Source of the DNA: Glycomyces salinus
GTDB taxonomy: Bacteria > Actinomycetota > Actinomycetes > Mycobacteriales > Micromonosporaceae
Reading direction: 5' to 3'
NCBI RefSeq assembly: GCF_016428645.1
Contig: NZ_JAELXW010000072.1
Coordinates: 1 to 46,476, forward strand
DNA: 46,476 nt
The first letter of the stretch is position 1. Each line of letters begins with the position of its first letter. The notes beneath the pieces are model-generated. The model was not told the origin of the DNA and did not search any database. It saw only the letters and a program-made list of their open reading frames with translations. The position numbers and the translations under genes are program-made. Below are positions 1 through 46,476 of this stretch, piece after piece.

Positions 1-26
1 ACATCATCGTCTACGCAGACCCCTAA
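1..26 (+). CDS. C-terminal codons of an upstream gene (partial)
   Basis: The first bases read as an open frame ending in the residues IIVYADP followed by TAA at 24-26. They would be the tail of a plus-strand gene that begins before the window and converges on the SsgA-like gene. Eight codons are too few to recognise a family, so this is only a possibility. Confidence 0.3.
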
Positions 27-42
27 CCGAACGGCATTGGGT

Positions 43-477
43 CTAGACGCCTCCGGCCAGGAGCTTGGTGAGGGTGCTGTCCAAGTCCATGTGGCCCGAC
101 TCGCGGCCCCGGGGCACCAGGCTGTAGGCGCGCCGCAGGAAGCGCTGCACCACCGCGCGGTTGACCTCGAACAGGGCGTTCCCGTCCGGCGACGACAGGG
201 CGAGCGCGATCGACTCCCCGCGCGGCGTGGTCCACGGCCAGACCCGCACGTCCCCGATCCCGGTCGGCTCCTCCAGGCCCTTGGCCAGCAGCTCCCGCGA
301 GAACGACCACGCCACCTGGTCGGAGTCGCCGCCGTCGGGGTGGAACATGACGCAGACCGCGTAGGGGTCGTCAGGGTCGTATCGCAGACTCGCGCGCACG
401 CTCACGGTGGCGAAATCGGGCGCGACGAGTCGCATGGTGGTGCCGATGTCGACGGTCGCCGATCGTGCCATGCTCAT
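43..477 (-). CDS. SsgA-like sporulation/cell-division protein (SALP family)
   Basis: A protein of about 144 residues with the SsgA/SsgB signature: RLVAPDF near the start, then LRYDPDDPYAVCVMFHP, WSFSRELLAKGL, a GIGDVRVWPW-type stretch and ALSSPDGNALFEV. SALPs are small actinomycete proteins that guide septum placement and spore maturation (SsgB recruits FtsZ in Streptomyces). I chose the ATG at 477 because a G-rich ribosome site lies seven bases upstream. The longer frame to 591 adds a low-complexity leader not typical of the family. The Trp-Pro-Trp after DVRV and the FL-R motif fit SsgB-type members, but the exact paralogue cannot be assigned. It implies a sporulating, mycelial host. Confidence 0.85.
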   Translation of the reverse strand: MSMARSATVDIGTTMRLVAPDFATVSVRASLRYDPDDPYAVCVMFHPDGGDSDQVAWSFSRELLAKGLEEPTGIGDVRVWPWTTPRGESIALALSSPDGNALFEVNRAVVQRFLRRAYSLVPRGRESGHMDLDSTLTKLLAGGV

Positions 478-848
478 AGCGGTACCCCCCATAGCGCGGC
501 CGACTCCCCCCGAAGCCGACCGACTTGCCGTCCCCGCCGCTCGGCCCCCCGGATTCGCGGCGGCGAACCTGTCGTGATTCAGGTCTATCATTCAAGCTGT
601 TGCGCCGTACGACGATCGGCAAGACCGATCCCGGCGGGTTCTGCTGATACGGGGGCAAAAACTGACAAAGAGCGCCGACTTTTCACCGTCAGAGCGGTAA
701 TTACAACACCGTCGTTCACGCAATCGGAGTACGATTCGCCCTCCCCGAAAACGGGAGGGTCCCGATCCTCGGAAAACATAAGTGACCGGCACGTTCACCG
801 GGTGATAGCGTTTCGCCCGAAGTGCCGCATTACCGGAAGGGGCATCCC
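478..848. promoter_or_regulatory. Divergent intergenic region between the ssg-like and methyltransferase genes
   Basis: This 371-base stretch has no convincing gene. It is distinctly more AT-rich than its flanks and must hold the divergent promoters. Visible elements are an 8-bp palindrome GTAATTAC at 697-704 and an 11-bp palindrome TCACCGGGTGA at 795-805, about 45 bases before the methyltransferase start. The second is a reasonable operator candidate. No factor can be named. Confidence 0.4.
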
Positions 849-1517
849 ATGGGGCAGTCGCAGTGGACAGAAGTCGACGAGTTCCTCGAACGACTCCTGG
901 TCGGCGAGGACGAGGTCCTCGCCGCGGCGATCGCCGCCAGCCAGCGCGCCGGACTGCCGCCCATCCAGATCTCGGCGGCCCAAGGCAAACTCCTGTACCT
1001 CCTGGCCAAGACCCTCGGCGCCCGGCGAGTGCTCGAGATCGGCACCCTCGGCGGCTACAGCGCCATCTGGATGGCCCGCGCCCTGCCCTCCAGCGGACAC
1101 CTCATCAGCCTCGAGGCCAGCCCCAAGCACGCCGAGGTCGCCAGCGCCAACATCACCCGCGCCGGACTGGTCGGCACGGTCGAGATCCGCGTCGGCCTGG
1201 CCGCCGACAGCCTCGCCGCGCTCGGCGGCGAGGACCCCGAGCCGTTCGACATGGTCTTCATCGACGCCGACAAGGCCGGCTACCCCCACTACCTGGAATG
1301 GGCCCTCAAGCTGACCCGCCCCGGCAGCCTCATCGTCGCCGACAACGTCGTGCGCGGCGGCGCCGTGGCCGACGCCCTCAGCAGCGACAGCAACGTCCAG
1401 GGCGTGCGCGCCTACCTCGAATCCGTGGCCGCCCACCCGAACCTGGAGGGCACGGTCATGCAGACCGTCGGCGTCAAGGGATACGACGGTCTCTCCATCG
1501 TGCGCGTCCTCGAGTGA
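849..1517 (+). CDS. SAM-dependent O-methyltransferase (family 3, caffeoyl-CoA/catechol type)
   Basis: 222 residues, the usual length for this family. Motif I is VLEIGTLGGYSAIWMARALP (about residues 61-80). The metal- and SAM-binding stretch FDMVFIDADKAGYPHY and the DNVVRGG loop follow in the normal order. These cytosolic enzymes transfer a methyl group from SAM to a hydroxyl, usually on a vicinal diol and with a divalent metal. The substrate cannot be read from sequence. The ATG at 849 is preceded by GGAAGGGG at good spacing; an upstream in-frame start at 822 lacks one. The two-component pair follows 57 bases downstream on the same strand, so co-transcription is possible but unproven. Confidence 0.9.
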   Translation: MGQSQWTEVDEFLERLLVGEDEVLAAAIAASQRAGLPPIQISAAQGKLLYLLAKTLGARRVLEIGTLGGYSAIWMARALPSSGHLISLEASPKHAEVASANITRAGLVGTVEIRVGLAADSLAALGGEDPEPFDMVFIDADKAGYPHYLEWALKLTRPGSLIVADNVVRGGAVADALSSDSNVQGVRAYLESVAAHPNLEGTVMQTVGVKGYDGLSIVRVLE

Positions 1518-1574
1518 CACACCGCCCGACTGCCCCGGATCGCTCTGCGAATCCCCAGGTAGGCTTGGGCCGCT

Positions 1575-2870
1575 ATGGCAGAACAGACCAGCCCCATCAC
1601 GAGACTCACCCGACGCCTCGCCCTGCCCGGTTGGTCCGTCGTCCGATTCAGCCTCACACTCGTCGCCGCCGCGCTCCTGGCCGCCTCCTTCGTCACCGGG
1701 GCCCTCGTGGTCTTCTGGATCGGCGTCCCCCTGGTGGTATTCGTCGTCCTCGCCATCCGGCTCTGGGCCAACTCCCAGCGGCGCGTGATCGGCGCCCAAC
1801 TCGGCCTCACCATCCCCGCCCCCTACAAGAAGCGCGACACCTCCAGCCGCCTCGACCGGCAGGCGCTCGCGCTCATCCGCGAGGCCGCCACCTGGCGCGA
1901 CGTCGCCTGGCTGGCCATCGACGCCACCCTCGGCTTCATGGTGAACCTGCTCTACCTCGGCGTCTTCGGCGTCGCCGTCTACTACCTCGTGCAGCCGCTG
2001 CTGCTGGCCACCGTCTTCTCCTCCACACCCAGTCCCATGGTCAACGACTTCGGTTTCTACTACTTCGACACCCCCGCCAAGACCCTCCTGCTCGTCCCCT
2101 TCGCGCTGTCCTGCGGCGTCGCCTGGTGGCGCTGGGGCGAGATGTTCCTGCGCTGGTACTCCCACCTCGGCGTCATCCTCCTCGGGCCGACCTCCAAGGT
2201 CCTGCTCACCGCCCGCGTCTCCGAGCTGCGCGAAGCGCGCGACCAGACCGTGGACCACGCCGCCGCCGAACTGCGGCGCATCGAACGCGACCTCCACGAC
2301 GGCGCCCAGGCCCGCATCGCCGCCTTGAGCCTCACCCTCGGCATGGCCGAGGAACTGCTCCGGTCGACCCACCCCGACCAGGCCGCCGTCCTCATCGGGG
2401 AGGCCCGCGACGCCTGCACCGAGGTTCTCGAGGAGATCCGCCAGCTCGTCCGCGGCATCCACCCTCCGGTGCTGGCCGACCGCGGCTTCTCCGGCGCGCT
2501 CCAGGCCATGGCCCTGGACCACCCGCTGCCGGTCACCGTCGTCGACCGGCTCCGCGACCCGCTGCCCGCGCCGGTCGCGGCCGCCGCCTACTTCGCGACC
2601 AACGAGGTGCTGACCAACATCACCAAGCACGCCGAGGCCAGCCACATCCGGATCGTCGTCGACCAGTTCGACGACGAGGTCCGCATCGAGGTCTACGATG
2701 ACGGCCGGGGCGGCGCCAGGCTCTCCCCCGGAGGCGGACTCGACGGTGTCAAGCACCGGCTGGCGGCCTTCGACGGCCTCCTCGAAGTCCTCAGCCCCGA
2801 AGCCGGTCCAACTGTCGTGACCATGCACATCCCCATTGCGCCCGCCGAGCGGACCGCGCCGAACCGCTAA
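1575..2870 (+). CDS. Sensor histidine kinase, NarL/DesK-type (HisKA_3)
   Basis: 431 residues. The N-terminal half is membrane-embedded, with helices around 25-60, 110-150 and 170-200, and resembles the actinobacterial 'putative sensor' domain. The phosphoacceptor is His241 in RDLHDGAQARIAAL (HisKA_3 dimerisation helix). The HATPase follows, with an N-box (TNEVLTNITKHAEASHI) and a G-box (DDGRGGARLSPGGGLDGVKHRL). It autophosphorylates and passes the phosphate to the response regulator encoded ten bases downstream. There is no large extracellular loop, so it probably senses a membrane or envelope signal. The signal is unknown. Confidence 0.93.
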   Translation: MAEQTSPITRLTRRLALPGWSVVRFSLTLVAAALLAASFVTGALVVFWIGVPLVVFVVLAIRLWANSQRRVIGAQLGLTIPAPYKKRDTSSRLDRQALALIREAATWRDVAWLAIDATLGFMVNLLYLGVFGVAVYYLVQPLLLATVFSSTPSPMVNDFGFYYFDTPAKTLLLVPFALSCGVAWWRWGEMFLRWYSHLGVILLGPTSKVLLTARVSELREARDQTVDHAAAELRRIERDLHDGAQARIAALSLTLGMAEELLRSTHPDQAAVLIGEARDACTEVLEEIRQLVRGIHPPVLADRGFSGALQAMALDHPLPVTVVDRLRDPLPAPVAAAAYFATNEVLTNITKHAEASHIRIVVDQFDDEVRIEVYDDGRGGARLSPGGGLDGVKHRLAAFDGLLEVLSPEAGPTVVTMHIPIAPAERTAPNR

Positions 2871-2880
2871 GGAGCGACCG

Positions 2881-3522
2881 ATGGACGTCGTCCTCGCCGA
2901 AGACAACCCGCTGCTGCGCGACGGCCTGACCCGGTTGCTCGAGGCACACGACTGCACCGTGGTCGAAGCGGTCGACAACGGCCCGAGCCTGACCGCCGCG
3001 CTGCTCAAGCACCGTCCTGACGTGGCCGTGATCGACATCCGGCTGCCGCCGACGCTGACCGACGAGGGCCTGCGCGCCGCCATCGAGGCCCGCCGCAGCA
3101 TCCCCGCGCTGCCGATCCTCGTGCTCTCCCAGTACGTCGAGCAGCTCTACGCGCGAGAACTCCTCGGCGACCGCCGCGGCGGCGTCGGCTACCTGCTGAA
3201 AGACCGCGTCTCCAACGTCGGGGAGTTCCTGGAGGCGCTGCATCGCGTCGCCGGCGGCGGCACCGCCATGGACCCCGAGGTCGTCGCCCGCCTGCTCGGC
3301 AGGCAGCAGAACACCCTCGACTCCCTGACCGCGCGCGAGAAGGAGGTCCTCGCGCTCATGGCCGAGGGCCGCACGAACGCCGCCATCGCCGCGCGGCTCT
3401 ACATCACCGAGAAGGCCGTCGGCAAGCACTCGGCCAACATCTTCCGCAAGCTCGGCCTGGACCAGTCCGAGGACGACAACCGCCGCGTCCTGGCGGTCCT
3501 GGCCTATCTCGAGGGCAGCTGA
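2881..3522 (+). CDS. Response regulator, NarL/LuxR family
   Basis: 213 residues: receiver domain at about 1-120 with acidic pocket Glu7/Asp8, phosphoacceptor Asp52 (VAVIDIRLPP) and the conserved Lys in YLLKDRV. A C-terminal LuxR/GerE HTH follows (LTAREKEVLALMAEGRTNAAIAARLYITEKAVGKHSANIFRKLGL). I start it at the ATG at 2881, with AAGGAG seven bases upstream. The ten-base gap from the kinase gene shows an operon, so this is its cognate partner. Targets are unknown; the desaturase downstream is a candidate by position and by analogy with DesK/DesR, an inference only. Confidence 0.93.
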   Translation: MDVVLAEDNPLLRDGLTRLLEAHDCTVVEAVDNGPSLTAALLKHRPDVAVIDIRLPPTLTDEGLRAAIEARRSIPALPILVLSQYVEQLYARELLGDRRGGVGYLLKDRVSNVGEFLEALHRVAGGGTAMDPEVVARLLGRQQNTLDSLTAREKEVLALMAEGRTNAAIAARLYITEKAVGKHSANIFRKLGLDQSEDDNRRVLAVLAYLEGS

Positions 3523-3547
3523 CAGGGGGCCTAGACCCACCTGCGCC

Positions 3548-3567
3548 TCGGGGGTTCGAGCCCCCGA
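3548..3567. terminator. GC-rich hairpin between the response regulator and the desaturase
   Basis: A perfect 7-bp stem TCGGGGG/CCCCCGA around the loop TTCGAG lies 26 bases after the response-regulator stop. There is no T-run, so it may be an actinobacterial-style terminator or a leader hairpin of the desaturase. It mimics a tRNA T-arm but has no tRNA around it. Confidence 0.45.
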
Positions 3568-3648
3568 TTCGGTCAGTTCGCCCCACTGCGCAATGTCCTC
3601 GTCGCGGCGACCATTGAGTCATCCGAACCCGTCGAGAGAGGACGAGCG

Positions 3649-4608
3649 ATGGCGATTCTGGCCGACACGAGACCCACCGAGGCCCCGAGGCGGCCGCGCG
3701 CGACCAAACCCGTGCTCGGCGAGCAGCGTGACGTCGGGCGGCAGTCCCTGGTCTACCTCTTCCTCATCGTCCCGATGCTCGCGCTCGCCGCGGCGGTGCC
3801 CTTCGCATGGACCACCGGCCTGCTCAGCTGGACCGACGTGGGCCTGGCCGTCGGGTTCTACCTCTTGACTCTGCACGGCGTCACCGTCGGCTTCCACCGC
3901 CTGTTCACCCACGGCTCGTTCAAGCCGAACCGGCCGGTCAAGGTCACCCTCGCCATCCTCGGCAGCATGGCCGTCCAGGGCCCGATCATCACCTGGGTCG
4001 CCGACCACCGCCGTCACCACGCCTTCAGCGACAAAGAGGGCGACCCGCACTCGCCGTGGCTGTTCGGCACCTCGGCCTGGGCGCTCACCAGGGGCTTCTG
4101 GCACGCCCACATGGGCTGGACGTTCGGCCGGAACACCACCAACGCGGAGCGGTTCGCCCCCGACATGCTCAAGGACCGCGACCTGGTCATGGTCAACAAG
4201 CTGTTCTGGCTGTGGACGATCCTGACCTTCCTGCTCCCGGCCGTCCTCGGCGGCCTGATCACCATGTCCTGGGCCGGCGCGCTGACCGCGTTCTTCTGGG
4301 CGAGCCTGGTGCGCGTCTCGGCGCTCCACCACGCCACCTGGTCGACCAACTCGGTCTGCCACATGATCGGCGAACGCCCCTTCAAGAGCCGCGACAAGGC
4401 CGCCAACTTCTGGCCGCTGGCGATCGTCTCCGGCGGGGAGTCCTGGCACAACTCGCACCACGCCGACCAGTCCTGCGCCCGCCACGGCGTCAAGCGCGGC
4501 CAGATCGACACCTCCGCGAGGATCATCTGGCTGATGGAGAAGGCCGGCTGGGTCACGAACGTGAAGTGGCCGACCCCCGAACGCCTCGCCAGACTCGCCA
4601 ACGACTGA
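3649..4608 (+). CDS. Fatty acid (acyl-CoA delta-9 type) desaturase
   Basis: 319 residues. The three His boxes of membrane di-iron desaturases are intact: HRLFTH (83-88), HRRHH (120-124) and HNSHH (267-271). They sit between hydrophobic hairpins at about 35-78 and 188-222. The enzyme introduces a cis double bond into saturated acyl chains at the membrane, using O2 and an electron-transfer partner not encoded nearby. The length and box spacing match acyl-CoA delta-9 desaturases (stearoyl-CoA type). The start has a GAGAGGACGAG ribosome site. A histidine kinase/response regulator pair lies upstream on the same strand, reminiscent of membrane-fluidity control, though a hairpin separates them. Confidence 0.93.
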   Translation: MAILADTRPTEAPRRPRATKPVLGEQRDVGRQSLVYLFLIVPMLALAAAVPFAWTTGLLSWTDVGLAVGFYLLTLHGVTVGFHRLFTHGSFKPNRPVKVTLAILGSMAVQGPIITWVADHRRHHAFSDKEGDPHSPWLFGTSAWALTRGFWHAHMGWTFGRNTTNAERFAPDMLKDRDLVMVNKLFWLWTILTFLLPAVLGGLITMSWAGALTAFFWASLVRVSALHHATWSTNSVCHMIGERPFKSRDKAANFWPLAIVSGGESWHNSHHADQSCARHGVKRGQIDTSARIIWLMEKAGWVTNVKWPTPERLARLAND

Positions 4609-4622
4609 GCCGCGACCGCACG

Positions 4623-4652
4623 GCCCCGCTCCCGGACCACCGGGAACGGGGC
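4623..4652. terminator. Terminator between convergent desaturase and hydrolase genes
   Basis: An inverted repeat GCCCCGCTCCCGG/CCGGGAACGGGGC (13 bp, one mismatch) with loop ACCA is followed by TTTCGG. It lies between the desaturase stop (4608) and the end of the minus-strand hydrolase (4679), so it can serve both genes. Confidence 0.75.
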
Positions 4653-4678
4653 TTTCGGCCGTTCAGGGCCGCGAACGC

Positions 4679-5476
4679 CTATCCGGCGGCGAGGACGCTC
4701 CGCAGCACCGGCGCGAACGCCTCCGGCTGCTCGGCGAACCCGGCGTGCCCGCCGGGGAAGCCGACCGGCTCGACCTCGAGCAGATCGGCCAGCGCCGTCG
4801 AGGTCGGGAAGGTGGTCAGGCCGTACGACAGCTCGCCGATGCCGACGACCACCCTTGACTTCCGGAGCGCCTCGATGTCCGGCTCGTACTGGACCGTGTG
4901 CAGCAGCTCGTGCGCGAAGAACCGGGAGCCGTTGGCGATGTCCTGCTCCGAGGGCTCCTGCTGCGGCGGCGGGGCGTCGTTCTCGCCAAAACCGGCGTCG
5001 GCCATGAACCGCCCGAACGCCGCGCCGAGACCGTCCCGGTGGAAGATCTCGACGTTCTCCCGGGACGAGGCCAGACGGTCCTCGGAGTCCGGCAGCAGTG
5101 TCAGCAGCGGCGGCTCGTGCGCGATGACCGTGCCCACCCGGTCCGGGTGCCGGGTCGCCAGCGCGAGCGCGGTGACAGCGCCGCCGCTGGAGCCGAGGAC
5201 GTCGGCCCTGTCCGTTCCGAGGTCGTCGAGGATGGCGGCGACGTCACCGGCGCGCAGGTCCGGCGTCGAATCCTGCTCGGGATCGGCCAGGCGGCTGTTC
5301 GAGATGCCGCGCGGGTCATGGGTCACGACCCTGTACCGGTCGGACAGGAGTTCGGCGATGGGCGCGAAAGCGGCGGCCTCCATCGGGGAGCCGAGCGCGA
5401 GCAGCACCGGGCCCGTCCCGCGGACCTCGTAATACAGTTCGGCGTCGGAGACGGCGAGGGTCTTGGCGGTGGTCAT
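4679..5476 (-). CDS. Alpha/beta-fold hydrolase
   Basis: 265 residues with the full alpha/beta hydrolase layout: LALGSPMEAAAF near the oxyanion strand, HDPRGISNS, the nucleophile elbow GSSGG with Ser97, and a C-terminal GGHAGFAEQPEAF carrying the likely catalytic His. There is no signal peptide, so it is cytosolic. The family is functionally broad (esterases, haloperoxidase-like, lactonases), and the substrate cannot be assigned. It is divergent from the ketopantoate reductase gene, with 127 bases between the starts that may share a promoter region. Confidence 0.85.
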   Translation of the reverse strand: MTTAKTLAVSDAELYYEVRGTGPVLLALGSPMEAAAFAPIAELLSDRYRVVTHDPRGISNSRLADPEQDSTPDLRAGDVAAILDDLGTDRADVLGSSGGAVTALALATRHPDRVGTVIAHEPPLLTLLPDSEDRLASSRENVEIFHRDGLGAAFGRFMADAGFGENDAPPPQQEPSEQDIANGSRFFAHELLHTVQYEPDIEALRKSRVVVGIGELSYGLTTFPTSTALADLLEVEPVGFPGGHAGFAEQPEAFAPVLRSVLAAG

Positions 5477-5603
5477 GTGGTGTTCTACCTTTCTGTGTCG
5501 TCCTCTCCGAGAGCAGACGACGCGGCCGCCGCGGATTCATCGGTGCGCTGGATACGGACTTCGAAACCCATGGTGCTCGCGTTCCGGGGTTACCATCCGG
5601 TAC

Positions 5604-6602
5604 ATGACGATCTGCGTATACGGTGCCGGGGTCATCGGCTGCTACACCGGCGGCCGACTGGCCGCGACCGGGACCGACGTCGTGTTCATCGGGCGTGAGC
5701 GCATCGCCTCCCAGACCGAAGCGCACGGGCTGACCGTCACCGACTGGCGCGGCAGCGAACTGCGGGTCGAGCACCCGAGGTTCGAGACCACCCCCGAGGC
5801 GGCCGCCGAAGCCGACGTGGTGCTGGTGACCGTCAAGTCCGCTGCCACCGCCGAAGCCGCCCGGGAACTGGCGCCGCAGCTGCGGCCCGGAACGGTCGTG
5901 GTCAGCTTCCAGAACGGCCTGCACAACACCGAAGTGCTGCGCGAACATCTCCCCGAGGCGACCGTCCTCCCCGGCATGGTCGGGTTCAACGTGGTCGGTC
6001 GCGGCGAAGGCCGCTTCCACTGCGCCGTGTCCGGCGCCCTCGAGGCCCAGGAGCACCGGGCGCTGGCCGCGCTCGCGCCGGTCTTCGAGCGGGCCGGGCT
6101 GGACTTCTCCCTGCACGCCGACCTGACCGGAGTCCAGTCCGCCAAACTGCTGCTCAACCTCAACAACGCCATCAACGCGCTCTCGGGCCTGCCGCTGAAG
6201 GCCGAACTCGGGCAGCGCGACTACCGCCGCTGCTGGGCGCTGACCCAGCGCGAGGGCCTGGCCGCGTTCGCCGCGGCCGGGATCGCCCCGGCCAAGATCC
6301 TGCCGCTGCCCCCGCGCTGGATGCCCGCGCTCCTCACCGCCCCCGACGCGGTCTTCACCCGCGCGGCCGCCCGGATGCTGGCCATCGACCCGCTCGCGCG
6401 GACCAGCATGTCCGAGGACCTGCGCGACGGGCGGCCCACCGAAGTGGACTATCTCAACGGGGAGATCACGGCCCTGGCCGAACGCCACGGCACGGCCGCT
6501 CCGGCCAACGCGCGCCTGGTCGAACTCGTCCACGACGCCGAGAACGGAGGCCGCCGCCGGTGGCCCGGCGACGAGCTCCTGGCAGCACTCACCGAGCGCT
6601 GA
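5604..6602 (+). CDS. 2-dehydropantoate 2-reductase (ketopantoate reductase family)
   Basis: 332 residues. An N-terminal Rossmann motif GAGVIGCYTGGRLAATG binds NADPH. VTVKSAAT and SFQNGLHN follow, and the C-terminal helical domain contains the conserved SAKLLLNLNNAINALSGLP (ApbA_C/PanE_C). PanE reduces ketopantoate to pantoate for coenzyme A synthesis. Actinobacteria carry several paralogues, so a role in another 2-oxoacid or ketone reduction is possible, and no other pantothenate gene is close. The start is the ATG at 5604, directly in front of the Rossmann strand. The gene ends 31 bases from the convergent AfsR-like gene. Confidence 0.85.
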   Translation: MTICVYGAGVIGCYTGGRLAATGTDVVFIGRERIASQTEAHGLTVTDWRGSELRVEHPRFETTPEAAAEADVVLVTVKSAATAEAARELAPQLRPGTVVVSFQNGLHNTEVLREHLPEATVLPGMVGFNVVGRGEGRFHCAVSGALEAQEHRALAALAPVFERAGLDFSLHADLTGVQSAKLLLNLNNAINALSGLPLKAELGQRDYRRCWALTQREGLAAFAAAGIAPAKILPLPPRWMPALLTAPDAVFTRAAARMLAIDPLARTSMSEDLRDGRPTEVDYLNGEITALAERHGTAAPANARLVELVHDAENGGRRRWPGDELLAALTER

Positions 6603-6633
6603 GGACACCCCGGATCAGTGCTCCATGGCGGAC

Positions 6634-9600
6634 CTAATTCGACTCGAAGTCGAACCGGCACGGCACCGGCGAGCCCATCTGCGCGTGCGCGTCCTCGACC
6701 CGCTGCCGGTACCGGTCGGCCGCTACCGCGTCGCCTTCGGCGCGGGCCACCGATGCCAGGACCCACAGCGCCCACGCCTCTCCGGCGCGATGCCCGACCG
6801 GGCGCAGGAGCTCCTCCGCCTGCTCGGCATGCCCGCGGGCCCGGCCCGTGTCGCCGAGGCGCAGCGACCCCTCGGCGAGGACGTCCAGCGCCAGACCCTC
6901 GCTGACGCGGTAGCCGCAGTCCCGGGCCATGCCGAGCGCCGATTCCGCGTCCGCCAGCCCGGCCTCGAACCTCCCCAGCCCGATCAGGCCGACGCCGCGT
7001 TCGATGAGGGCACTGATCTCGGTGCCCCTGAGGTCGTCCCGCACCGAGCGCAGGGCCCGGTCGACCGCGTCCACCGCCTCCGAGTGGCGTCCGAGCAGGT
7101 TGAGCGAGAAGGCCATGGCCACCAGGCCGTCGGCCTCGTGCCGCCGGTCCCCGCTCGCCTTCCCGACCCGCGCGACCGCCTCGGCGTACGGCAGGGCGTC
7201 CTGGTGCTTGCCGAGACCCGCGTAGAGCTCCGCGAGGCTGCCCGCCTCGACCGGAGTGAACGTGCCCTTCCCGGAACCGGTCTCGATCCGCATCGCCTGG
7301 TCCATGCAGTGCTCGGCCGTCTCCATGTCGCCCAGCTCGACGGAGGCCGACAGGATGCCGCACAGGTGCGACTTCCGCAGCCGCGCGTCGCCGATCCGGT
7401 CGGCGATGCCGAGCCCTTCCCGGCGCAGGCGCACCTTCCGGCGCAGGTCTCCCAGCGAGCCGTAGACCGAGCTGAGCGCGCCGAGATTGACGCTCTGGCC
7501 GCGCAGCCTGCCCTGCTGGCGGTTGATCTCGAGCGCCGCCTTCCCGTGCTCCAGCGCGGCCTGGAGCCGTCCGATCAGCCAGCACGCGAGCGTCATGTTG
7601 TGGTGGGCCGACGCCTGCCCCGAGGTCCAGCCGATGCGGCGGGAGAGCTCGGCGGCGCGCTCGGCGTGGTCGACCACCTTCATGAATTCGCGGGCCTTGG
7701 CGTACGCGGTCGAGACGCAGAGTTCGGCCACGGCCTCCCCGCACTCGCTGCGATCCTGGCGGGCGCCTTCGAGGGCCGCGTCGGCCAGTGCCAGGAAGTC
7801 GACGCTGTCCATCGTCGCCCACGCGTGGGCGCGGAGGGCGTCCGCCAGCCGCCACGACACCGAGCCCCGGCCGTGCTCGGCCGCGAACCGGGCCAGCTCG
7901 ATGAGCGGTCCGCGCTCGTCGTCCAGCCACCGCGCGGCGGCATCAGGGGCGTCGAAGCGGGGCGGGCCGTCGGCCGGTTCGCGCTGCGAGAGACGGGCGT
8001 TGGCGGGGTACAGGCGCTCGCCGGCCGCCTCGGCGGTCTCGAGGTACCAGGTGAAGAGGCGCTCCAGGATCTCCTCCTGCGGCGGGTCGGTGACGTCGGT
8101 GAGGCCGTTCGCGTAGTCGCGCAGCAGATCGTGGAGTGAGAGCCGACCGCTGCCGTCGCGGACGGCCATATTGGCGTTCGCCAGCCGCGCCGCGGCCCGT
8201 TCGGCCGTCTCCGCGTCGCTGCCCGTGACGGCGGCGAGCGCCTCGACCGGGAGGGAGACGACCGGTGCGCGTCCGAGCATGCGGAACAGGCGCCGGGCGT
8301 CGTCGGACTGTGCCACGTAGGAGCGGTCGAAGGTGGCCCTGACGGCGGCCTCCGGGCTGGCGCCGATCTCCAGGGCCGCCAGGGCGTCTCCGGTCGAGAG
8401 CCGGTCGGTGTACTCGCTGAGCCCCTGCGGGCGGTCGGTGAGGTTCGCGGCCGCGATCCGCAGCGCGAGCGGCAGGTGGCCGCACCTGCGGGCGAGATCG
8501 ACGATCTCGGGGTCCCGCGCCGAACGGGGCAGCCGCAGCAGGGACTTGAGCAATGAGACCGCTTCGTCGGTGGTGAGCGGCGCGAGCGTGAGGTGGACGC
8601 CCCCGTGGCGCGCGAGCAGGTCGCCCAGGCGGTTGCGGCTGGTGACGATCACCAGCGACCCGGGACCGCTGGGCAGCAGCGGCACCACCTGCTCGGCCGA
8701 TTTGGCGTTGTCGAGCAGGACGAGCATCCGCCGGTTCGCCGTCTCGGTGCGCAGCCGCGCGGCGGCGTGGTCCGCGTCCGCGGGGATCTGGTCGTCGGTC
8801 AGGCCGAGCGAACGCAGCATCGCCGCGAGCGCCTCGATCGGCCGCAGCGCGGGCAGTCCCGAGTATCCGCGCAGGTCCGAGAAGATCTGCCCGTCCGGGA
8901 ACTCGTCGGCGATGCGGCGCGCCCAGTGGATCGCCGAGGAGGTCTTGCCGACCCCCGCCATGCCGGAGATCACGATGATCGGCGAGGGCGGGATGCCCTC
9001 GGCCTCGTCGCCGAGCCGCGCGGCCTCGAACGCGCGCAGCTCGCTTGCGCGGCCGGTGAACCCGCCGACGTCCGGGGGCAGCTCGCGCGGGGTCGTCGCG
9101 GCGGGGGACCCGAGCTCGATCCGCGACTCCGGCGGCGCGGTCCAGTCGCCCTCGATGCTGCCGGTCGACACCGAGTGGAGCCGCTCGTCGCGATGCAGGA
9201 CGGCGTCGTGGACGCGCTGGAGCAGCGGTCCGGGATCGATGCCCAACTCCTCGCGCAGTACCCGGCGGTTCTCCCGGAGCACCTGGAGGGCCTCGGCCTG
9301 GCGTCCGGACCGGTACAGCGCCACCGCCCGCAGGGCGGTGAGCCGCTCGCGGAACGGGTGCTCGCGCGCCAGGACCTCGAGCTCGCCGATCACCGAGGCG
9401 TGCGAGCCCAGGTCGAGGCGTATCTCGAGCGACTCCTGGTGGACCAGCGACCGCCGTTCGCTCAGCCTCTGGGCCTCGGCGGCGATCATCCCGGTCGACG
9501 GCACGTCGGTGTAGGGCTCGCCGCGCCAGAGCCCCAGGGCGCTCGCGTATCGTTCGGCCGCCCGCTCGAGTCGGCCCTTGCGGCGGTCCTCGCCGGCGGC

Positions 9601-9936
9601 GGCCGCCAGCTCCTCGAACGCCTTCGCGTCGAAGTCGTCGGCCGACACCTGGATGCGGTATCCGGTCGACTCGCGGACGATGCGGTGTTCGCTCCCGAGG
9701 GACCGCCGCACCCGGTACAGGTAGACCTGCACGGTGTTCCTGGCGTTGCGCGGTGGCGACCCGGCCCACATCTCTTCGGCGAGCGCTTCGACGGTCATCA
9801 CCTTGCCCGAACCCGCCAGCAGGGTCGCGAGGAGGCGACGCTGCAACGGGGCGCGGCCGAGCAGCGGTTCACCGCCGAGAGTGACCGACATTGGACCGAG
9901 GACTCTGATCTGAAGCTCGTCTGACATGGTCTGCAC
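6634..9936 (-). CDS. AfsR/SARP-family transcriptional regulator with NB-ARC and TPR domains
   Basis: 1100 residues. Domains in order: OmpR-type winged helix (10-97), bacterial transcriptional activation domain (about 105-250), an NB-ARC/STAND ATPase with Walker A GMAGVGKTSS (325-334) and Walker B LVLLDN (405-410), then a long TPR array from about 720 to the end. This is the architecture of Streptomyces AfsR, a pleiotropic activator of secondary metabolism whose ATPase is tuned by Ser/Thr kinases. I take the GTG at 9936 as start; an ATG at 9927 is equally possible because neither has a strong ribosome site. A pair of TGTAAG direct repeats lies about 115 bases upstream. Confidence 0.93.
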   Translation of the reverse strand: MQTMSDELQIRVLGPMSVTLGGEPLLGRAPLQRRLLATLLAGSGKVMTVEALAEEMWAGSPPRNARNTVQVYLYRVRRSLGSEHRIVRESTGYRIQVSADDFDAKAFEELAAAAGEDRRKGRLERAAERYASALGLWRGEPYTDVPSTGMIAAEAQRLSERRSLVHQESLEIRLDLGSHASVIGELEVLAREHPFRERLTALRAVALYRSGRQAEALQVLRENRRVLREELGIDPGPLLQRVHDAVLHRDERLHSVSTGSIEGDWTAPPESRIELGSPAATTPRELPPDVGGFTGRASELRAFEAARLGDEAEGIPPSPIIVISGMAGVGKTSSAIHWARRIADEFPDGQIFSDLRGYSGLPALRPIEALAAMLRSLGLTDDQIPADADHAAARLRTETANRRMLVLLDNAKSAEQVVPLLPSGPGSLVIVTSRNRLGDLLARHGGVHLTLAPLTTDEAVSLLKSLLRLPRSARDPEIVDLARRCGHLPLALRIAAANLTDRPQGLSEYTDRLSTGDALAALEIGASPEAAVRATFDRSYVAQSDDARRLFRMLGRAPVVSLPVEALAAVTGSDAETAERAAARLANANMAVRDGSGRLSLHDLLRDYANGLTDVTDPPQEEILERLFTWYLETAEAAGERLYPANARLSQREPADGPPRFDAPDAAARWLDDERGPLIELARFAAEHGRGSVSWRLADALRAHAWATMDSVDFLALADAALEGARQDRSECGEAVAELCVSTAYAKAREFMKVVDHAERAAELSRRIGWTSGQASAHHNMTLACWLIGRLQAALEHGKAALEINRQQGRLRGQSVNLGALSSVYGSLGDLRRKVRLRREGLGIADRIGDARLRKSHLCGILSASVELGDMETAEHCMDQAMRIETGSGKGTFTPVEAGSLAELYAGLGKHQDALPYAEAVARVGKASGDRRHEADGLVAMAFSLNLLGRHSEAVDAVDRALRSVRDDLRGTEISALIERGVGLIGLGRFEAGLADAESALGMARDCGYRVSEGLALDVLAEGSLRLGDTGRARGHAEQAEELLRPVGHRAGEAWALWVLASVARAEGDAVAADRYRQRVEDAHAQMGSPVPCRFDFESN

Positions 9937-10051
9937 GTGTCACCGGCCTTGCGAGGAGCTACGGGGCCTGTCCAGAATAGTACGGTCGGGCCCTTCGGCC
10001 CAGTTATCCGATTTTCGCACCGCAGTACCCGGTAACCGCGCGCGGGCTGAG

Positions 10052-10068
10052 TGTAAGGGAACTGTAAG
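10052..10068 (+). promoter_or_regulatory. Candidate SARP-type direct-repeat operator
   Basis: TGTAAG occurs at 10052-10057 and again at 10063-10068, exactly 11 bp apart, in the divergent region between the AfsR-like gene and a small LuxR-type gene. SARP/OmpR-fold activators characteristically bind short direct repeats with 11-bp spacing overlapping the -35 region. The repeats lie 26-42 bases before the plus-strand start at 10094. The assignment to the adjacent regulator is inference. Confidence 0.4.
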
Positions 10069-10093
10069 CGGCACTGGGCATCCTGGAGAGACA

Positions 10094-10483
10094 ATGAGCC
10101 TTCGGCCCGCCGTCGAGCCGATCGCGAATCAGGACGTACCGCCGGCCATCCCACCGCCGCGGCGTCCGGCACGCGGCGAGCCGCTTGTGGAGAAAGGAGA
10201 ACCATCCGTGCCCGGCAGTCGATACCCGGATCTCGATCCCCTCGACCACGTGACTCCGCGCCAACGCCAGATCCTCATACATTTGGTGCACGGCAAGACC
10301 AGGGAAGCCATTGCGAGAAACCTCTACCTCTCGCGCAGCACCGTCAACCGCGACATCCGAGACATGACCCGCTGCCTCGGGGCCTCGTCCCCGGAAGCGC
10401 TGGGAGCACTGGCGTATCGCGCGGGGCTGATCGTCGAGGAGCACTTCGGGGAAGCCGTCGAGGCGGTCCCGGTGCGAATCTGA
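10094..10483 (+). CDS. Small LuxR/GerE-type HTH regulator without a receiver domain
   Basis: 129 residues from the ATG at 10094 (GGAGAG site). A shorter product of 91 residues could start at the GTG at 10208, which has an excellent AAAGGAG nine bases upstream. The only recognisable domain is the C-terminal HTH (TPRQRQILIHLVHGKTREAIARNLYLSRSTVNRDIRDMTRCLGASSPEALGALAYRAGLI); the upstream residues are Pro-rich. With no phosphoacceptor it would act as a stand-alone DNA-binding protein. It converges on the peptide/ABC/M50 cassette across a strong terminator and is a candidate regulator of either that cassette or the adjacent AfsR-like gene. Confidence 0.75.
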   Translation: MSLRPAVEPIANQDVPPAIPPPRRPARGEPLVEKGEPSVPGSRYPDLDPLDHVTPRQRQILIHLVHGKTREAIARNLYLSRSTVNRDIRDMTRCLGASSPEALGALAYRAGLIVEEHFGEAVEAVPVRI

Positions 10484-10533
10484 AGTCCGCTGACGGCTCG
10501 AGGCACGCTGGGTGGGGAAGCCGGAACGAGCCG

Positions 10534-10567
10534 AGCCCTGCCGGGTCCGTCCGGACCCGGCAGGGCT
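10534..10567. terminator. Strong bidirectional terminator
   Basis: A perfect 15-bp inverted repeat (AGCCCTGCCGGGTCC at 10534-10548 and its complement at 10553-10567) with a 4-base loop GTCC lies between two convergent genes, the small LuxR-type regulator (stop 10483) and the M50-like protease (stop 10574). It marks the downstream boundary of the minus-strand cassette. Confidence 0.85.
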
Positions 10568-10573
10568 TCGTCG

Positions 10574-11095
10574 CTAGGGGTGTTGTCGGTGCCCGACTGC
10601 GCCGCGGAGGCTGCGCCAGAGCGCCTGCCCGTCGCCGAACACGGGCAGGAGGAACGCCAGGTGGAGCAGATACCACCAGGCCAGAGAGCGGTCGAGGCCG
10701 GTCAGCCACAGGCCCGCGCCGACGGCCGCGCAGGAGAGCGGGCCCGCCAGCGCGACCAGGGCGTTCTCGCCGCGGGTGAGCGTGCCCTCGGGGACGAGCG
10801 AGGTTCGCAGGGCGCCGGTCTCGATCGTGACTGCGGTGATGCCCGGGAGCGCCTTGAGGACCGCGGCGTGGGCCGACTCGTGCAGCGCGAACGAGCAGAT
10901 CAGTCCGAGCACGGCCGCCTTGCCGCACAGGAGGGCCAGCAGGACGAATCCGGAATCGCCCGAGTGCGCCCACCACGCCAGCGCGGCGAGCGTGGGCAGT
11001 GCGAGGAACGCCGGCAGCGGCCAGACCGAGGCGGCCACGGTCCAGGCGACCCGGGCCACCCGGAGTTCATCCCGCCGGTACGTCGTCCGCTTCAC
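10574..11095 (-). CDS. M50/site-2-protease-like intramembrane metalloprotease
   Basis: 173 residues, almost entirely hydrophobic, with about four membrane helices. HESAH at 72-76 inside a helix is a HExxH zinc site. LAGPLSCA at about 116-123 matches the GP-containing helix of M50 enzymes, and FGDGQ (153-157) fits the second-helix Asp-Gly motif that supplies the third ligand. S2P-type proteases cleave substrates within or next to the membrane. The GTG start at 11095 overlaps the preceding small gene by 29 bases, indicating translational coupling. It is the last gene of the peptide/ABC cassette, so the obvious candidate substrate is the 88-residue membrane peptide. It resembles YydH-type or daptide MpaP-type maturation proteases in position; relatedness is not shown. 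Confidence 0.8.
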   Translation of the reverse strand: MKRTTYRRDELRVARVAWTVAASVWPLPAFLALPTLAALAWWAHSGDSGFVLLALLCGKAAVLGLICSFALHESAHAAVLKALPGITAVTIETGALRTSLVPEGTLTRGENALVALAGPLSCAAVGAGLWLTGLDRSLAWWYLLHLAFLLPVFGDGQALWRSLRGAVGHRQHP

Positions 11096-11414
11096 GCGCC
11101 CGCATCTCCTCGAGCAGCTGCTCGCGCCGCCGCTTCAACCGCCGGAACATGACCTGGATCAGGGCCATCTGAACGACCAGCACCAGGAAGATGATGAGGA
11201 TGGGCACCGGATTGCCCAGCCCCGCGGTGACGTCCACGACCCCGTCGGGGCGTTCGACGGCGTCGAACTCCAGGGCCCCGAACAGGCCGGTCTTGTGGAC
11301 GTCGCCCTCGTTGTCACCCGTGAACATCAGCACCAGCATGGCGAAGACCGTTATCGCGAGTGTGAGGAGTCCCGCTCCTACCACGGAGTTGATGACCAGC
11401 AGCGCCTTTTTCAT
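11067..11414 (-). CDS. Small two-helix membrane protein (unknown; possible immunity or export accessory)
   Basis: 115 residues. Helix one spans about 7-32 (VINSVVGAGLLTLAITVFAMLVLMF). An acidic outer loop of about 35 residues (DNEGDVHKTGLFGALEFDAVERPDG) follows. Helix two is at about 69-90, then a strongly charged C-terminal tail (RRLKRRREQLLEEMRAREADD). I know no family. The ATG at 11414 has a perfect AAGGAGG seven bases upstream, so it is certainly translated. The gene lies between the ABC permease and the protease and overlaps both. By analogy with bacteriocin loci a small membrane protein here could give self-protection or complete the transporter; that is inference. Confidence 0.8.
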   Translation of the reverse strand: MKKALLVINSVVGAGLLTLAITVFAMLVLMFTGDNEGDVHKTGLFGALEFDAVERPDGVVDVTAGLGNPVPILIIFLVLVVQMALIQVMFRRLKRRREQLLEEMRAREADDVPAG

Positions 11415-12828
11415 TGCGCCTCCTTGATTCGTCGAGGTGGATACCTTGGATCGCGTATGCGGCGAACAATGCGGTGGCCGCGGTGAAGACCGCGCCCAGC
11501 GTCCACGGGGAGAGGTTGAGCACTCCGAGGCCGACGACGACCAGGCCCGCGACGATCGCGACGGCGGACAGGCCGAGGAACACCGAGAGCGGGTTGTCCT
11601 TCTCGGCCGGGAAGATCACGCCGATGCCGGTGGTCATGACCGCGGCCGCGACGGCGGCGGCGATCGCCAGCCACGAGTCCCCGACCCAGTCGAGGCGGAC
11701 GACCGCGGCCGCGAGCGTGAACGGGACCGCGAAGACGCCGATGAGGACGCACTGGGCGCGCAGCATCCGGGCGAACACCCGCCAGGGCGGCACCCGCGTG
11801 CCGGGAATCGACCGCAGCACCGCGGTGGCGGTGAACTGGTACAGGCCGCCGACGGTGAGCAGTGAGAGCGCCCAGATCGGATTGGTGCCCCCGTTCAGCA
11901 GCAGGTACACGAACAGTGCGACGGCGAGGACGGCGGCCGTGGCGGTGTGGGAGCTGCGGATCTGGCACCAGTCGTAGGGGGTAAGGAACCTGCGGGCCCA
12001 CGAGCCGGCGCGGATGTTCAGGTACCGCGACTGCCGGACGTGCCGGTTGGGGGAGAGCGCAACCGTGAGCAGGGCGAGGACGGCCGCCGCGGCCAGGGCG
12101 GCGGCGATCACCCCGAGCGCGCCGTAGCGGTCCGCGCTGTCCGCGATCGCGGTGGCCCAAGTCCCGGCCGGCTCCTCGTTCAGGTAGGCGTCGGTGATGT
12201 CGACGATCATCGAGTTGGAGACGGAGGCGTACACCGCTACGAGCACGAACAGGACCAGGATGTTGAGGATGCCGGAGACGCGTTCGAGGCGGACGACCGT
12301 CCACAGTCGGGTGAGCAGCTGGTGGACCACCGACAGCGCCAAGTAGGCGAGGATCCCCGGCAGCACCACCGAGACGCAGATCGGGATGAGCGCGTCCGGC
12401 CCCAGCAGCAGGATCGAGTTGGCGACCAGGGCGAACACTCCGGCCACGGTGACGACGCCGGTCATGGCGGCCTCGTAGAGGAGGAACGCGAGCGAGCGCT
12501 CCCGGTTGGTCACCGGCATCTGGAAGCTCAGTTCGAGCATCCCGTCGGCGTTGACGAACAGCACCTTCACGATCAGGAACGCGACCTGGACCCACAGGAG
12601 CACCGAGACCGTCGTGGTGTCGAACAGCAGGTCCCACACTTCGCGCCGGTCGGTGAGCTCCTTGAGGAAGAAGTAGGCGGCGACGGTGAGGACGCCGACG
12701 AAGATCACGGTGCCGACGACCGCGAAGACGCGCACCGGAGTGGATTTCAGGGCCCCGACGCTGAGGACGCGGCGGCGGAAGAACACCAGCAGCATCCTCG
12801 CGAGGACGATCGATTGTCGCAGGCGCAT
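11314..12828 (-). CDS. ABC transporter permease (exporter type)
   Basis: 504 residues with about twelve hydrophobic segments and no nucleotide-binding domain. It starts two bases after the stop of the ATPase gene, so the two form a transporter. The core resembles large bacitracin- or peptide-export permeases: a helical pair at about 35-55 and 80-105, a long middle cytoplasmic stretch after 260, and a second helical half. The frame continues about 34 codons past the start of the next gene (to 11314), giving a hydrophilic tail (ESRRRNEKGAAGHQLRGRSG...) that overlaps it by 101 bases. This tail could be real or could reflect a single-base error near 11414; a one-base shift would end the protein at about 11411. 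Confidence 0.82.
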   Translation of the reverse strand: MRLRQSIVLARMLLVFFRRRVLSVGALKSTPVRVFAVVGTVIFVGVLTVAAYFFLKELTDRREVWDLLFDTTTVSVLLWVQVAFLIVKVLFVNADGMLELSFQMPVTNRERSLAFLLYEAAMTGVVTVAGVFALVANSILLLGPDALIPICVSVVLPGILAYLALSVVHQLLTRLWTVVRLERVSGILNILVLFVLVAVYASVSNSMIVDITDAYLNEEPAGTWATAIADSADRYGALGVIAAALAAAAVLALLTVALSPNRHVRQSRYLNIRAGSWARRFLTPYDWCQIRSSHTATAAVLAVALFVYLLLNGGTNPIWALSLLTVGGLYQFTATAVLRSIPGTRVPPWRVFARMLRAQCVLIGVFAVPFTLAAAVVRLDWVGDSWLAIAAAVAAAVMTTGIGVIFPAEKDNPLSVFLGLSAVAIVAGLVVVGLGVLNLSPWTLGAVFTAATALFAAYAIQGIHLDESRRRNEKGAAGHQLRGRSGTPHTRDNGLRHAGADVHG

Positions 12829-12830
12829 GA

Positions 12831-13547
12831 CTAGCGCTCGTCCGACTCGAGGTAGTCGAACACCAGCTCGGAGAGCGAGCCGTGCTCATCGACGAGGTCG
12901 CCGGCGGGCGCGTCGTAGATGACCTGCCCGAAGTCCAGCAGGACGATCCGGTCGGCCAGCCGCTCCAGGACGGCGAAGTCGTGTGTGCACAGCAGGAGGG
13001 AGCGCCCCTCCTCGCGGAGGCGCGCGAACTCGGCCTCCGCCAGTCGCAGCGCCTCCAGGTCGATGCCGTTCAGCGTCTCGTCGATCACGGTCAGCGGACG
13101 CCGCATGACCAGGGCCGAGACCAGCTGGGTCTTCTTGCGCATGCCGTGCGAGTAGTCCTCGATGAGGTGGTCGTAGCGCTCGGCCATCGCGAACCGCCGG
13201 AACAGCTCCTCGGCCTCGGCGTGGTCCGCGTCGACCCCGTATAGCGAGGCCATCATCGCTATGTACTCGCGCGCGGTGAGGAATTCGGGAAGGTAGTCGT
13301 TGCTGGAGAGGTACATGCCCTGGGCCCGCGCGCGCGGGTGGTCGTGCCGGTGCCCGTCGATCCGCACGTTGCCGGCCTGCAGCCGCAGCAGGTCGAAGAC
13401 GTTCTTGATCAGAGTCGATTTGCCGGAGCCGTTCGGTCCGATGAGGCCGACAATGGTCCCTTGGGGCACTTCGAACGACACATCCGCTACGGCCTTCACC
13501 AGGCTGTCGTACGAATAGGACAGGTCCTCAATTTCCAGGAGTGCCAT
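12831..13547 (-). CDS. ABC transporter ATP-binding protein
   Basis: 238 residues. Walker A GPNGSGKST (37-45), a Q-loop region near YLSSNDYLPEFL, Walker B PLTVIDETLNGID with Glu158, and the switch His in LLLCTHDF are all present. The signature loop is unusual: EDYSHGMRKK (YSHGM in place of LSGGQ), a variant common in exporters of the antibiotic/peptide type. The start at 13547 has GGAAGG six bases upstream. It energises the permease encoded two bases downstream. The gene lies 123 bases after the 88-residue membrane peptide and most likely belongs to its transcript. Confidence 0.92.
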   Translation of the reverse strand: MALLEIEDLSYSYDSLVKAVADVSFEVPQGTIVGLIGPNGSGKSTLIKNVFDLLRLQAGNVRIDGHRHDHPRARAQGMYLSSNDYLPEFLTAREYIAMMASLYGVDADHAEAEELFRRFAMAERYDHLIEDYSHGMRKKTQLVSALVMRRPLTVIDETLNGIDLEALRLAEAEFARLREEGRSLLLCTHDFAVLERLADRIVLLDFGQVIYDAPAGDLVDEHGSLSELVFDYLESDER

Positions 13548-13670
13548 GGTTTCCTTCCCGCCTGCCGCAATTGCAATGCGACGAGTCACGGCGGCCCAGG
13601 AATTGAGGCGTCCTGGGTCACCGTGATCGTCACTTTTATAGTGGGTCTGATTGAGCCGACCCGTAAGAGG

Positions 13671-13937
13671 CTAGACGCACTCGACGTTGATCGAGACGCC
13701 GGACCAGCTCCAGTTCCAGCTGCCGGTGAACGTCCGGTCCTTGTAGACGACGCACCAGATCGACAGACCGGCGAGAATCGTGACACCAAGGGCGAGGATC
13801 ACCGCGAGCAGCACCACGTACCAGGCGTCATACCGGACGAGGGCGCTGTCGAGCTTCTCCTTCATGGACTCGACGGCCCGAGCGGTACCGTTCTGAGCCA
13901 TGACGACCGGCTTGGCCGCGAGAGTAGCGATAGACAT
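13671..13937 (-). CDS. 88-residue single-pass membrane peptide with Trp/Cys-rich tail; candidate precursor of an exported peptide
   Basis: I recognise no family. The N-terminal 38 residues are polar and mildly basic (ESMKEKLDSALVRYD), a long hydrophobic helix spans about 39-65, and a 23-residue tail follows (KDRTFTGSWNWSWSGVSINV plus ECV). The tail has Trp at 74, 76 and 78 and ends near Cys87; the other Cys (62) lies at the helix end. The ATG at 13937 has an optimal AAAGGAGG six bases upstream, among the strongest in the window, which suggests high expression. The context is an HTH regulator just upstream and an ABC transporter, a small membrane protein and an M50-like protease downstream. 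This suggests a pheromone, bacteriocin or other exported peptide. No modification enzyme is adjacent. Confidence 0.75.
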   Translation of the reverse strand: MSIATLAAKPVVMAQNGTARAVESMKEKLDSALVRYDAWYVVLLAVILALGVTILAGLSIWCVVYKDRTFTGSWNWSWSGVSINVECV

Positions 13938-13966
13938 GTTCTTCCTCCTTTCGGATGTGGGATACG

Positions 13967-13976
13967 CCATTAATGG
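13967..13976. promoter_or_regulatory. Palindrome CCATTAATGG upstream of the membrane peptide
   Basis: A perfect 10-bp palindrome lies 30 bases before the peptide start, in the only AT-rich patch between the LuxR-type gene (stop 13995) and the peptide gene. It could be the operator for the adjacent HTH regulator or overlap the peptide promoter. Confidence 0.45.
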
Positions 13977-13994
13977 TGCCGCTTCTGAAAGGAC

Positions 13995-14426
13995 TTAGAA
14001 AGTGTCGGAAACGCCACTCTTTGAAAGCAGCGAGCGCCGTTGGTGAGAAGCGATCACCGCCGCCTCCGCGCGCGAGGATATACCCAGCTTCGTGAAGACG
14101 CTGGCAATGTGCTTGCGGACCGTCCGCTCGGATATGAACAGTGCCGAAGCGATCTCCGCGTTCGACAGGCAGTCTCCGAGCGCGATCATTATCTCGCGTT
14201 CTCGGAAAGTTAAAGTGGACGTATCTGCTGCGTGAGCCCACGGAGGGGCCTCGCAGGTGTGCTGATCGGTGCACGTCGGTGGGTACTCGGTGCTCCGCGC
14301 GGCGGATTCCGTCGCGCGACCGTCGTCGAGGCGTTGCAATGTTCTGGCTCCCAAGCGCCGATGACCGTGTCCCGGCGGCGCCACGGCGTGGCGGCCGGCT
14401 CGATTCACGATCGCAGCCTCCGACAT
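13995..14426 (-). CDS. LuxR/GerE-type HTH regulator without a receiver domain
   Basis: 143 residues. The C-terminal 65 form a canonical LuxR HTH (LTFREREIMIALGDCLSNAEIASALFISERTVRKHIASVFTKLGISSRAEAAVIA). The first 70 residues are low-complexity and contain two Cys (CTDQHTC) but no receiver or ligand-binding domain. The annotated start has only a weak ribosome site, so the true N-terminus may be shorter. It is immediately upstream of the membrane-peptide gene on the same strand (57 bases) and is the likely local activator or autoregulator of the cassette. A second HTH-only LuxR protein faces the cassette at its other end. Confidence 0.8.
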   Translation of the reverse strand: MSEAAIVNRAGRHAVAPPGHGHRRLGARTLQRLDDGRATESAARSTEYPPTCTDQHTCEAPPWAHAADTSTLTFREREIMIALGDCLSNAEIASALFISERTVRKHIASVFTKLGISSRAEAAVIASHQRRSLLSKSGVSDTF

Positions 14427-14524
14427 CTCACCGCAAGGTCTACGAACCGACTTGAATCAATCGGCTCATCGGATCATCCCATCACGTGGGCTCCACGCCA
14501 CCCGGGCCGTGCGGTGCGCCGCGG

Positions 14525-15010
14525 CTACCGGCCCACGTTGTCGCAGGCCGTGGCGTAGTCCTCCAGCAGCGATGCGAGTTCGAGGGACTCCGGTGTGCCG
14601 GGGTAGTACAGGTCCTGGTTCTCCACGGCGTGCTGGAGCTGGTCGGCGACGTCCCGGGCCGTCAGCGCCAGGCCCTCGTCGATCGTGGTCTCGGCGTGCT
14701 CGTCCCACTCCTCGGCCAGGGCCCGGAGGTCGTCCGATTCCTGTTCGGCGATGGTGGAGAACTCTCGCAGCTCCACGATGCGGGCGCCGCACCGGTCGTA
14801 TGGCGGCAGGCCGTCGTCGCTCGTCGTCGGGTCCGCGGCGGTGGGGGACTCGGAGGCGGACTCGGCGGCGGTGGGGGACTCGGTCGCCTCCTCCGTCGTC
14901 GCGGCCTCGGTGCCGTCGCCGATGTCGGTGGTGCCGTCGGCGTCGCAGGCGGCCGCCGGGAGCGCGATGAGCGCCACGGCGATGCCCAGGAGGATGGCCT
15001 TGTGTCGCAT
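14525..15010 (-). CDS. Secreted lipoprotein of unknown function
   Basis: 161 residues. A lipoprotein signal peptide ends at ALPAAAC with Cys22 as the likely lipidation site. A low-complexity acidic Ser/Thr/Ala linker follows (about 25-65, with ESPTAA repeated), then a helical domain with two Cys (RCGARIVELREF...; ATACDNVG) that may form a disulfide. The start at 15010 has AAAGAGG upstream. It lies 43 bases behind the Ser/Thr kinase gene on the same strand and is probably in its operon. It may be an extracytoplasmic partner of that kinase; no family is recognised. Confidence 0.8.
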   Translation of the reverse strand: MRHKAILLGIAVALIALPAAACDADGTTDIGDGTEAATTEEATESPTAAESASESPTAADPTTSDDGLPPYDRCGARIVELREFSTIAEQESDDLRALAEEWDEHAETTIDEGLALTARDVADQLQHAVENQDLYYPGTPESLELASLLEDYATACDNVGR

Positions 15011-15053
15011 GGGACCTCTTTCAGAACGGGAAAATGCGGGGGACGAGCGGCCG

Positions 15054-16907
15054 TCAGCACTCGGCGAGCGGCCCGGTCGAGTCGGGGTCGTCCGGGTCGA
15101 GCTCGAACCAGACGAAGGGGAGGTATCCGACCTGGCCGTGATGGTCGAACTCGACGACGAGGTTCGAGGCGGCCTTGCCCGGGTGGGAGTCCCAGGAGAC
15201 GCCGCCCTCCTCGCCTCGCGGGTCGATCCTCCGGTCGGTCTCCGTGTAGCAGTAGAGGTAGTACTGGTCGCCCGAATAGGCGTCCCCGATGGACTCGTTC
15301 CGGTCGGGGTCGGCGCCGACATCGACGCGGGCGCCGCCGCTCCCGCAGTGCTCCAGCGGCGAGGGGCATTCGAAGCGGACCTTGCCGAGGACCGGCGTGG
15401 TCGAGACCCACTCGGTCAGCGGCGCCTGGTCCGAGCCCTCGACTTCGAGCACGAAGACGTACGGGACTCCCGCGCGGAGTCCGTCGACGGTGAGCTCGTT
15501 GCAGTCGCCCGCCGCCTCCACATCGGTCTCCTTGACCGTCGCCGTGCACCGCAGCGTGTCCGGTTCGGCGCTGGTGTAGACGGTGAACGACGAGTAGGAC
15601 GGGTCGACCAGGCTGATCTCGATCTCCTCCGCGGCGGCGTCGGTCGGCCGTCCGGTCTCGGTGCCGTGGCCGTCGTCGGGCGCGGCCGACGACTGGGAGG
15701 CGGGCTCGTCCCGGTCGACGCCGGAGGCGACCGCCCAGACGATGCCGACGCCGCCGAGGACCATGACGACGGTGACCACCAGCGCCGTCAGCACCGGGTA
15801 GAGCCCGGGGCCGACCCGCCGGGTGCGGAACCGGGACCGGTGCGCCGGACCGGGCGGGGCCGGCGGCGTGAACGGCGCGGCCCGGTCCGCCGGGGTCGAC
15901 TCGAACGGCGGACCAGAGGCCGCGCGGTCCGGTGCGGGCGGAGCGGCCGCACCGTTCTCGGAGGGGAGGACGACGGTTCGCTCGGCCGCCTCCTTGGCTT
16001 CCATGCGGTCGCTGACGTCGGCCATCTGGAGGGACTCGGCGAAGGCGCGGCAGGACTCGGGGCGCCGGGCCGGGTCGCGGTCGAGCGAGCGGACCAGGAG
16101 CCGCTCGAGCCATTCGGGGACGTCCTCGCGCGGCAGCGCTGGTGGCGGCACGGCGGAGGTGACGCGCCGCCGGTGCGCGTCGGGGTCGGTGCCGCCCTCG
16201 GGGTCGGCGAACGGGGCGTGCCCGGCCAGCAGGTGCCACATCGACGAGGCCAGGCTGTAGAGGTCGCTGGCCGGAGACTGGGCCCGGCGCAGCAGCGCCT
16301 CGGGGGAGGCGTGGAGCGGCGTGAGCATGTCGATCGCCTGGGTGGCCGACAGCGCCTCGGGGGCGCGGGCGATCCCGAAGTCGGCCAGCGCCGGGCCGTA
16401 CTGGCCGCGCAGGATGTTCTGCGGCTTGACGTCCCGGTGGATGATCCCGGCCTCGTGCGCGGCCTGAAGCGCCTGCCCGATCTTGACGCCGACCTCGACG
16501 ACCTGTTCGACGCCCAGTGGCCCCCGGTCCTTCAGGATCGACGAGTAGGAGCCGCCCTCGCAGTACTCCATGACGATGTAGGGGCGTCCGTCCCCGGTCG
16601 AGCCGGTGTCGATGATCGAGACGATGTGGGGGTGTCCCGACACCAGGACGGTCGTCTCCAGCTCCTTCGCCATCGAGTCGGTGGTGTTCATCTCGCCGTC
16701 GACCAGCACCTTGACGGCGACGACCCGGTCGAGGCGTTCCTGGACGGCGCGGTAGACCACGGCGGTCGACCCGCCTGCGACCGCCGTGAGGTCGCGGTAG
16801 CCGGGGATCGTCGGAACGGTAGCGGGAGGCACGAAGCGTCTTTCTGTCGGGACACCGGGATCGGAACGGGGGTACCAGGATGCCCCGCGGTTCGCCGCCC
16901 CCGCCAC
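15054..16907 (-). CDS. Membrane Ser/Thr protein kinase (PknB/AfsK-like) with extracellular domain
   Basis: 617 residues from a GTG at 16907 with GGAGG ten bases upstream. The kinase domain (about 36-295) has catalytic Lys66 (VAVKV), HRDVKPQN (157-164), DFG (176-178) and SPE. The Gly loop is irregular (AVAGGSTAVVY). A Pro-rich juxtamembrane stretch carrying Thr residues precedes one membrane helix (about 367-394). The outside part has a Ser/Asp-rich linker, an FN3-like domain (SFTVYTSAEP...; GLRAGVPYVFVLEVEG) and a Cys-containing terminal domain. It is encoded directly behind an AfsR-like regulator. In Streptomyces AfsK phosphorylates AfsR, so a kinase-regulator relay is likely by context. Confidence 0.92.
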   Translation of the reverse strand: MAGAANRGASWYPRSDPGVPTERRFVPPATVPTIPGYRDLTAVAGGSTAVVYRAVQERLDRVVAVKVLVDGEMNTTDSMAKELETTVLVSGHPHIVSIIDTGSTGDGRPYIVMEYCEGGSYSSILKDRGPLGVEQVVEVGVKIGQALQAAHEAGIIHRDVKPQNILRGQYGPALADFGIARAPEALSATQAIDMLTPLHASPEALLRRAQSPASDLYSLASSMWHLLAGHAPFADPEGGTDPDAHRRRVTSAVPPPALPREDVPEWLERLLVRSLDRDPARRPESCRAFAESLQMADVSDRMEAKEAAERTVVLPSENGAAAPPAPDRAASGPPFESTPADRAAPFTPPAPPGPAHRSRFRTRRVGPGLYPVLTALVVTVVMVLGGVGIVWAVASGVDRDEPASQSSAAPDDGHGTETGRPTDAAAEEIEISLVDPSYSSFTVYTSAEPDTLRCTATVKETDVEAAGDCNELTVDGLRAGVPYVFVLEVEGSDQAPLTEWVSTTPVLGKVRFECPSPLEHCGSGGARVDVGADPDRNESIGDAYSGDQYYLYCYTETDRRIDPRGEEGGVSWDSHPGKAASNLVVEFDHHGQVGYLPFVWFELDPDDPDSTGPLAEC

Positions 16908-16952
16908 GGCCGCGGAGCCTCCGGTGCGGATCCGGTGCAGGACCGGTGAGCC

Positions 16953-19916
16953 TCAGGCGCGCGGGACGCCGAGCGCGGCGAAGGCGTCGTCGGCCTCCCG
17001 GCGCAGGGCTTCGGCCGCCGACGTTTCACCGGCGCCGGCGTGCGCCTCGGCGAGGGCCGCCAGCGAGCGGGCGTGGCGCAGCCGGTCGGGCATGCGGCCG
17101 TACCGCTCGCGGGCCCGCTCTCCGTGCTCGACGGCGAGGCGGTGCTCGCCAGAGCGGTGGTGGATCTTGCACAGCAGCAGGTCCAGGCGGGCCCGTTCGA
17201 GCTCGGCGAGCCGCGATTCCTGCCCTTCGACGGCCGAGCGCGCGAGTTCGAGCGCCCGCTCGGGCAGGCCCGCGTCGTTGAGCGCGTCGGCCAGGAACAT
17301 CCGTATGCCCCGGGCCATGGCGTGCCGACCGGTCTCGACCGCTTCGGCCAGCGCCGACTCCAGCTGCGGGCGGGCCCGGTCGTACCTGCCTTGGAGCCGG
17401 TGGGACTCCCCGCGCCACCAGCGGGCCATCATCGTGAACCGGGTCGCCCCGTCGGCCTCGGCCTGCCGTTCCACCTCGTCGATCACCTCCGCCGCCTCCC
17501 GGTGCCGCCCGAGGTCGATCAGCACCACGGCGTACGAGATCCGGTACTCGGGGGCGACGGTCTCCTTCCCGCCGCTCACCGCGAGGTCGATCGCCTCCCG
17601 GCACAGGGCCTCCGCCCGCGGATAGTCGCCGAGCGCGCGCGTCAGGTGGCCGAGGCTCCCGAGGTAGTCGCTCAACCTAGGGCTGCCGGTCTTCCGCGCC
17701 AGCAGCTCCGCGCGGCGCAGATGGGTCTCGGACTCGGCGTAGTTCCCGGTGACGTACAGGCTGGCGCTGAGGTTGTAGTGAGCCGCCGCGTCCTCCTCCG
17801 GGGGGAGCCCCTCGGCCATCGAGGCGGCCGCGCGCGCGTATTCGAGCGCCCGGGCCGGGTGGCCCGCGGTCCAATGCACCTGGTACAGCGCGAAATAGGC
17901 TTCATGTCGGCTCGAGGCGTCGGCATCGCCGCCGTCGGCGGCGATCGCGGCCTCGACGTCCCGGCGGATCCGCTCGGCGTCGAAGCCGAGGAGCACGAAA
18001 CCGCCGAGCGCCTGGGCCAGCAGCGGGCCGCGGCGGTGGCCGCGCCACCGCTGGAGCGCCGACCGGACGTTCGGGAACTCGGCGGCGGGAAGGCGTCCGG
18101 ACATCGAGTGGCACCACTGGGCGTGGCGGTCGTGCATCAGCTGCTGGACGCTCCCGTCCAGCTCCGCTTCGGCCCGGACCCGGGCGTGCTCCTTCACCAG
18201 GTCGTGGAACCGGCTGCGGCCCTTGCCGCTCGGGTCGAGCAGCGAGGCGCCCTCGATGCGCCGCACGAGACGGGCCGCCGCGGCCAGGTCGGACCCGGCG
18301 ACCGCGGCGGCCGTCTCGTGGGCGAAGTCGTTCCCCGGCAGCAGCCCCAGGCGCAGGAAGAGGTCCCGGGCGTCCGCGTCGAGGGCCTTCAGCGAGGTGT
18401 CGAAGGCGGCCTCGACGGCCGCGGCCGGATCGTCGTCGATCGCCAGCGCCTCCAGGCGGTGCGTCCGGAGTTCTTCGCAGAGCTCGGCGACGGTGGGGCC
18501 GCCGTCCTCGTTCAGGCGCGCGGCGGCGATGCGCAGCGCCAGCGGCAGCCCGGCGCAGCGGGCGCACAGTTCGCGGGCGGCCTCGGGCGCGGCCGCGATC
18601 CGTTCGGCGCCCACGAGCGCGGCGAGCAGGTCGAGCGAAGCCTCGGGCCCGAGAGGTTCGAGCCTGACCGACCTGGCGTCGTCGCGGACCGCGAGCCCGG
18701 AGAGCCGGTTCCGGCTGGTGACCACGGCGGCGCAGCCCTCCGCGGGCAGCAGCGGCCGGACCTGCGCGGCGTCGAGCGCGTTGTCGAGCACCACCAGGAC
18801 GCGCCTGCCCGCGGTCGTCGAGCGGTACAGCCCGGCGGCCGAGTCGGTCGATTCGGGCACGGCGGCGGTGCCGAGGGCGTCGAGGAGGTGGGCCAGCGCT
18901 TCGCGGGGCCCGACCGCGCTCTCCCGGTCCTCTCCGTGCAGGTCGATGAACAGCTGCCCGTCCGGGAACCGGTCCCGGACGCGGTGCGCCGCGCGGATCG
19001 CCGAGGCGGTCTTGCCGGAGCCGGCCAGGCCGGTGACCACGATCGGCCGGGTGGGCTCGTCGCGCAGGGACCGTTCGAGTCGGTCCAGTTCGTCCGGTCT
19101 CCCGGTGAAGGTCGCGGTGTCCGAGGGGAGCTGGGAGGGCCGCGGTCTCGCTTCGGCCGGGGGCGGGGCCTCGACGGGCAGGTCGTCGCGCAGGATCGCC
19201 GCGTGCAGTTCCCGCAGCTCGGTCGCCGGGTCGATGCCGAGGTCCTCGACGAGGGACCGCCGCAGCGACTGGTAGGCGTCGAGCGCCTCGGGGGTGCGGC
19301 CGAGGCGGTGCAGCGCGGTCATCAGCAGCGCCCACAGCCGCTGCCGGTGCGGGTGCTCGGCGCACCGGCGCCGCAGCTCCGGCAGCGCGCCCTCGAAATC
19401 GCCCTCGACGCGCATCTCCAGATCGAGGCGTTCCTCGACGGCGCGCCGGCGCTCCTCGTCGAGGGCCTGCGCCGCGGCCTCGAAGCGGGGGCCCTCCAGG
19501 CCCGCCAGGGCCGGTCCCCGCCAGAGCTCCAGCGCGGCGCGGAGGTGGGACAGCGATGCCGCCAGGTCGCCGCGGGCGCGGGCGGCGCGCGCGAGGCCGA
19601 CCTGCGATCTGAAGCGCATCGAGTCGGAGACCGATTCGTCGGCCTCGATCGCGTAGCCGTCGCCGTCGCCCGACAGGATCCGGCCGTCGTCTCCGAGTTC
19701 CCGCCGGATGAGCGCGGCCGCGTTCTGGATCTGGCGGCGGGCGGTCCGGGGCGGGGCGTCGTTCCATATCGTCTCGGCCAGTTCGTCGGCCGGGGCCCTC
19801 CATCCCGGCCTGATCAGCAGCGCGGCCAGGAGCCTGACCGCGGCCCTTCGAGGGAACCGGATCTCGCGGCCGTCGCGGACGACCTCGACCGGCCCGAGGA
19901 TCCGAAACTCCACCAT
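16953..19916 (-). CDS. AfsR/SARP-family transcriptional regulator (second copy)
   Basis: 987 residues: winged helix (1-95; MVEFRILGPVEVVRDGREIRFPRRAAVRLLAALL), BTAD (about 100-245; GPALAGLEGPRFEAAA, EDLGIDPATELRELH), NB-ARC with Walker A GLAGSGKT (296-303) and Walker B RRVLVVLDNALD, then TPR repeats to the C-terminus. It is paralogous to the 1100-residue protein encoded at 6634-9936 but clearly diverged. The ATG at 19916 follows GGAAGG closely. The gene lies 39 bases after a hydrolase gene and 45 bases before the kinase gene, all on one strand, so it is likely co-expressed with its candidate kinase. Confidence 0.93.
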   Translation of the reverse strand: MVEFRILGPVEVVRDGREIRFPRRAAVRLLAALLIRPGWRAPADELAETIWNDAPPRTARRQIQNAAALIRRELGDDGRILSGDGDGYAIEADESVSDSMRFRSQVGLARAARARGDLAASLSHLRAALELWRGPALAGLEGPRFEAAAQALDEERRRAVEERLDLEMRVEGDFEGALPELRRRCAEHPHRQRLWALLMTALHRLGRTPEALDAYQSLRRSLVEDLGIDPATELRELHAAILRDDLPVEAPPPAEARPRPSQLPSDTATFTGRPDELDRLERSLRDEPTRPIVVTGLAGSGKTASAIRAAHRVRDRFPDGQLFIDLHGEDRESAVGPREALAHLLDALGTAAVPESTDSAAGLYRSTTAGRRVLVVLDNALDAAQVRPLLPAEGCAAVVTSRNRLSGLAVRDDARSVRLEPLGPEASLDLLAALVGAERIAAAPEAARELCARCAGLPLALRIAAARLNEDGGPTVAELCEELRTHRLEALAIDDDPAAAVEAAFDTSLKALDADARDLFLRLGLLPGNDFAHETAAAVAGSDLAAAARLVRRIEGASLLDPSGKGRSRFHDLVKEHARVRAEAELDGSVQQLMHDRHAQWCHSMSGRLPAAEFPNVRSALQRWRGHRRGPLLAQALGGFVLLGFDAERIRRDVEAAIAADGGDADASSRHEAYFALYQVHWTAGHPARALEYARAAASMAEGLPPEEDAAAHYNLSASLYVTGNYAESETHLRRAELLARKTGSPRLSDYLGSLGHLTRALGDYPRAEALCREAIDLAVSGGKETVAPEYRISYAVVLIDLGRHREAAEVIDEVERQAEADGATRFTMMARWWRGESHRLQGRYDRARPQLESALAEAVETGRHAMARGIRMFLADALNDAGLPERALELARSAVEGQESRLAELERARLDLLLCKIHHRSGEHRLAVEHGERARERYGRMPDRLRHARSLAALAEAHAGAGETSAAEALRREADDAFAALGVPRA

Positions 19917-19955
19917 GACCTTCCGTCCAGACTGCGGGGCGCAGGATCTCGGGCC

Positions 19956-20795
19956 CTAGAGGTCCGCCAGGAGCTCGGCGAGCCGAGCGGGGCGGACCAG
20001 GGGTTCGATGTGGGCCGCCTCAAGGGTCCGGACGTCGAACTTGTTGTCCGGGACCAGCGTGTCCGCCTCGGAGATGAACAGATCCTGCAACGCGACCGGG
20101 ATCGAGGTGTCCTTGGCGAGCCGGATGTAGGTGCGGTCGACCCTGCCCCAGGTCTCGGCCTCGGCCCGGTCGTCTGGGCCGCCTCCGTCCAGGGCCTCGT
20201 CCGGTTGCAGCGAGTTCAGGAAGATCAGGAACTCGTCGTCGGTCCCGTCCTCGAACATCGACTTCTTCAGCGCCGCCAGCAGACCCGGATCGGTGGTGCG
20301 CCAGTTCATGCGGATCGCCCCCAGCTCGGCCGGGTCCGCCGCGAGCACTCCCATCGTCTCTTCCAGCACGCTCCCCTCCTGGTACTCGGGCAGCTGCATG
20401 TACTCGCCCGGAGTCCGGTCGACGCAGCACCAGGCCGAGAAGTAGACGATCCGGTCCAGCAGCTCGGGGTGCCGGTTCGCGAGCGCGGTGAGGGTGAGCC
20501 CGCCGCGGCTGTGCGCCACCGCGATCACCGGGCCGTGCTCGCGGGCCCGCCGCACGTCCTCGGCCACTCGCTCCACGGTCTCCGCGAAAGTCTTACCGGA
20601 CATGTTGGACGGTGCCTTCGCGAGTGCGGCCGCGTCCTGCGAGTGGAAGGACTCCGGGAAACCCGCCTCGAAGCCGTGGCCCGGCAGGTCGACCGCGAGC
20701 GACCGGTGGCCGCGAAGCGCCAACTCCCTTTGCAGGGGCGCCCAAGTGAAGGAGTTCGCGTTCGAGCCGTGGATGAGGACGTATGTAGGCGTCAT
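19956..20795 (-). CDS. Alpha/beta-fold hydrolase (EstC/salicylate esterase-like)
   Basis: 279 residues. YVLIHGSNANSFTW carries the oxyanion region, VDLPGHGFEAG follows, and the nucleophile elbow is AHSRGG with Ser96. The acid is in the DTLVPDNKF region, and the catalytic His lies near the end (LEAAHIEPLV). No signal peptide is present. The closest recognised group is the small esterase family that includes plant methylesterase-like and EstC proteins. The substrate is unknown. It sits between the RamB-like regulator gene (42 bases upstream) and the second AfsR-like gene. Confidence 0.85.
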   Translation of the reverse strand: MTPTYVLIHGSNANSFTWAPLQRELALRGHRSLAVDLPGHGFEAGFPESFHSQDAAALAKAPSNMSGKTFAETVERVAEDVRRAREHGPVIAVAHSRGGLTLTALANRHPELLDRIVYFSAWCCVDRTPGEYMQLPEYQEGSVLEETMGVLAADPAELGAIRMNWRTTDPGLLAALKKSMFEDGTDDEFLIFLNSLQPDEALDGGGPDDRAEAETWGRVDRTYIRLAKDTSIPVALQDLFISEADTLVPDNKFDVRTLEAAHIEPLVRPARLAELLADL

Positions 20796-20837
20796 GCGGG
20801 GATTCTCCCACCCGCCCCTCCCGTACCGCCCGCCGCG

Positions 20838-22358
20838 TCAGCGGAGGGAGTGGCGCTCCAGGAACTGGTAGACCTCGGTCTCGTCCACGCCCGGGAAGGA
20901 GCCCATCGGCATCGCCGCGAACTGGGACGACGCGGCCCTGGCGGTCGGCCAGGCGTGTCCGGCCCACGTCTCGGCCAGGGCGCTCGGCGGGTTGCGGCAG
21001 CAGTCGGGGTCCGGGCAGCGGGAGATCGACCTGGCGGTGGTCTCCTTGCCGCGGAACCACTTGGCCGACTCGTACGGCACGCCGATGCTCAGCGAGAACT
21101 CGCCGTCGGGGCCGCGCTCGGTGCGGGCGGTGCACCAGTAGGTGCCGCTGGGGGTGTCGGTGTACTGGTTGAACGCGTTGAACTTGTCGGGCACGTCGAA
21201 GACCTCGCGGCTGGTCCAGTACCGGCACACCGGCTGGCCCTCGATCGCGCCGGTCGGGTCGGCCGGGAAGGTCACGTCGTCGTTCTCGTAGGCCTTGAAG
21301 ATGATCCCGGACTTGTGGACCTTCTGGAAGTGGGTGCGGATGTCCAGATGCCGGGTGGCCAGGTTCGTGAACCGGTGGGCCGCGGCCTCATAGGACACCG
21401 CGAACAGGTCCCGCAGGTCCTCGATCGCGATCTCCTTCTCGTCCATGGCCTTCCGCAGGAACTTCACCGCGCTGGCCTCGGGGATCAGCAGCGCCGCCGC
21501 CAGGTAGTTCGTCGCGACCCGCTGGCCGAGGAACTCCAGATAGGTCCGCGGCACCTCGTGCTGGAGCACGTGGCTGGCCAGGGCCTGGAGCAGCACGGTG
21601 CGAGGGTCGTGCGAGGAGTCCTTGTTGGGGGTCAGGTAGATCCGCCGGTTGCGCAGATCGGTGACCGACCTGGTCGAATGCGGCAGGTCGTCCACGTGGT
21701 GCAGCGAGAACCGCAGGTACGAGGCCAGGTCGGAGATCTGGTGCTGCGAGAGCGGGCCGCTGCGGTAGCCGACGTGCCCCAGCAGCTGCCTGGCCTCGGC
21801 CTCGATGTCGCCGAAGTAGTTGTCCTTCTCCCGCATCCGGCGGCGCAGTTCGGTGTTGGCGCGGCGGGCCTCCTCGGGAGTGGCCGTGTGCAGGTTCACC
21901 TGGTGCTCCAGTTCGCGGTGCAGCCCGACGAGGGCCTCCAGGAACTCGGTGGGGATGCGCGAGGAGGGCTTGACGCTCGGCAGTCCCAGGTCCCGGTACT
22001 GCTTGCCGCGCTGGGCGCGTTCGAGCTCGATCTCCAGGGCCACGCGGCGGTTCGGCGGCTTCGCGCCCAGCAGCTCGTCCGAGGACACCCCCAGCGCCCG
22101 GGCGAGGGACCGCAGCAGCGAGAGCTTCGGCTCCTTCTTGCCGTTCTCGATCAGCGACAGTTGCGACGGGGCGGTGCCGACCGCCTCGCCCAGCTCGTCG
22201 AGGCTCAGCTCGCTCTGCTTGCGCAGGTGCCGGATCTGCTTGCCGAGGCTGATGAGGTCCAGGGCGTCGTCGTCGGCGGCCAGCTCGGCGGCCTCGGCCG
22301 CGCCCCAGGGGCGATGCTCGCGCGGTTGGGAGCGCTCGCTCGGAAAATTCTTTGCCAC
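20838..22358 (-). CDS. RamB/ScfR-type XRE-family regulator of acetate/short-chain acyl metabolism
   Basis: 506 residues if it starts at the GTG at 22358; the open frame extends to 22511 and the start is uncertain. It has an N-terminal XRE HTH (LGKQIRHLRKQSELSLDELGEAVGTAPSQLSLIENGKKEPKLSLLRSLARALGV), a long helical linker, an IrrE/ImmA-like middle domain without a clear HExxH, and a C-terminal DUF2083-type domain with a Cys cluster (CPDPDCC). This is the architecture of RamB of Corynebacterium and ScfR proteins, which respond to acetate or short-chain acyl-CoA. It is divergent from aceA, as expected of the glyoxylate-shunt regulator; a long N-terminal extension before the HTH is unusual. Confidence 0.85.
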   Translation of the reverse strand: MAKNFPSERSQPREHRPWGAAEAAELAADDDALDLISLGKQIRHLRKQSELSLDELGEAVGTAPSQLSLIENGKKEPKLSLLRSLARALGVSSDELLGAKPPNRRVALEIELERAQRGKQYRDLGLPSVKPSSRIPTEFLEALVGLHRELEHQVNLHTATPEEARRANTELRRRMREKDNYFGDIEAEARQLLGHVGYRSGPLSQHQISDLASYLRFSLHHVDDLPHSTRSVTDLRNRRIYLTPNKDSSHDPRTVLLQALASHVLQHEVPRTYLEFLGQRVATNYLAAALLIPEASAVKFLRKAMDEKEIAIEDLRDLFAVSYEAAAHRFTNLATRHLDIRTHFQKVHKSGIIFKAYENDDVTFPADPTGAIEGQPVCRYWTSREVFDVPDKFNAFNQYTDTPSGTYWCTARTERGPDGEFSLSIGVPYESAKWFRGKETTARSISRCPDPDCCRNPPSALAETWAGHAWPTARAASSQFAAMPMGSFPGVDETEVYQFLERHSLR

Positions 22359-22379
22359 TTCTTCATTATTAGCGAAGAA
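22359..22379. promoter_or_regulatory. Inverted repeat TTCTTC-N9-GAAGAA at the ramB-like start
   Basis: A 6-bp inverted repeat with a 9-base AT-rich spacer abuts the proposed GTG start of the regulator gene. It may be an autoregulatory operator or a hairpin masking the translation start. If the true start is further upstream it would lie inside the coding region. Confidence 0.4.
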
Positions 22380-22438
22380 CTGCCGATCTTTCCAGTCCGT
22401 TCCGCTGTATTTCGGGTCCACACGGCGGAAGAATTCTG

Positions 22439-22452
22439 TTACCTGCAAGTAA
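22439..22452. promoter_or_regulatory. Near-palindrome TTACCTGCAAGTAA upstream of aceA
   Basis: A 14-bp near-perfect palindrome (one mismatched pair) lies 43 bases before the aceA start, in the divergent aceA/ramB-like control region. Its TGCAA core is reminiscent of the TTTGCAAA-type RamB boxes of Corynebacterium glutamicum. It is therefore a candidate site for the adjacent RamB-like protein. Confidence 0.5.
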
Positions 22453-22495
22453 TGGCCGCTCCTGGAGCCGCCACAGAAGCCGAGTGGAGAAGACG

Positions 22496-23800
<1,305 letters not shown>

Positions 23801-23834
23801 CACCAGGACACCGCCGCACACCGAGGAGAACGCA

Positions 23835-25448
23835 ATGATCACCGCCACCGAGACCCGACCCGAACCGGCGACCGCCGCCGGTCCGCGCGTCGACCGACAG
23901 GACGAGATCCTGACGCCCGAGGCCCTGGAGTTCCTGGCCCGGCTGCACCGCGCCTTCGCCGGAAGGCGCCAGGAGCTGCTGCAGCGCCGACAGCACTGCC
24001 GGACCGCCATCGCCAACGGCCACGACCCGCGCTTCCTGCCCGAGACCGCCGAGATCCGCGAGGACATCTCCTGGACGGTGGCCCCGCTCGCCCCGGGCCT
24101 GGAGGACCGGCGCGTCGAGATCACCGGGCCGTGCGAGCGCAAGATGACGATCAACGCCCTCAACTCCGGCGCCAAGTGCTGGCTGGCCGACATGGAGGAC
24201 TCCTCCACGCCCAGCTGGGAGAACGTCATCGCCTCGCAGGCGAACCTGATCGACGCCATCGAGGGCCGCATCGAGTTCACCGGTGCGGGCGGCAAGCGCT
24301 ACGCGCTGACCGGGCGGACGCTCACCGACCTTCCGACGATCATCGTCCGGCCCCGCGGCTGGCACCTGGCCGAGCGGCACCTGACCGTCGACGGCGTCCC
24401 CATGAGCGGCGGCCTGGTCGACTTCGGGCTCTACTTCTTCCACAACGCGCACCGGCTCCTCGAACTGGGACGCGGACCCTACTTCTACCTGCCCAAACTC
24501 GAGTCCCACCTCGAGGCGCGGCTGTGGAACGACGTGTTCGTCCTCGCCCAGGACCTGCTCGGCATTCCGCAGGGGACCATCAGGGCCACCGTCCTCATCG
24601 AGACGATCACCGCGGCCTTCGAGATGGAGGAGATCCTCTACGAGCTGCGCCGCCACTCCTCGGGGCTCAACGCCGGACGCTGGGACTACATATTCTCGGT
24701 CATCAAGAACTTCCGCGAGCGGGGCACCAGGTTCATCCTGCCCGACCGCGGGCAGGTGACCATGACCCAGCCGTTCATGCGCGCCTACACCGAGCTGCTG
24801 GTGCGCACCTGCCACCGGCGCAGCGCCTCGGCGATCGGCGGGATGGCCGCGTTCATCCCCGACCGCCGCGACCCCGAGGCCAATGCCGCCGCCTTCGAGA
24901 AGGTCCGCGCCGACAAGACCCGCGAGGCCGACGACGGCTTCGACGGCTCCTGGGTGGCCCACCCCGACCTGGTGCCGGTCGCCATGGAGGTCTTCGACGA
25001 GACCCTCGGCGGCCTGCCCAACCAGATCGACCGGCTCCGCGACGACGTGGTCCCCGACGACCGGGCGCTGCTCGACGTGGCCTCGACCGAAGGCGACATC
25101 ACCGAGGACGGCATCAGGGGCAACATCGAGGTCGGCATCCGCTACGTCGAGTCCTGGCTGCGCGGCAACGGCGCGGCGGCCATCAACAACCTGATGGAGG
25201 ACGCGGCCACCGCCGAGATCTCCCGCTCCCAGATCTGGCAGTGGATCCACGGCGAGGCCGTCACCGACGCCGGGCGCCTGGTCACCCGCGACTGGGTCGA
25301 CAAGCTGGTGCGTGAGGAGTTCGGGGCCCTGGAGCGGTTCGACGGCGACCGCTTCGACGACGCCCTGGAGATCTTCACCGAATGCGCGCTCGGCGAGGAC
25401 TACCCGACGTTCCTGACCCTGCCGGCCTACGCGCGCTACCTGTGCTGA
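23835..25448 (+). CDS. aceB: Malate synthase A
   Basis: 537 residues, typical of malate synthase A. The family signature [15 protein letters not shown], the glyoxylate- and Mg-binding residues in [11 protein letters not shown], and [14 protein letters not shown] and [16 protein letters not shown] are present. It condenses glyoxylate with acetyl-CoA to malate and CoA. It sits 34 bases downstream of aceA with a GAGGAG ribosome site, so the two form an operon. A long N-terminal extension of about 30 residues (Thr/Pro/Ala-rich) is not part of the catalytic core. Confidence 0.97.
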
Positions 25449-25578
25449 TCGGGCCGGACGGGAACCGCCGTCCGGCGGTGGTCGACCCCGGAGCGCTGGC
25501 GCGCGGGGCCGCCGCTCCCGCAGTCGAGGTGCGTTTGCGGGTGCGAGCGGCGTAAGGTGACCACCGTGAAAGACGGCA

Positions 25579-25623
25579 CACCGGTGCCGGAGGACGATCC
25601 CGACTCGGACTCCGGCACCGGTG
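25579..25623. promoter_or_regulatory. 14-bp perfect inverted repeat upstream of the alpha-galactosidase
   Basis: CACCGGTGCCGGAG at 25579-25592 is mirrored exactly at 25610-25623, with a 17-base spacer. Each arm ends in the 8-bp palindrome CACCGGTG, so the region holds two identical half-site palindromes 37 bp apart. It lies 35 bases before the GH36 start and 131 bases after the aceB stop. It could be a paired operator allowing looping, or an RNA hairpin in the leader. Confidence 0.6.
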
Positions 25624-25657
25624 CTCGCCGCCGACCGAGAGAAGGAAGCGCAACCGC

Positions 25658-27691
25658 ATGTCCCTCATCGAATGGAACCCCCAGGACCTGCACCTCCGGC
25701 TCGCCCACGGCGACCACCCGGTCCAGTGGGACTTCCTGGCCGCCGACGCCGACTCCCCTAACATTGTTAGCGATCACATGCTGGTGGAGGTCTTCACCTC
25801 GGCCGAAATGCACACCATCCCGACCCAGTCCTACTCGCACTCCACGGTCGGCGGCCGGCTCCGCTACGCCGACCACTCGGCGACCGCCGACGAACTGCGG
25901 GTGCGCCAGCGCGACGAGACCACCGGCATCGAGGTCGAGACCGCCATCCGCGCCGCCGGCCCCGGACTCCAGGTCGCCAGCGCCGTCCGCAACACCGGAG
26001 CGGGCGACGTGGTCCTGACCGCGGTCACCTCCCTGGCCTTCGCGACCGCGTCGGGCGAGCACGACCTGCTGTGGGGCGACAGCGCCTGGATCGCCGAGGG
26101 CCGCTGGCACCGCGCCCCGGTCGCCGAAGTCCTTCCCGATCTCCACTTCGAGCACCGCGGCGGCGAAGGCAAGGACCGGTTCGCGCTGACCAGCCGCGGC
26201 TCCTGGTCGACCGGCGACCACCTGCCGACCGGCGCGCTCGCCTCCGACGGCGGCCCGTCGATCGCCTGGCAGGTCGAGACCAGCGCTGGATGGCACTGGG
26301 AGGCCGTGCGGACCGAGGAGTCGGTGCGGGTGGCCGTGCTCGGGCCGACCGACACCGAGCACCAGGCGGCCCGGCGGCTGGCGCCGGGGGAGGAGTTCAC
26401 CACCGTCCCGGCCGGTCTGGTGGTCGCCGCGGGCGGCCCGGACGCGGCCTTCGCGGCCCTGACCGACTACCGCCGCGCCATCCGCGTCCGCCACCGCGCC
26501 GACGACGCCCTCCCGGTCGTCTACAACGACTACATGAACACCCTCATGGGCAGCCCCACGACCGAGAAGCTCCTGCCGCTGGTCGAATCGGCCTCGGCGG
26601 CCGGAGCCGAGTACTTCTGCATCGACGCGGGCTGGTTCGCCGAAGGCGAGGGCTTCGAGGGCTGGTGGAGCGGCGTCGGCGCCTGGCGCGAGGCCGCCCA
26701 CCGGTTCCCCGGCGGCCTCAAGGAGGTCATCGACGCGATCCGGGCCGCGGGCATGACGCCGGGACTGTGGCTCGAACCCGAGGTCGTCGGCATCGACTCG
26801 CCCGTCGCCGACCTGCTCCCCGAGGAGGCGTTCTTCCGCCGCTTCGGCACCCGCCTGGCCGAAGGCGGCCGCTACCACCTGGACTTCCGGCACCCGGCCG
26901 CGCGCGCCCACCTGGACGAGACCGTCGACCGGCTCATCGCCGAACACGGGACCGGGTTCTTCAAACTCGACTACAACATCAACCCCGGCGCCGGCACCGA
27001 GACCGACGCGACCTCTCCAGGGGCCGGACTGCTCGACCACTCCCGCGCCTACCGGCAGTGGCTCCTCGACGTCCAGGACCGCCACCCGGACTTGGTTATC
27101 GAGGCCTGCTCGTCGGGGGCGATGCGCATGGACTACGGCCTGCTCTCGGCGGTCCACATGCAGTCCACCAGCGACCAGGAGGACTTCCGCCGCTACCCGG
27201 CCGTCGCCGCCGCTGCCCCGGCCGGCCTCGTGCCCGAGCAGGCCGGGAACTGGGCTTACCCGGCCCCGGGCATGTCCGAAGAGGAGACCGCCTTCGCCAT
27301 GGTCGCCGGCGTCATGGGCCGCCTGTACCTCTCCGGCTTCCTCTACGAACTCGGCGCCGAGCAGCGCGCGCTGGTCCACGAGGCGGTCGCGCTCCACAAG
27401 GACTGGCGCGGCCGCATCGCCGCCTCCCACCCGGCCTGGCCGCTGGGCCTGCCCGGCTGGGACGACGACGTGATCGCGCTGGCCTTCGAAACCGAAGGCG
27501 AGACCCTGCTGGCCGTCTGGTCGCGCGGCGAGGCGACCGAGGTGCCGCTGCCGGGCCTGCGCGGCCGAGAGCTCGAGCAGCGCTACCCGGCCGCGCTCCC
27601 CGAGTGGGAGGTCGCCGACGCCGACGGCGTGCCGACCGTGCGCGTCCCGGCCGGACCGGCCGCGCGGATCTTCTACTCTTCGACCCAGTAG
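25658..27691 (+). CDS. Alpha-galactosidase, glycoside hydrolase family 36
   Basis: 677 residues: an N-terminal beta-supersandwich (1-275), a TIM barrel (about 285-590) and a C-terminal beta domain. The nucleophile is Asp438 in FFKLDYN and the acid/base is Asp506 in TSDQED. The CSSG motif (about 484) and WLEPE at about 371-375 also fit. The enzyme removes terminal alpha-1,6-galactose from raffinose-type oligosaccharides or galactomannan. No signal peptide is visible, so it acts on imported sugars. The start at 25658 has GAAGGA upstream. Its last 19 bases overlap the convergent cupin gene. Confidence 0.93.
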   Translation: MSLIEWNPQDLHLRLAHGDHPVQWDFLAADADSPNIVSDHMLVEVFTSAEMHTIPTQSYSHSTVGGRLRYADHSATADELRVRQRDETTGIEVETAIRAAGPGLQVASAVRNTGAGDVVLTAVTSLAFATASGEHDLLWGDSAWIAEGRWHRAPVAEVLPDLHFEHRGGEGKDRFALTSRGSWSTGDHLPTGALASDGGPSIAWQVETSAGWHWEAVRTEESVRVAVLGPTDTEHQAARRLAPGEEFTTVPAGLVVAAGGPDAAFAALTDYRRAIRVRHRADDALPVVYNDYMNTLMGSPTTEKLLPLVESASAAGAEYFCIDAGWFAEGEGFEGWWSGVGAWREAAHRFPGGLKEVIDAIRAAGMTPGLWLEPEVVGIDSPVADLLPEEAFFRRFGTRLAEGGRYHLDFRHPAARAHLDETVDRLIAEHGTGFFKLDYNINPGAGTETDATSPGAGLLDHSRAYRQWLLDVQDRHPDLVIEACSSGAMRMDYGLLSAVHMQSTSDQEDFRRYPAVAAAAPAGLVPEQAGNWAYPAPGMSEEETAFAMVAGVMGRLYLSGFLYELGAEQRALVHEAVALHKDWRGRIAASHPAWPLGLPGWDDDVIALAFETEGETLLAVWSRGEATEVPLPGLRGRELEQRYPAALPEWEVADADGVPTVRVPAGPAARIFYSSTQ

Positions 27692-28161
27692 TTGTCGTGG
27701 TACTCGAAGAACTCCCGGCGCTCGGCGTCGCTCATCTCGCCGAGCGTCGCCAGGCCCTCGAAGTAGCCCTCGCGGGGTGCGCCGGGGGCGAACAGCAGCA
27801 GCATTGAGGCCGGTTCGCCGGACTCGTTGCGGAAGCCGTGGACGCCGCCCTCGGGCACGTGCACGAAGTCGCCCGGGTGGGTCTCGACCCATTTGGTGCC
27901 GTCGTAGATCTTGACGGTGCCGCTGAGGATGTAGAACGACTCGGTGATCGTCTTGTGGAAGTGCGGGTCCGGGCCCGAGCGGCCCGGACCCATGTTCCAT
28001 TGGTACAGGCCGAACTTGCCGCCGGTCGTGGCGCCGGTGGCGAGGTAGTCGGCGGAGCCGCCGCTCCGGTGGAACAGCAGGTCGGCAGGGGTTCCGGCGG
28101 GACGGAAGACGGCACTGACCTCGCCGTCCTCGCCGTGGTACTTCGGTTCGGGATAGGACAT
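27673..28161 (-). CDS. Cupin-domain protein
   Basis: 162 residues with one cupin_2 barrel. Motif 1 is GPDPHFHKTITESFYILSG (metal ligands His-His-Glu) and motif 2 is GDFVHVPEGGVHGFRN (fourth His). The N- and C-terminal extensions are charged (GEMSDAERREFFEYHDNYWVEE). The activity is unknown; similar proteins are dioxygenase-like, isomerase-like or sugar-binding. It lies 21 bases behind the gluconate repressor gene on the same strand and may be part of the gluconate regulon. Its 3' end overlaps that of the alpha-galactosidase gene by 19 bases. Confidence 0.85.
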   Translation of the reverse strand: MSYPEPKYHGEDGEVSAVFRPAGTPADLLFHRSGGSADYLATGATTGGKFGLYQWNMGPGRSGPDPHFHKTITESFYILSGTVKIYDGTKWVETHPGDFVHVPEGGVHGFRNESGEPASMLLLFAPGAPREGYFEGLATLGEMSDAERREFFEYHDNYWVEE

Positions 28162-28182
28162 CCCGTCAGAATAATCGGATCT

Positions 28183-28890
28183 TCACGGGTGCAGGACCGC
28201 GGAGCGGACCTCGGCCAGCAGCTCGCGCATGGCCTCCTCGGCGGGGCCGCCGCGTCCGGCCGAGACCGAGGCGGCGACCGCCTCGTGCAGGTCGAGCGCC
28301 TCGGGCACCGGATGGTGGGGCATCAGCCCGAGCTGGGTGCGGCCGCGCAGGACCGCGCCGACCACGTCCGCGAGCGCGGCGAACATCTCGTTGGCGCTGG
28401 CCCGCAGCAGCAGGGTGTGGAATTCGACGTCGCACTCCATGAACTCGTCGAGATCCCCGGCCTCGCCGAGCTTGCGCAGCTCGGCGGCCAGTTCGACGGC
28501 GCGGGCGCGCTGGTCGCCCGAGGCGTTGCGGGCCGCGGCGCCGGCCGCCAGGGGCTCGACGGCGATGCGCAGCTCGGTCAGGGACCGCAGCTGGGCGTCG
28601 CGGCCGGATCCCGACAACCGCCACCAGATCACGCGGGGGTCGAACAGGTTCCACGACTCGCGCGGCTGGACGGTGATGCCGACGCGGCGGCGCGACCGCA
28701 CCAGGCCCATCGACTCGAGGATGCGCATGGTCTCGCGGGCGACGGTGCGGGAGACCTCGAAGCGCTCCTGTATGCCGTCGAGGGTCAGAACGTGGCCCGA
28801 AGGCAGCTCGCCGCAGGCGATCTCCAGGCCGATGGCGTCGAGCACGGGGTCGTGCAGCGCGGTCCCGTTCGTCCTGGCCCTCAAATCCAT
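28183..28890 (-). CDS. gntR: GntR-family (FadR/FCD) repressor, probably of gluconate genes
   Basis: 235 residues. The winged HTH is at about 12-80 (LEIACGELPSGHVLTLDGIQERFEVSRTVARETMRILESMGLV). A helical FCD effector domain follows, with the metal-binding residues of the family (ELRIAVEP, DVEFHTLLLRAS, DLHEAV). It is transcribed divergently from gntK and gntP. The 90-base gap holds a near-perfect inverted repeat suited to a dimeric repressor. Gluconate or 6-phosphogluconate is the probable effector by analogy. Confidence 0.88.
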   Translation of the reverse strand: MDLRARTNGTALHDPVLDAIGLEIACGELPSGHVLTLDGIQERFEVSRTVARETMRILESMGLVRSRRRVGITVQPRESWNLFDPRVIWWRLSGSGRDAQLRSLTELRIAVEPLAAGAAARNASGDQRARAVELAAELRKLGEAGDLDEFMECDVEFHTLLLRASANEMFAALADVVGAVLRGRTQLGLMPHHPVPEALDLHEAVAASVSAGRGGPAEEAMRELLAEVRSAVLHP

Positions 28891-28931
28891 GTCAAGAGTC
28901 TATCCGGGACCACTTGCCGCCGGGGTTCAAT

Positions 28932-28962
28932 GGTGCTATCTTTTCGTTCCAAAGATAGTACC
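28932..28962. promoter_or_regulatory. Operator of the gluconate locus (12-bp inverted repeat)
   Basis: GGTGCTATCTTT at 28932-28943 and AAAGATAGTACC at 28951-28962 form a 12-bp inverted repeat with one mismatch and a 7-base spacer. It lies in the gntR/gntK divergent region, 18 bases before the gntK start and 41 after the gntR start. It is the most AT-rich patch here and overlaps any promoter, which fits repression by the adjacent GntR protein. Confidence 0.7.
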
Positions 28963-28980
28963 TTTCGATGAGGAGGGGTC

Positions 28981-29490
28981 GTGAGCGCGACCAGTCTGGT
29001 GGTGATGGGCGTATCCGGCGCCGGGAAGACCACGGTCGCCCGGGAGCTGGCCGAGCGCCTCGGGTGGCCCATGGCCGAGGGCGACGAGTTCCACCCGGAG
29101 TCCAACATCGCCAAGATGGAGTCGGGCGACCCCCTCACCGACGACGACCGGGCCCCGTGGCTGCGGAGCCTGCGCGACTGGATCAGCGAGCGCGCCGCCG
29201 ACGGCCAGAGCACCGTCGTGACCTGCTCGGCATTGAAACGTTCCTACCGCGACATCCTCGGCGGCGCCGCCGCGCGAGTCCGGTTCGTCCACCTGAGCGG
29301 CAGCCGCGAGGTCATCGGCGGGCGGATCGCCGCCCGCTCCGGCCACTTCATGCCGCCCAGCCTGCTCGACTCGCAGTTCGGCGACCTCGAACCGCTGCGC
29401 CCCGACGAAGACGGCGTCACCGTCGACGTCGCCGCGACCCCCGAGCAGATCGTCCAGACCGCCCTCAACGAACTCGAACTCCCGGCGTGA
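28981..29490 (+). CDS. gntK: Gluconokinase
   Basis: 169 residues, standard for thermoresistant-type gluconokinase. The P-loop is GVSGAGKTT (10-18). GDEFHPESNIAKMESGDPLTDDDRAPWL is the classic gluconate-binding stretch, and VTCSALKRSYRDILRG-like and HFMPPSLLDSQF motifs follow. It phosphorylates gluconate to 6-phosphogluconate for the pentose phosphate pathway. The GTG start at 28981 has GAGGAGG upstream. The gluconate permease follows after 53 bases, and the repressor is divergent. Confidence 0.96.
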   Translation: MSATSLVVMGVSGAGKTTVARELAERLGWPMAEGDEFHPESNIAKMESGDPLTDDDRAPWLRSLRDWISERAADGQSTVVTCSALKRSYRDILGGAAARVRFVHLSGSREVIGGRIAARSGHFMPPSLLDSQFGDLEPLRPDEDGVTVDVAATPEQIVQTALNELELPA

Positions 29491-29543
29491 CCGCCTGACC
29501 CGGGTGAAACGCCGTCCCCCGCAAAGCAAAGGAGCTTTAGCCC

Positions 29544-30938
29544 ATGGAAACCGAGTGGACACAGACGCTAGGAGCCGGACCGCTCCTGCTGATCGCCGCC
29601 GCGGCGATCGCGGTACTGCTGCTGCTGATCATCCAATTCCGGGTGCACGCCTTCCTGGCGCTGGTCACCGTCAGCGTCGCGACCGCGTTCGCCACAGGCA
29701 TACCCGCCGAGAACGTCATCCCCACCCTCACCGAAGGCTTCGGCTCGACCCTGGCCGCGGTCGCACTGCTGGTCGGCCTCGGCGCCATGCTCGGGCGCCT
29801 GGTCGAGGTCTCCGGCGGCGCGCAGTCGCTCACCGACGCGCTCCTGCGCCGCTTCGGAGAGAAACGCGCGCCCTTCGCCCTCGGCGTGGCCTCCATGATC
29901 TTCGGCTTCCCGATCTTCTTCGACGCCGGCTTCGTGGTCATGCTGCCGATCATCTTCGCCGTCGCCAGGCGGCTGGGCGGCAGCGTCCTGCTGTACGCGC
30001 TGCCCGCGGCCGGCGCGTTCTCGATCATGCACATCTACCTGCCGCCGCACCCCGGCCCGGTCGCCGCCAGTGCCCTGCTCGGGGCCGACGTCGGCCTGGT
30101 CGTCGCCCTCGGCCTCCTGGTCGCGATCCCCACCTGGTACGTCACCGGCTACCTGTACGGGCTGTGGGCCGGCCGGAAGTTCGACCTGCCCGTCCCCGAG
30201 ATCCTCAGCGGCGGGCCCGAGGCCGAGCGCCAGGAGAACCCGCCGAAGGCCGCCACGGTCATCGGCATCATGCTGCTGCCGCTGGTCCTGATCTTCATGG
30301 ACACCGGCCTCAACACCGCCGGCGAGGCCGGTTGGGTCGACGGCGAGGCCACCTGGTTCAACGTCCTGCGCACCCTCGGCTCGACCACGATCGCCCTGCT
30401 GGCGACCGTGTTCGTGGCCTCGTACGTGCTCGGCACCCGGCGCGGCAAGACCCGCGCCATGATCGAGGACCTGGTCAACTCCGCGCTCGGCCCGGTCGCC
30501 GCGATCATCCTGATCACCGGCGCGGGCGGCATGTTCGGCGGCGTCCTGCGCGCCAGCGGCATCGGCGACGCGCTCTCCGACGCCATGTCCGACATCGGCC
30601 TGCCGGTCATCGTGGCGGCGTTCATCATCGCCACGGTCCTGCGCATCGCCCAGGGCTCGGCCACGGTGGCGCTGACGGCCACTGCCGGACTGGTCCAGCC
30701 GATCGTCGCCGGCGGCGACTACAACGGCGTCCAGCTCGCCGCGATCGTGATCGCGATCGGGGCCGGGTCGGTGATGGCCAGCCACGTCAACGACTCCGGG
30801 TTCTGGCTGGTCGGCCGCTTCCTGGAGATGGACGTCAAGACCACCCTCAAGACCTGGACGGTCATGGAGACCCTCATCGGCCTGGTCGGCTTCGCGCTGG
30901 CCGCCGGGATCTTCGCCGTGGCGAGCATCGGCTCATAA
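29544..30938 (+). CDS. gntP: Gluconate:H+ symporter (GntP family)
   Basis: 464 residues with about twelve to fourteen membrane helices. The family hallmarks are present: LVGLGAMLGRLVEVSGGAQSLTDALLRRFG, FGFPIFFDAGFVVMLPIIFAVAR, the MHIYLPPHPGPVAAS loop, and AQGSATVALTATAGL near the end. It imports gluconate or related aldonates with protons. The start has AAAGGAG upstream. It completes a gntR-gntK-gntP locus. Its stop is 6 bases into the convergent fructotransferase frame. Confidence 0.95.
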   Translation: METEWTQTLGAGPLLLIAAAAIAVLLLLIIQFRVHAFLALVTVSVATAFATGIPAENVIPTLTEGFGSTLAAVALLVGLGAMLGRLVEVSGGAQSLTDALLRRFGEKRAPFALGVASMIFGFPIFFDAGFVVMLPIIFAVARRLGGSVLLYALPAAGAFSIMHIYLPPHPGPVAASALLGADVGLVVALGLLVAIPTWYVTGYLYGLWAGRKFDLPVPEILSGGPEAERQENPPKAATVIGIMLLPLVLIFMDTGLNTAGEAGWVDGEATWFNVLRTLGSTTIALLATVFVASYVLGTRRGKTRAMIEDLVNSALGPVAAIILITGAGGMFGGVLRASGIGDALSDAMSDIGLPVIVAAFIIATVLRIAQGSATVALTATAGLVQPIVAGGDYNGVQLAAIVIAIGAGSVMASHVNDSGFWLVGRFLEMDVKTTLKTWTVMETLIGLVGFALAAGIFAVASIGS

Positions 30939-33311
30939 GGGCTCTTCGCAGCGATGTGTGGGTCGTTCACCTAGACAGATCCGCTTGCGCTGACGTCTTG
31001 AGAGGGGACGGCAGGGCTGGCCCGAAAAGCATTCGCCGCGACATCGATGTCGACTTGGCCTTCGGTCCCCGAATCGAGGATCGTGTTCCGCTTCGACTCC
31101 GGGTCGACCATGACGGTCGTGACGGCGAGGACGTCCGCGGCATCGGTCGAGAGCAGGGCGTCGACTTGCGCCGCGTAGGCGGAGCCGCTCGACTTGCCGC
31201 GGACGTCCATCGACACGACGTGGTTGGTGGCGACGTAGTTCCCCCCCTCCCGCCCTCAGACGGATGATGACAGGCGCCGCCCCCGCCGGGCGGATCCTGT
31301 CAGCGTCGACGATCGCGGAGAAGTGGTTCCCGATGACGGAGTTGCCGCTGCCGCTGACGGTGAGCAACCCGAAGCCGTCGTCGAGTCCGTTGTCGACGCC
31401 GAAGAAGGGGGACCAGGGTTCGTGGTCTCGCAGGAAGTGGTTCGAACCGACCAGGTTCTCCGAACTCGCCTCCAGTACGACCATTCCGGGGTAGAACGAG
31501 TGCAGCCGGTTGTTGGTGACGCTCGATCTCGTGACGCCGTTGAGGCGGACGCTGCTCGCTCCGCGGGGAAAGACGTTGTTCGCGGTGATCAGCAGCCCAC
31601 CATGGTGCTCCGCGTAGATCGAGTGGCCGTTGAAACCGGCCCCGATCAGGTTGTCGGTGATCTTGGAGGCCTGGCCCCATCCGCGCAATTCGATGCAGTT
31701 GCCGCATTCGGCGATGAAGTTGTCATGGACTGAAAGCGCGTCCGCGTTGCAGACGGTGAGCGCATGCTCGAGGTAGATGAAGCCCATGCCGTTGACGCGG
31801 AACGAATCATTGGCGTCCGCGACGTGGATGCCGCTCTTGCCGTTGACGTAGGTGTTCTCCGAGTGGAGCCCCGACCCGTCCGAGTTGAAATGCAACCCGT
31901 CGATGCAGAAGTCCACGAATTCGACCGAACTGATCCGCGGGTTCCCGCTTCGTGCGACGTAGAAGGCCGCGCCCGCGGTCTCCTCGTCTCCCGGGGGCAG
32001 GTCGACGAGGATGCGGCTGCCGCCGGGCCACAGCTCGTGCAGATCCGGCCACTCGTCCTCGGGAACGTTGAAGCGGATGCTCGACGACGTGAATCCGTGT
32101 CCGGCGCCTTCGATCCGCAGAAAGCTGATGTCGATCAGCACCTGCGTGCGAAGACGGTAGTCCCCGGGAGGCACGTGGATCACCGCCCCGGGCTTGCCGC
32201 CGTCGTGTTCGTCGGTGGCCTTCTGCCGGCTCTTGATATCCGCGATGATGCTGTTGAACACCTCGCCGATGTCCTCGGCCGCATTGCCGACGGGCCACTG
32301 CGTGACATCGTAGTAGTTGGCGGTCGACATCGAGGTTCTCCTTCGTGTCCGCAGCACTTCGGACCGGCCTGTCCCGTCGACTGCGAGTCGGCCGTCGACC
32401 CATTGGACCGGTTGCGGATCGGTGATCTCGCCGATCCAGTTCCCCTGCTCGTCGTCGTTGCGGAACGCCAGGAAGCACCACTGTCCCGCGCGGTCCTGCA
32501 CCAGCCTGCCGACGTAGAGACGCTCGTCGGTGATGCGGTACGCCTCCTCCAGCGGGAACGGCCCCGTCATGGAGTCGATCGGGAAGGCCCAGACGCCGCC
32601 CGCGGGGTCCCCGTCCCGGCGGCCGCGGGCCAGTTCGGAGCCGAGGCAGGAGAACAGCCCGACCGGTGTGCCGTCGACGACGGCGACCTGGACCACCTCG
32701 ATGTGCCCGAATCCGGCGCCCGGCTCGGACAACGGGGGCTGAACGGTCCAGTGGACCAGGTCCTGTGAGGTCGCGTGCCCGATCACGCCACGGTCGTCGG
32801 ACGCGCCGCGGTTCGCGCGCGCGGTGACCAGCATGTGCCAGCCGTCCTGGTCGCGGAACACCCACGGGTCGCGCCATGCCTGGTCCGGCCACTGCCGCGT
32901 CGCGGCCGTCTCGTACCAGCGGGCGTCCGGTTCGAGCACCTGCCGCTCGGGCTCGCGACGCCATGTGAAGAGGTCATCGGAGACGACAGAGCTGATCCGC
33001 TGTTCGAGCCCGCCTTCGGCGCGGCTGACCGCCGTGTAGAACATCCGCCACCGGCCGTCGTCACCGCGGACGACGGACCCCGTCCAGGTCGCGAGGTCGT
33101 CGAATGCGGGGGCGTCGTCCGGGACGACCGCGTCGGCGTGCTCGGTCCACGTCGTCAGATCGGTGGAGGTCGCGTGGCCGATCGTCGCGCGCCAGTGCCG
33201 TCGGTCGGAATCGAGGAGCGCCCGGGGTGCTTTCAGGAAGAACAGGTGGTAGCGATCGCCGTCGTCGGCGATCCAGAAGTCCCACACCCACGATGCGGCA
33301 AGTCGAAGCAT
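30933..33311 (-). CDS. GH32-like glycosidase fused in frame to inulin fructotransferase (as read from this sequence)
   Basis: One uninterrupted frame of 792 residues. Residues 1-327 form a five-bladed-propeller glycosidase of the GH32/GH43/GH68 superfamily. SWVWDFW carries the candidate nucleophile Asp, followed by FDDLATWTGSVV, WRDPWVF (RDP motif) and GHIEVVQVAV (candidate acid/base Glu). The frame then runs without a stop into a complete GH91 inulin fructotransferase beginning MSTANYYDV. An AAGGAG site seven bases before that internal ATG (32330) means the second part can also be made alone. The last about 100 residues are out of frame after the C7 tract at 31241-31247. No signal peptide is visible, so action on imported fructan oligosaccharides is likely. 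It is the last gene of the LacI/ABC operon, four bases after the LacI stop. Confidence 0.8.
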   Translation of the reverse strand: MLRLAASWVWDFWIADDGDRYHLFFLKAPRALLDSDRRHWRATIGHATSTDLTTWTEHADAVVPDDAPAFDDLATWTGSVVRGDDGRWRMFYTAVSRAEGGLEQRISSVVSDDLFTWRREPERQVLEPDARWYETAATRQWPDQAWRDPWVFRDQDGWHMLVTARANRGASDDRGVIGHATSQDLVHWTVQPPLSEPGAGFGHIEVVQVAVVDGTPVGLFSCLGSELARGRRDGDPAGGVWAFPIDSMTGPFPLEEAYRITDERLYVGRLVQDRAGQWCFLAFRNDDEQGNWIGEITDPQPVQWVDGRLAVDGTGRSEVLRTRRRTSMSTANYYDVTQWPVGNAAEDIGEVFNSIIADIKSRQKATDEHDGGKPGAVIHVPPGDYRLRTQVLIDISFLRIEGAGHGFTSSSIRFNVPEDEWPDLHELWPGGSRILVDLPPGDEETAGAAFYVARSGNPRISSVEFVDFCIDGLHFNSDGSGLHSENTYVNGKSGIHVADANDSFRVNGMGFIYLEHALTVCNADALSVHDNFIAECGNCIELRGWGQASKITDNLIGAGFNGHSIYAEHHGGLLITANNVFPRGASSVRLNGVTRSSVTNNRLHSFYPGMVVLEASSENLVGSNHFLRDHEPWSPFFGVDNGLDDGFGLLTVSGSGNSVIGNHFSAIVDADRIRPAGAAPVIIRLRAGGGELRRHQPRRVDGRPRQVERLRLRGASRRPALDRCRGRPRRHDRHGRPGVEAEHDPRFGDRRPSRHRCRGECFSGQPCRPLSRRQRKRICLGERPTHRCEEPL
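30971..32330 (-). pseudogene. Inulin fructotransferase (difructose-anhydride-forming, GH91), frameshifted near the C-terminus
   Basis: The part from MSTANYYDVTQWPV matches Arthrobacter-type inulin fructotransferases along its length: PGAVIHVPPGDYRL, FLRIEGAGHGFTSSSIRFN, GSRILVDLPPG, HDNFIAECGNCIELRGWGQASKITDNLIGAG and FFGVDNGLDDGFG. The Asp and Glu eleven residues apart in HDNF...CIEL fit the catalytic pair I recall for the Bacillus enzyme. After PVIIRL the frame fails at a 7-C run (31241-31247 on the plus strand). Removing one C restores 452 residues ending in a family-like tail (SAYAAQVDALLSTDAADVLAV; RNTILDSGTE; NAFRASPAV) and TAG at 30971. The enzyme converts terminal difructose units of inulin to a cyclic difructose anhydride (DFA I or III not resolved). 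The defect is a true mutation or an assembly error. Confidence 0.85.
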
Positions 33312-33315
33312 GATT

Positions 33316-34371
33316 TCAGGCCTTTCGGTGCTCTTGGGGGGCGGCGACTGAACCGCGGGTGACCAGTGGGCAGTGGAGGCGGGTCGGACCGTTGCGGGGG
33401 AGCCGGTGCTCGGTGTCCCCGCTGAGCAGGCGCACGAGCGTCGAGACGGCCCACTCGCCCATCTCGTAGTGCGGGAGTGCCACCGTAGTGAGGCCGGGGA
33501 ACAGGTTCGCGGAGATGAGCTCCTGATCGTCGAAGCCGACAATGGACAGGTCTCGCGGGATGTCGAGGCCCAGCTCGGCTGCGGCCCTATAGGCGCCCAT
33601 CGCCATCCGGTCGTTGTAGCAGAACAGGGCGGTCGGCCGGTCGTGCCTGGCGAGTACCTCCCGCGCGAGCGCGTAACCGGGCAGGGTCTCCGACGGCGCC
33701 TGGAGGATCAGGCGTTCGTCGATCGGGATGCCGTGCCGGTGCAGCACCTGCCTGAAGCCGATCAGGCGTTCGTGCGTGGCCGGCACGTCGTCGTCGTTGT
33801 TGAGGAAGCCGATCCGCCGGTGACCGGCCTCGACGAGGTGGGCGACGGCGGCGACCGCGCCGCCCACCTCGTCGGGGACGGCCGCGGGGAGGACGCCGTC
33901 CCGGTCGGTCGAGTCGATCAGCACGGCCGGCACGCCCCGCAGATTCGCGGGCACGGATATCTGGCGGTGGTACATCGTCGCGTAGAGAATCGCCTCCACT
34001 TGCCGGTCGATCAGTGTCTGGACGTCGTCCTCGTGCGAACTGCCGCTGGATTCACGTTCGGCGTTGACGATGACCAGGGTCAGGTCGTGGACGCGGGCCG
34101 CGTCCTGCGCGCCGAGGATGATCCGGCCCGCGTGCGGGGTGGTCGCGATCTCCTCGCTGAGCAGTCCGATCAGTCCGGACCGGTTGGTGCGCAGCGCACG
34201 CGCTGCCCGGTTGGGGCCGTAGCCGAGCGTCGCCGCCGCTTCGCGGACGCGCGCTCGCGTCTCCGCGGAGACCCGCGTCTGCGGCGTGTCGTTGAGTACG
34301 TGGGACACCGTGGTGATGGAGACGCCGGCCAACCGGGCCACGTCTCGGATGCCGACTCCGTTCACCGCCAC
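33316..34371 (-). CDS. LacI-family repressor of the fructan operon
   Basis: 351 residues. The HTH is at about 8-27 (IRDVARLAGVSITTVSHVLN) with the hinge helix (NRAARALRTNRSGLIGLL), followed by the periplasmic-binding-protein-like effector domain (PTALFCYNDRMAMGAYRAAAELG, IVGFDDQE). The GTG start has GGAG six bases upstream. It lies between the permease genes and the GH32-like/fructotransferase gene in one operon. It most likely represses the operon by binding the CG-centred palindromes before the binding-protein gene and is released by a fructan-derived sugar. Confidence 0.93.
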   Translation of the reverse strand: MAVNGVGIRDVARLAGVSITTVSHVLNDTPQTRVSAETRARVREAAATLGYGPNRAARALRTNRSGLIGLLSEEIATTPHAGRIILGAQDAARVHDLTLVIVNAERESSGSSHEDDVQTLIDRQVEAILYATMYHRQISVPANLRGVPAVLIDSTDRDGVLPAAVPDEVGGAVAAVAHLVEAGHRRIGFLNNDDDVPATHERLIGFRQVLHRHGIPIDERLILQAPSETLPGYALAREVLARHDRPTALFCYNDRMAMGAYRAAAELGLDIPRDLSIVGFDDQELISANLFPGLTTVALPHYEMGEWAVSTLVRLLSGDTEHRLPRNGPTRLHCPLVTRGSVAAPQEHRKA

Positions 34372-34408
34372 TGTCGTCTCCTGCCTTCCTGCATCAGATT
34401 GGGTCCCT

Positions 34409-35248
34409 TCATCCTTTCACCGCGCCGAGGGTGAGGCCCGCGACGATGTGGCGCTGGAGCGCGAGGGTGAGCAGGATGACCGGGAGCGAGTAGACGGCGG
34501 CGAGTGCCGTCATGGCGCCCCAGTCGAGCCCGAATTGCGTCTGGAAGTTCGCGATCACGATGGGAGTCGTCTGCGCGCGCACCGAGGTGAGCAGCAGCGC
34601 GAACAGGAACTCGTTCCACGAAGCGAGGAACGCGAAGATCGCCGTCACCGCCAGACCGCCGGACACCACCGGCAGGACGACCCGCCAGAGGGCTCCGAGC
34701 CGCGACGCCCCGTCCATCTTCGCGGCCTCCTCGAGCTCGTCGGGAATGGCCTCGAAGAAGCTCGCCATGAGCCAGATCGAGAGTGGAAGCGAGATCGTCG
34801 TATGGGCGATCGCGAGGGCGAACGAGGTGTCGCTGATCCCCAGGGCGCGCATCGTCTCCACCAGCGGGGCTCCGATCGCGATCGTCGGCACCATCCGGGT
34901 GACGAGCGCCGCGAGCACGAACACCCGCCCGCTCGGCGTGCGGTACCTGGTGACCGCATAGGCGGCCGGAACCGCGAGCACCAGGGAGAACAACGTGCTG
35001 AGCACGGCCGTCACGACACTGTTGACGAGCGCTGGAACGACGCCTTCCTTCGCCAGGGCCGCCACGTAGTTCTCCAGCGTCCACACGTCCGGGACCACCG
35101 ACGGGGGCACCGCGATCGCTTCACTCGGGGTCTTGAAGGAGGTGAGCAGGAGGTAGACGAACGGGAAGCCGTACAGCACCAGGATCACGGCGAGCAGGAC
35201 GTAGAGGATCGCCTTCGTCGACCTGCGGCGGGTTTCGATGCCGTTCAT
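34409..35248 (-). CDS. Carbohydrate ABC transporter permease (MalG type)
   Basis: 279 residues with six membrane helices. The EAA loop EELEEAAKMDGASRLGALWRVVLPV (about 187-211) docks the shared ATPase. TSFKTPSEAI and SWNEFLFALLLT are typical of MalG-like sugar permeases (CUT1 family). The ATG at 35248 overlaps the stop of the first permease by four bases (ATGA), so the two are translationally coupled. No ATP-binding gene is in the operon; as in many actinobacteria a shared MsiK-like ATPase elsewhere is probably used. Confidence 0.93.
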   Translation of the reverse strand: MNGIETRRRSTKAILYVLLAVILVLYGFPFVYLLLTSFKTPSEAIAVPPSVVPDVWTLENYVAALAKEGVVPALVNSVVTAVLSTLFSLVLAVPAAYAVTRYRTPSGRVFVLAALVTRMVPTIAIGAPLVETMRALGISDTSFALAIAHTTISLPLSIWLMASFFEAIPDELEEAAKMDGASRLGALWRVVLPVVSGGLAVTAIFAFLASWNEFLFALLLTSVRAQTTPIVIANFQTQFGLDWGAMTALAAVYSLPVILLTLALQRHIVAGLTLGAVKG

Positions 35249-36132
35249 CGGGCCTCCCCCGGACGCCAGATCGCGGTGACGGCCACCGACGCGACCAGGA
35301 GCATCCCGATCAGGTAGATCGTCCCCATCGCACTCGCCAGTCCGATGTCGCCGTAGCGGGTCATGGTGCGGTAGATGAGCAGACTGAGCGTGGTCGTGCT
35401 CTCCTGCGGACCGCCGTTCGTCTGGATCAGGATGATGTCGAACGCGCGGGCCGCGTCGATGCCGCGCACGATGAGCGCGACGGCGATCACGGGACGCAGC
35501 AGCGGGATGATCACCCGGAACAGCATCGTGGGGAATCGCGCTCCGTCGATGCGGGCGGCCTCCAGGATCTCGCCCGGGATGGTCTGCAGCCCGGCGAAGA
35601 GCACGAGGGTGATGAACGAGGTCGTCAGCCAGATATCCGGGAGGGCGACCGAGAAGAGCGCGATCTTCGGGTCGCTCAGCCAGCCGACCTGGCTTGAACT
35701 CTCCAGGATGCCGGCCCGGACGAGGATCTCGTTGACGATGCCGAAATTGTCGACGAGCAGGAAGCGCCACAGCAACCCGGCCACGACCGGCGCGATCATG
35801 AGCGGGTACATGAAGACCGTGCGGAACACCGCCGAGCGCCGACCCAGCGCCGCGAAGATCAGCGCGACGACGAGTCCGATCGCGAACTCGAGCGAGACGA
35901 CGACGAAGGTGTAGACGACCGTGCGGACCGACGCGCCCTGGAACGAGGCCGAGGCGAACGCGTCGATGAAGTTCTGCAGGCCGACCGGGGTGCGGGGTCC
36001 GCCCGCGATCGGCGAGATGTCGTAGAAGGCGTTCGAGACGAACCGGACGAGCGGCCAGAGCACGAAGGCCGCGAGGAAGAGGGCTGCCGGCGCCATGAGC
36101 AACAAGGCGAAACGGCGATCGGTGACACGCAA
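35245..36132 (-). CDS. Carbohydrate ABC transporter permease (MalF type)
   Basis: About 295 residues, six membrane helices. The EAA motif is EILEAARIDGARFPTMLFRVIIPLLRP, and the N-terminal helix LLLMAPAALFLAAFVLWPLVRFVSNAFYD is typical of CUT1 MalF-like permeases. I place the start at a TTG (36132); an upstream in-frame GTG near 36190 is possible. It pairs with the MalG-like permease (4-base overlap) and follows the binding-protein gene on the same strand. Confidence 0.92.
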   Translation of the reverse strand: MRVTDRRFALLLMAPAALFLAAFVLWPLVRFVSNAFYDISPIAGGPRTPVGLQNFIDAFASASFQGASVRTVVYTFVVVSLEFAIGLVVALIFAALGRRSAVFRTVFMYPLMIAPVVAGLLWRFLLVDNFGIVNEILVRAGILESSSQVGWLSDPKIALFSVALPDIWLTTSFITLVLFAGLQTIPGEILEAARIDGARFPTMLFRVIIPLLRPVIAVALIVRGIDAARAFDIILIQTNGGPQESTTTLSLLIYRTMTRYGDIGLASAMGTIYLIGMLLVASVAVTAIWRPGEAR

Positions 36133-36209
36133 CGTGGAAGGTCTTTCTGATCGGACGGGGTGGCCGACGGCTGCGATGCGGTCGGCCACCGGTGCGGAGC
36201 GGTCGGCGG

Positions 36210-37514
36210 CTATTGGAGGATCGCCTCGATCTGCGCCTCCGCCTCCTGCAGCAGGGCGGCGTTGTCCGCCCCGGGTTCGACGGCCTTCTGCAGCATGGGC
36301 GTGAGTACGGTGTCGACGATCTCCTGCCACTGCGGTGTCGCCGGGCGGGGGCGGGTGGCCGGGGCGTTGAGCGTCTCGAGGATCGCGGGGTAGTTCTCCC
36401 TGCCGGCGACTTCCGCCTGCGACTCGAACGCCGAGATGCGCGCGACCAGACCCAGCGACGTGTCGATCGAGAGGTCGTTGTGCTCGTACGCGAAGGCGAT
36501 GAAGTCCTTCGCCAGATCCTGCTTCGTTCCCGCCGCGGGCACCGAGAGGTACCAGGCGCCGGGCACCCCCGCGACGCCGCCCGCGCCCGCGATCATGGGA
36601 GCCGCACCGATCTCGCCCGCGACGGGCGAGTCGTCAGGTGTCTGGGTGTAGGCGTGGCCCCAGAACCGCATCATGGCGAGCTGCCCCTGGTAGAAGAGGT
36701 TCTGCGCTCCGGCCCAGTCCAGTTGCGCCGACCCGGCGGGGGCGTACGGCAGCAGACTCGTGTAGTAGTCGAGCGCCTCCAGGTGCTCGGCGTCGTCGAT
36801 GGTGACCTCGCCGGTCTCCGGGTCGAGGACCATGTGCTCCTCGCCCGTCTGCGAGACCGTGGCGAGCCACTCGGTCTCGACGGCGCCCTTGACATCGGTG
36901 CCGTAGAGGTCGATCTGACCGTCGCCGTCGGTGTCGCGCGTGAAGAACTCCGCGGCGTCGCGGTACTGCTCCCAGTTCGTCGGCGGCGCGAGCGGGTAGC
37001 CGTACTTCGCCTCGAAGTCGGTCTGGTTCTGCGGGTCCTCGAACAGGTCGGTGCGGTAGTAGAGGATCTCGGAGTTGGTGAAGATCGGCATGCCGACGTA
37101 CTCGCCGTCGATCTGCGCCTCGCTCACGAGGCCCGGGAACAGATCCGCCTTCACGTCTTCGGTGAACAGGTCGTCGAGGGGCGAGACGCCGTCGGAGAAC
37201 GCGCTCAGCCAGATCGCGTCGAGAGCGGCGACGTCGAAGGACACGCTGCCCGATCCGAGCTCGGACTGGACGCGGTCGTAGAGGCCGTCATACGGAAGTT
37301 CGACGAGTGTGACCGTCGTTCCCGTCTCGCTCTTGTAGAGGTCGGCGATCGGCTGCAGTTCCGCCAGTCCGCCGCCCTCGACGACGACGGTGAGCTCGTC
37401 CGCCGCGGCGTCGCCGCCTGCGCCACAGCCCGAGAGCGCGAGCACGCCCGCCATCGCCGCGGCGGTTCCGAGGGATGCGGTTCGGGCACGACCGCTGGTA
37501 TCGCGAAGCGTCAT
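36210..37514 (-). CDS. Sugar-binding lipoprotein of the ABC transporter (CUT1)
   Basis: 434 residues. The signal peptide ends at LALSGC with lipidated Cys30. The mature part is a bacterial extracellular solute-binding protein family 1 (GGGLAELQPIADLYKSETGTTVTLVELPYDGLYDRVQSEL; GVPGAWYLSVPAAGTKQDLAKDFIAFA). It captures the oligosaccharide outside the membrane and delivers it to the two permeases encoded next. By operon context the ligand is a fructan or inulin fragment or a difructose anhydride. The first gene of the operon, it follows a promoter region with LacI-type operators. Confidence 0.93.
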   Translation of the reverse strand: MTLRDTSGRARTASLGTAAAMAGVLALSGCGAGGDAAADELTVVVEGGGLAELQPIADLYKSETGTTVTLVELPYDGLYDRVQSELGSGSVSFDVAALDAIWLSAFSDGVSPLDDLFTEDVKADLFPGLVSEAQIDGEYVGMPIFTNSEILYYRTDLFEDPQNQTDFEAKYGYPLAPPTNWEQYRDAAEFFTRDTDGDGQIDLYGTDVKGAVETEWLATVSQTGEEHMVLDPETGEVTIDDAEHLEALDYYTSLLPYAPAGSAQLDWAGAQNLFYQGQLAMMRFWGHAYTQTPDDSPVAGEIGAAPMIAGAGGVAGVPGAWYLSVPAAGTKQDLAKDFIAFAYEHNDLSIDTSLGLVARISAFESQAEVAGRENYPAILETLNAPATRPRPATPQWQEIVDTVLTPMLQKAVEPGADNAALLQEAEAQIEAILQ

Positions 37515-37532
37515 GACTTCGACTCCATTCTT

Positions 37533-37548
37533 GTAGCAGCACTGCTAC
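37533..37548. promoter_or_regulatory. Palindrome GTAGCAG-CA-CTGCTAC before the binding-protein gene
   Basis: Perfect 7-bp arms with a two-base centre lie 18 bases upstream of the binding-protein ATG, in the leader of the mRNA. It could be a DNA operator or a small RNA hairpin just before the ribosome site. Confidence 0.5.
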
Positions 37549-37576
37549 GCGCGAGGGGTCACCGTCGAAGCGGTGA

Positions 37577-37601
37577 CAAAACGTTTTGACAAAACGTCTT
37601 G
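37577..37601. promoter_or_regulatory. Tandem LacI-type operators
   Basis: CAAAACGTTTTG (37577-37588) is a perfect 12-bp CG-centred palindrome. CAAAACGTCTTG (37590-37601) is a second copy with one change, 13 bp away centre to centre. CG-centred AT-flanked palindromes are the classic binding sites of LacI/GalR repressors, and a LacI gene lies in the operon they precede. Confidence 0.75.
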
Positions 37602-37658
37602 GCACGAGTGTGCTGCCCCGGATCAGCGACTGTCAACGCCAAACACTGAAAAAGTTTT

Positions 37659-37674
37659 GCCAAAATCGTTTGGC
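37659..37674. promoter_or_regulatory. Third LacI-like operator
   Basis: GCCAAAATCGTTTGGC is an imperfect 16-bp palindrome with arms GCCAAA/TTTGGC about 80 bp upstream of the tandem sites. An auxiliary site at this distance would allow repressor looping. Confidence 0.55.
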
Positions 37675-37813
37675 TCATTGCCCCCCGGAACGGACGGTCC
37701 CACCATCGGTCAGGCACAGTGCCAAATCCATATAAAGAGGGAAGGAAACCCTGGGGTCCTGCAAGGGGAGGGGTCCTCGGGGCGCATCTCGGTATATAGG
37801 CCGCCAACTTGAT

Positions 37814-37829
37814 ATAGATGCGCATCTAT
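37814..37829. promoter_or_regulatory. Perfect 16-bp palindrome ATAGATGCGCATCTAT
   Basis: A perfect palindrome without spacer in an AT-rich patch 122 bases before the DoxX-like start. Its length and symmetry fit a MarR-, TetR- or PadR-type dimer site. No such regulator is encoded in the window, so the cognate factor is unknown. Confidence 0.6.
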
Positions 37830-37950
37830 GTTATCGTGGGAACGCTTCCATTCGTGAGTCGACGACGGCCAACCCTTGGCGCAAGACGGACAGGGAAGTC
37901 GACCGCCGCCGATCCCCGCCGTCGCCCGACACGCACAAAGGGGATAACTC

Positions 37951-38484
37951 ATGGCCTCAACCACCTCCATCCGCACTCCAGAACGGGTCGAAGGCCGCGC
38001 CTCGGCGACGGTCGACCGCGCGCTGGCCCTCGTCCGCATAGCGCTCGGCTGGGTCTTCCTGTGGGCCTTCCTGGACAAGACCTTCGGCCTCGGCTACAGC
38101 TCGCCCGCCGGACAGGGCTGGATCGACGGCGCGAGCCCGACCTCCGGCTTCCTGGCCAGCCGCGACGGTGCGCTCGGCGACCTGTTCCAGGCCATGGCCG
38201 GCAGCGCCTGGGCCGACTGGGGATTCATGATCGGCATGGCCGGACTCGGGATCGCCCTCACCCTCGGCATCGCGCTGCGCCCGGCCGCCATCGGCGGCTC
38301 GATCCTCATGGTCACCATGTGGGCCTCGATGCTGCCGCTCGAGTCGAACCCGTTCCTCGACGTCCACCTGTTCTACGCGCTCACCATGATCGCCCTGGCC
38401 GCGGCCTCCGCGGGCGACACCTGGGGGCTCGGACGCCGATGGAGCCGGCTCGCCCCGGTCAGGAGCCTCCCGATCCTGCGCTAG
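37951..38484 (+). CDS. DoxX-like membrane protein
   Basis: 177 residues with four membrane helices. VDRALALVRIALGWVFLWAFLDKTFGLGY is the DoxX opening motif. A short loop then precedes helices at about 85-115, 115-135 and 140-160, with conserved LESNPFLDVHLFYALTMIALA. The family includes subunits linked to thiosulfate:quinone oxidoreductase and redox-stress membrane proteins; the activity here is unknown. The start has AAAGGGG upstream. Its last 26 bases overlap the convergent subtilase gene. A 16-bp palindrome upstream suggests its own repressor. Confidence 0.85.
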   Translation: MASTTSIRTPERVEGRASATVDRALALVRIALGWVFLWAFLDKTFGLGYSSPAGQGWIDGASPTSGFLASRDGALGDLFQAMAGSAWADWGFMIGMAGLGIALTLGIALRPAAIGGSILMVTMWASMLPLESNPFLDVHLFYALTMIALAAASAGDTWGLGRRWSRLAPVRSLPILR

Positions 38485-40873
38485 GAACCCGAACCAGGTC
38501 CCCGCCGGAGGCGTTCACCACCGCGAGCGCGAAGTCCTGGCGGGGACCGCCCTCCTCGGCACCGGCCGCCGGGGCGGCGTGCACCACCGCGACGCCGTGG
38601 ACGAGCACCTCGTACCCGCCCTCGGCCGGATCGTCGACCACCACCTGCTGCACGTTGTTCAGCGGATCGGGGAAGGCGCTCGTGTCGCCGTCCAGCACCT
38701 CGCCGCCGGGCGCGCGAACCCGCAGATAGAGCCGGTTCTCCAGGCCGTCGGCGCCGATCGGCGACGGCGCGTCGGTCCACGCGAGCGCGACCTTGAGCGG
38801 CCCGGGACCGGCCTCGACCCGGTACCTGCGGACCTCGCCGGTGGCCACCGCGTCGGCCGGATCGTCGGTGTGGAGCGTGCCCGCGGCCAGCGTCCCGGTC
38901 ACGTCCACGCGGCCGAACCCGCTGACGTCGTTGGTGCCCTCGGGGATCTCCCCGGGGAACTGCCCGGCCATCGGCGCGGCCCCGGCGACCAGGAGTGCCT
39001 TGAGCAGCGCCGCAGACGGACCGCGCTGGTCGAACCCGCCGGTGTCCAGCAGACGCTGCCGCACCAGCGCGGCCGCCCCCGCCACCAGCGGGGTCGACAT
39101 GCTCGTCCCGCCGCTCCAGCAGTAGCGGTCCCGCAGCGGATGGCCCTCAGGGAGGCGGCCCCACAGCGGCTCGTCGTTCTCGGGGAACACCGATGACAGC
39201 AGCGAGAGCACGTTCGTGCCCGGCGCGACCACGTCCGGCTTGACCCGCAGGTCGTCGGTCGGACCCCGCGAGGAGAACGCGGCCATGCCGTCCGGGTCGT
39301 CCGAGACGTGCCCGGCCGGGCCCAGCTTCGGCCAGCGCAGGTCCTTCCACTGCTTGTCGACTCCCGGCGGCGGATCAGACTCGGCCGGGCGGGCGTTCTC
39401 GCCGGCCCCGACGGTCAGGCAGTTCTTGGCCGTCCCCGGCGCGCCCATCGAGTCGGGGTCGATCGTCCCGTCGGCGTCCGCGTCGATCCCGGAATTGCCC
39501 GCCGCGAACAGGATCAGCATGTCCGGGTGGTCCCACATGAACCGGTCGACCGCGAACGAATTGCGGTTGTAGACCCCCGCCACGTCGGCGCCCCAGGAGT
39601 TGGTGTGGATCCTCGCCCCGGCCTCGTACGCCTGGGAGAACAGGTCGCCGATGTCGTGCGGGATGCCGTAGAGGCTGTACTCGGGCGGCGGCCACGGCCG
39701 CTCGAACGGCCGCAACCCCTCCTCTGCCAGCTCGGCCTCGGTCTTCCACCGGAGGCGCTGCCCGATGGCCTGGAAGAAGACCTCCGCGGCGGTCGCCACC
39801 CCGACCGGGACCGCGCTCCCTCCGGCCGCGGCCGCGGCCGAGCCGTCCCCGGCGACCGAGCCGGTGACGTGGGTGCCGTGACCCGAGGCGATGTCGGCCG
39901 GGCCGTCGTCGCTCTCGGGCGGGTCGTTGGTGTATTGGGCCAGCACCCGGCGGACCGGCCAGCTGACCAGCCCGGCGATGCGGCCGCGCAGGTCGGGGTG
40001 GATGGTCGCGGCGTCACCGGAGTCCAGTCCGGTGTCGGCCACGCCGACGATCTGGCCCTCCCCGGCCGGGACCGTCCCCGAGCCTCCGGTCTCGGAGGGC
40101 ACCCGCATGATCTCCCGGGCCCGGTCGTTGGTCATCTGCGAGTAGGAGAACGGGATGATCGCCTGGATGCCCTGGAGGTCCGCCAGCGCGGCCACGGTCC
40201 CGGCCGGGACGGACGCGACCAGCGAGTCCGGGAGCCGGGTCATGATCAGCCCGCCGGCGCCCTCGATGCGCTCGACGGCCTCGTCGGTGGTCTCCCCGGG
40301 GAAGACCGAGATCTCGACCAGCCGCGCATCGCCGTCCTCGATCTCGTCGGCGGCGGGCGCGGCCAGGGCCCGGGCGTCCAGTTCCCGCCGCGCCCCGCGC
40401 CGCAGCTTCGGCGAGACCTTCATGACCGGGCGGAACGGGGTGACGTCCTCGACCCACGGCCGCGACCTGACCGACTCGATCCGCTCGGGCAGCGCCCCGA
40501 CCAGCAGCGTGAAGCCGCGCAGGGTGCCGTGGACGGTCGCACCGGACTCGGCCAGCTCGCGCATCCACTCCGGAGCGGGCGGACCGGCCAGCTTGACCAG
40601 GAAGTACGCGGTGCGCCCGGGCGGCGGCTCGACCGGCGCCGACTGCTGCGCGGCCACGGCCGCGCCGAACGCGAACCTCGCGCCGGTGACCTGCACCGGC
40701 GAATCCTCGACAGGAGAGGACTCGATGCCCTGCTCGACCAGGCGCGCGGCCTGAGCGTCGGTGCAGCGCACCAGCATCGTGTCCGGATACTCGGCCAGGA
40801 CCTCGGCCCCGATGTCCCGAACGACCGCGGTCTGGCCGCGATCGCGAAGCGTCACCAGTCGTCTGCTCGCCAT
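38459..40873 (-). CDS. Subtilisin-family serine protease (S8, KP-43-like)
   Basis: 804 residues. The catalytic triad is Asp280 (VADTGLD), His332 (GHGTHVTG) and Ser591 (GGTSMSTPLVAGA), with oxyanion Asn460 (AAGNSG). About 250 residues precede the catalytic domain, with two inhibitor-like repeats rather than one. A C-terminal jelly-roll domain follows (ADAVATGEVRRYRVEAGPGPLKVALAWTDAP; LNNVQQVVVDDPAEGGYEVLVHG), as in KP-43 and related oxidatively stable subtilases. I start it at the ATG at 40873 with GGAGG seven bases upstream. No Sec or Tat signal peptide is visible from this start, which is unusual for a protease of this type. Confidence 0.92.
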   Translation of the reverse strand: MASRRLVTLRDRGQTAVVRDIGAEVLAEYPDTMLVRCTDAQAARLVEQGIESSPVEDSPVQVTGARFAFGAAVAAQQSAPVEPPPGRTAYFLVKLAGPPAPEWMRELAESGATVHGTLRGFTLLVGALPERIESVRSRPWVEDVTPFRPVMKVSPKLRRGARRELDARALAAPAADEIEDGDARLVEISVFPGETTDEAVERIEGAGGLIMTRLPDSLVASVPAGTVAALADLQGIQAIIPFSYSQMTNDRAREIMRVPSETGGSGTVPAGEGQIVGVADTGLDSGDAATIHPDLRGRIAGLVSWPVRRVLAQYTNDPPESDDGPADIASGHGTHVTGSVAGDGSAAAAAGGSAVPVGVATAAEVFFQAIGQRLRWKTEAELAEEGLRPFERPWPPPEYSLYGIPHDIGDLFSQAYEAGARIHTNSWGADVAGVYNRNSFAVDRFMWDHPDMLILFAAGNSGIDADADGTIDPDSMGAPGTAKNCLTVGAGENARPAESDPPPGVDKQWKDLRWPKLGPAGHVSDDPDGMAAFSSRGPTDDLRVKPDVVAPGTNVLSLLSSVFPENDEPLWGRLPEGHPLRDRYCWSGGTSMSTPLVAGAAALVRQRLLDTGGFDQRGPSAALLKALLVAGAAPMAGQFPGEIPEGTNDVSGFGRVDVTGTLAAGTLHTDDPADAVATGEVRRYRVEAGPGPLKVALAWTDAPSPIGADGLENRLYLRVRAPGGEVLDGDTSAFPDPLNNVQQVVVDDPAEGGYEVLVHGVAVVHAAPAAGAEEGGPRQDFALAVVNASGGDLVRVPSAGSGGS

Positions 40874-40976
40874 GGGGGTGCCTCCCGGAGATGGGGCCGG
40901 CGGCACACGGGCTGAGCCGCCCTTAACAGGAGGTTACCGCCTGGCGACATAAAGTGGAGTACCCGGTCCGGGCGAA

Positions 40977-42110
40977 TCACCCCGCCGGGAAGCGGATGAT
41001 CCTGTCGTCGCCGTCGCGCACCTCGCCGCGTCCGTCCGTGTTGGACGTGGTCAGCCACAGCGCCCCGTCGGGCGCGACCGCCACGGTCCGCAGCCGCCCG
41101 TACTCGCCCTCGAACCTGGACGCGGGCTCGCCGACCGTGCCGTCGCCGTTCAGCGGGACCGTCCACAGTCGGGCCCCGCGCAGCGCCGCCATGTAGAGCA
41201 CGTCCCCGGCGATCGCGATCCCCGACGGCGATGCCTCCTCGACCGGCCAGGTCAGCAGCGGATCGGTGAACCGCCCGTCGTCGGTGCCGCCCTCGCCTTC
41301 GACCTCGGGCCAGCCGTAGTTGTTCCCCGCCTCGATCAGGTTCAGCTCGTCGAGGGCGTTCTGCCCGAACTCGCTGGCGTACAGTCGCCCGTCGGCGTCC
41401 CAGGCCAGCCCCTGGACGTTGCGGTGCCCCAGCGTCCACACCGGAGAACCCTCGGTCGGGTTCCCCTCGGCGGCGTCGCCTTCGGAGGTCAGACGCAGGA
41501 TCTTGCCGTTGGGGCTGTTCTCGTCCTGCGAGAGCGAGGTGTCCCCGGCGTCGCCGGTGGCGGCGTAGAGCATCGAGTCGGGACCGAAGGCGATCCGGCC
41601 GCCGTTGTGGTTCCCGGCCGCAGCGATGCCGGTGAACACCGACTCCTGCTCCTCGCCGAGCCGGAACCGCACGATCCGGTTGTCGCCCTCGTCGGAGGCG
41701 AAATAGGCGTAGACCAGCTCGTCCGCCTCGTAGTCCGGCGAGACCGCCAGACCGAGCAGGCCGCCCTCGCCCTCGGCGCGCACACCCTCGATCCGCTGCA
41801 CCTGCTCGGGACCGGAACCGTCGAGGCCGACGCGCAGGATGTCGGCGGTGCCGCGCTCGGACACCAGCGCCGAGCCGTCGGGCAGGAACGCCAGCCCCCA
41901 CGGCACGGCCAGCCCCCGGACCAGCTCCTGCCCGCCGTCGAGGTCCGGCGCGCCGGTCGGGTCGCTCGCGCTCGGGGACGGCTCGACCGGCGTGGGGCTG
42001 CTGGTCGGCTCGGCCCCGCCCTGGTCGTCATCGGCGCATCCGGCGGCGGTGAGGGCCAGCAGCCCGCCGAGGACGGTGCGGCGGCGCACTCCCGGGTCGA
42101 TCGGTTTCAT
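40977..42110 (-). CDS. PQQ-dependent sugar dehydrogenase-like lipoprotein (GSDH/L-sorbosone dehydrogenase family)
   Basis: 377 residues. A RRRTVLGGLLALTAAGC leader combines a twin-arginine-like start with a lipobox; Cys25 is the likely lipidation site. After a Ser/Pro/Glu linker comes the six-bladed propeller (LAVPWGLAFLPDGSALVSERGTADILRV; EGGLLGLAVSPDYEADELVYAYF; GHRNVQGLAWDADGRLYASEFGQNALDELNLI). It would oxidise sugars outside the membrane with PQQ as cofactor; no PQQ synthesis gene is here. The ATG overlaps the preceding kinase stop by four bases, so it belongs to a LacI-kinase-dehydrogenase operon. Confidence 0.9.
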   Translation of the reverse strand: MKPIDPGVRRRTVLGGLLALTAAGCADDDQGGAEPTSSPTPVEPSPSASDPTGAPDLDGGQELVRGLAVPWGLAFLPDGSALVSERGTADILRVGLDGSGPEQVQRIEGVRAEGEGGLLGLAVSPDYEADELVYAYFASDEGDNRIVRFRLGEEQESVFTGIAAAGNHNGGRIAFGPDSMLYAATGDAGDTSLSQDENSPNGKILRLTSEGDAAEGNPTEGSPVWTLGHRNVQGLAWDADGRLYASEFGQNALDELNLIEAGNNYGWPEVEGEGGTDDGRFTDPLLTWPVEEASPSGIAIAGDVLYMAALRGARLWTVPLNGDGTVGEPASRFEGEYGRLRTVAVAPDGALWLTTSNTDGRGEVRDGDDRIIRFPAG

Positions 42111-42772
42111 TCAGCGGCTCCAAGTCCGAGTGCGTCGTAGTCGAAAACGAGGTCGGCGCGGTCGCGCGACTTGCGGATGCGGCGGGCGTTCGGCTCGTCG
42201 ACCGCCTCGATCCAGGCCCGGGTCTCCTCTGCCGACTTCCCGAAGGCCCGATGGCGGGCCGACAGCCGCTCCAGGCGCGGACCGTCGTCGGTCTCGCAGT
42301 ACCAGACCTCGGTGAGCGCCTCGCGCACCGCCGGCCACGGCTCGCCCGAGTCCAGCAGGTAGTTCCCCTCGGTCACCACGACCTCGGCCTCCGGCCCGAT
42401 CGGGATCGACCCGGCCACCGGCTCCTCGAGCCGCCGGTCGAACTCGGGGGCGTAGACGGTCGCACCGGTCTCGGCGGCCGCGCGGCGCAGCAGGGACAGA
42501 TAGCCGCGGCCGTCGAAGGTGTCGATGGCGCCCTTGCGGTCCAGGCGGCCGAGCCGCCGCAGCGCCGCGTCGGCGAGGTGGAAGCCGTCCATCGGCACCT
42601 GCACCGCCCGCCGCCCGCCCGGGTCGAGCGCGGCCGCCAGCCAGCGGGCCACGGTCGACTTGCCCGCCCCCGGGCACCCGGCGATGCCGATCAGGACGCG
42701 GCCGCCGCCGCGCAGGGCCCCGACCCGCTCCAGCAGTGCGGCCTTGGAAGTCTCGAGGGTCTCCACACCCAC
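42107..42772 (-). CDS. P-loop nucleoside/sugar kinase (PRK/uridine kinase-like)
   Basis: 221 residues. Walker A GCPGAGKST (32-40), PMDGFHLADAALRRLGRLDRKGAIDTFDGRGYL and VVVTEGNYLLD match the phosphoribulokinase/uridine-kinase-like group that includes PanK-like proteins and FrcK of fructose ABC loci. The substrate is uncertain; a sugar is likely from the LacI regulator 18 bases upstream and the sugar dehydrogenase coupled downstream. The GTG at 42772 or at 42766 is the start. It is cytosolic. Confidence 0.85.
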   Translation of the reverse strand: MGVETLETSKAALLERVGALRGGGRVLIGIAGCPGAGKSTVARWLAAALDPGGRRAVQVPMDGFHLADAALRRLGRLDRKGAIDTFDGRGYLSLLRRAAAETGATVYAPEFDRRLEEPVAGSIPIGPEAEVVVTEGNYLLDSGEPWPAVREALTEVWYCETDDGPRLERLSARHRAFGKSAEETRAWIEAVDEPNARRIRKSRDRADLVFDYDALGLGAAE

Positions 42773-42790
42773 GAACCTAGCCGACGACGA

Positions 42791-43801
42791 TCAGCAGGTC
42801 GACTCGCGCACCCGCAACTCGAACGGCGCGAAGTACTCTCCAGTGGGGCGGCCGGGCTCGCCGATGCGGGCGATCACCAGCTCCACGGCCCTGTCGGCCA
42901 TCCACCGGTGATCGGGAGCCACCGTCGACAGCGCCGGCACCATGTAGCGCGACTCCAGGATGTCGTCGAAGCCGATCAGGCGCACGTCCCCGGGCACGCG
43001 GATCCCGCGGTCGAACAGGCCCCGCAGCACCCCCTGCGCGACGGTGTCGGTCACCGCGACCACCCCGTCGAAGTCCAGGCCCGAGTCGGCCAGCCGGTGC
43101 GCCGCGGCCCGCCCCGACTCCAGGTCCATCGCCGCCAGCGTCAGCCGCAGGTCCGGGTCGGCGACCATGCCCTGCTCCTCGTGCGCCTCCAGGTAGCCCC
43201 GGTGGCGGCGGGTCTCGATGTTGATCCGGTCGAACACCGAGCCGGTCACGATCGCGATCCGCTCGCAGCCGCGGTCCATCAGGTGCAGCGTGGCGGCCTT
43301 CGAGCCCTCCTCGTTGGCCATCAGCACGTGGTCGAACTTCTTGCCGAACTCCTGCTCGCCCAGCAGCACGATCGGGAAATCGCCCTCGGGCGGACGGTAC
43401 CGCTCCAAATCGAGACCGACCGCGCTGAGGATCAGGCCGTCGAACTGGAGCTTGTGGGACTGGGAGATCACGTCGCGCTCCCCGGCCGCGATCGCGCCGG
43501 TCTGCTCGACGGCGACGTGGAAGCCGTGCCGGTCGGCCGCCTCGATCACGTGGGCGGCGAGCTGGCTGAAATACGGCGGGGCGATCTCGGGGACGGCCAG
43601 GCCGATGACGCCGGTGCGCCCGGACTTGAGCACCCGCGCCGAGACGTTGAGGCGGTAACCGGAGTCGCGGATGGCCTCCAGGACGCGCTTGCGGACCCGG
43701 TCGCTCACCCCTCCCCGGTTGTTGACGACGTTGGAGACCGTCATCTTCGACACTCCGGCCAATTGGGCGACATCGCTCATCGTCACCGTGCCGCGCCCCA
43801 C
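42791..43801 (-). CDS. LacI-family transcriptional regulator
   Basis: 336 residues. The HTH is TMSDVAQLAGVSKMTVSNVVNNRGGVSDRVRKRVLEAI with the hinge at about residues 48-60 (NVSARVLKSGRTGVIGLAVP). The effector domain (FDGVVAVTDTVAQGVLRGLFDRG, RLIGFDDI) is complete. The GTG at 43801 has GGAGG seven bases upstream, so the internal ATG at 43780 is not needed. It is the first gene of an operon with the P-loop kinase and the PQQ-type dehydrogenase and most likely regulates them. Divergent from it is a beta-lactamase-like gene. Confidence 0.92.
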   Translation of the reverse strand: MGRGTVTMSDVAQLAGVSKMTVSNVVNNRGGVSDRVRKRVLEAIRDSGYRLNVSARVLKSGRTGVIGLAVPEIAPPYFSQLAAHVIEAADRHGFHVAVEQTGAIAAGERDVISQSHKLQFDGLILSAVGLDLERYRPPEGDFPIVLLGEQEFGKKFDHVLMANEEGSKAATLHLMDRGCERIAIVTGSVFDRINIETRRHRGYLEAHEEQGMVADPDLRLTLAAMDLESGRAAAHRLADSGLDFDGVVAVTDTVAQGVLRGLFDRGIRVPGDVRLIGFDDILESRYMVPALSTVAPDHRWMADRAVELVIARIGEPGRPTGEYFAPFELRVRESTC

Positions 43802-43817
43802 GTCTCATCCTCCAGCC

Positions 43818-43825
43818 TGTTAACA
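43818..43825. promoter_or_regulatory. Palindrome TGTTAACA before the LacI gene
   Basis: An 8-bp perfect palindrome lies 16 bases upstream of the LacI GTG in the 141-base divergent region. It is short and may be chance, but it is the only symmetric AT-rich element there and would suit autoregulation. Confidence 0.35.
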
Positions 43826-43942
43826 CCCTGCAGATCGAGCCTACCGTCACCGATACCGACCCATCGGATCGCCGTGGTCGGGCGGGTGGAGATCCGCTAG
43901 GGTCCATTCGGCCGCGCCCGAGCACAGAACGGAGGCCGACAG

Positions 43943-44797
43943 GTGCTCGACCAGCTCTTCGAACCCCTCGGCGCCACCGTCCACGCCCACATCAGGGACC
44001 TCGACGACGGCCGGAGCCTGGGAGAGCGCGAACACGAGCCGGTCATCCTCGTCTCGGTCATCAAGATCTTCATCGCCTGGGAGTTCAGCCGCCAGGTCGA
44101 GCAGGGCCTGGTCGACCCCGCCCAGACGGTCAAGGCCACCGCCGCCGACCGGCTCGGCGGGACCGGACTGTCCGGGTTCCGGCACGACGCGGTCCTCAGC
44201 CTCGGCGACCTGGTGCAGCTGATGATGGAGGTCTCGGACAACACCGCCGCCGACCTGGTCGTGAGGCACCTCGGCGCCGGATCGATCCGGCGCCTGCCGG
44301 CCGGCCTCGGACTCGACGGCACCCGCCTGGTCGGCAGCCCCAGGACCATTCTGGAGGAAGTGGCCCGCGACCTCGACATCGCCGACCTCGAAGCGCTCGC
44401 CCACGTCCTCGCCGGCGGTGCGGTCACCTCCGAGGAGCTGCGGCGGACCAGCGCCTGGGACACCGACCGCACCAACGTCTCCACCCCCGCCGACCTGACC
44501 GCGTTCCTCGACATGATCTGGAACGGCCCCGAACCGACCCGCGGCGAGATGCGGCACTGGATGGGCCGCCAGCTCACCGGCGGGCGGCTCGCCCGCCTCG
44601 CGCCCAGCGAGGTCGTGACCTTCGGCCGCTCGGGCACCCTGCCCGGATGGCTCAACGAGATCGCCGTCTGGGAATGGCCCGACGGCCGCCGCCACGCGCT
44701 CGCCGTGTTCGCCAAGACCGGCCGCCGCAACTTCCGCGAGGTCGAGCGGGCCATGAGCCGGGCCGCGCTGCTGCTGACCGAGCGGCTCGGTCAGTAG
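43943..44797 (+). CDS. Class A beta-lactamase-like serine hydrolase
   Basis: 284 residues. The catalytic Ser-x-x-Lys is SVIK at about residues 38-41, the SDN loop is present (EVSDNTAADL), and the third motif is FGRSGTLPG, i.e. RSG in place of the usual KTG. No signal peptide is visible and no Glu166-type omega loop is evident. A cytosolic esterase, amidase or peptidase role is as likely as antibiotic hydrolysis. The GTG start has GGAGG seven bases upstream. Its 3' end overlaps the LysR fragment by seven bases. Confidence 0.85.
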   Translation: MLDQLFEPLGATVHAHIRDLDDGRSLGEREHEPVILVSVIKIFIAWEFSRQVEQGLVDPAQTVKATAADRLGGTGLSGFRHDAVLSLGDLVQLMMEVSDNTAADLVVRHLGAGSIRRLPAGLGLDGTRLVGSPRTILEEVARDLDIADLEALAHVLAGGAVTSEELRRTSAWDTDRTNVSTPADLTAFLDMIWNGPEPTRGEMRHWMGRQLTGGRLARLAPSEVVTFGRSGTLPGWLNEIAVWEWPDGRRHALAVFAKTGRRNFREVERAMSRAALLLTERLGQ

Positions 44798-45099
44798 ATC
44801 TCCGACCAGGGCCGCGGCGGCTCCGGGCGCTCCTCGGAGGCGGCCCGGGCCACCAGCACCCGCATCCGCCGGTAGCGTTTGAGCAGCTCGGGGGCCTCGC
44901 GCATGAGCGTGTGCCCGGCCGCGGTCAGGGACACCTGCTTGCCGCCGCGGTCGAACAGCTCGGCCCCGAGCTCCTTCTCCAGCCGCTTGATGCGCTGGCT
45001 CAGCGGCGGCTGCTCCATGCCCAGACGCTCTGCCGCCCTGCCGAAGTGACGTTCCTCACCAACCGCCAGGAAGCACTCCAAGTGCCGCATGATGTCCAT
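44791..45099 (-). CDS. LysR-type HTH protein lacking the effector domain
   Basis: 102 residues. The N-terminal 60 form a normal LysR winged HTH (MRHLECFLAVGEERHFGRAAERLGMEQPPLSQRIKRLEKELGAELFDRGGKQVSLTAAG). The linker helix follows (LLKRYRRMRVLVARAASEE) and the protein stops; the about 200-residue inducer domain is absent and the downstream DNA encodes another gene. It is either a truncated remnant or a stand-alone DNA-binding protein. It is divergent from the metallo-beta-lactamase-fold gene, with a LysR-type inverted repeat in the gap. Confidence 0.75.
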   Translation of the reverse strand: MDIMRHLECFLAVGEERHFGRAAERLGMEQPPLSQRIKRLEKELGAELFDRGGKQVSLTAAGHTLMREAPELLKRYRRMRVLVARAASEERPEPPRPWSEIY

Positions 45100-45108
45100 G
45101 CGGGGACG

Positions 45109-45146
45109 ATATCAATCCCCATATGGACCCCGGTCAGCGTTGATAT
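45109..45146. promoter_or_regulatory. Inverted repeat ATATCAA-N24-TTGATAT in the LysR/hydrolase divergent gap
   Basis: ATATCAA (45109-45115) is mirrored by TTGATAT (45140-45146), with CATATG at 45120-45125 between. The symmetry spans the 83-base region between the LysR-fragment start and the hydrolase start. It fits a LysR-type recognition plus activation site pair, so the truncated regulator may still have a target. Confidence 0.5.
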
Positions 45147-45182
45147 TGGACGAAACCGGGTCTCCGCGGCTTGACTGAGCCC

Positions 45183-46154
45183 ATGACCGAACACGAGGAA
45201 CAACGGCGGCGGACACCGGGCCGCCTCACCAGGCGGCGGCTGGGCATCACCGCCGGGGCCGGCGTCGCGGCCGCGGCCGGAGGCAAGGTCGCGGTCGACG
45301 CGGCCTTCGCCGACTCGGACACCGAGAACCCCACCGGCGGCGTCCGCCTCCGCTGGCTCGGCACCAACGCCTGGGAGTTCAAGACCGAGACGGCCACCGT
45401 GCTCATCGACCCGTGGGTCAGCCGGTTCCCGACCGGCGCCTACTCCTCCGGCGGCGCCGATCCCGACACCCGGATCGAGGTCCACGAGGACGTGATCGAC
45501 GAGCACCTTCCCGAGGCCGACTGCATCCTGGTCACCCACGGCCACTGGGACCACATCGCCGACGTCCCCTACCTCGCCAGGCGGACCGGCGCTACCGTGC
45601 TGGGCACCGAGACGCATCTGAACCTGATGCGCGCCATGGACGCGCCCGAAGAACAGCTCGGCCAAGTCAAGGGAGGCGAGTACTACCAGTTCGACGGGTT
45701 CACCGTCGAGGTGTTCCGCTCCACCCACTCGGCCGGCGGCGAGCACAAGCGGATCGTCTTCGGCGGCACCACCACCGAGGCTCCGAAGCGCCCCAAGAGG
45801 ATCAAGGACCTCATCGAGGGCGGAAGCCTGACCTACCTGATCGACTTCGGCGGCGTCTCCTTCTTCAACGCCGGCTCGGCGAACTTCCTCGACCGTGAGA
45901 TCGAGGGCATCCGCCCCACGGTCCTGTTCGTGCAGCCCGGCGGCGGCCACACCCCCGACTACGTCGGACGGATGCTGGAGGCCACCGGCCATCCGCCCTA
46001 TGTGGTCCTGACCCACTGGGACGACTTCGACGAGCCCCTGACCGAGCCGGCCGTGCCCGGCCTGGACTGGGAGCCCGTGCGCGACCGCGTGGCCGAGGCC
46101 AGCCCCGACTCGGAGTTCATCGTCATCGACCACCTGGAGAGCCATGACTTCTGA
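45183..46154 (+). CDS. Exported metallo-beta-lactamase-fold hydrolase (Tat substrate)
   Basis: 323 residues. The leader has TRRRLGITAGAGVAAAAG (residues 16-33), a twin-arginine signal. The mature part opens with RLRWLGTNAWEF, and the metal site is THGHWDH with His119, His121, Asp123 and His124. Further ligands are in VEVFRSTHSAG and VLTHWDDFD. It resembles L-ascorbate-6-phosphate lactonase-like and YcbL/UlaG-type MBL proteins; the substrate is unknown. The ATG at 45183 is in frame with an upstream TTG that I do not favour. A close paralogue without the signal overlaps its end by 11 bases. Confidence 0.88.
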   Translation: MTEHEEQRRRTPGRLTRRRLGITAGAGVAAAAGGKVAVDAAFADSDTENPTGGVRLRWLGTNAWEFKTETATVLIDPWVSRFPTGAYSSGGADPDTRIEVHEDVIDEHLPEADCILVTHGHWDHIADVPYLARRTGATVLGTETHLNLMRAMDAPEEQLGQVKGGEYYQFDGFTVEVFRSTHSAGGEHKRIVFGGTTTEAPKRPKRIKDLIEGGSLTYLIDFGGVSFFNAGSANFLDREIEGIRPTVLFVQPGGGHTPDYVGRMLEATGHPPYVVLTHWDDFDEPLTEPAVPGLDWEPVRDRVAEASPDSEFIVIDHLESHDF

Positions 46155-46476
46155 GATCACCGTCCGCTGGCTGGGGACCAACGCCTGGGAGATCGAGCGG
46201 GACGGCGCGACCGTCCTGGTCGACCCGTGGGTGACCCGCTTCGAGACCGGCGCGCCGAAGGGCTCGGACTGGAACCGGGAGGCGCCCCTGGTCATCGACG
46301 AGGAGGCCGTGGACGAGCACATCGGCGCGGCCGACTGCATCCTGGTCACCCACGGCCACTGGGACCACATCACCGACATCCCGTACGTCGCCGCCAAGAC
46401 CGGTGCGACCGTGCTGGGCACCGAGACCCACCTGAACCTCCTGCGCGCCATGGACACCCCCGAAGAACAGCTCGGA
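46144..46476 (+). CDS. Metallo-beta-lactamase-fold hydrolase, tandem paralogue without signal (partial, runs off the window)
   Basis: 111 codons are visible from the ATG at 46144. The protein begins MTSEITVRWLGTNAWEIERDGATVLVDPWVTRFETG and contains VTHGHWDHITDIPYVAAKTGATVLGTETHLNLLRAMDTPEEQLG. This is nearly the same as the preceding protein from its residue 54 onward, but with no Tat leader. Its start lies 11 bases inside the preceding gene in another frame. The pair is a tandem duplication giving an exported and a cytosolic copy. Confidence 0.9.
   Translation, partial: MTSEITVRWLGTNAWEIERDGATVLVDPWVTRFETGAPKGSDWNREAPLVIDEEAVDEHIGAADCILVTHGHWDHITDIPYVAAKTGATVLGTETHLNLLRAMDTPEEQLG

Follow-up and report, generated by a model that had tools for sequence, protein, structure and literature searches.

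Gene content of the locus

The window analysed here is a stretch of 46,476 nucleotides of Glycomyces salinus DNA (contig NZ_JAELXW010000072.1). It harbours a group of six genes, all on the minus strand and spanning positions 10574-14426; their positions agree with the preliminary description. The first encodes an HTH-only LuxR-family regulator (13995-14426; GerE in Pfam, E 9.7e-17), as had been proposed. It is followed by genes for an 88-residue peptide (tmcA, 13671-13937), an ABC-transporter ATPase (tmcB, 12831-13547; ABC_tran in Pfam, E 3e-23), a 504-residue ABC permease (tmcC, 11314-12828), a 115-residue two-helix protein (tmcE, 11067-11414) and a 173-residue M50-like protein, a putative site-2-type intramembrane zinc protease (tmcP, 10574-11095). 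The names anticipate the assignment argued below. The ATG of tmcA is immediately preceded by AAAGGAGGAAGAAC. For tmcB, the conserved ATG at 13547, which is common to G. algeriensis and gives a protein of 238 residues, was favoured over a GTG at 13589.

The ATPase and permease genes are separated by 2 nt, whereas the permease gene overlaps tmcE by 101 nt and tmcE overlaps tmcP by 29 nt. The coupling suggested earlier from overlaps and short gaps is therefore real. The peptide, the permease, the 115-residue protein and the M50-like protein did not match any Pfam or NCBIfam family significantly. A Pfam scan of ten window proteins, encoded between 6634 and 16907, showed no radical-SAM protein, dehydrogenase or aminotransferase, as noted before.

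Several neighbouring genes were also observed. At 6634-10483, a SARP-type regulator gene (BTAD, NB-ARC and TPR domains) on the minus strand and a second HTH-only LuxR gene on the plus strand are arranged head to head, a pair that adjoins the cassette in only one of the 13 other cassettes described below, that of G. algeriensis. A Ser/Thr protein kinase gene (Pkinase, E 8e-37) is located at 15054-16907, upstream of the regulator gene. In the genome of the window, the chaplin domain (PF03777) gave four matches (C79:125025-125651).

The gene set recurs across genomes and plasmids

Searches with the permease gave six matches in 200 genomes of the family and five in 394 genomes of the class, both including the own genome, and seven in 392 Streptomyces genomes. 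Together these represent 17 distinct genomes, 14 of them with a near full-length match, and in all of these 14 actinobacterial genomes tmcA, tmcB, tmcC, tmcE and tmcP were found together. The remaining three matches were short: two come from decayed loci (G674 and G529) and one is spurious (G131). A tmcA profile detected the peptide in six of the 392 Streptomyces genomes, all six with complete cassettes, and in the eight other cassette genomes. A TmcP profile likewise matched in 14 of 14 cassette genomes.

We also searched a collection of 72,556 plasmid records, in which the permease and the peptide each matched two, three records in all. All five core genes are present on plasmid pHOB2 of Staphylococcus epidermidis and also on a plasmid from Roseburia, which brings the complete cassettes to 16. 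The Roseburia cassette is spread out, with A-E-P followed by B-C and a transposase gene in between. The third record, a Peribacillus muralis plasmid, harbours A, B and C, with an unannotated tmcA at L023:7965-8174, but neither E nor P was detectable in the 16 kb fetched; this locus is either a three-gene variant or a decayed cluster. A protein search gave 11 peptides including that of the window, among them peptides of Isoptericola, Micromonospora and Caldalkalibacillus.

Because the genes recur together across two phyla, the locus is not a chance arrangement. The preliminary description had named separation of the peptide gene from the transporter and protease as the outcome that would overturn its reading; instead, the three are conserved together.

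The precursor peptide has the features of a TMcin

TMcins are a class of antibacterial peptides published in 2025 (PMC12328743), the biosynthesis of which is treated in a preprint (PMC13252029). The core described in these two sources consists of the same five genes, tmcA, B, C, E and P. The published precursor has a transmembrane helix, a 45-residue leader and a Cys25-Cys50 disulfide, and acts together with an S2P-clan protease (TmcP), an escort (TmcE) and an exporter (TmcBC); the product is described as forming beta-barrel pores in target membranes. For TMcin-G1905 of S. aureus, leader cleavage, the disulfide, secretion, the need for the escort and pore formation were shown there, and the homologues reported from Bacillota and Actinomycetota fall into three gene arrangements (PMC12328743; PMC13252029).

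In an alignment of 24 precursor rows, W39, W61, C62, F70, G80 and C87 are invariant. Homologues share the tail but differ in the sequence and length of the N-terminal leader, the opposite of the variable tails expected earlier. An AlphaFold2 model of the precursor shows a helix at residues 38-65 and strands at 70-77 and 80-87, that is, a helix plus a beta-hairpin, with moderate confidence (mean pLDDT 69.5, pTM 0.42; block pLDDT 75-84 over residues 41-88). A helix and two strands are likewise described for TMcin in PMC12328743. The window peptide has one predicted transmembrane helix flanked by two conserved Trp (W39 and W61) and two conserved Cys (C62 and C87). The spacing of 25 between these cysteines equals that of C25-C50 in TMcin-G1905 (PMC13252029), which we counted in favour of a TMcin identity.

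By analogy with TMcin-G1905, the expected product comprises residues 38-88 (51 residues, encoded at 13674-13826, minus strand), with a Cys62-Cys87 disulfide and a predicted average mass of 5658.6 Da with that one disulfide. The predicted leader, residues 1-37 (13827-13937, minus strand), was delimited by setting Cys62 and Cys87 against Cys25 and Cys50 of the mature TMcin-G1905 (PMC13252029). We would therefore expect neither the fragment of residues 66-88 nor the unmodified peptide that had been put forward. The place of Lys32 of TMcin-G1905, for which a salt bridge is reported, is taken by Thr69 in the window peptide, the two peptides having been compared by residue numbering and features.

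Protease, transporter and escort genes

TmcP carries an HESAH motif and a distal FGDG. The HExxH motif together with the distal Asp and Pro is invariant in 22 of 22 aligned proteases, so that the suggested weak point, loss of the zinc site in homologues, did not materialise. The first Foldseek match of the TmcP model was S2P 3b4r (best hit E 9e-3), which is also the sole PDB hit given for TmcP in PMC13252029. The window protein alone had no Pfam match at 0.1, and DUF3267 was matched by four of the 22 TmcP relatives at 0.01. The protein is of the S2P/DUF3267 type found in TMcin clusters, with HExxH and the distal Asp and Pro. A crude hydropathy scan gave two hydrophobic segments compared to four helices reported for TmcP, and ten for TmcC compared to 12 reported (PMC13252029). 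The earlier proposal that the operon serves to mature and export a peptide, and encodes an intramembrane protease, holds.

The tmcBC genes encode an ABC transporter, and both pHOB2 and each of the 14 actinobacterial cassettes have counterparts. Residues D170, E171 and H203 of TmcB (numbered from the GTG start) were kept in 17 of 17 sequences, and TmcC has at least 86 relatives besides itself. The 115-residue protein, with two hydrophobic segments in the crude scan, corresponds to the TmcE escort. Its gene directly precedes tmcP in 16 of 16 complete cassettes, residues T18, F31, F45 and G65 are kept in 18 of 18 sequences, and it is homologous to the pHOB2 protein encoded between tmcC and tmcP (36% identity over 99 residues, E 3e-12).

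We found no disulfide enzyme gene in the window cluster. For the DsbA-like gene tmcD, one family was searched, Thioredoxin_4 (PF13462), with no match on the window's contig and two genes elsewhere in the genome. Since tmcD is reported for staphylococcal clusters only and is absent from non-staphylococcal ones (PMC13252029), its absence here is not defining. In the cassette of Roseburia sp. 831b, the gene next to tmcP (L022:10122-11630) encodes a membrane protein with a thioredoxin domain, possibly the disulfide enzyme there; its match to DsbD is weak and below the cut-off.

A candidate regulator gene and two predicted RNA hairpins

In 11 of the 14 actinobacterial cassettes, the window included, the core genes are preceded on their own strand by a LuxR-type HTH gene, a candidate cluster regulator. 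Six Streptomyces proteins match that of the window at 46-63% over 64-124 residues. Three of the 11 are weaker matches, two of them at loci within the genus and the third elsewhere in the family, and no such gene was found upstream in the cassettes L042, L043 and L044. In G. algeriensis (L001:6352-7125) and at L033:9196-9960, the LuxR-type gene and tmcA form one continuous open frame with no stop in between.

The intercistronic region between tmcA and tmcB (13548-13670, minus strand) contains a predicted stem-loop, with a 126-nt fold (13550-13675) of -55.0 kcal/mol and a z of -4.97. Such a stem-loop was predicted in all 15 loci evaluated (the Roseburia locus lying outside these), with z between -0.7 and -4.5 from 100 shuffles each and 14 of 15 at z <= -1.5; the start chosen in L044 is uncertain. 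A second, GC-rich hairpin lies after tmcP between convergent genes (10534-10567, minus strand), and its 15-bp stem is part of a fold of 61 nt with -44.2 kcal/mol (z -5.35). The locus had been described as closed by a strong terminator: the hairpin is strong, but it is followed by no T-run and is not among the reports of the terminator scan.

Stand-alone tmcE genes

Three Streptomyces genomes (G674, G529 and G677) contain an open tmcE of 103-106 aa (L038:6071-6388, L046:7452-7769 and L055:7667-7975), a count to be read with a sampling that favours tmcE. We found no tmcA and no intact tmcC or tmcP in these genomes, and no tmcB in the stretch fetched. The dN/dS suggests relaxed constraint. Self-immunity to TMcins was left open by the 2026 preprint (PMC13252029), and the three genes give a weak hint in this direction. 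It is conceivable, although we consider it rather unlikely, that TmcE is also the immunity protein, blocking oligomerisation by pairing with the beta-hairpin of the peptide, and that non-producers keep tmcE to survive TMcin-making neighbours.

Proposed mechanism and alternatives

The gene content, conservation, spacing, active-site residues and predicted folds observed at the locus make us highly confident that it is a TMcin biosynthetic gene cluster which works in the following manner. For G. salinus, the biochemistry as a whole is inferred, as are the topology, the precise site of cleavage and what the regulator and the tmcA-tmcB hairpin do. The TmcA precursor would reside in the producer membrane with its N-terminus inside, and a disulfide between the Cys at the helix's outer end and the one close to the C-terminus would pin the beta-hairpin to the helix. 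TmcE would hold the peptide and present it to TmcP, which would remove the leader near Asp37-Ala38. TmcBC would then extract the helix-plus-hairpin peptide of about 51 residues from the membrane and release it. Its targets would be competing Gram-positive bacteria, in whose membranes it would assemble into beta-barrel pores with the helices as a surrounding belt. Expression is probably under the control of the LuxR-type protein encoded upstream, and the stem-loop that follows tmcA probably makes the transcript of the precursor more abundant than that of the machinery.

The same machinery could also deliver a secreted signalling peptide instead of a killing pore, with the LuxR-type protein as response regulator. 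The frequent presence of that gene upstream of actinobacterial cassettes would fit, but the regulator is HTH-only with no evident peptide sensor, and the peptide retains what marks a pore-forming TMcin, namely the Trp, the Cys and the hairpin. Moreover, a relative is encoded on a small mobilizable plasmid (pHOB2), like the S. aureus bacteriocin (PMC12328743). We regard a signal as improbable. Marginally less probable still is a non-functional or silent relic in the window genome. Cassettes do decay, as the three Streptomyces loci show, but here none of the five core genes is interrupted and the active-site residues are conserved, and the core proteins of G. algeriensis are 81-87% identical in the same order.

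Epipeptide (Yyd) and daptide (Mpa) loci combine a small precursor, an M50-type protease and an ABC transporter, with a radical-SAM epimerase beside the precursor in epipeptide loci (YydFGHIJ) and aminotransferase and dehydrogenase genes beside it in daptide loci. These modifying enzymes are absent from the ten scanned window proteins. A RiPP locus of this kind that has lost its modifying enzyme, a reading suggested by the parts in common, can practically be dismissed: the precursors of all 16 complete cassettes belong to a single family, in which two cysteines accompany a full transmembrane helix, and the cassettes fit the TMcin gene set, so that nothing suggests a lost enzyme.

Comparison with known TMcin clusters

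A TMcin cluster at this locus means that the system, earlier called uncharacterised, belongs to a class already published (PMC12328743; PMC13252029). The locus is real and conserved; what is added is the host, the regulator gene and a few leads. The main text of PMC12328743, to which this statement is limited, does not mention Glycomyces, Streptomyces or LuxR. An apparently unknown locus is now placed in a membrane-made, pore-forming bacteriocin class, and as Glycomyces, Streptomyces and other actinobacteria carry intact clusters, TMcin work would become possible outside pathogens; the experimental work described in PMC12328743 and PMC13252029 was on S. aureus only. Three leads emerge: the LuxR-type control gene, the stand-alone tmcE as a possible immunity gene, and the TMcin cluster in a skin S. 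epidermidis.

This last cluster, on plasmid pHOB2 of strain 14.1.R1 (NZ_CP018844.1, 1-3964), is complete and includes a thioredoxin-fold gene that resembles tmcD (CPDC motif). Strain 14.1.R1 was reported to be exceptionally active against Propionibacterium acnes, for which the authors proposed a type VII system, the agent not being identified in their accounts (PMC5347227; PMC4770681). The narrow target range reported there argues against a broad TMcin as the agent.

The TMcin-G1905 cluster on S. aureus plasmid pCT545 shares tmcA, B, C, E and P with the window (PMC12328743; PMC13252029). Both encode a precursor that has one helix flanked by two Trp and two Cys at a distance of 25 residues, and an S2P-type protease with HExxH and a distal Asp. 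The order is A-B-C-E-P in the window and B-C-E-P-A in TMcin-G1905, and a LuxR-type gene takes the place of a bicistronic HTH operon. Unlike TMcin-G1905, the window has no tmcD oxidoreductase gene on its contig as far as the one family searched, and its host is actinobacterial. Plasmid pHOB2 has the five core genes of the window, but its order B-C-E-P-A with thioredoxin-fold and HTH genes nearby matches the published staphylococcal layout; its TmcP, TmcE and TmcB are 24-36% identical to those of the window, and its cysteines are 24 apart. The cluster of Glycomyces algeriensis DSM 44727 (L001) is a near-orthologue with the same order and regulator (identity 84% for tmcA, 87% for tmcB, 81% for tmcC, 81% for tmcE and 83% for tmcP), which differs from the window in that its regulator and tmcA share one open frame.
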